Positions 1 through 23,692 of a stretch of 23,692 bases of DNA are shown piece after piece (positions within the stretch are counted from its first letter, which is position 1; each line of letters begins with the position of its first letter). The notes beneath the pieces are model-generated. The model was given only the letters and a program-made list of their open reading frames with translations. It was not told the DNA's origin and did no database searches. The stretch is from a virus. The position numbers were made by a program, and so were the translations under genes. The stretch is from the IMG/VR virus record IMGVR_UViG_3300024343_000117, positions 1 through 23,692 of that record, one strand, 5' to 3'.

Positions 1-577
1 GTCTATCAATAACAAGATCATAAACATGATACTTAACATTCTCAGTTTTACCTGGTCTATATTTTTTTATCATCCTCATGTTCTCTTGAAATGTCTCGCC
101 GTGAGCATATAACTCACCATCAAGTATAACTTCTAAATAAGGGAATTGACTTGTAATATGGTTTAATGTCTCAATCTTATTACCAGATCTTGACGTTAAA
201 GTACCATTCTTGCAATCACCTAATCCACGCATACCATCTAATTTAGGTTGTGCATAACAAGGATATGTAACTTTCTTCTCTTCTTTTCCAAATACTTTTG
301 CAAGCATTGGTAAAATTACCACAGTATTTTCAGCTTCTTCTTTAGTTTCAAAGTAACCTTCTTTCAGTTTCTTTGTATATTTAGCTTTAGCTTCTAATAC
401 TGCTTGCTCTTCTGCTGAAGTCTCATTAGATCTTCCAACATTTTTGGCTTTACATTGACTAATATTAGTCACATCTTTGCCTCCTATAATTCCTGATACT
501 TGAATAACTTTATCGCCATCAGTATCAATAGCAAGAAATCTAATTTTTCCTTTACTATCTTTCTTAAATAGTACCAT
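1..577 (-). CDS. ATP-dependent DNA ligase, N-terminal part (cut by window edge)
   Basis: Seals nicks in duplex DNA using ATP, presumably joining Okazaki fragments during phage replication. About 192 residues are visible and the reading frame runs off the left edge. Residues 1-80 look like a WGR-type domain (KGKIRFLAID, then KNVGRSN). The nucleotidyltransferase core follows with motif I KLDGMR, whose Lys112 would carry the AMP, a motif Ia-like TSRSG, and motif III DGELY near residue 153. The ATG at 577 lies only 6 bases past the stop of the upstream gene, so the gene is the downstream end of the replication operon. The rest of the adenylation domain and the OB fold lie outside the window. Confidence 0.9.
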   Translation of the reverse strand, partial: MVLFKKDSKGKIRFLAIDTDGDKVIQVSGIIGGKDVTNISQCKAKNVGRSNETSAEEQAVLEAKAKYTKKLKEGYFETKEEAENTVVILPMLAKVFGKEEKKVTYPCYAQPKLDGMRGLGDCKNGTLTSRSGNKIETLNHITSQFPYLEVILDGELYAHGETFQENMRMIKKYRPGKTENVKYHVYDLVIDR

Positions 578-583
578 TTTTGT

Positions 584-928
584 TTAATTTAGTGTTAATT
601 TTCTTTTACTTGTTTTCTTTGACTTGAATTCCTCCTGAGCCCTAACTATTATGTTTACAACTTTATTCATAGCTGCATTCTGAAGTGATCCCTCTGTTAA
701 CCCAATAGATCCAGTAGATGAATTGTATCCAAAAATAATTTTTGTATCTGAAGCATCTCTTATTCTTATATTAAATGAAGAATCTTCTTCATCTTGATAA
801 AAATATAATTTAAAACCATTATCTTCAAAATATTTTCTTGAAGATTGGTCTATTTCTGAATTAGAGCTTAGTAAAAATCTTAATTCAAAAGACTCTTCTA
901 TTGCTCTTAGTATTAATTTATCTATCAT
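584..928 (-). CDS. hypothetical protein, 114 aa
   Basis: I do not recognise this family. The protein is mixed alpha/beta in character, with an acidic central stretch (YQDEEDSS) and a Lys-rich C-terminus (KSKKTSKRKLTLN). No signal peptide, membrane segment or metal site is visible. Its ATG overlaps the TGA of the DnaB-like helicase gene by 4 bases (ATGA), and the ligase gene follows 6 bases after its stop, so it is almost certainly co-translated with replication genes. A small accessory role in replication is inference from position only. Confidence 0.8.
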   Translation of the reverse strand: MIDKLILRAIEESFELRFLLSSNSEIDQSSRKYFEDNGFKLYFYQDEEDSSFNIRIRDASDTKIIFGYNSSTGSIGLTEGSLQNAAMNKVVNIIVRAQEEFKSKKTSKRKLTLN

Positions 929-2187
929 TTTCCAAAGTTTTTAGATCCAGTCTTATTACCAGAGTTATTGTTTAAATTTCTAGAAGACTGCTTTCTTCCA
1001 AGCAATAAATCAGCTTGTTGCGAGAAAGGCTCCATCAATTGAGTTTCACTTCCTTTAGGTAGTTCTGCAAATCTGTTAGTAGCTCCATCAAATAGAAAAT
1101 GATGATAAACATTAGGTCTACCAAATCTATTCTTTAAAACTATTGCAGCTCTAAAACAATCTCTAAGTCTAGCTATATCATATGCATGATATTCCTCAAA
1201 TCCATACCTGTCTGGAGAATAAACTCCTATTACAACTTTAGCATCTCTCTGGATCTCTTTATTATTAGCAAAGTTAGCTAATGAAGGTTCAGTTTTCTTT
1301 TGAATACTTTCACCTCTGTTAGTAAATTGCTCCTTTTCTCCAGATTGCTCCTGCTGTATGACATTAACTACAGCCCAATTCCAGTGTTTAGTAATTTGCT
1401 TTAATGCATAATTAGTACTCCAGTGGGCCATTGTTTGATGCTTACTCATCATAGAGTCTCCATCTTTAACCTTCTCAGGCGTAAGTAAACTCATATGATC
1501 AACAACTACAATTACAATTGAATTAGGATCATGTGGTACATAGTGACTATATACTTTTACATTTTCCTTAACTGTAATTTTCCTTCCATATGTTGGACTA
1601 CTTGGGTTTTTATCAATTTTATTCTTAATAAATTCCCTGTCTTCAAATACGTGCTCTCCATTGTGGTCAGCATAATTACGACAATACTTGTATATTCCTG
1701 TTGGATTATACACACTGTCAATTATCTCCACATTACTAAGCAAATCTTCTATATCATCAATATTAGTGTCTATTAAACTCATCATATTTGAATCAAGAGA
1801 TTTTTGCCTATAACCTTGAAGAGTTAATAAATCCATCTTTATGCCACATCTCTTTGAGATGAAATTACATATCATTGTGTCTATAAACTCTTTCTCAGAC
1901 TCTTCTAGTGCAAAATAAAATATTTTCAATTTTATTCCATGCTTTAAGGCATACTCTAAAGGCTCTCTAACATAGAGTGCCTTAGTCAATTGAGTTTTAC
2001 CCACACCAGAACCTGCTGTAACCATCTGTATCATTCCCGGAACTACTCCAGGTACAGACTGCATCAATTTAGGGTAGTTTTCAAATGGTATACAAAATAT
2101 TTTACCACTATCCTTTTCAGATTTTATCTGCTTAAGCTCCTCTACCCTTTTTCTTACTTTACCTATTGGATTTATTTTTTCTTCCAT
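925..2187 (-). CDS. DnaB/RecA-type replicative helicase
   Basis: Predicted hexameric 5'-3' helicase that unwinds DNA at the phage fork. A single RecA-like ATPase domain fills the 420-residue protein. Walker A is GSGVGKT at residues 59-65, an H1a-like FALEES lies near 92-97, and the Walker B strand IVIVVVDH ends in Asp230. The later segment VVNVIQQEQ fits the H3 region. There is no N-terminal DnaB helical domain or TOPRIM/primase zinc module, so it resembles the helicase half of T7 gp4 or Twinkle-type proteins; priming must come from elsewhere. The C-terminal 30 residues are Asn/Gly/Lys-rich and probably disordered. It is coupled to both neighbours by 1-base and 4-base overlaps. Confidence 0.88.
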   Translation of the reverse strand: MEEKINPIGKVRKRVEELKQIKSEKDSGKIFCIPFENYPKLMQSVPGVVPGMIQMVTAGSGVGKTQLTKALYVREPLEYALKHGIKLKIFYFALEESEKEFIDTMICNFISKRCGIKMDLLTLQGYRQKSLDSNMMSLIDTNIDDIEDLLSNVEIIDSVYNPTGIYKYCRNYADHNGEHVFEDREFIKNKIDKNPSSPTYGRKITVKENVKVYSHYVPHDPNSIVIVVVDHMSLLTPEKVKDGDSMMSKHQTMAHWSTNYALKQITKHWNWAVVNVIQQEQSGEKEQFTNRGESIQKKTEPSLANFANNKEIQRDAKVVIGVYSPDRYGFEEYHAYDIARLRDCFRAAIVLKNRFGRPNVYHHFLFDGATNRFAELPKGSETQLMEPFSQQADLLLGRKQSSRNLNNNSGNKTGSKNFGK

Positions 2188-2387
2188 TAATAAATATCTT
2201 TATCAAAAAAATTTTCAATATCATCTTTTTTTTTAATATATATAAACACAATAGGAATAATAATCCCACAAAATGCAAATAATAAAATTATAAAAATATC
2301 TCTTACTTTTATAGATCCTTGTTCAGTTTTACATAAATATAATGAAGACGCTATTCCTATTAAATACCAAATTATAAAATATACCAT
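2187..2387 (-). CDS. small two-pass membrane protein, 66 aa
   Basis: Two hydrophobic helices (about residues 3-18 and 30-51) are separated by a short polar loop (KTEQGSIKVRD), and the tail is charged (KKKDDIENFFDKD). No recognised family. The start ATG follows an A-rich leader (AAAAAAATAAAAAC), the usual initiation context in Bacteroidetes. Its stop overlaps the helicase ATG by one base (TAATG), so it is part of the replication operon. Membrane anchoring of replication is possible but unproven. Confidence 0.72.
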   Translation of the reverse strand: MVYFIIWYLIGIASSLYLCKTEQGSIKVRDIFIILLFAFCGIIIPIVFIYIKKKDDIENFFDKDIY

Positions 2388-2406
2388 GTTTTTATTTTTT
2401 TAATTG

Positions 2407-2664
2407 TTAATAATGTAGCCCGTCATTTCCATTCTGAGCTATAATTTTCATTCTCTCATCAGCATCATCTTCTTCTTCTTGAGTTCTTAATCCTATTGGT
2501 GGAAATATTTTACCACCTTGTCTAGATTTAAGTGGAGAGATTTTGCTTTCAACCTCAACCATTTCACAAACATGACCATCATCCCATCTAGGACTTGGTG
2601 GAGCACCATTTCCTGTTGTACTGTAACCTGTACCACATTCTTTACATTTAAATGCTCTTGCCAT
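2407..2664 (-). CDS. small zinc-ribbon-like protein, 85 aa
   Basis: The N-terminus has CKEC (Cys7, Cys10) and a second pair of potential ligands at His31 and Cys33, a plausible single zinc knuckle. The remainder is acidic and low in complexity (QEEEDDADERM) and probably extended. No family is recognised. Its ATG overlaps the TAA of the upstream gene (TAATG), and a 19-base gap separates it from the next gene. Phage replication operons often carry such mini zinc proteins, but the partner cannot be read from sequence. Confidence 0.72.
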   Translation of the reverse strand: MARAFKCKECGTGYSTTGNGAPPSPRWDDGHVCEMVEVESKISPLKSRQGGKIFPPIGLRTQEEEDDADERMKIIAQNGNDGLHY

Positions 2665-2837
2665 TACAATTCAATTTGTTTAAATTCACAGCATTTTGTG
2701 CATCTATATGTAGTTCTAGTTGTATGAGGTTTTTTTGAACTTTCATTTTCAAAAATATTCATTTTATGCTCTAAGACCCATTCATGATCACATCTATAGG
2801 ATTTACTCTTGATCCATTCAATTATTGCTTCTAACAT
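2664..2837 (-). CDS. Cys/His-rich mini-protein, 57 aa
   Basis: This short ORF starts at the ATG at 2837, inside the 3' end of the upstream gene (20-base overlap), and its TAA overlaps the next ATG. The pattern is Cys16-x-His18-x-Trp20, then a spacer of about 27 residues, then CTKCC (46-50). That layout is typical of tiny phage zinc fingers that bind one metal through C-x-H and C-x2-C. No catalytic feature is visible. The tight overlaps on both sides and the conserved-looking ligands support a real gene. Confidence 0.68.
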   Translation of the reverse strand: MLEAIIEWIKSKSYRCDHEWVLEHKMNIFENESSKKPHTTRTTYRCTKCCEFKQIEL

Positions 2838-3009
2838 AATCTTTATTTTTTAATTTAATTTCTCTCAATTGGTTCCTCCAATAAGCTATTGCTGAATAGA
2901 TATTATCACAATAATCTTGATAATCTATTTCATTAACTTCAGTCTCTTCGAACATATCACAACTCTTTTGTAATTGTCCTATAATCTGTTGTATTTGTTG
3001 TTCCGTCAT
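2818..3009 (-). CDS. hypothetical helical protein, 63 aa
   Basis: Predicted to be almost entirely alpha-helical, with a Gln-rich N-terminal helix (EQQIQQIIGQLQ), an acidic linker and a C-terminal amphipathic helix (YWRNQLREIKLKNKDY). No family is recognised. Its ATG sits 2 bases beyond the stop of the 184-aa gene and its end overlaps the following Cys/His mini-protein by 20 bases. It may be a dimerising accessory factor, but this is a guess from composition. Confidence 0.72.
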   Translation of the reverse strand: MTEQQIQQIIGQLQKSCDMFEETEVNEIDYQDYCDNIYSAIAYWRNQLREIKLKNKDYVRSNN

Positions 3010-3011
3010 GA

Positions 3012-3566
3012 TTACATATAATCTTCGTTACTATATTTATTTTCTGGCACTATACCATCATCAACTAAGAATGAATACTTTTCATGATATCCTTCATTCA
3101 ACCATCTTCTAGCTTCAACCATGTATTCAAGATTACCATTTTTAGTCTTATCCTTAACTTCCTGTTGAAGGACTAAAATAGCTTTTTCTTGAGCCTTGAT
3201 ATCTTTCTTGAAAACTGAATTCCATTTCTTTCTTAATGCTTTGCCCAAAATTGTATTGGGCTTAGAAGGAGATAAAGCTCTTTTACCTCCGTGATGTTTT
3301 TTCACCATTGTAGGATAAGTCTCTAGCCAGATTGCAAAATAATCTTCATCTGCATTGAACAACTCACTACCTTTTTCTCTTAAATAAACTTGATTATTTG
3401 TTAGTTTAACAAAACCTTTACCTTCTAGTGAAACTAGTGTAGGTAAAGGATTGTCAATTAAATCCCCTATTGGATAACCATGAACAATATCATACAATAC
3501 CAAATACTCATTAACAGACATTTTATTAGACCTAATTAGATCTAATGGTAGTGTTAATTCATCCAT
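3012..3566 (-). CDS. possible phage replication-organiser protein (winged-helix N-terminus)
   Basis: Residues 1-80 look like a winged-helix DNA-binding fold: helices around SVNEYLVLYDIV and IGDLIDNPLPTLVSLEGKG, then a wing-like TNNQVYLREKG. The C-terminal part has WLETYPTM and then YMVEARRWLNEG near residue 150. That order recalls phage replisome organisers and lambda O/DnaD-like proteins, where a W-x-x-YP motif is followed by a ..WL(N/S).. signature. It sits between the SF2 helicase and the DnaB-like helicase, a fitting place for an origin-binding or helicase-loading protein. The family match is by eye and moderate; a plain transcription regulator is the main alternative. Confidence 0.55.
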   Translation of the reverse strand: MDELTLPLDLIRSNKMSVNEYLVLYDIVHGYPIGDLIDNPLPTLVSLEGKGFVKLTNNQVYLREKGSELFNADEDYFAIWLETYPTMVKKHHGGKRALSPSKPNTILGKALRKKWNSVFKKDIKAQEKAILVLQQEVKDKTKNGNLEYMVEARRWLNEGYHEKYSFLVDDGIVPENKYSNEDYM

Positions 3567-3568
3567 TT

Positions 3569-4825
3569 TTAACTGTATTTTACATATTTCTCGTCAAAAT
3601 CTTTCATAGAATTCTCGAAATACTTGATATCTTGTGTATTATCTACTACAAAGATATGTAATTCTGGGAATTCATGTCTAAGTGTTCTACCCATCATTTG
3701 ATAGAATGAACCAATTGAACTATCCAATTGTGTGATCACTCCTTTCTCAATATTGGTAAGATTAACACTTTCCCTAAGCATGTTTACTGCAAATAATTCA
3801 GCACACTCTTCTCTATTGAAACAATCTATTAATTCTTGATTGTGTTCTTTAGAGTTCTTTGAATGCACAGCACTATCAGATCCTACCTCTTCAGATTGCT
3901 TTACTGAACCAGTAAAACATATGAATCTATTATTCTGCGCTCTAAACTTTTTTACTAAAGATTTAACTCTTGTAGTTTTAACCTCTGCAATAAATCTCTT
4001 TCTAACAGTTGACAAATTTAAATATTTATTTCTACAATTTAGTTTTAATAAGTAGTTAAAATTTGCTTCATCCATAGAAATTGCCTTTAACTTTTCAATC
4101 TCAGCTGTTATTCCATCGTAATATTCCTGCTCTGTACCTTCACAAATTATTCCTACACCTTTAGGAACCTTCCATTTAAATGTATTGTAATCTTTAAAAT
4201 TACATTTATAACTAATCTCACTTCCTTTTTTAGGCTTCTTCATTTGATGTGACCATACTTTGCCAGCATGCTTCTTATTCAAATTGAATTTATGAACAAT
4301 TAATTCAGGTTCAGGTAATAGTCCAAAGTTAAATGCTTGTACTAATGAAATCTTATTGTATTTAATCTGATTTCTGCACAATGCATTAATTTGCATTTTC
4401 TTTTTTAAAGGAATAGTTGCTGATAAAAATATCAACTTAACATTCTTCTGAAGAATATTCTTTAGAGAACCTACTCTCTTCTCAGTCAATGCATGGCATT
4501 CATCAAGTATTACAAAGTCAGCCTTATCTTTATATTTATGTAAAGAAGCATATAGAATCACCTCAATGTTTTTTAATAAGTCTTTTTTTCTATGCTTAAT
4601 AAAATCATCTTTCCAGTTTTTTCTATGAGTATGCTCTTTACAGACTATATAACCTTTAGCTTTCTTGTTTACTTTAATGATATCTTCAGCAATTTTTGCT
4701 GCAGCTAGAGTTTTACCACAGCCAGTTGCCCACTCTAAACATAGAAACTGATGTTTCTTTGATAGAGTGACAGCTTTGGCTTGGATTTTATCTCTTATTT
4801 GATTCTGATTAAAAGTCTTCATCAT
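3569..4825 (-). CDS. superfamily II DEAD-like helicase
   Basis: ATP-dependent DNA or RNA translocase of superfamily 2, like phage UvsW and related repair or recombination helicases. Motif I is ATGCGKT at residues 33-39, motif II is DECH at 108-111, motif III is SAT at 135-137, and motif VI is QMMGR at 376-380 followed by TLRH. Between the RecA-like lobes is an insertion with several Cys and Lys residues (about 180-260). Likely roles are branch migration, restart or origin melting. Its start codon lies inside the 3' end of the upstream 189-aa gene (17-base overlap). Confidence 0.88.
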   Translation of the reverse strand: MMKTFNQNQIRDKIQAKAVTLSKKHQFLCLEWATGCGKTLAAAKIAEDIIKVNKKAKGYIVCKEHTHRKNWKDDFIKHRKKDLLKNIEVILYASLHKYKDKADFVILDECHALTEKRVGSLKNILQKNVKLIFLSATIPLKKKMQINALCRNQIKYNKISLVQAFNFGLLPEPELIVHKFNLNKKHAGKVWSHQMKKPKKGSEISYKCNFKDYNTFKWKVPKGVGIICEGTEQEYYDGITAEIEKLKAISMDEANFNYLLKLNCRNKYLNLSTVRKRFIAEVKTTRVKSLVKKFRAQNNRFICFTGSVKQSEEVGSDSAVHSKNSKEHNQELIDCFNREECAELFAVNMLRESVNLTNIEKGVITQLDSSIGSFYQMMGRTLRHEFPELHIFVVDNTQDIKYFENSMKDFDEKYVKYS

Positions 4826-5378
4826 TCAGCTCATCAATATCACCACTAAATTGGTCAGAATCATTACTGTCTTTGAACTTATCAAGTAGATCTTTTGATC
4901 TAGATTTATTATTTGACTTTTCTGATAAATCCTTTTCCATCATTTTCTTAAGACCCTCTTTAACTTCATCAGGAAGTTCATCAAGATCAATTTTTTCTCC
5001 ATTAGGACCTATTGCCATTGCATGAACAGATGAGTTACTTGAAGATGAACTTGATGGATTACCATTGTTTTCAGCGTATTGAACAGCTTTACTAACAAGG
5101 GTTTTAAAAGCTCTATCTTTCATCATTGCTTGACCTAGCAATGCAACAAGATCTTTTGTTCTACCCATAATTCCTCCTTTAAGACTGATATCATCTTCAT
5201 CTTCACTATCTTGACATGCACTAAGTATTATAGTAGCATTCATGATTTCACTTTCAGCCATATCATCAGTTAGCTTATCAAAGTTTTCTATAGTCTCTTT
5301 AGATAAGTCACTGAATTTATCTGATAATTCTTTTTTTACTCCGTCAAATTGATCTCCAATTTTATTAAATATACCCAT
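4809..5378 (-). CDS. hypothetical acidic protein with Ser-rich linker, 189 aa
   Basis: No family recognised. The N-terminal 60 residues are amphipathic helix (DQFDGVKKELSDKFSDLSKE), the middle is helical (VALLGQAMMKDRAFKTLVSK), then comes a linker of Ser and Asn (SSSSSSNSS) near residue 112. The C-terminal third is strongly charged and ends in an acidic tail (DIDELNDEDF). Acidic tails often dock phage replication partners, but that is inference. It overlaps the SF2 helicase by 17 bases and the upstream gene by one base, so the three are probably translated together. Confidence 0.78.
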   Translation of the reverse strand: MGIFNKIGDQFDGVKKELSDKFSDLSKETIENFDKLTDDMAESEIMNATIILSACQDSEDEDDISLKGGIMGRTKDLVALLGQAMMKDRAFKTLVSKAVQYAENNGNPSSSSSSNSSVHAMAIGPNGEKIDLDELPDEVKEGLKKMMEKDLSEKSNNKSRSKDLLDKFKDSNDSDQFSGDIDELNDEDF

Positions 5379-5854
5379 TAGTTTTCTTTTTTATTGTTTA
5401 AATATTCTTTTACTCTTTCTATCCAGTTCAAATTAGGCTTTTCTATCATTTCTTCAGAAGATCTGAATCTATTTAAAAAGTCAATTGAATTGTAAAGGTT
5501 ATCAAACTCATCTTCGAATGCTTCATACATTTTAACATCAGTCTTCATTAATTCACTTTTGATCATTTTCACAATATAAGATAGGTCTTCATCTTCAGCA
5601 CCTTCCTCTTTAAGTTCATTAAATTTATCAATAGCTTTTGACTTAGCATTATTCCTAACCACAACACTTTTTGTTATTTTCTCAACTATATTAGTGAGTA
5701 AAGCTATTACTGAAGCAAATTCAGCATTACTTATAATATTTTTAAATGAATCGCCATCCTTGAAAGCAACTTCATTTTCTGAATTTTCAGCTTTAATTAT
5801 ACCCTCGTTTGCCAGAATATTATCCAATTCCTTGTAGTCATTTTTTTTTCCCAT
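5378..5854 (-). CDS. hypothetical helical protein, 158 aa
   Basis: Unrecognised. Sequence character is almost all helical, with alternating acidic and basic turns (KFNELKEEGAEDEDLSYIV). No membrane, metal-binding or nucleotide-binding motif is visible. The one-base overlap with the 189-aa gene (shared acidic, helical character) suggests they work together, perhaps as a complex. The ATG at 5854 follows a short gap of 4 bases after the preceding stop. Confidence 0.77.
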   Translation of the reverse strand: MGKKNDYKELDNILANEGIIKAENSENEVAFKDGDSFKNIISNAEFASVIALLTNIVEKITKSVVVRNNAKSKAIDKFNELKEEGAEDEDLSYIVKMIKSELMKTDVKMYEAFEDEFDNLYNSIDFLNRFRSSEEMIEKPNLNWIERVKEYLNNKKEN

Positions 5855-5858
5855 CTTT

Positions 5859-6125
5859 TTAGTGATTTTTAGTTATTAATTCTTGTTCTACTGCTCTGTA
5901 TGAAATTTCAAATTGTAGAGTATCTAGATATATTTCTTTACTAGCATGATCTCCTCTCTTTATTTTTGCAACTATATTCTTAAGATGATTACTATCTAGA
6001 TCTTTAAGAACTATGGATTTCATCTGTTGAGTAGTCCATACAAAGTTTTCTCTAGTCATTATATGATTCTTCATCTCTTCAGAATTCTTATCATATTTGA
6101 ATACTTTTCTTTTTCTCAACTCCAT
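5859..6125 (-). CDS. hypothetical protein, 88 aa
   Basis: Small basic protein (ELRKRKVFKYDKN at the start) with a helical C-terminus. No family recognised, and no metal-binding or membrane feature. It is separated from the neighbouring genes by only 1 and 4 bases. A nucleic-acid-binding role would fit the charge but is not shown. Confidence 0.72.
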   Translation of the reverse strand: MELRKRKVFKYDKNSEEMKNHIMTRENFVWTTQQMKSIVLKDLDSNHLKNIVAKIKRGDHASKEIYLDTLQFEISYRAVEQELITKNH

Positions 6126-6126
6126 A

Positions 6127-6351
6127 TCAATTCTTTTTTAATCTTGAATGATAAATAATTAATTTTACAGCCACTACTGAATTAATGACCGGTAAAACAC
6201 TTGCAAAAACTGAAAATACAAGTGCTTTATAAAATAAACTATCTTTTGGACCAAATTCATTCCAATTACTCATTTCTAATCCCAATTCACATAAGCAATA
6301 TATTATTGATACTACATATATTACTAATAAAACTATTTTTAATGTTTCCAT
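6127..6351 (-). CDS. small two-pass membrane protein, 74 aa
   Basis: Two hydrophobic segments (about residues 4-22 and 44-66) flank a polar loop containing ELGLEMSNWNEFGPKD. No family recognised. The ATG follows an A-rich leader (AAATAAAAAAATC) just downstream of a structured RNA region (6382-6529), so it may be the first gene of the replication operon behind an RNA leader. Confidence 0.7.
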   Translation of the reverse strand: METLKIVLLVIYVVSIIYCLCELGLEMSNWNEFGPKDSLFYKALVFSVFASVLPVINSVVAVKLIIYHSRLKKN

Positions 6352-6381
6352 GATTTTTTTATTTAATGGTTAATAATTTAT

Positions 6382-6529
6382 AACTCTCTTAGGGTGTTCA
6401 AGGCCCATTGCTCTATATGAACACTTTAGGTATGACTCATCCGTATTTTCACTCTTATCCTGCCAAGAAAGGACCTATGGAGTTTAGCTACTCGTGGCCT
6501 ATTGCAAGTACGCCTGCTCCAAGAGAGTT
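6382..6529 (-). ncRNA. structured RNA closed by a 9-bp terminal stem
   Basis: This lies in the 297-base gene-free stretch 6352-6648. Read on the minus strand, AACTCTCTT (6521-6529) pairs with AAGAGAGTT (6382-6390), enclosing 130 bases. Inside are a perfect 7-bp hairpin (6394-6400 with 6418-6424), a GAGT/ACTC hairpin near 6480, and a TCCT/AGGA hairpin near 6458-6476. Local G+C is higher than in the genes. Eleven bases (6507-6517) are identical to 15645-15655 in another RNA region. Function unknown: a stand-alone RNA or the leader of the replication operon. Confidence 0.55.
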
Positions 6530-6544
6530 AATTTTAAATATTGT

Positions 6545-6574
6545 AAAAAAGAATGAGGGCCCTGCTTGATCCTC
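6545..6574 (-). terminator. possible intrinsic terminator
   Basis: On the minus strand GAGG pairs with CCTC across a GC-rich segment containing GGGCCC, and the hairpin is followed by ATTCTTTTTT. It would end transcripts coming from the 6649-7331 genes before the structured RNA at 6382-6529. The stem is short, so strength is uncertain. Confidence 0.4.
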
Positions 6575-6648
6575 GCTACGGAGTTACACAAAAGGTTTTA
6601 TTTTTGTTGGCTTCACCTGCATTCCTACGTCACTGTTAAAGTGATAGA

Positions 6649-6891
6649 TTATTCTTTTATAGTAAATGCTAATAAAATAACTTTAAAAAGAGTTGCAATC
6701 ATTATTGTAAATGAAATATGTTTGTTTGGCATACCCATGAACTCTTTAAAAATGTATATTGAAATAGCATCCATCATTATCATCATTATTAAAGGGACTA
6801 AAACCATTTCTCTTGGTAATATCTTTCCTATCTTTAAACTAATGATTGCAAATACGATCATTACTATAATTAAAAATACTGATTCAATCAT
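6649..6891 (-). CDS. small multi-pass membrane protein, 80 aa
   Basis: Nearly the whole protein is hydrophobic, with helices at about residues 3-22, 28-47 and 57-76. The central run is rich in Met and Ile (PLIMMIMMDAIS). No recognised family; a holin is one possibility for a small phage membrane protein, but no lysin is seen nearby. It follows the Cys-rich 145-aa gene by 2 bases. The long plus-strand frame across the same region is judged to be a shadow. Confidence 0.62.
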   Translation of the reverse strand: MIESVFLIIVMIVFAIISLKIGKILPREMVLVPLIMMIMMDAISIYIFKEFMGMPNKHISFTIMIATLFKVILLAFTIKE

Positions 6892-6893
6892 GA

Positions 6894-7331
6894 TTAAATG
6901 TATCTTTTTGTGTCTGATTTCTTACTAATTTCATACTGCATCATTGCATCTAAGAAATCTTGTGAAGTAGCATTATCTAATTCTTTTTCATTTAAATCAG
7001 AATAGTGCTCTAAGAATTCTCTTTCATTAGCATACACAGTATCAGTGTCTTTATCTAAAGATAATAATTCTTTAGGTAGTTCATATGGAACATCACAATT
7101 AGCTCTGAATTTAGCAGCACCTCTACATTGAGATACCGTTTCAGGATTGCTTCCTTTTCCATTGTAGTTTTTGTCTTCATGACATGGTAGCCAAAATGGA
7201 CCCCTTGTCTGACCTATGTAAACAAGTGGATCACTGTGTCCAAGTGTTTCTTCTGTTGCTGGAAGTCCTTTTTTGAATGGACATTTACCACAACATTTTG
7301 TACTTTTAGTTTCTTTGAAGTTTGTATTCAT
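6894..7331 (-). CDS. conserved phage Cys-rich protein, 145 aa
   Basis: I recognise the pattern, not a function: CCGKCPF (Cys13, 14, 17), then YIGQTRGPFWLPCH (Cys50, His51), then QCRGAAKFRAN (Cys69) and Cys79. Similar proteins with CPF, GPFWLPCH and QCxGAAxFRAN are found in many tailed phages. The spaced Cys/His ligands suggest bound zinc or an Fe-S cluster. The C-terminal 60 residues are acidic and helical. Its ATG follows an AAAAAAAC leader, and it is isolated upstream by the terminator at 7362-7392, so it probably begins a new transcript. Confidence 0.75.
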   Translation of the reverse strand: MNTNFKETKSTKCCGKCPFKKGLPATEETLGHSDPLVYIGQTRGPFWLPCHEDKNYNGKGSNPETVSQCRGAAKFRANCDVPYELPKELLSLDKDTDTVYANEREFLEHYSDLNEKELDNATSQDFLDAMMQYEISKKSDTKRYI

Positions 7332-7361
7332 GAGTTTAGTTTTTTTAATATTAATAAAATA

Positions 7362-7392
7362 AAAAAGCCCTATTAGTTATAATAGGGCTTTT
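7362..7392 (-). terminator. intrinsic terminator after the SPFH gene
   Basis: A perfect stem, AAAAGCCCTATTA with its complement around a 4-base loop (GTTA on the plus strand), is followed on the minus strand by TTTTTTATTTT. It ends the SPFH-protein transcript 17 bases past its stop. The stem also has T-tracts in the other direction, so it could act both ways, though no plus-strand gene runs into it. Confidence 0.88.
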
Positions 7393-7408
7393 ACAAATGA
7401 GTATTATT

Positions 7409-8602
7409 CTAGTTCTTCTTCTTGTTGTTGCTAACTTTCTCAGAAAGTTCATACAATCTCTCTAATTGAAATGTTTGAAGTGCACCTCCACCATTGCCAT
7501 CAGATCCTCCTGATACAATTCTAGGAAATACAATTCCACTTGGGCCAGCTAATGCTTTCATTACTCCAATCCTAGTGTCTCTTTCAATTTGAGCTTTCTC
7601 TAATGGAGATAATCCAGCTTGAACCTTAAGTTTATCACCTTCAGCTTCACCTTTCTTTAAAGCTAATATTGCTGCTGCATTTAACTTATCTCTTTTAAGA
7701 TTTTGTTCTGCTACTGCTGCTTCTTTTTCTGCTCTAATAACTGCTTGAAGTTTAGATGATTCCTCTCTAGCTTTAGTTTCAGCAATTAACTTCTCACCTT
7801 TAGCTTTTTCTGTTAAAGCTTCTTGTTGAGCTGTTATTAATTGTTGTTTAGCTGTAGCTTCATCAGATGCTGCATCAATCTTAGATTTTAATTTCTCATA
7901 AATTCTTGCATCGTATTCAACAAAATCAATTGAACTAAATGAAGCAATCATACCATAAGTTTGAATGTCTGATTGAGTTCTTAAGAAATCTCCATTATCA
8001 TCAGTCTTTTCTTGAACTTTAATGTAAGTCTTTTCTGTACCATCTTCTAGTTTCCTAGTTTTAGTTTCAGTGACTAACAATACTTGCCCTCTACGTAACT
8101 GATCTTGAAAGTATTCCTTTAATTGAGACTGTCCACCACTATAATGAGCTTCAGAAGATAATCTCTGAGTGCTATAATTCATGGTTTCTTTTTGATACTG
8201 CAATAAGGTAGTTTTCATTAAATTATCAATACTATTATATGTAGTATGTAATTCAGTCATTTCAGTACTTTTGTTAGGTAAATCCCACTTAACAGTGTGT
8301 CCAACCATAGCTTGATCACCTTCACTAAATGTGGCAGTGTGCTCAGATGTCCAGTAATCAGCCTCTTCAGACCTTTTTGCTTTAGGACCTACTTGGATAG
8401 TTACATTGTTTGGGTAAGTTGTTACCTTTGATCTGATACCAGCATAGTAAAATCCTGGATCAAACTTAACACTCAAATCTCCTCCAAATGTCTGTATAAC
8501 CTGTCTGTTACCAGCATCATTAATTGCAAATGGATTCAATGCAAATGCTACAATTAATAGCAATCCTACGATCATGTAAATCTTAAACTTTTTGTTTTTC
8601 AT
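7409..8602 (-). CDS. SPFH/band-7 (prohibitin-like) membrane protein
   Basis: Membrane-anchored SPFH-domain protein of 397 residues. A single N-terminal membrane helix (residues about 8-24, IYMIVGLLLIVAFAL) is followed by an SPFH domain (about 30-225, beginning GNRQVIQTFGG..FDPGFYYAG). An Ala/Glu/Lys-rich coiled coil (about 245-330, with TAKQQLITAQQEALTEKAK) follows, then a Gly-rich region. In bacteria this family forms ring or cage oligomers that organise membranes and control FtsH-type proteases, so a phage copy could protect phage proteins or remodel the envelope (inference). It is monocistronic: a terminator lies downstream and 1 kb of structured RNA lies upstream. Confidence 0.88.
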   Translation of the reverse strand: MKNKKFKIYMIVGLLLIVAFALNPFAINDAGNRQVIQTFGGDLSVKFDPGFYYAGIRSKVTTYPNNVTIQVGPKAKRSEEADYWTSEHTATFSEGDQAMVGHTVKWDLPNKSTEMTELHTTYNSIDNLMKTTLLQYQKETMNYSTQRLSSEAHYSGGQSQLKEYFQDQLRRGQVLLVTETKTRKLEDGTEKTYIKVQEKTDDNGDFLRTQSDIQTYGMIASFSSIDFVEYDARIYEKLKSKIDAASDEATAKQQLITAQQEALTEKAKGEKLIAETKAREESSKLQAVIRAEKEAAVAEQNLKRDKLNAAAILALKKGEAEGDKLKVQAGLSPLEKAQIERDTRIGVMKALAGPSGIVFPRIVSGGSDGNGGGALQTFQLERLYELSEKVSNNKKKN

Positions 8603-8631
8603 TTTTTAATTATTTTTATAATATTAATATT

Positions 8632-8937
8632 TTAGCACCCTTTCCCATTATTGTATTCAACTCTATCCTTGATAGAGGCAATAATGAGGGTTGGGTCATG
8701 TTTCACTGTTATTATTACCCTCGACACGAGCACTATCTATCTGCTTGATAATAATAATAACAATGTTTTTCTGCTGAGAACTCATTTCTACTGCAAACGG
8801 TAGTTAGTTTGGCACTCTCATCCTTTCTCAAGGGACCAGTAAATCTAGCATTCCTGCCAGTATCTTTATATAAATAACAAAGAAGTTTTAACGCTTCCGA
8901 CAAATGTTATTTATACAGGTATTCAATGTTTAACCTT
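8632..8937 (-). ncRNA. structured RNA module, copy 1
   Basis: No ORF spans this stretch. It shares five motifs in the same order with copy 2: TAGCACCCT (8633), TGCTGAGAACTCATTT (8771-8786), TTTCTCAAGG (8824-8833), GTATCTTTAT (8860-8869) and TTCAATGTTTAACCTT (8922-8937). On the minus strand CCTTGAGAAAGG folds into a GAGA-tetraloop hairpin. Flanking long stems pair ATAAATAACA (near 8865) with TGTTATTTAT (near 8908), and CCCATTATTG with CAATAATG (8643-8688). No Rfam family is recognised. It ends just upstream of the SPFH gene and may also form that gene's leader. Confidence 0.65.
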
Positions 8938-8939
8938 AT

Positions 8940-9442
8940 TTAGCACCCTCTTTCTTATTAGATGTTTTCTGTTCTCGTTTATTTCAACGCTTGTGAATTT
9001 CACACTGTAATCTAATAAGAGTAGGGTCACGTAGTTAAGTCATTGACATAAAGATAGAATCAAATCTATCTCAGTTAAAAGGTTATACCTATCTCCCTTA
9101 ATCAAAACTACTTGCTGAGAACTCATTTGTGTTGTATAGAACCAATATTCTATTCTTGTATTTGACGGTATGCACTTTCTCAAGGTGTACAACACATCCA
9201 GGATTACTCCATTACTTACGTATTAATAGGTTACTGTATTAGCCTTCACCTATAATTACCATTTACCAAGTAGAACAATCTAATTTCTTTCTACACCTTA
9301 TTAGAGCCTCTTCACTCTTTCCTCAGTAACATCCTGTCAATTCAGGATTAGTATCTTTATGTAAATGTACGGGTCAAACCCTCTTTCATACAGCATTACC
9401 TGTTAATGGACTACATTTACAAAGGTTTCAATGTTTAACCTT
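8940..9442 (-). ncRNA. structured RNA module, copy 2 (with insertion)
   Basis: The same framework as copy 1: TAGCACCCT (8941-8949), TGCTGAGAACTCATTT (9113-9128), TTTCTCAAGG (9176-9185), GTATCTTTAT (9351-9360) and TTCAATGTTTAACCTT (9427-9442). Corresponding stems keep pairing with different bases: CTTATTAGAT near 8952 with ATCTAATAAG near 9012, and GTAAATGTA (9361) with TACATTTAC (9412). An extra ~190 bases between the last two stems hold a 25-base segment (9304-9328) that recurs at 15285-15309. Stems that pair in both copies despite sequence change suggest selection on RNA structure. Function unknown. Confidence 0.65.
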
Positions 9443-9524
9443 TATTTTTAGTGCTTAAATGCACAATTATGTCTCTGCTCCAGCCTATACAGTAGAAGCA
9501 TTGACATTTTGATTTATTATCCAT
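9435..9524 (-). CDS. possible Cys-rich micro-protein, 29 aa
   Basis: A 29-residue ORF starting at the ATG at 9524, which overlaps the stop of the 31-aa membrane ORF. It contains CQCFYC (Cys7, 9, 12), a compact metal-binding pattern, and a basic C-terminus. Its last bases run into the conserved edge of RNA module copy 2. Length is at the limit of credibility, and it could equally be chance coding within a structured RNA. Confidence 0.35.
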   Translation of the reverse strand: MDNKSKCQCFYCIGWSRDIIVHLSTKNKG

Positions 9525-9612
9525 TTATTATTATTCCATTAAATAAATTTGCAAACAGCAAATATAATATAACTATTGCTATAGCTAAAGTTATTGACTC
9601 TTTTTTTTCCAT
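9517..9612 (-). CDS. possible single-pass membrane micro-protein, 31 aa
   Basis: The ATG at 9612 starts a 31-residue peptide, MEKKES followed by a hydrophobic helix (TLAIAIVILYLLFANLF) and a short tail. It starts 18 bases after the stop of the DnaA-like gene and overlaps the next micro-ORF. Position and membrane character resemble other mini-proteins in the window, but no family is recognised. Confidence 0.45.
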   Translation of the reverse strand: MEKKESITLAIAIVILYLLFANLFNGIIING

Positions 9613-9630
9613 AATTAATGGTGTTAAATA

Positions 9631-10140
9631 TTAAATACCTTCACCACCAGTAAAGATGTAACTCCCAGAGCCAGCAACTTCCCTAGAAATAGCAATGTTT
9701 TTTTGACTTCTTGCTTCGACATGATTTCCTAATGCTTTTAAAAATTCTGCTTTAAAGAATAAGTACTTTGTACTATCCATTTCATTTATTTCCTCTTTGA
9801 ATCTTAATAGAAAATCTGTAACATTTGAATGCTCATCTCTACTATTATCAATTTCAAGTTTGATATCGTAATATCCGTCTTTAAATTTCCTGAAATCTAA
9901 TTGATTAAATAAATCTGCAAACTTGTTCTTTCCATGTAATACTGTAGCATGGTCTACTTTTGCTTGCCTTCCTATGGCTGTCAATGAATATCCTTCATCC
10001 AATCCTAATCTGTAGAAGACATATCTTGCCCACACATAACCAGTTTCTCTTGTTTTCTTTGATATATCATTGATCTTAAAATACTTACCTACTAAATCTT
10101 GTAGTGTTTTTAAGCTAAGTTCACTTCCTTTTTTACTCAT
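9631..10140 (-). CDS. stand-alone DnaA domain IV-like DNA-binding protein
   Basis: Residues 5-80 match the DnaA C-terminal helix-turn-helix domain that reads DnaA boxes: VGKYFKINDISKKTR, WARYVFYRLGLDE, YSLTAIGRQAKVDHATVLHGKNK. The signature loop DHATVLHG (63-70) corresponds to bacterial DHTTVLHA. No AAA+ ATPase domain is present; the remaining 90 residues are unrecognised and end in Gly-rich GSGSYIFTGGEG. Known domain function is sequence-specific DNA binding. In a phage this could mark the phage origin, compete with host DnaA, or regulate genes (inference). It overlaps the 124-aa gene by one base. Confidence 0.85.
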   Translation of the reverse strand: MSKKGSELSLKTLQDLVGKYFKINDISKKTRETGYVWARYVFYRLGLDEGYSLTAIGRQAKVDHATVLHGKNKFADLFNQLDFRKFKDGYYDIKLEIDNSRDEHSNVTDFLLRFKEEINEMDSTKYLFFKAEFLKALGNHVEARSQKNIAISREVAGSGSYIFTGGEGI

Positions 10141-10514
10141 TATTCTTCAAATTTAATTGTTCTTTTTTCTATTTTTTTTATTATCTTAAAATTTTCAAAG
10201 AAATCTCTTGGTGAATATCTACCTAAGTTCTTGACGGTGATTAAATTTCTATCCTCATCAACTTTCTCAATCTCTAATATTGTTGAATTTGGCAGTCTTA
10301 TATCTCCACTAGCTACTAAATCATTTTTTAAGACATACATTTGCTTTGAATCAACATTACTATTTGTACATAAATAACCTTTTTTAAGGTTAAGTACTAT
10401 ATCAGTTCTATTTTTACTGATCATTTCCATAAATGCTATTTCAGCTTCAATTCTTCTTACTCTTTCATTATGTTCATGAATTCTTTGAGCTCTTTTTCTG
10501 CCAGATTTAAGCAT
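10140..10514 (-). CDS. hypothetical basic protein, 124 aa
   Basis: No family recognised. Basic N-terminal helix (LKSGRKRAQRIHEHNERVRR), a helical acidic middle, and a beta-rich C-terminal half ending KRTIKFEE. I chose ATG 10514 (MLKSGRK) over a TTG two codons upstream: the ATG overlaps the stop of the 45-aa membrane ORF, the usual coupling here. Its last base is shared with the start of the DnaA-like gene, suggesting joint translation and possibly joint function in DNA binding. Confidence 0.75.
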   Translation of the reverse strand: MLKSGRKRAQRIHEHNERVRRIEAEIAFMEMISKNRTDIVLNLKKGYLCTNSNVDSKQMYVLKNDLVASGDIRLPNSTILEIEKVDEDRNLITVKNLGRYSPRDFFENFKIIKKIEKRTIKFEE

Positions 10515-10644
10515 TTGCAATATGATTTATCACAGTTGTAATTATGAAAACTGCAATAATTGCAGCTACAGCTATTGCTGATGACATTATTATAAATGTA
10601 GAAACACCTATTTTACTACTCGAGTAGTTTTTAAATTCTTTCAT
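10507..10644 (-). CDS. single-pass membrane micro-protein, 45 aa
   Basis: Starts at the ATG at 10644 and ends at TAA overlapping the next ATG. The sequence has a short polar N-terminus (KEFKNYSSSK) and one long hydrophobic helix (about residues 16-38, IIMSSAIAVAAIIAVFIITTV). No family. Clean coupling to the DnaA-like operon and a typical A-rich start context (AATAAAG..ATG region) support it as a gene. Confidence 0.6.
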   Translation of the reverse strand: MKEFKNYSSSKIGVSTFIIMSSAIAVAAIIAVFIITTVINHIANA

Positions 10645-10660
10645 TCTTTATCGTATTTTA

Positions 10661-10696
10661 TTATACTCCTACACCCAATTGGGAACAGGAGTATAA
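10661..10696 (-). repeat. 10-bp perfect intergenic hairpin
   Basis: TTATACTCCT (10661-10670) pairs with AGGAGTATAA (10687-10696), and the loop holds a second small palindrome (CCCAATTGGG). It lies between the 78-aa gene and the 45-aa membrane gene. No T-tract follows on the minus strand, so a classical terminator is not supported. RNA processing or mRNA stability is possible. Confidence 0.6.
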
Positions 10697-10707
10697 AAGA
10701 TTACTGC

Positions 10708-10944
10708 TTAATCACAAAGATATAATTTTGGTTTCCCTTCAACTATATAGTGCTTAAACAACTGATCAATATATACTTGATCAACTGGTTTTTTGTTGCT
10801 ATGTCTTGCTTTTTTGTATTTTTCAAGCTCATGCACTTGTACTAACACTAACTTATCACTGATTTCTAGTAATCTATTTACTTTATCAGGATAACTTATT
10901 TTATTATCTGGATTTACTATCCAATTTTGTGTTGATTTATTCAT
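10708..10944 (-). CDS. hypothetical protein, 78 aa
   Basis: No recognised family. The protein has a helical middle (KVNRLLEISDKLVLVQVHELEKYKKAR) and a basic KKP turn; it ends with YIVEGKPKLYLCD. There is no signal or membrane segment. It is bounded by a 23-base gap to the membrane gene upstream and by the hairpin at 10661-10696 downstream. Confidence 0.65.
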   Translation of the reverse strand: MNKSTQNWIVNPDNKISYPDKVNRLLEISDKLVLVQVHELEKYKKARHSNKKPVDQVYIDQLFKHYIVEGKPKLYLCD

Positions 10945-10967
10945 TTTGTGATGTTTTTAAATTAATA

Positions 10968-11168
10968 CTATTTGTTTACTGTGGTTGAACTCTTAATGAA
11001 TACATAGGATAACATCATCAATCCTATTGTTTGATAGAATGATATTGTTGGTAATCCAAATATTACAGGCATTAACCAATTCCATAACCACATTACTGGC
11101 AATGCTATAACTAAACTTATTAAAATTACTGATGCTGCTGCTAATGCTAGCTTTGCTATTACTTTCAT
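10968..11168 (-). CDS. small two-pass membrane protein, 66 aa
   Basis: Two hydrophobic helices (about residues 5-30 and 42-58) with a Trp-rich turn (MWLWNWLMPVIFG) between them. Sequence begins MKVIAKLALAAASVILIS and could be read as a signal anchor. No family. The ATG is preceded by an A-rich leader (AAAAAAAGTAAAAATG). Upstream lies the tRNA region. Confidence 0.65.
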   Translation of the reverse strand: MKVIAKLALAAASVILISLVIALPVMWLWNWLMPVIFGLPTISFYQTIGLMMLSYVFIKSSTTVNK

Positions 11169-11201
11169 TTTTACTTTTTTTTAAAGATTAATAATATTTT
11201 G

Positions 11202-11302
11202 AGAGGTAGATAGGATTTGAACCTATACAAAAACATTGACTAGTTATCTTTGTTTTTATCATTCCCAAACGGGAATATGCTTTACCAATTTGCTACTACC
11301 TC
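11202..11302 (-). tRNA. tRNA-like element, anticodon arm aberrant
   Basis: Read on the minus strand it has a perfect 7-bp acceptor stem (GAGGTAG with CTACCTC), TA at 8-9, a D-arm with TTGGT, and a canonical T-arm (ATAGG TTCAAAT CCTAT). The anticodon position is taken by a near-perfect hairpin, ATTCCC-GTTT-GGGAAT, with only a 4- to 6-base loop, and no normal 7-base anticodon loop can be drawn. A 30-base variable region follows with an AAAAAC/GTTTTT stem. It may be a decayed tRNA or a tRNA mimic recognised by RNase P or EF-Tu. I cannot assign an amino acid. Confidence 0.6.
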
Positions 11303-11400
11303 ATAACCCATCTATCCATCCATCTTATTAAACACTACTTAAATTTGATGTTGGAAATACAAGCTTTTCAGGCCAGTAATTTCAATGGGAGTGTATTTTG

Positions 11401-11472
11401 TTGACTTACAAGGACTCGAACCTTGAATACTGGCTCCAAAAGCCAGTGTGTTACCAATTACACCATAAGTCA
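11401..11472 (-). tRNA. tRNA-Gln (anticodon TTG)
   Basis: A complete cloverleaf on the minus strand: acceptor TGACTTA with TAAGTCA, D-arm GTGTAATTGGTAACAC, anticodon stem CTGGC/GCCAG with loop TTTTGGA (anticodon TTG reading CAA), and T-arm CAAGG TTCGAGT CCTTG. The U1-A72 pair and the anticodon fit glutamine. The encoded CCA is absent, as is usual in Bacteroidetes. A phage-borne tRNA-Gln would support translation of CAA codons, which suit the AT-rich genes. Confidence 0.92.
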
Positions 11473-11496
11473 TTTTGTAAGTTAGCTTTAATAAAA

Positions 11497-11649
11497 TTAA
11501 AGAGATAACTTAATCCCAAGTAATTTATCAACCCAAGCAACATAATTAACTCTATCAAAGAATTTTAAGTGTGTGCTTACATTGTACATTTCGTCTTTTG
11601 TTAATTCTTTGGTATTTTCAACCAATTCTTTTATTTCGTTTATCGTCAT
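11497..11649 (-). CDS. hypothetical protein, 50 aa
   Basis: An ORF from ATG 11649 with plausible protein character: MTINEIKELVENTKELTKDE forms an amphipathic helix, followed by FFDRVNYVAWVDKLLG. No family is recognised. It lies between tRNA-Gln and the 77-aa membrane gene on the same strand, preceded by an A-rich start context (AAATTAAAGAG). No overlap with either neighbour. Confidence 0.58.
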   Translation of the reverse strand: MTINEIKELVENTKELTKDEMYNVSTHLKFFDRVNYVAWVDKLLGIKLSL

Positions 11650-11729
11650 CTCTTTAATTTAAAAGTTTACTTCGTCAGCTAGCAAAGTATAAAATTCATT
11701 TCGTTCCTTAACGCATTTTATACAACACG

Positions 11730-11963
11730 TTAGGCGTAATAATTCCAAAGTTTAATACATCCTACAATAAATCCTATTACACCCCAAACTGTTGTCCATC
11801 CCCACCAAAGTAGTGCTAAATTACTACGCATAACATCGGTTAAAGTTAATTGCTCTTTAGTGTCTTTTTTACATTGTTGTATTAAAGCTAAAACCATTGT
11901 AACATCTATTCTGTCACTACCATTATTTAAGTATTTTCTAAGTATTTTTTCTAATTTATCCAT
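11730..11963 (-). CDS. small C-terminally anchored membrane protein, 77 aa
   Basis: The N-terminal 45 residues are helical and charged (DKLEKILRKYLNNGSDRI), followed by an aromatic membrane helix (about 48-72, LALLWWGWTTVWGVIGFIVGCIKLW) and a very short tail. That is a tail-anchored layout. No family. It lies between the 50-aa gene and the structured RNA stretch 12027-12400. Confidence 0.65.
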   Translation of the reverse strand: MDKLEKILRKYLNNGSDRIDVTMVLALIQQCKKDTKEQLTLTDVMRSNLALLWWGWTTVWGVIGFIVGCIKLWNYYA

Positions 11964-12026
11964 TTTTATTTATTAAGTTATTTTTTAATCTACGCAACTA
12001 ACCTTATTTGCGGTACGTTATAATTA

Positions 12027-12050
12027 ATAAAAATGCTCGTCTTTCCGAGC
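12027..12050 (-). terminator. intrinsic terminator of a structured RNA
   Basis: On the minus strand GCTCG-GAAAGA-CGAGC is followed by ATTTTTATTAATT. It would end RNA made across the gene-free stretch before the 77-aa membrane gene, so that gene needs its own promoter in the remaining 60 bases or readthrough. Confidence 0.6.
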
Positions 12051-12405
12051 TGTCACCTTGCAAAGCCCTGCCACCAATTTACAACCTAACTACCTATTTC
12101 GGCTAACGCAGTACTCGACACCTGCGGACTACAAGGGTTTGTGGATTCGAACCACTCTCTTCTTAAATACAATTGTAAATTTAAGGTTTATTGTTCATTA
12201 AAAAAATATTAAGTGGAGTATCCGGCTTTATATTCCAGACATCCAGATTTCACTCACTCGGTTTTATTATGTGATAGCTTCAACTCCACTCAATTCTTTG
12301 CTGTGTTGGTACACTTTAAGCCTTACGAGCAGCTACATTCTCGATAGGGAGTGTATTATTATAACAACTATTCCACTATTATAGATGTCATACAAATATT
12401 ATACT
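12050..12405 (-). ncRNA. gene-free stretch with one or two structured RNAs
   Basis: No protein gene fits here. On the minus strand an 8-bp stem AGTGGAGT/ACTCCACT (about 12212-12288) encloses a GC-richer loop and is followed by TTAATATTTTTTT, a terminator-like end near 12195. Further on, a T-arm-like hairpin, GTGG-TTCGAAT-CCAC (12141-12155), a CGCAG/CTGCG hairpin (about 12100-12126) and the terminator at 12027 suggest a second RNA. The T-arm has no matching acceptor stem. Part of it, GGGAGTGTATT (about 12350), recurs next to tRNA-Gln at 11389. Confidence 0.45.
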
Positions 12406-13020
12406 TTAATCATCTAATGATGTTACAAGTTCTTTATACCATCTATTACTGTTTTCACAAGCTTGAACTTCTTTTTTGTATTGTTTTTCATGATACTTGT
12501 AATCTTCATTCAAACGATTAAGTTTTCCAGCTCTAATTGAAAATGGGGTAAGTTCTTTTAGATCTCCAAGTAACTTCTTGAGTCTCTCAATTCTTTTAGT
12601 CTTATATTCAATATCAAAGTCAAAATTAATTGTTTGCACCAATTGATTAACCATGAAATCCTTAAATTCTTGATGTTTATCTGTTGGTGGATTAAAGTTT
12701 TTAGCATCTTCAAGAATCTTATCAATACCTTTCCTTTTTTCTATAGCTTTAGTAAGATTCTCTTCTTCAAATGCTATACTTTTTTCACTTGCTGCAACTT
12801 TTATAGCAATCAATTCAATATTGCTAGTTTGATTTAATTCAGCAACTCTTTCCTTTATTAGTTTCATCTGATTTGGATGATAATCTGAAGGCACGCTTGG
12901 CGTGTATTCTGTTGCTCCTTCTCTAAATTGAATTAAGAAAGCTTCACTGCATTTTAATGCAAATTCTTTGAAACTCTTTATGGTTCCATTAATTATTCCG
13001 TTTGTATATCCTGATGACAT
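12406..13020 (-). CDS. conserved phage protein with coiled coils, 204 aa
   Basis: The N-terminus (MSSGYTNGI..SFKEFALKCSEAFLIQFREG) matches a pattern I know from widespread phage hypothetical proteins (GYT.....F.DFALKCARAFGA). The N-terminal 40 residues may form a small domain; the rest is long amphipathic helix, with heptad-like stretches about 60-105 and 130-200, and so probably an elongated coiled coil. The function is not established. It has its own promoter candidate (13138-13165) and a leader containing a terminator hairpin. Confidence 0.75.
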   Translation of the reverse strand: MSSGYTNGIINGTIKSFKEFALKCSEAFLIQFREGATEYTPSVPSDYHPNQMKLIKERVAELNQTSNIELIAIKVAASEKSIAFEEENLTKAIEKRKGIDKILEDAKNFNPPTDKHQEFKDFMVNQLVQTINFDFDIEYKTKRIERLKKLLGDLKELTPFSIRAGKLNRLNEDYKYHEKQYKKEVQACENSNRWYKELVTSLDD

Positions 13021-13063
13021 AATAATTATTTTTTAAAGTTTATTTTGTTATGGATGTTATTAA

Positions 13064-13102
13064 ATAAAAAAGTGCCAGGAACATCTCACAAAACCTGGCA
13101 CT
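13064..13102 (-). terminator. intrinsic terminator in the leader of the 204-aa gene
   Basis: On the minus strand an 8-bp GC-rich stem, GTGCCAGG with CCTGGCAC, closes a ~16-base loop and is followed by TTTTTTATTTAATAAC. It lies between the 144-aa lipoprotein gene and the 204-aa gene. Because a promoter candidate sits just upstream, it may either end the lipoprotein transcript or act as an attenuator. Confidence 0.85.
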
Positions 13103-13137
13103 CAAACAAATCACTCCCTCACTATCATTGGGAAAAT

Positions 13138-13165
13138 CAAAATTAGTCAATTACATAGTCCACAA
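13138..13165 (-). promoter_or_regulatory. Bacteroidetes-type promoter candidate
   Basis: Reading the minus strand, TTG (13165-13163) is followed after 17 bases by TAATTTTG (13145-13138), a match to TTG-N17-23-TAnnTTTG. Transcription would start near 13131 and cross the terminator hairpin at 13064-13102 before reaching the 204-aa gene. Confidence 0.55.
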
Positions 13166-13190
13166 AGGTCTGACTTAATTATCTTGGATG

Positions 13191-13625
13191 TTAAATGCAA
13201 GAGTTTAGATTATATAAATCTAAGTCTGATGCAATCAATTCATCTGTAAATACTCCTTCAGAGAGTTCTACATCTCTGTATAATCTTTCATTGTTAAAAT
13301 AGAATGAAGTATAATAATGATCATCTGAATTCATAGATGATACTCTTATTCTTAATACTTCAGTATTACTCTCTACTATTTCAATATTCTGAACAGTAGA
13401 TATATCTATCAATGTGTAACATACTTCAGTTTCTGATATTGATCTTCCACTTGCTTGAACATATTCTCCTTCTTCATTAAACTTAAAATAGTTTAATGAT
13501 GATTCTACTTTCCAGCTTTCTTGAGCCGATAACTTGTCTAAAACATTTAGTTCTAGATCTGTGTTTTTTTCACAACAACTCATTATTGTTATGATAATAA
13601 TAAATAATGGTAATAACTTTTTCAT
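13191..13625 (-). CDS. lipoprotein, 144 aa
   Basis: An N-terminal signal for lipid modification: MKKLLPLFIIIITIMSC, with the lipobox IMSC placing the modified Cys at 17. The mature part is acidic, with beta-type patterns (YTLIDISTVQNIEIVESNTEVLRIRVSS, DDHYYTSFYFNNE). It is therefore secreted and anchored in a membrane. No enzyme motif is seen. Phage lipoproteins often block superinfection or modify the host surface, but that is inference. A second lipoprotein gene lies 27 bases upstream. Confidence 0.8.
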   Translation of the reverse strand: MKKLLPLFIIIITIMSCCEKNTDLELNVLDKLSAQESWKVESSLNYFKFNEEGEYVQASGRSISETEVCYTLIDISTVQNIEIVESNTEVLRIRVSSMNSDDHYYTSFYFNNERLYRDVELSEGVFTDELIASDLDLYNLNSCI

Positions 13626-13652
13626 TTTACTTGGTTTTAAATGTTCATTGAT

Positions 13653-13829
13653 TTAATCAAAGAGTCCATCATGTCCCGGGCTTATTAAACCTGGATTACT
13701 TGATGTATCCTCGATCTGTTTATTTTCTTCTTCTAATGTTGATATTAAATGATATGAATAATCATCTTCTTCTTCTACACATGATATAAATGCAAATGTA
13801 GATAATATTATTAGGAATATTTTTTTCAT
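13653..13829 (-). CDS. small surface-type lipoprotein, 58 aa
   Basis: Signal peptide MKKIFLIILSTFAFISC with lipobox FISC (Cys17). The mature protein starts C-VEEEDD, an acidic stretch right after Cys that fits the Bacteroidetes lipoprotein export signal for exposure on the cell surface. The remainder (about 35 residues) is Glu- and Ser-rich, then Pro/Gly-rich, and likely unstructured. It is directly upstream of the 144-aa lipoprotein gene and probably in the same transcript. Confidence 0.75.
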   Translation of the reverse strand: MKKIFLIILSTFAFISCVEEEDDYSYHLISTLEEENKQIEDTSSNPGLISPGHDGLFD

Positions 13830-13936
13830 TATTATTTAATTTTATTTATTTTTAATTAAATTTTACGCTACTAATCATACTCTCTAAAGTTGTAAACACA
13901 TTTAAAAACGTGTTACAACATTGCATATACATAATG

Positions 13937-14125
13937 CTAACTTTCGTCAGCATAAGCCACTACACTTTCTTCACAGTTAGGTACAATAAAACTATTTATA
14001 AGTTCTAAACTACCTGCAAGTTCATTTACATACTTCTCTAAAGCCTCTTCTTTTGTTTCAGCTTCTACTTCATATATAAAAGCAGTTGCTACTAATTCCG
14101 TTTCTTTAATCTTAAATTTTGCCAT
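13937..14125 (-). CDS. hypothetical protein, 62 aa
   Basis: Small beta-alpha protein: KFKIKETELVATAFIYEVEAETKEEALEKYVNELAG gives two strands and a helix. The phrase EVEAETKEEALEKY is common in small phage proteins of unknown function. No metal site or membrane segment. It starts at ATG 14125 and stands between the lipoprotein pair and the 77-aa gene. Confidence 0.7.
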   Translation of the reverse strand: MAKFKIKETELVATAFIYEVEAETKEEALEKYVNELAGSLELINSFIVPNCEESVVAYADES

Positions 14126-14181
14126 TTCGTTTTATATTTAATTTTCGTTTATTTTAATCGCACTATTCATATACCAATACG

Positions 14182-14415
14182 TTATGTGCCATTTGGAGGA
14201 AGCACCATAATGACCTCATCAGGTAAAAAAAGCACTTTTTGCTCTTTCCATTGAAGCTCTAAGTATTTTCCAACATATCCAATCACATTAAAAAACTTGC
14301 CCCTATGCTTTTTTTTCTCATTTTCAACTTCGGGTTTTAATCTTACCCAAGAACCAACGGCATATAACAGCACATTGGCGTTATTGCTTTGTTCTTCATT
14401 TTTAAGTTCTGTCAT
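14182..14415 (-). CDS. hypothetical protein with SH3-like beta character, 77 aa
   Basis: After an acidic/Asn-rich start the protein looks like short beta strands: SWVRLKPEV, KFFNVIGYVGKYLELQWK, KVLFLPDEVIMV. That is reminiscent of small SH3-like or KOW folds, but no family match can be claimed. There is no membrane segment. The GC content is a little higher than in neighbouring genes. Confidence 0.65.
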   Translation of the reverse strand: MTELKNEEQSNNANVLLYAVGSWVRLKPEVENEKKKHRGKFFNVIGYVGKYLELQWKEQKVLFLPDEVIMVLPPNGT

Positions 14416-14613
14416 ATCTTTAAATTTTGTGTTTCAAATTAAGTTTTCAGAGACACCTACTACAAGCCTTTCGGCACACAACTATGGTTAAATGTAATAC
14501 CTATCCAAGTATAACATCCCATTGAGTGTCAAAATTTAAATCTTTCATCGTGTATTATTTAAAGTTATAGTAGATTTGTCGGTACTACACTTAGCCGTTT
14601 CAGTTGTAAAACA

Positions 14614-14916
14614 TTAAAGGTTTAGGTCAAAAGACTTCCAACATTTAAAGTTGGTTATTGCATTTAGTTCACTTACTTCATCGTATTTTAAACCACTCAT
14701 CAAGGCTCGTTTTTTATAACCAGCAATAAATGCATCTTTCAAGGTAGGTGTTTCTTTATCTTTTAACGTTTCACAACAACGTGTAACAGTAATAGCTTCT
14801 GCGTACATTTTTGCAAACTCAAAGACGTTTGTTAGGTTGTCACTTATTCCAGTACTTGTTAGTTCTGTAAATGGTTTCTTTTCTTGTAAACTTTCGTAAA
14901 ATTCTTTTGGTGTCAT
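14614..14916 (-). CDS. hypothetical protein, 100 aa
   Basis: I chose ATG 14916 (MTPKEFYESLQEKK) because it lies 5 bases past the lipoprotein stop at 14922; a TTG eight codons upstream would overlap that gene. The sequence has two helices with a CC pair (VTRCCETLKD) and the phrase LKDAFIAGYKKRA, seen in small phage proteins that I cannot name. No family is recognised. It may be in one transcript with the tiny lipoprotein. Confidence 0.68.
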   Translation of the reverse strand: MTPKEFYESLQEKKPFTELTSTGISDNLTNVFEFAKMYAEAITVTRCCETLKDKETPTLKDAFIAGYKKRALMSGLKYDEVSELNAITNFKCWKSFDLNL

Positions 14917-14921
14917 AATTT

Positions 14922-15038
14922 CTACCTGTTTATAATCCAACCACTATTTCGGTTGATGGATTTGGTTGAACATTTTGTAGTTGATGCACAAGAACTGCAC
15001 AACACTAGCACGATTAATAATACTAATACTTTTTTCAT
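14922..15038 (-). CDS. tiny lipoprotein, 38 aa
   Basis: MKKVLVLLIVLVLCSSC fits a lipoprotein signal with Cys17 (lipobox CSSC, or possibly Cys14). The mature peptide would be only about 22 residues, basic, with one more Cys and a Trp. Its size and design recall small lytic or stress lipoproteins (colicin lysis proteins, entericidins, Rz1), but no lysis gene is next to it. Its stop is 5 bases ahead of the 100-aa gene, and the long RNA region starts right upstream. Confidence 0.62.
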   Translation of the reverse strand: MKKVLVLLIVLVLCSSCASTTKCSTKSINRNSGWIINR

Positions 15039-15049
15039 AATACATCTCT

Positions 15050-15530
15050 TTTTTTGTTATATTTTTCTTTTGCCTACTACGACATACGTGTGTACTCTTT
15101 ATTTAATAGTGATACTTATTTTTCCCAAAACCCACTAAGAGTTTCTTTACTATTAAGCGTCTACTATTACACCAACTCTCTGTTTAAAAAAAACATACTT
15201 ACTAAATGTAAATTACTATTCTAGCCTTCGTTTACACTCCCATTTTCCAATCACGACAATTTAGTTTCTTCGTGAATTTTAACGGAGCGTCTTCACTCCT
15301 ACCTCAGTATGTTTAAAAGTACAATCATTTACGAATTTGAGGACCTGTTGCCTCTACTCTTACAAAATAATTGTACTCCAATGTAAAAAAATAAATAAAC
15401 GCATTGTTAAGTATGCTTTAAGCTCCTTAATATTTATATGCCATTTATGCTATGGATGAAGATTTTTATATGAGGTACTATTATTCGCTCAGACTTCCTA
15501 TCATCTTTTATTTACTTTAGTTTTAATTAG
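15050..15530 (-). ncRNA. structured RNA region with a module-like segment
   Basis: No protein gene spans this stretch. A 25-base segment (15285-15309, GAGC..TCTTCACTC..CCTCAGTA) matches 22 of 25 bases in RNA module copy 2. As in copy 2, a stem lies beside it: GTACAAT (15319-15325) with ATTGTAC (15370-15376). It therefore looks like a third, partial module. TTACATTTAGTA near 15205 and similar AT stems follow. The strand is inferred from that of the other modules. 15380-15530 shows no clear further motif. Confidence 0.5.
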
Positions 15531-15614
15531 TTGAGAGTACAGGATTCAAACCTGTATGGATTTAAAGATATAATCTCCAACTACTATAGGTTGTAGTTTG
15601 TCCACCACGCCTCA
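15531..15614 (-). tRNA. degenerate tRNA-like element
   Basis: On the minus strand a canonical T-arm (ACAGG TTTGAAT CCTGT) is followed by an acceptor half ACTCTCA, but the opposing TGAGGCG pairs at only four or five positions. The anticodon position has AACTAC-AACCTATA-GTAGTT, a perfect 6-bp stem with an 8-base loop. The D-arm region is poor (GTGGTGGACA). It resembles the other two aberrant tRNA-like elements. A pseudo-tRNA is the simplest reading; I cannot assign an anticodon. Confidence 0.4.
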
Positions 15615-16223
15615 CCATTCTTCCTATTCTTTTGGTTACTACTCAGTACGCCTGCCACTTCCGCCAACTCTCTATTTGAATAACAATAGTGTTCTGTTAG
15701 GATGTTATTTGAACTATTATTGTGTCCCTATTGTTATTCTTGGATCTTAAAAAACTCTTTGCTCCACTATTCAGTTTATGTGGGATGTTTCGTTTGCCTG
15801 TTAAGGACTGATGTCTGCAAACACCATCTAATAAACAACAACTACTCTGAAATGTAGTTTGTATGTATCCCCAAATCTACCTTACGATATATGGATGTAC
15901 TCTTGACAGGAGTTTTGGATATATACTGTTTATCTTCAAGCAAAGAGTTTAATTTTTATTCTTGTTTTTGGATTTTCAACCCCAGAACAGGTACTGGCTA
16001 TCATTCCTGTTGTTAATAAAATGAAGAGACTGATTACCTCTTATGTACCGTTTACCCGGTTGACGATAGTCTATTACATCTTCAATAGACAAGTCAAATA
16101 CACACTTTCAGGTTGTCAAACCTTGCAAGCTCTGCTCTAATGTGTACGAGGTTAGACTGACAAATCATTCCTCTTGGTGTAATTAGTGACACCCAACACT
16201 CCCGTTGCCACGGGTTATTATCT
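15615..16223 (-). ncRNA. 600-base structured RNA region
   Basis: No ORF is plausible. Local perfect hairpins on the minus strand include CCCGT-GGCA-ACGGG (about 16199-16212), AGGTT-TGAC-AACCT (about 16111-16124), GTCTATT/AATAGAC (about 16069-16092) inside a TTGAC/GTCAA stem, ACCG/CGGT (about 16047-16060), and AATAACAATAG/CTATTGTTATT (about 15680-15738). AGTACGCCTGC (15645-15655) is identical to 6507-6517. Hairpin density far exceeds that in the coding parts. Strand follows the flanking genes and is not proven. Confidence 0.5.
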
Positions 16224-16499
16224 TTAATATGATTGTTTCGAAGTGAAGCAATTCATATAACAGTGTACCTCTGGAAACATCCATTTGATTTCCTGTAATG
16301 TTTTGTCATCAACATGTAATAATGTAATTTCATAACTCTCATTAGTACTAATATCTTCATAAGATATAGATCCTAATTTATCATTTAAGAAACTCATAAT
16401 TCTTTCGTGAATAATGTAAGCTATATGGTCAGCCACAAGAACATCATTCTTTGCTCTATCCATATATTTATGTGGACGTACTTTTATTGTATTTGCCAT
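16224..16499 (-). CDS. hypothetical protein, 91 aa
   Basis: No recognised family. The sequence shows an N-terminal strand with basic residues (ANTIKVRPHKYMDR), two helices (DVLVADHIAYIIHERIMSFLND) and a strand (YEITLLHVDDK); the end has two Cys (HCYMNCF). A conserved 23-base leader motif shared with the 65-aa gene lies 8-30 bases upstream of the ATG at 16499. Confidence 0.7.
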   Translation of the reverse strand: MANTIKVRPHKYMDRAKNDVLVADHIAYIIHERIMSFLNDKLGSISYEDISTNESYEITLLHVDDKTLQEIKWMFPEVHCYMNCFTSKQSY

Positions 16500-16506
16500 T
16501 AGGTTG

Positions 16507-16529
16507 TAGTATAATGCTCTGCAGCTTTA
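16507..16529 (-). promoter_or_regulatory. leader motif, copy 1
   Basis: On the minus strand TAAAGCTGCAGAGCATTATACTA, just before the ATG at 16499. Copy 2 (16938-16960) matches at 20 of 23 positions and has the same relation to its gene. An RBS-like GAG lies inside. It could be a shared translational operator or promoter element. Confidence 0.55.
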
Positions 16530-16550
16530 GATGATTTATGTTATAGATAT

Positions 16551-16710
16551 AAGTGTAGTATTCCCTGTTGACAAAACATTTACAAGCTGTCATCTATGTG
16601 ACAGTAGGATGATCAATATCTTGATCTTTAATTTGTCTTACTACACTTAATCTATTCTTTAAAATAACTAATAGAGATATTTACTCTGTTATTTACCTCC
16701 ATCCATACAG
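16551..16710 (-). ncRNA. nested hairpins upstream of the 91-aa gene
   Basis: A 9-bp stem, AGTGTAGTA (16552-16560) with TACTACACT (16639-16647), encloses two hairpins: CTGTCA/TGACAG (about 16594-16611) and GATCAA/TTGATC (about 16612-16627). A further AATAAC/GTTATT hairpin with inner AGAG/CTCT lies at about 16663-16697. This fills the gap between the 91-aa and 65-aa genes and looks like a folded leader RNA. Confidence 0.5.
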
Positions 16711-16731
16711 TAGGATTATTAGTTATTATCT

Positions 16732-16929
16732 TTAATAAGGCTGTCCCATGTCCATATCATTAATCATATCTTCTTGGAAGTTACGATCAATACTTGACAT
16801 TGTATCTTCAAGTTTCTCTGATATTGATTTAGGAAATGTTGACTTAATAAGTTCTTCCTTTAACATCTCGAAGTTTTCTTTAGTAAATGCAAGATTGTTA
16901 ATTAGGTGTTTTACTTCAATTTGGCTCAT
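16732..16929 (-). CDS. hypothetical acidic protein, 65 aa
   Basis: Short helical protein (EVKHLINNLAFTKENFEMLKEELIKS), with an acidic, Met-rich C-terminus (DMINDMDMGQPY). No family. The start at 16929 follows copy 2 of the leader motif by about 8 bases. The overlapping plus-strand frame is a shadow. The leader shared with the 91-aa gene suggests joint control. Confidence 0.66.
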   Translation of the reverse strand: MSQIEVKHLINNLAFTKENFEMLKEELIKSTFPKSISEKLEDTMSSIDRNFQEDMINDMDMGQPY

Positions 16930-16937
16930 AATATTAT

Positions 16938-16960
16938 TAGTACAATGCTCCTCAGCTTTA
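16938..16960 (-). promoter_or_regulatory. leader motif, copy 2
   Basis: Minus strand TAAAGCTGAGGAGCATTGTACTA immediately before the ATG at 16929, with GGAG in the middle. It matches copy 1 at 16507-16529 except for three bases. Present upstream of only these two genes in the window. Confidence 0.55.
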
Positions 16961-16967
16961 AGATTTA

Positions 16968-17144
16968 TTAATGATATGTATAATTAGGATTATAAGATTT
17001 ATTTGAATTTAATAATTCTGTTGCTTCTTTTTTTGTTTTAAAGTACATTGACTTACGTGAATAAGGCATACCATCTTGTGTACGACCTATGTAATATCCT
17101 GCTGCTGACTTTAATACTTTTAATGGTGATATATTATTTTCCAT
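16968..17144 (-). CDS. hypothetical protein, 58 aa
   Basis: From ATG 17144: the middle reads GYYIGRTQDGMPYSRKSMYFKTKKEATELL, with strand-turn-strand-helix character and a GR..G.PYSR..YF.T pattern that I have seen in small phage proteins of unknown role. Not assigned to a named family. It sits directly upstream of the 65-aa gene; the leader motif copy 2 lies in the gap between their coding parts. Confidence 0.65.
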   Translation of the reverse strand: MENNISPLKVLKSAAGYYIGRTQDGMPYSRKSMYFKTKKEATELLNSNKSYNPNYTYH

Positions 17145-17547
17145 TTCTTTATTTTTTAATGGTTTTAAATACTAGTCTATTTTATCCAACTACAACTAGA
17201 TCGGCTGTCCTTGTCTTAATGGTCCATACAAGTTAGGAATAAATCATTTAGGTACTACAAACTCTTACCTATTCTTGAGCAGATGATTAATCTAGGACAT
17301 CTCAGCACCCCTTTAGTCACTGTAAGGAACTACCTTACTTCTCTTTATGCGTGACACACTAGTTTAATGTTAGTTAAACACGTATTTTTGTTTCTTTTAG
17401 CTATTTATAATAAGCTTTGTATTTAGTTAGGGATTGAAATATGGGCTGAGAGAGGGTGAATTGGATTGTCTCTTACAACTCTCCAACTCATTTGTAACTC
17501 TCTCAGTACCACATACCTACTTATCAACCTACTTACCTAATTACTTA
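17145..17547 (-). ncRNA. structured gene-free stretch
   Basis: No ORF is credible. On the minus strand CTGAGAGAG pairs with CTCTCTCAG (about 17447-17507), enclosing a TTACAA/TTGTAA hairpin (about 17472-17497). TTCCTTACAGTGACTAAAGGGGTGCTGAGATG near 17300-17335 contains GGTGCT, like the GGGTGCTAAA end of the two RNA modules. Short direct repeats (ACCTACTTA-type) occur at 17515-17545. The tRNA-like element follows immediately on the right. Whether this is one RNA or several cannot be said. Confidence 0.42.
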
Positions 17548-17548
17548 G

Positions 17549-17629
17549 TAGAATGAGCAGGGATTGAACCTGCATCATTAGTGTTAAACTCACAAATAAC
17601 ACTAATAACTTTACTTAAGCTATCATTCT
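17549..17629 (-). tRNA. tRNA-like element with 10-bp anticodon stem
   Basis: On the minus strand: perfect 7-bp acceptor stem (AGAATGA/TCATTCT), TA at 8-9, a small D-arm GCTTAAGTAAAGT lacking the usual GG, and a good T-arm (GCAGG TTCAATC CCTGC). In place of a 5-bp anticodon arm there is a perfect 10-bp stem ATTAGTGTTA/TAACACTAAT with a 10-base loop TTTGTGAGTT. Such a long arm should not fit the ribosome, so a decoding role is doubtful. A tRNA mimic, perhaps processed by RNase P and charged or sequestering, is inference. Confidence 0.55.
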
Positions 17630-17647
17630 TTGAATAGTGAATTAACA

Positions 17648-18094
17648 CTACTCAACTGCTTCTTCTGTTGCTACATTTGTAAGCAACACATCTTGAGCTT
17701 TTAAGTCCTCATTGAAGTCAGTGTTTCTGTATATTGGCTGACCATTATACATCATTACTTCATTAGTACCTCCATGCCTCTTAGGCTCTTGTGGTGTACC
17801 ATCTTTCTTGATATATGGAACTGTAGTTTCAGTAACTACTAATTTCCCTTCAACAGGGAATTCTCCTCCATCAATAAGACTAGGTTTTAGTAAATCCACA
17901 ACTTCTTCTTCAAGTGTTATGAATGCTACTCTTTTTGCAACTCTTCCAATTGCAGATAATCCAGTGATTTTAGATTGTTCAACCATTACAGTTCCAACAT
18001 TTCTTTCCTCTCCTGTTTCTTTGTTAACAATTGTTTTCATTGTTACAATTGCTCCTGTGTCCTTGTGGGCACGTACTAATACTTTAGTTTTCAT
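17648..18094 (-). CDS. paralog A of a tandem pair, 148 aa
   Basis: Strongly similar to the 151-aa protein at 18345 (roughly 60-65% identical by eye). Both start with K..VL/ILVRAHK-type strand sequence, contain MKTI.NK.TGEER.VGTVMV and a conserved core RVAFITLE.EVVD, and end with an acidic tail (ATEEAVE). Beta-rich with an acidic C-terminus, it could be a single-stranded DNA-binding protein, but OB-fold motifs are not certain and I claim no family. A structured leader (18135-18240) precedes the ATG. Confidence 0.78.
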   Translation of the reverse strand: MKTKVLVRAHKDTGAIVTMKTIVNKETGEERNVGTVMVEQSKITGLSAIGRVAKRVAFITLEEEVVDLLKPSLIDGGEFPVEGKLVVTETTVPYIKKDGTPQEPKRHGGTNEVMMYNGQPIYRNTDFNEDLKAQDVLLTNVATEEAVE

Positions 18095-18134
18095 GTGATT
18101 TCAATTTAATGTTAATGTTAATTTTATTGTATTA

Positions 18135-18240
18135 CACTGGGATAATCAAAGTATAGATTATTCCCAAATCCTAAAAAGGGTGTTGTAGTTCAATTCCACG
18201 AGCGCAGCGAGTGCCTACATCTTAATACTCTAGGTTGTAT
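18135..18240 (-). promoter_or_regulatory. structured leader, copy A
   Basis: On the minus strand this lies 40-145 bases ahead of the ATG at 18094. It contains a CTCGCTGCGCTCG element, then GGAATTGAACTACAACACCC, then a hairpin GGGAATAATC/GATTATCCC (about 18139-18165). The same parts in the same order occur before the paralog at 18800 and, less well kept, near 19385-19480. Likely a cis-acting RNA or an operator. Confidence 0.6.
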
Positions 18241-18302
18241 TGATTAAGACAAGGCTGTATTTATAATAGTGAAACATTGTATTCTGAATGGTAACCCTTG
18301 AG

Positions 18303-18336
18303 AAAAATAAACTCCTCCCAATTAAGGGAAGAGTTT
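18303..18336 (-). terminator. intrinsic terminator of paralog B
   Basis: On the minus strand AAACTC and CCC pair with GGG and GAGTTT (AAAACTCTTCCC-TTAATT-GGGAGGAGTTT), followed by ATTTTTCTC. It closes the 18345-18800 gene 8 bases past its stop and separates it from the leader of paralog A. Confidence 0.8.
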
Positions 18337-18344
18337 TGTTAATG

Positions 18345-18800
18345 TTACTCAGGTGCTACCTCAGCTTCTTCAGAGTCAGAGTCACGCAAGAATGTGTCTT
18401 GCACTTTCATATCCTCAGTAAAGAAGGTGTTTCTGTAAACAGGTTGACCATTATAAGTCATTACTGCTCCTGTCTCACCATGTTGCTTAGGAGTTTGTGG
18501 CGTACCGTCACTTTTAATGTAAGGCACAAGAGTTTCCTCAACAACAAGTTTACCCTCAACAGGGAAAGGAGCATTGTCTGCAAACATAGGTGAAAGAATG
18601 TCTACAACCTCTTTCTCAAGAGTTATAAATGCAACTCTCTTGCTCAGTCTACCAATACCTGCAAGGCCTCCAATGACATTTTGTCTGACCATTACAGTAC
18701 CAACTTCCCTCTCTTCTCCAGTGGACTTGTTGGTAATAGTTTTCATAGTTACTAATTCTCCTGTTTCTTTGTGTGCTTGTACTAAAATAGGTAATTTCAT
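18345..18800 (-). CDS. paralog B of a tandem pair, 151 aa
   Basis: Paralog of the 17648-18094 protein: shared blocks include TGEER.VGTVMV, SKRVAFITLEKEVVD, FPVEGKLVVEET.VPYIK.DGTPQ.PK.HG and MTYNGQPVYRNT. The C-terminus is again acidic (DSDSEEAEVAPE). Tandem duplication with independent terminator and a related leader suggests the two are made separately, perhaps at different times or as subunits of one complex. The acidic tail and beta-rich body would fit a phage single-stranded DNA-binding protein, but this is not proven. Confidence 0.78.
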   Translation of the reverse strand: MKLPILVQAHKETGELVTMKTITNKSTGEEREVGTVMVRQNVIGGLAGIGRLSKRVAFITLEKEVVDILSPMFADNAPFPVEGKLVVEETLVPYIKSDGTPQTPKQHGETGAVMTYNGQPVYRNTFFTEDMKVQDTFLRDSDSEEAEVAPE

Positions 18801-18834
18801 CTTTTCGTAGGTTTTAAGATGTTAATAAATATAG

Positions 18835-18915
18835 TTTTGGGATAACTAATCCCAATAATTAAAAATGGTGATTATAGTTTTCTTCCTAACGAGCGAAGCG
18901 AGTTAGCTACATAAG
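18835..18915 (-). promoter_or_regulatory. structured leader, copy B
   Basis: On the minus strand CTCGCTTCGCTCG (18890-18902), then GGAAGAAAACTATAATCACC, then the hairpin GGGAT-TAGTT-ATCCC (about 18838-18853), 35 bases before the ATG at 18800. Order and spacing match copy A. The hairpin stems differ in sequence but still pair. Confidence 0.6.
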
Positions 18916-18936
18916 TAACCAACAGGCTGCGCTCAT

Positions 18937-19137
18937 TTAGTCTCTAATAAACTTAAAGCTAAATATGACTAACACACTCCACGTAATAAAGATGCAAGCG
19001 AAGCTAACCATTTTGTCATAACTATAATCTGTGGGGTCATTGATTAACTCTTCAGCTGATAACACTACTAGTCCTAGTAATATTGTCCAAGCTATTGATA
19101 CTGTGGCTAATATGATAGCTCTAAACTCTTTGTACAT
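18937..19137 (-). CDS. small two-pass membrane protein, 66 aa
   Basis: Helices at about residues 6-28 (AIILATVSIAWTILLGLVVLS) and 44-62 (VSFACIFITWSVLVIFSF) flank a polar loop. No family. Preceded by an A-rich leader and by a structured RNA that ends in a terminator (19165-19206) just upstream, so its promoter must lie in the 28-base gap or it relies on readthrough. Confidence 0.62.
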   Translation of the reverse strand: MYKEFRAIILATVSIAWTILLGLVVLSAEELINDPTDYSYDKMVSFACIFITWSVLVIFSFKFIRD

Positions 19138-19164
19138 AATTAGATAATTTAGGTTAATAAAAAT

Positions 19165-19206
19165 AAAACACCAATAACACCCTTATCTGCAGATTGAGTG
19201 TTATTG
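19165..19206 (-). terminator. intrinsic terminator of a structured RNA
   Basis: On the minus strand a 9-bp stem, CAATAACAC/GTGTTATTG (19172-19180 with 19198-19206), is followed by GTGTTTTATTTTTATT. It would end RNA made across 19210-19600. Confidence 0.7.
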
Positions 19207-19630
19207 ATGAGTGGCACTTATTAGCACATTCCCATTGCCAAGTAGGTGTGCTGTGTTAATAGGTAGCTAACCTAAGTTTAGAGGAATTACATGTCCAAAG
19301 CTATAAGGACAACACCTACTTAAAGGTATACATAATATACAGCAGCACTAATCATTGGTTCATAGTGGTGCTAGAATGTAGTGTCTCCCCCACACATGTG
19401 TGATAGATTACATCCCAATGTTTAAAATGAGTGATTGAAGTGTGATTCATCGAACGTAGTGAGATCATTTGATATAGCTAGTCTTAGATTTACATCTGAC
19501 ATTCTCATTTACAAAACTCATTTTCACTTTCCCATATAACAAAGGCCCCTATCACCCAATTTTTTAAGTGACGGGGGGAGGTAGTTGCTATTATCCCACA
19601 CTTAACTATCTCTCAAACTTTTCAAAAAAA
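19207..19630 (-). ncRNA. structured gene-free stretch with leader-like copy C
   Basis: No ORF. Minus-strand pairs include AAGTAGGTGT/ACACCTACTT (about 19239-19321, 10 bp), AGCA-CACTA/TAGTG-TGCT (about 19343-19373), and CCCC..CAC/GTG..GGGG (about 19546-19577). 19385-19480 holds a weaker copy of the leader seen at 18135 and 18835, with CTCACTACGTTCG in place of CTCGCT.CGCTCG, and ATTGGGATGTAATC. With the terminator at 19165 it looks like an independent RNA of about 250-400 bases. Function unknown. Confidence 0.45.
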
Positions 19631-19631
19631 A

Positions 19632-19671
19632 ATAAAAAAAAAAAAAGAGAAGTATTTCTACCCCTCCTCTT
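19632..19671 (-). terminator. intrinsic terminator of the Tad2-like gene
   Basis: On the minus strand AAGAG.AG pairs with CTTCTCTT around a GC-rich, GGGG-containing loop, followed by more than 12 T residues. It sits about 25 bases past the stop of the 19695-20177 gene. Confidence 0.75.
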
Positions 19672-19694
19672 TTAAACAAACCTCCTTTCTAAAG

Positions 19695-20177
19695 TTAATC
19701 TTCTAATATCACCCAGTCATCAGCAAGTGCATCACTACCACTAGGACTCCACATAGCAATATCCCCTTGAACAGTCTTAAGAGCTAAGTACCCTCTGTAC
19801 TGTACAGTTTCTCCAATTGATATTGCAACATCAGTAACTGACTTGTACCTAGCTGCAGGAACATAGTATAGAAACATACCATTACCATTCCATCCTAATC
19901 TAGTAACTTTCCTACCTTTCTTCAATGCTTCAATAGCAAATCCAAATGGTAATCCATCTGTCTCCCTGTAAGCTTCTTCAAATACATTCTTGGGACTCCA
20001 AGATACATACCCATCATGATTCTGATGATTTTTACCAGATCCGTTGATGTACTCAACTAAGTATCCTTCATCTTCTCCATTCTCATCAGATGGCAACTCC
20101 CATCCTCTGTAACCATTATAATCTAACCTATTCATAGGTCTTGCTTTAATTTCTTTTACTCCAATGTAATTCTTCAT
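19695..20177 (-). CDS. DUF2829/Tad2-type protein with N-terminal phage domain
   Basis: The C-terminal half matches DUF2829: FGFAIEALKKGRKVTRLGWNGNGMFLYYVPA (about 76-106), a strand GYLALKTVQGDIAMWSP, and the closing DALADDWVILED. This family includes Tad2 (Thoeris anti-defence 2), which sequesters the signal gcADPR and so blocks Thoeris immunity; some relatives bind other cyclic nucleotides. The N-terminal 75 residues (IGVKEIKARPMNRLDYNGYRGW..DEGYLVEY..SWSPKNVFEEAY) form a conserved extra domain often fused to it in phages. The ligand of this copy is inferred only. It has a promoter candidate at 20200-20207 and its own terminator. Confidence 0.85.
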   Translation of the reverse strand: MKNYIGVKEIKARPMNRLDYNGYRGWELPSDENGEDEGYLVEYINGSGKNHQNHDGYVSWSPKNVFEEAYRETDGLPFGFAIEALKKGRKVTRLGWNGNGMFLYYVPAARYKSVTDVAISIGETVQYRGYLALKTVQGDIAMWSPSGSDALADDWVILED

Positions 20178-20199
20178 CTTTAATGTTTTAAAATTTAGT

Positions 20200-20207
20200 C
20201 AAATTTA
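20200..20207 (-). promoter_or_regulatory. -7 element candidate for the Tad2-like gene
   Basis: Minus strand TAAATTTG fits TAnnTTTG and lies 23 bases before the ATG at 20177. No good TTG was found at the -33 position, so support is partial. It forms half of a divergent promoter region with the plus-strand element at 20218-20247. Confidence 0.4.
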
Positions 20208-20217
20208 ATAAATATTA

Positions 20218-20247
20218 TTGTAATATAAAAAAAAATCACTACATTTG
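20218..20247 (+). promoter_or_regulatory. promoter candidate for the plus-strand genes
   Basis: TTG (20218-20220), 19 bases, then TACATTTG (20240-20247): a full match to TTG-N17-23-TAnnTTTG. The predicted start lies at about 20253-20254, at or next to the ATG at 20254, so the mRNA may be leaderless. Confidence 0.62.
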
Positions 20248-20253
20248 ATCATA

Positions 20254-20400
20254 ATGAGAAGAATTATAGGTACAATAATGTATTTTTGGGGAGCACTAGT
20301 TCCTATTAAACACATGTACATACCTAAGACTTTGAGCTTGTTAACTTTTATTGCACTTGTTGCAATTATAATTTACAATATTGTTAGGTACTTATCTTAA
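20254..20400 (+). CDS. small two-pass membrane protein, 48 aa
   Basis: First plus-strand gene. MRRIIGTIMYFWGALVPIK is partly hydrophobic and TLSLLTFIALVAIIIYNIV is a clear membrane helix. No family. The ATG coincides with the predicted transcription start, and its stop overlaps the next ATG by one base (TAATG). Confidence 0.6.
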   Translation: MRRIIGTIMYFWGALVPIKHMYIPKTLSLLTFIALVAIIIYNIVRYLS

Positions 20401-20624
20401 TGACATTTAAAGATTACATAGAGGACAGAGGATTTAAGTATCATGAACCTACAGACTCATACAGAAAGAGTAAGGGGTTTGGTAGATTCATTACAGTAGA
20501 GAAGATCTGTTCAACACTCTTTACAGTTAAAGATGAGAACACTGTAATATTTGACAACTTCATAGACAGCTTCGAACAATTTAAACAAATAATAAATAAA
20601 ACATTAGAAGAATATGGAAACTGA
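20400..20624 (+). CDS. hypothetical protein, 74 aa
   Basis: Small alpha/beta protein (DYIEDRGFKYHEPTDSYRKSK..RFITVEKICSTLFTVKDENTVIFDNFIDSFEQFKQIINKTLEEYGN). Two strands and a C-terminal helix are suggested by pattern. No family is recognised. It overlaps the previous gene by one base and the next by 11 bases, so all are translated from one message. Confidence 0.7.
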   Translation: MTFKDYIEDRGFKYHEPTDSYRKSKGFGRFITVEKICSTLFTVKDENTVIFDNFIDSFEQFKQIINKTLEEYGN

Positions 20625-20940
20625 AGAAAAAACTATAACAATATTGCCTAATGACAGCAGTGGTTATATCACTTCAAATAATAATACACTTGGTAACTAC
20701 GTATATCACACAGGTATCAACACTGGTGGTCTACATACTGCTGGTAGCATTGGTGATGCAGCTACCGTCTGGAATAGTAATCCATGCGAATTAGTTATTT
20801 ATGGAGATATTGATAATGTTAAGACTGAAGAAGATCTTGAGGTTCTTATGTCAAAATTAACTGACCTTGAAAACAAGGTCAAAGCTAGACTTGAAGCGAT
20901 TAAAGGAAAGAAAGTTAAAAGAAGAAAATTAGATATTTAA
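20614..20940 (+). CDS. hypothetical protein with Gly/Asn-rich N-terminus, 108 aa
   Basis: The first 65 residues are rich in Gly, Asn, Ser and Thr (TSNNNTLGNYVYHTGINTGGLHTAGSIGD), beta-type and possibly a short repetitive fold. The C-terminal 45 residues are helical and charged, ending KVKRRKLDI; a similar basic end (KRRKLKF) closes the 60-aa protein at 23119. No family is recognised. Overlaps its upstream neighbour by 11 bases. Confidence 0.7.
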   Translation: METEEKTITILPNDSSGYITSNNNTLGNYVYHTGINTGGLHTAGSIGDAATVWNSNPCELVIYGDIDNVKTEEDLEVLMSKLTDLENKVKARLEAIKGKKVKRRKLDI

Positions 20941-20957
20941 AATAAAAAAAATAAGAT

Positions 20958-21122
20958 ATGATATTAATTACAGGAATAATCGGGTTTATGATATTCTCAG
21001 CAATTTTTTTTGGATTAGGTGATATTAAGATAGAGTTAAGTTATAAAAATACTTTATTAGAAGAGAGAAATGAATTATTAAAAAGACAAAATGAGATAAT
21101 TCGAAAAAAATTAAGTAAATGA
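20958..21122 (+). CDS. membrane-anchored coiled-coil micro-protein, 54 aa
   Basis: One N-terminal membrane helix (residues 2-21, ILITGIIGFMIFSAIFFGL) is followed by a charged helix (LLEERNELLKRQNEIIRKKLSK) with coiled-coil character. Rz-like spanins have this layout, but the protein is short. A-rich leader (AAAAAAATAAGAT). Its stop overlaps the next ATG (ATGA). Confidence 0.6.
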   Translation: MILITGIIGFMIFSAIFFGLGDIKIELSYKNTLLEERNELLKRQNEIIRKKLSK

Positions 21123-21355
21123 TAACATTTTTAATAATAGTAGCTATTGTATCGTCAATAGCATCAGTGATAGGGTTGGTACTTGGGGCAAATGTTAGAA
21201 TAATGTTTTTTCCAGGGATCCTGATAGGAAGTTCGCATGATATCCATGATTACTCTTTCAAGAATGATGATGGAAAAGTGGAAGGGATGAAAATTAATCA
21301 ACTTCAGTTTTGCTTGATATTCATAGCAATTACTATAATATGGGAGGCAAAATAA
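21119..21355 (+). CDS. small membrane protein, 78 aa
   Basis: Hydrophobic helix 1 (residues 2-24, ITFLIIVAIVSSIASVIGLVLGA), a middle part FFPGILIGSSHDIHDYSFKNDDGK that looks extracytoplasmic, and a second hydrophobic stretch near the C-terminus (LQFCLIFIAITIIW). Translated in overlap with the 54-aa coiled-coil protein; the pair could form a membrane unit. No family recognised. Confidence 0.65.
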   Translation: MITFLIIVAIVSSIASVIGLVLGANVRIMFFPGILIGSSHDIHDYSFKNDDGKVEGMKINQLQFCLIFIAITIIWEAK

Positions 21356-21384
21356 AGCTATAACATTTTTGTATGATAGTAAAA

Positions 21385-21416
21385 TTTGCATTGGGTTGTA
21401 AAATAAACTATATTTG
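21385..21416 (+). promoter_or_regulatory. promoter of the plus-strand ncRNA
   Basis: TTTG (21385-21388), a 20-base spacer, then TATATTTG (21409-21416): a close match to the Bacteroidetes consensus. The predicted start is near 21423, just ahead of a dense set of hairpins and far from any ORF. Confidence 0.7.
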
Positions 21417-21422
21417 CAAAGA

Positions 21423-21794
21423 GTCATAGTGTTACCTCACTATTACAGTTCTGGACCTAACGGGAGGAACTTAGACATCGGATTTGTAGGCTAATTCAGC
21501 TGAGGGTTTCTCCGGTAGACTCGAAACAGACCTTTTGAATACTTTGTAAGTGTCGGGATAAATAAGGCAGGTAAAGCCACCCGAATGGGTCAAGAGAACA
21601 GACTTGCAAAAAAGTATAAAGGTTAAAGTGGAGGGATTAGTAATTTTCCCTTCTCACACGGCAAAACCTGCTTGCTGTGTAGGGATTACTATATACTTAA
21701 ATGACCTAGAGGAAAATATATATAAGTTGTTTTAATTGTTTTAATAATTGTGTTTCATACCTTACTGATATTCATCGGTAGGGTATTTTTTTTT
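21423..21794 (+). ncRNA. independent ~370-nt structured RNA
   Basis: It has its own promoter (21385-21416) and a strong terminator (21757-21794), and no ORF. Clear pairings: ATAGTG/CACTAT at the 5' end, ACCC-GAAT-GGGT (about 21579-21590), and a long composite hairpin AAGTATA (21612-21618) with TATACTT (21692-21698), TAGTAAT (21638-21644) with ATTACTA (21685-21691), then CCCT/AGGG, CACA/TGTG and GCAA/TTGC. Its apical loop ACCTGC (21666-21671) can pair with GCAGGT (21567-21572), a likely pseudoknot. I tested tmRNA, RNase P RNA and group I intron signatures by eye and none fits. Function unknown. Confidence 0.75.
21757..21794 (+). terminator. intrinsic terminator of the ncRNA
   Basis: ATACCTTACTGAT pairs with ATCGGTAGGGTAT (two wobble pairs) around a 4-base loop, followed by nine T. 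Downstream is a new promoter. Confidence 0.88.
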
Positions 21795-21802
21795 CTAAAC
21801 TG

Positions 21803-21832
21803 TTGTTTATTGAAATATTATTCATATATTTG
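21803..21832 (+). promoter_or_regulatory. promoter for the small-gene operon ending in groEL
   Basis: TTG (21803-21805), 19 bases, TATATTTG (21825-21832), a full match to TTG-N17-23-TAnnTTTG. Start is predicted near 21839, giving a short A-rich leader (ACGAAAAAATATTACAC) to the ATG at 21855. Confidence 0.7.
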
Positions 21833-21854
21833 ACTAAACGAAAAAATATTACAC

Positions 21855-22142
21855 ATGAGTAGAAGACCTAAAATGCCAGGACCATCAATATCTAGAGTGT
21901 TTAATATGAAAAAAGAAACACTTATTAAACATAATGCATTGATCGTACATAAAGGAAGTTCTCTATCTAGAAAACAAAGAGATGTAGTTCAGTCCAGAGT
22001 TGCATATGGATTAGAGAAAGGATTATATACTCACGATGAAGTGAATGCTGAGATATCAGAACTAGGGCTACATGTTGCTCAAGAAATTAATAATAAACTT
22101 AACGGATACACAGATGGAGATAGTTCTGAAGAACACGAATAA
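21855..22142 (+). CDS. hypothetical protein, 95 aa
   Basis: Starts basic (MSRRPKMPGPSISRVFNMKKETLIKHN), continues with a helical section (SLSRKQRDVVQSRVAYGLEKG), and ends with an acidic tail (GYTDGDSSEEHE). No family recognised. It is the first gene behind the promoter at 21803-21832 and overlaps the next gene by 29 bases. Confidence 0.72.
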   Translation: MSRRPKMPGPSISRVFNMKKETLIKHNALIVHKGSSLSRKQRDVVQSRVAYGLEKGLYTHDEVNAEISELGLHVAQEINNKLNGYTDGDSSEEHE

Positions 22143-22353
22143 GCTTGAAGAGAAAGTGGTTAAGCATGTTGAGGAAGCTGCAAGTAGAGATGATTCTTAT
22201 CTTACACTATATGCTGCTGACTCAATTATAAATGAAGTTAACTTAACATTAAGAGGTATGAACCTTGGTAGAGTTGAGTATGGGAAGAATGATTTACATT
22301 TGACCAATCTGGGAGTGTACATTCAAGTAAAAACAATAGACAAATACGTATAG
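22114..22353 (+). CDS. hypothetical protein, 79 aa
   Basis: I chose ATG 22114 (MEIVLKNTNKLEEK) over an upstream ATG at 22072 because that one would overlap the previous gene by 71 bases. The protein has a charged helix (NKLEEKVVKHVEEAASRDDS), a helix YAADSIINEVNLTLRG and beta strands at the end (GVYIQVKTIDKYV). No family is recognised. Confidence 0.66.
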   Translation: MEIVLKNTNKLEEKVVKHVEEAASRDDSYLTLYAADSIINEVNLTLRGMNLGRVEYGKNDLHLTNLGVYIQVKTIDKYV

Positions 22354-22354
22354 C

Positions 22355-22630
22355 ATGGATAATAATGAAGAATTTGAATTTGAGTTTATACCTAAAGAAT
22401 CTTTAGATGAAAACACAATAATATTTCAGATAGATGATGAGGATGGTGATCCAAAAGAAGTTATCAAAGTAGATGAGGATGGGTTTCATATTTATGGAGA
22501 AAGACTGAAAAGTGCCAACGATGTAGCAGCTGCCTTTAGACACTTCTTTTCCCAAGTAGGTTATGACCTAGATAAAGATGGGCGTATAATAGCAGAAGAG
22601 ATTAAGGGAATAGAAGAAAAAGAAGATTAA
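22355..22630 (+). CDS. hypothetical protein with EF-hand-like loop, 91 aa
   Basis: Acidic protein. Residues 71-82, DLDKDGRIIAEE, fit the 12-residue EF-hand calcium loop (Asp1, Asp3, Asp5, Gly6, Ile8, Glu12), and the preceding helix (NDVAAAFRHFFSQVGY) is in place. The middle part VIKVDEDGFHIYGERLKSANDVAAAF recalls a small phage protein family that has a DEDGF-x-I-x-G core; in that family the later loop is not always an EF-hand. One calcium site at most; function unknown. A 1-base gap separates it from the upstream stop. Confidence 0.68.
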   Translation: MDNNEEFEFEFIPKESLDENTIIFQIDDEDGDPKEVIKVDEDGFHIYGERLKSANDVAAAFRHFFSQVGYDLDKDGRIIAEEIKGIEEKED

Positions 22631-22634
22631 GGCC

Positions 22635-22775
22635 ATGACAGTAACAATAAATATAGCAGAATGGATTTTATACTTTTTAGTGATTTGGTTAGCACTTGGT
22701 CTGGCTGATAATACTTTAGCTCTTTACAAAAGATATTTAGAGTGGAAAATAAAAAAAATTAAAGACAAAAATTAA
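22635..22775 (+). CDS. single-pass membrane micro-protein, 46 aa
   Basis: Starts at ATG 22635, 4 bases past the EF-hand-like gene. One membrane helix (residues about 6-24, NIAEWILYFLVIWLALGLA) with a basic C-terminal helix (LYKRYLEWKIKKIKDKN). No family. The position within the tight gene string and its same-strand coupling support it. Confidence 0.62.
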   Translation: MTVTINIAEWILYFLVIWLALGLADNTLALYKRYLEWKIKKIKDKN

Positions 22776-22779
22776 AAGT

Positions 22780-22896
22780 ATGATCAAATTTAAATACGAT
22801 GTAATATTGGGTTTGGTATCTTGGGTTATTGGAGAGCCATTATCAAAACAGAAGAAAAGTAAGAAAAGAAGAACTAAACAACATTTAGGAAAATAA
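22780..22896 (+). CDS. basic micro-protein, 38 aa
   Basis: ATG 22780 to TAA 22896. Hydrophobic middle (VILGLVSWVIGEP) then a Lys/Arg-rich tail (KQKKSKKRRTKQH). No family. One base separates its stop from the next ATG. It may be membrane-associated or RNA-binding; both are guesses. Confidence 0.55.
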   Translation: MIKFKYDVILGLVSWVIGEPLSKQKKSKKRRTKQHLGK

Positions 22897-22897
22897 T

Positions 22898-23119
22898 ATG
22901 AGCAGGTTCAAAGAAATAGTAAATGGATACTCCAACTTAGTTAAATCAAAACTAGGAGTGTCATCTGATGAGGATGAGAAGATATTTTCTGCTAGGAGAA
23001 CTATATGCAATGCATGCCCTCATAAAATGTTAGAGAAAGATAGATGTGGAAAATGTGGTTGCCCACTTCCTGCTAAGACAAGATCATTAATCACAAACTG
23101 CCCGGTAGGGAACTGGTAA
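22898..23119 (+). CDS. zinc-ribbon phage protein, 73 aa
   Basis: Residues 34-73 carry CNACPH (Cys37, 40), CGKCGC (Cys50, 53, 55) and CPVGNW (Cys68), a CxxC...CxxCxC...C pattern with PLPAKTR between. That signature is common in small tailed-phage proteins of unknown function and suggests a structural zinc. N-terminal 30 residues form a helix (SRFKEIVNGYSNLVKSKLG). The next ATG overlaps its stop by one base. Confidence 0.75.
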   Translation: MSRFKEIVNGYSNLVKSKLGVSSDEDEKIFSARRTICNACPHKMLEKDRCGKCGCPLPAKTRSLITNCPVGNW

Positions 23120-23301
23120 TGAGAGAAAAGGAGAATAGTATTGGAGACATGCTTTACTTATATAAGAAAGTTATGAGTGGTGATGAAGACATGGAGTTTT
23201 TCAAGGATATCCTGGAAAGACATTCAATGTTTGGTGATTCAGGAATTGATGCAATGAAGGAAGAGGGTAAAACTTGTAAAAGAAGAAAATTAAAATTTTA
23301 A
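23119..23301 (+). CDS. hypothetical protein, 60 aa
   Basis: Helical, acidic protein (IGDMLYLYKKVMSGDEDMEFFKDILERH) with a basic C-terminus (GKTCKRRKLKF) similar to that of the 108-aa protein at 20614. No family is recognised. The start overlaps the zinc-ribbon gene by one base, and 4 bases separate it from the next ATG. Confidence 0.68.
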   Translation: MREKENSIGDMLYLYKKVMSGDEDMEFFKDILERHSMFGDSGIDAMKEEGKTCKRRKLKF

Positions 23302-23305
23302 GAAT

Positions 23306-23692
<387 letters not shown>

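Follow-up and report, generated by a model that had tools for sequence, protein, structure and literature searches.

The window locus and its tandem RNA copies

The stretch of DNA analysed here (the window; 23,692 nucleotides of an IMG/VR virus record) most likely belongs to a crAss-like phage, since the closest annotated relatives of its DnaB and SPFH sequences come mainly from such phages. Between a DnaA-like gene (9631-10140, minus strand; a PF08299 match that falls slightly short of the curated cut-off) and an SPFH gene (7409-8602, minus strand) lies a region without a convincing ORF, in which five motifs recur twice. Read along the RNA (minus) strand, both copies have them in the order AAGGTTAAACATTGAA, ATAAAGATAC, CCTTGAGAAA, AAATGAGTTCTCAGCA and AGGGTGCTA. 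The upstream copy by transcription is a long form of 502 nt (copy 2, 8941-9442) and the downstream copy a short form of 305 nt (copy 1, 8633-8937), about 30 nt past which the SPFH gene starts; motifs, order and spans are exactly those given in the initial annotation. The tandem pair is present in two further assemblies of the phage at 99.97% identity and is thus not an assembly artefact of the window contig. The window phage carries two diverged forms of the RNA in tandem, one short and one long, with all core helices kept in both by different bases. Just upstream of the RNA region is a 31-codon ORF (9516-9611, minus strand) for a putative small membrane peptide (MEKKESITLAIAIVILYLLFANLFNGIIING), and elsewhere the window encodes a protein with a Tad2-like (Thoeris anti-defence 2) domain (19695-20177, minus strand; E = 2.5e-22).

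A constant pseudoknotted core supported by covariation

The constant core comprises the P1 hairpin with a fixed loop, P2, a fixed AUAAAGAUA joint, a GNRA-capped P3, and P4 enclosing P4a, the loop of which forms a pseudoknot; P5, P6 and a fixed GCUAA tail follow (all window coordinates below are on the minus strand). The P1 hairpin (copy 2: AAGGU...ACCUU, 9422-9442; copy 1: AGGU at 8936-8933 with ACCU at 8920-8917, spanning 8917-8936) carries the family's fixed loop UAAACAUUGA in both copies, while the stem covaries in the family by compensated pairs (for example GC to CG). P2 closes a variable loop in copy 2 (9361-9420; GUAAAUGUA at 9420-9412 with UACAUUUAC at 9369-9361), and in copy 1 (8869-8915; UAUAAAUAAC at 8915-8906 with GUUAUUUAUA at 8878-8869) it is also part of the minimum-energy fold. 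The long form differs by a domain inserted between the AUAAAGAUA joint and P3 (9211-9350; AAUCCUGAAUUGACAGGAU ... AAU). This is the extra domain previously described as an insertion of about 190 bases in copy 2; rather than a one-off, it is a recurrent optional domain found in many other loci (L004, L037, L056, L062, L071, L074, L077, L081, L096 and others).

P3 is a GGA-GUAA-UCC hairpin in copy 2 (9201-9210) and a longer CUGGC-A-GGAA-U-GCUAG hairpin in copy 1 (8845-8860, tetraloop GGAA at 8854-8851), its GNRA cap being conserved in the family as GUAA, GAGA, GAAA, GUGA or GGAA with few exceptions. P4 pairs UGUGUUG (9196-9190) with CAACACA (9134-9128) in copy 2 (9128-9196), enclosing the P4a hairpin CAC/GUG (9187-9185 with 9175-9173). 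In copy 1 (8787-8843) the covariance-model alignment places P4, likewise enclosing P4a, at UUUACUG (8843-8837) and CAGUAGA (8793-8787), a pairing that differs from the family consensus UGUGUUG/CAACACA. The hairpin within P4 had been taken for a conserved GAGA tetraloop, but CUUGAGAAA is a 9-nt loop and not GNRA; it is P3, the hairpin before it, that bears the true GNRA cap (GGAA in copy 1, GUAA in copy 2). The UUGAGAA of the 9-nt loop pairs instead with a downstream UUCUCAG to form the pseudoknot (copy 2: 9183-9177 with 9121-9115, spanning 9115-9183; copy 1: 8831-8825 with 8780-8774, spanning 8774-8831).

P5 (copy 2: 9031-9111, GUAGUU at 9111-9106 with AACUAC at 9036-9031, supported by partner swaps; copy 1: 8708-8761, GUUAUUAUUA at 8761-8752 with UAAUAAUAAC at 8717-8708) is compensated between the copies and is optional in the family, being missing in some members (for example G042). 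P6 is closed by ACCCU (9027-9023) and AGGGU (8949-8945) in copy 2 (8945-9027), with further arms CUUAUUAGAU and AUCUAAUAAG (8963-8954) for which P6b beats 200 of 200 partner swaps, and by ACCC (8696-8693) and GGGU (8640-8637) in copy 1 (8637-8696), where CAUUAUUG (8686-8679) pairs with CAAUAAUG (8653-8646), with an inner CUCUAUC/GAUAGAG. Stems at matching places had been proposed to pair with differing bases in the two copies, and these compensatory arms are real in both P2 (copy 1 TATAAATAAC/GTTATTTATA, copy 2 GTAAATGTA/TACATTTAC) and P6 (copy 1 CATTATTG/CAATAATG, copy 2 CTTATTAGAT/ATCTAATAAG).

Across 31 sequences from the family, the named base pairs have 97.9% of their cells paired. Both sides change in 15 of the 23 pairs (6.6 on average in shuffles), and the covariation score is 0.37 compared with 0.12 in shuffles. 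None of 500 shuffles matches the real values for pairing, double changes or covariation score, slid-register controls are only 37–47% paired, and an unsupervised scan recovers the same helices. Double changes occur in 5 of 5 pairs of P3 and 6 of 7 pairs of P4, which exists across phages as UGUGUUG/CAACACA, ACGUGAG/CUCACGU and CGCAUU/GAUGCG. When 76 members are considered, the helices beat 200 of 200 partner swaps, P6a by a small margin only. In the pseudoknot, UUGAGAA/UUCUCAG is paired in 98.2% of cells (31 sequences) with GU swaps only and zero double changes; as it is nearly invariant, its support comes from conservation and not from covariation. A long-range AGCA/UGCU helix joining the first and last motifs (A to E) was dropped, as the G of UGCU changes to A or U without a change at its partner. 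Single-sequence folding of the two copies (z = -2.5 and -2.2) is only moderately informative because the fold includes a pseudoknot.

The region does not behave as coding sequence. Motif spacings are evenly spread modulo 3 (29/29/29), as expected of a noncoding region, and the longest ORFs are as in shuffles, so no conserved frame is seen. Together with the covariation across phages and the lack of an Rfam match described below, this bears out the initial proposal of an unassigned ornate RNA and makes it close to certain that the RNA represents a new, widespread family of structured noncoding RNAs of phages.

Outside the core the RNA is variable. The peripheral hairpins are interchangeable, the same hairpin occurring in P2 of one member (L101) and in P5 of two others (L107 and L078), and the variable loops contain long identical stretches common to otherwise different members. 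T-arm-like hairpins are present in 7 of 87 members (10 hairpins, about 1 in shuffles). Some members have a 45-nt three-way-junction element (AAUAGCUAAGCUGUGUAAAGC...AGAAGCUA) that always directly abuts P1, at a fixed 26–27 nt from the fixed loop, in 18 locus entries, some of them on the same contig (L006, L029, L032, L046, L068, L082, L120, L132, L163, L176 and others); it resembles a tRNA without a T-arm. Other 5′ elements also recur (L016/L025/L121/L164/L191; L069/L162/L196; L056/L077/L112/L195). In the window, two hairpins with a stable predicted fold just upstream of copy 2 (9449-9507; AUGUC..UGCUUC/GGAGCA..GACAU and GUGC/GCAC) may tentatively be regarded as a variable 5′ domain; no relatives of this stretch were found, and its fold is unrelated to the 5′ elements of other members.

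Distribution across phages and relation to known RNAs

The ordered motifs recur, with variable spacing, in more than 120 IMG/VR contigs, well above anything chance would produce; pattern scans with single motifs and motif pairs gave about 190 loci, most of them with every motif in that order, and the two-motif scan gave 80. A covariance model (R1; 108 positions with 16 base pairs) trained on 31 sequences, the window left out, matches both window copies (copy 1: 8772-8872, 86.9 bits, E = 1.2e-14; copy 2: 9113-9222, 64.1 bits, E = 2.3e-10) and, of 192 loci fetched, confirms 167, almost all of them on viral contigs. Among 50 whole records, 48 match R1, 46 of these with one copy and two, including the window's own phage, with two; a single copy per genome is usual and the tandem pair exceptional. 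Pairs of non-adjacent copies (L012, 8186-8296 and 11153-11265; L183/G045, 8106-8225 and 13267-13386) indicate that duplication happened more than once.

The carriers are many phages of Bacteroidota-type bacteria, including crAss-like phages and phages with 250–370 kb genomes. An exact pattern match occurs in just one of 84,980 genomes of bacteria and archaea, on a contig of a Sphingobacteriales MAG, and the RNA was not found in the plasmids searched. Only one annotated phage was found with it, the cultured Cellulophaga phage phi14:2, which is crAss-like (Crassvirales, Steigviridae) and whose single copy (plus strand, about 2911-3358) lies opposite three tiny annotated ORFs. These (gp007-gp009; KC821624.1 3106-3431, minus strand; hypothetical proteins of about 33–39 aa) overlap the RNA or its 3′ end in antisense and are unlikely to be genes, the RNA having been misannotated. 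Prevotella Lak phages were dropped as carriers: the BLAST match is a chance one inside coding sequence, and the covariance model finds none. An unfiltered model search of crAss001 and two other crAss-like or crAss-related regions likewise found no copy in those regions.

No known family accounts for the RNA. Rfam 15 was searched with the window at gathering thresholds, with 8580-9640 permissively at E ≤ 10 and with three other loci (L046, L087, L153) at E ≤ 1; no family matches the RNA or either window copy, and only tRNA and tmRNA were significant. The literature searched (an open-access subset) held no description of its motifs. The alternative that the initial annotation had considered fitting, a described family gone unrecognised, for instance ROOL or GOLLD, is not supported, although both resemble the RNA in setting. 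GOLLD lies near phage tRNA islands and can follow a tRNA directly (PMC12286853), and like the new RNA is phage-encoded, large and structured, with a conserved region and variable domains, whereas the core of the new RNA is shorter (about 300–500 nt), folds differently and lacks any sequence or covariance match. The GOLLD model (RF02032, gathering 150 bits) finds nothing in 8580-9640 even with the threshold relaxed to E ≤ 10, but matches elsewhere in two RNA-bearing genomes (G042 and G027), showing that the model works. GOLLD is a separate gene in both genomes, in G042 3.4 kb from the new RNA within one tRNA array, and the two are therefore distinct. ROOL is a phage or prophage RNA with pseudoknots and a variable linker, is also found near tRNA islands and is abundant yet non-essential in one strain (PMC12286853). 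Its model (RF03087, gathering 99.1 bits) matches neither the window at gathering nor 8580-9640 at E ≤ 10, nor any of the 48 RNA-bearing records, where the result is weaker because the positive control was silent. Both GOLLD and ROOL form RNA nanocages of unknown function (PMC12286853).

The tmRNA is likewise a structured RNA with pseudoknots, and in these phages it frequently comes next on the strand of the RNA, but the new RNA has no tRNA-like CCA end, tag ORF or covariance match, is not matched as tmRNA by Rfam (RF00023) or ARAGORN, and coexists with tmRNA in at least 24 of 48 records. A catalytic RNA, perhaps a ribozyme that processes tRNA arrays, or a degenerate selfish intron or intron-derived element would fit the compact core with its pseudoknot, GNRA docking element and conserved joints, as well as the position between tRNAs. 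We consider this improbable, as no Rfam model of group I or II introns, RNase P RNA or known ribozymes, including self-cleaving ones, matches even permissively (8580-9640 at E ≤ 10; L046, L087 and L153 at E ≤ 1), and the RNA lies between intact genes, interrupting none, in a single copy per genome, unlike a mobile intron. YrlA and Y RNAs are structured noncoding RNAs with tRNA-like parts in bacteria and phages, and the related phage crAss001 has a TROVE gene beside a tRNA-bearing noncoding gap in the same neighbourhood, which could suggest a Y RNA-like partner of a phage Ro/TROVE protein. Yet TROVE (PF05731) is found in 0 of the 48 RNA-bearing records while the control genome is positive, and crAss001 has TROVE but no copy of the RNA in the region searched, making this reading very improbable indeed. 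The crAss001 gap itself (L232, 1680-2610, downstream of the TROVE gene) contains tRNA-like sequences interrupted by very long insertions (one of them is scored as a tRNA of 144 nt) and a motif (TTACTTCAA) repeated four times.

Association with tRNA and tmRNA genes and possible function

While the SPFH/DnaA-like setting emphasized in the initial annotation is true of the window, it is peculiar to the window phage, and the general setting is one of tRNA and tmRNA genes. Among the 48 RNA-bearing records, 39 have tRNAs over the Rfam cut-off and 24 a tmRNA, which is on the strand of the RNA in 23 of the 24. The tmRNA lies within 500 nt downstream of the RNA in 8 of 24 records (0.05 expected) and within 8 kb of it in 16 of 24 (0.76 expected), numbers that are somewhat less independent than they appear, as the records are related. 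Where a tRNA or tmRNA lies within 300 nt it is always on the same strand, with gaps of 1–6 nt in several loci. Such adjacency holds for only about one quarter to one third of loci; elsewhere, as in the window, about 2 kb separate the RNA from its nearest tRNA, and in jumbo phages the RNA is about 100 kb from the tmRNA. A viral contig of G042 has one array (C1:42319-51629, locus L228) in which the new RNA and GOLLD stand on one strand with a tmRNA and at least 24 tRNAs; a tRNA-Thr ends 2 nt before the new RNA. A window tRNA of 101 nt (11202-11302, minus strand) is called by Rfam and not reported by ARAGORN, pointing to an insertion within it; similarly long tRNAs occur in L005, L022 and L047.

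The RNA lies directly before the SPFH start codon in the window, and SPFH-like genes adjoin it in some other loci, as might be expected of a cis-regulatory leader (a riboswitch or thermosensor) of the downstream gene. However, the recurrent SPFH-like genes sit upstream of the RNA, downstream genes differ between phages, and in L082, L153 and L173 a tRNA or tmRNA gene follows the RNA at 5–6 nt. No neighbouring protein family is constant among the family loci, the commonest being found on either side at variable distance, which argues against a role in cis, and we regard a leader as highly unlikely. Side by side with the RNA, SPFH-like lipoproteins (phrog_200) occur in about 10 loci; upstream of it, a protein bearing a von Willebrand A-like DFSGSM motif recurs at 10 loci, L082 among them, and a MoxR-like ATPase at 6, L164 included.

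Action in trans, as a member of the tRNA/tmRNA neighbourhood, is well supported. Our preferred explanation, to which we assign a probability of about 60%, is that the trans-acting RNA is matured with tRNAs and works on translation, resembling GOLLD and ROOL in life-style while being unrelated to them. The RNA would be transcribed with, or like, tRNAs. Where it lies beside tRNA or tmRNA genes, tRNA-type processing by RNase P and RNase Z or exonucleases would release its ends, and the 1–6 nt gaps to adjoining genes suggest that the mature RNA ends at P1 and just past GCUAA. Away from such genes it would have its own host-type promoter. A Bacteroidota-type -7 element (TAnnTTTGC) occurs within 150 nt upstream in 9 of 87 members, compared with 1 of 87 on the opposite strand and 2.1% of random stretches, and in L100 it ends 8 nt before P1. 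The window has a candidate -7 element (TATATTTGC, approximately 9559-9567, minus strand) 116 nt before P1 of copy 2, overlapping the 31-aa ORF. Acting as a stable RNA, the molecule may take on a compact fold, held by its pseudoknot and by GNRA docking, with peripheral hairpins contacting partners. Given the location by tRNA and tmRNA genes, translation during infection (the ribosome, tRNA or tmRNA) would be the most likely place of action.

The mosaic peripheral hairpins, which shift between positions, could alternatively mark an anti-defence decoy, with the core as a chassis and swappable hairpins as baits that titrate or inhibit host defence proteins such as tRNA nucleases. The T-arm-like hairpins in 7 of 87 members, the location in tRNA arrays and the two forms in the window, which would widen the range of a single phage, are consistent with such a role. 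Core conservation is nonetheless far above what a mere chassis needs, the tRNA-like pieces are a minority, and loop turnover is common in structured RNAs without conflict, so that we consider a decoy unlikely. A broader proposal, which we advance tentatively and with less confidence than the translation reading, is a new class of phage RNA machine, without kinship to described families, in which a constant pseudoknotted core with plug-in hairpins acts on translation (ribosome, tRNA or tmRNA) or on the host's tRNA-directed defence, possibly as an RNA-only assembly; in that case the two diverged forms in the window phage would serve as its short and long subunits.

It is rare to find a large structured RNA outside Rfam that has so many members and covaries so strongly. 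A covariance model would allow annotation of the RNA in viromes, and since phi14:2 is cultured and carries a single, misannotated copy, the RNA is testable now. With the new RNA and GOLLD present together in two genomes, the occurrence of unrelated ornate RNAs in the tRNA islands of phages becomes a recurring theme, and the family bears on the question of what such tRNA-island RNAs do.
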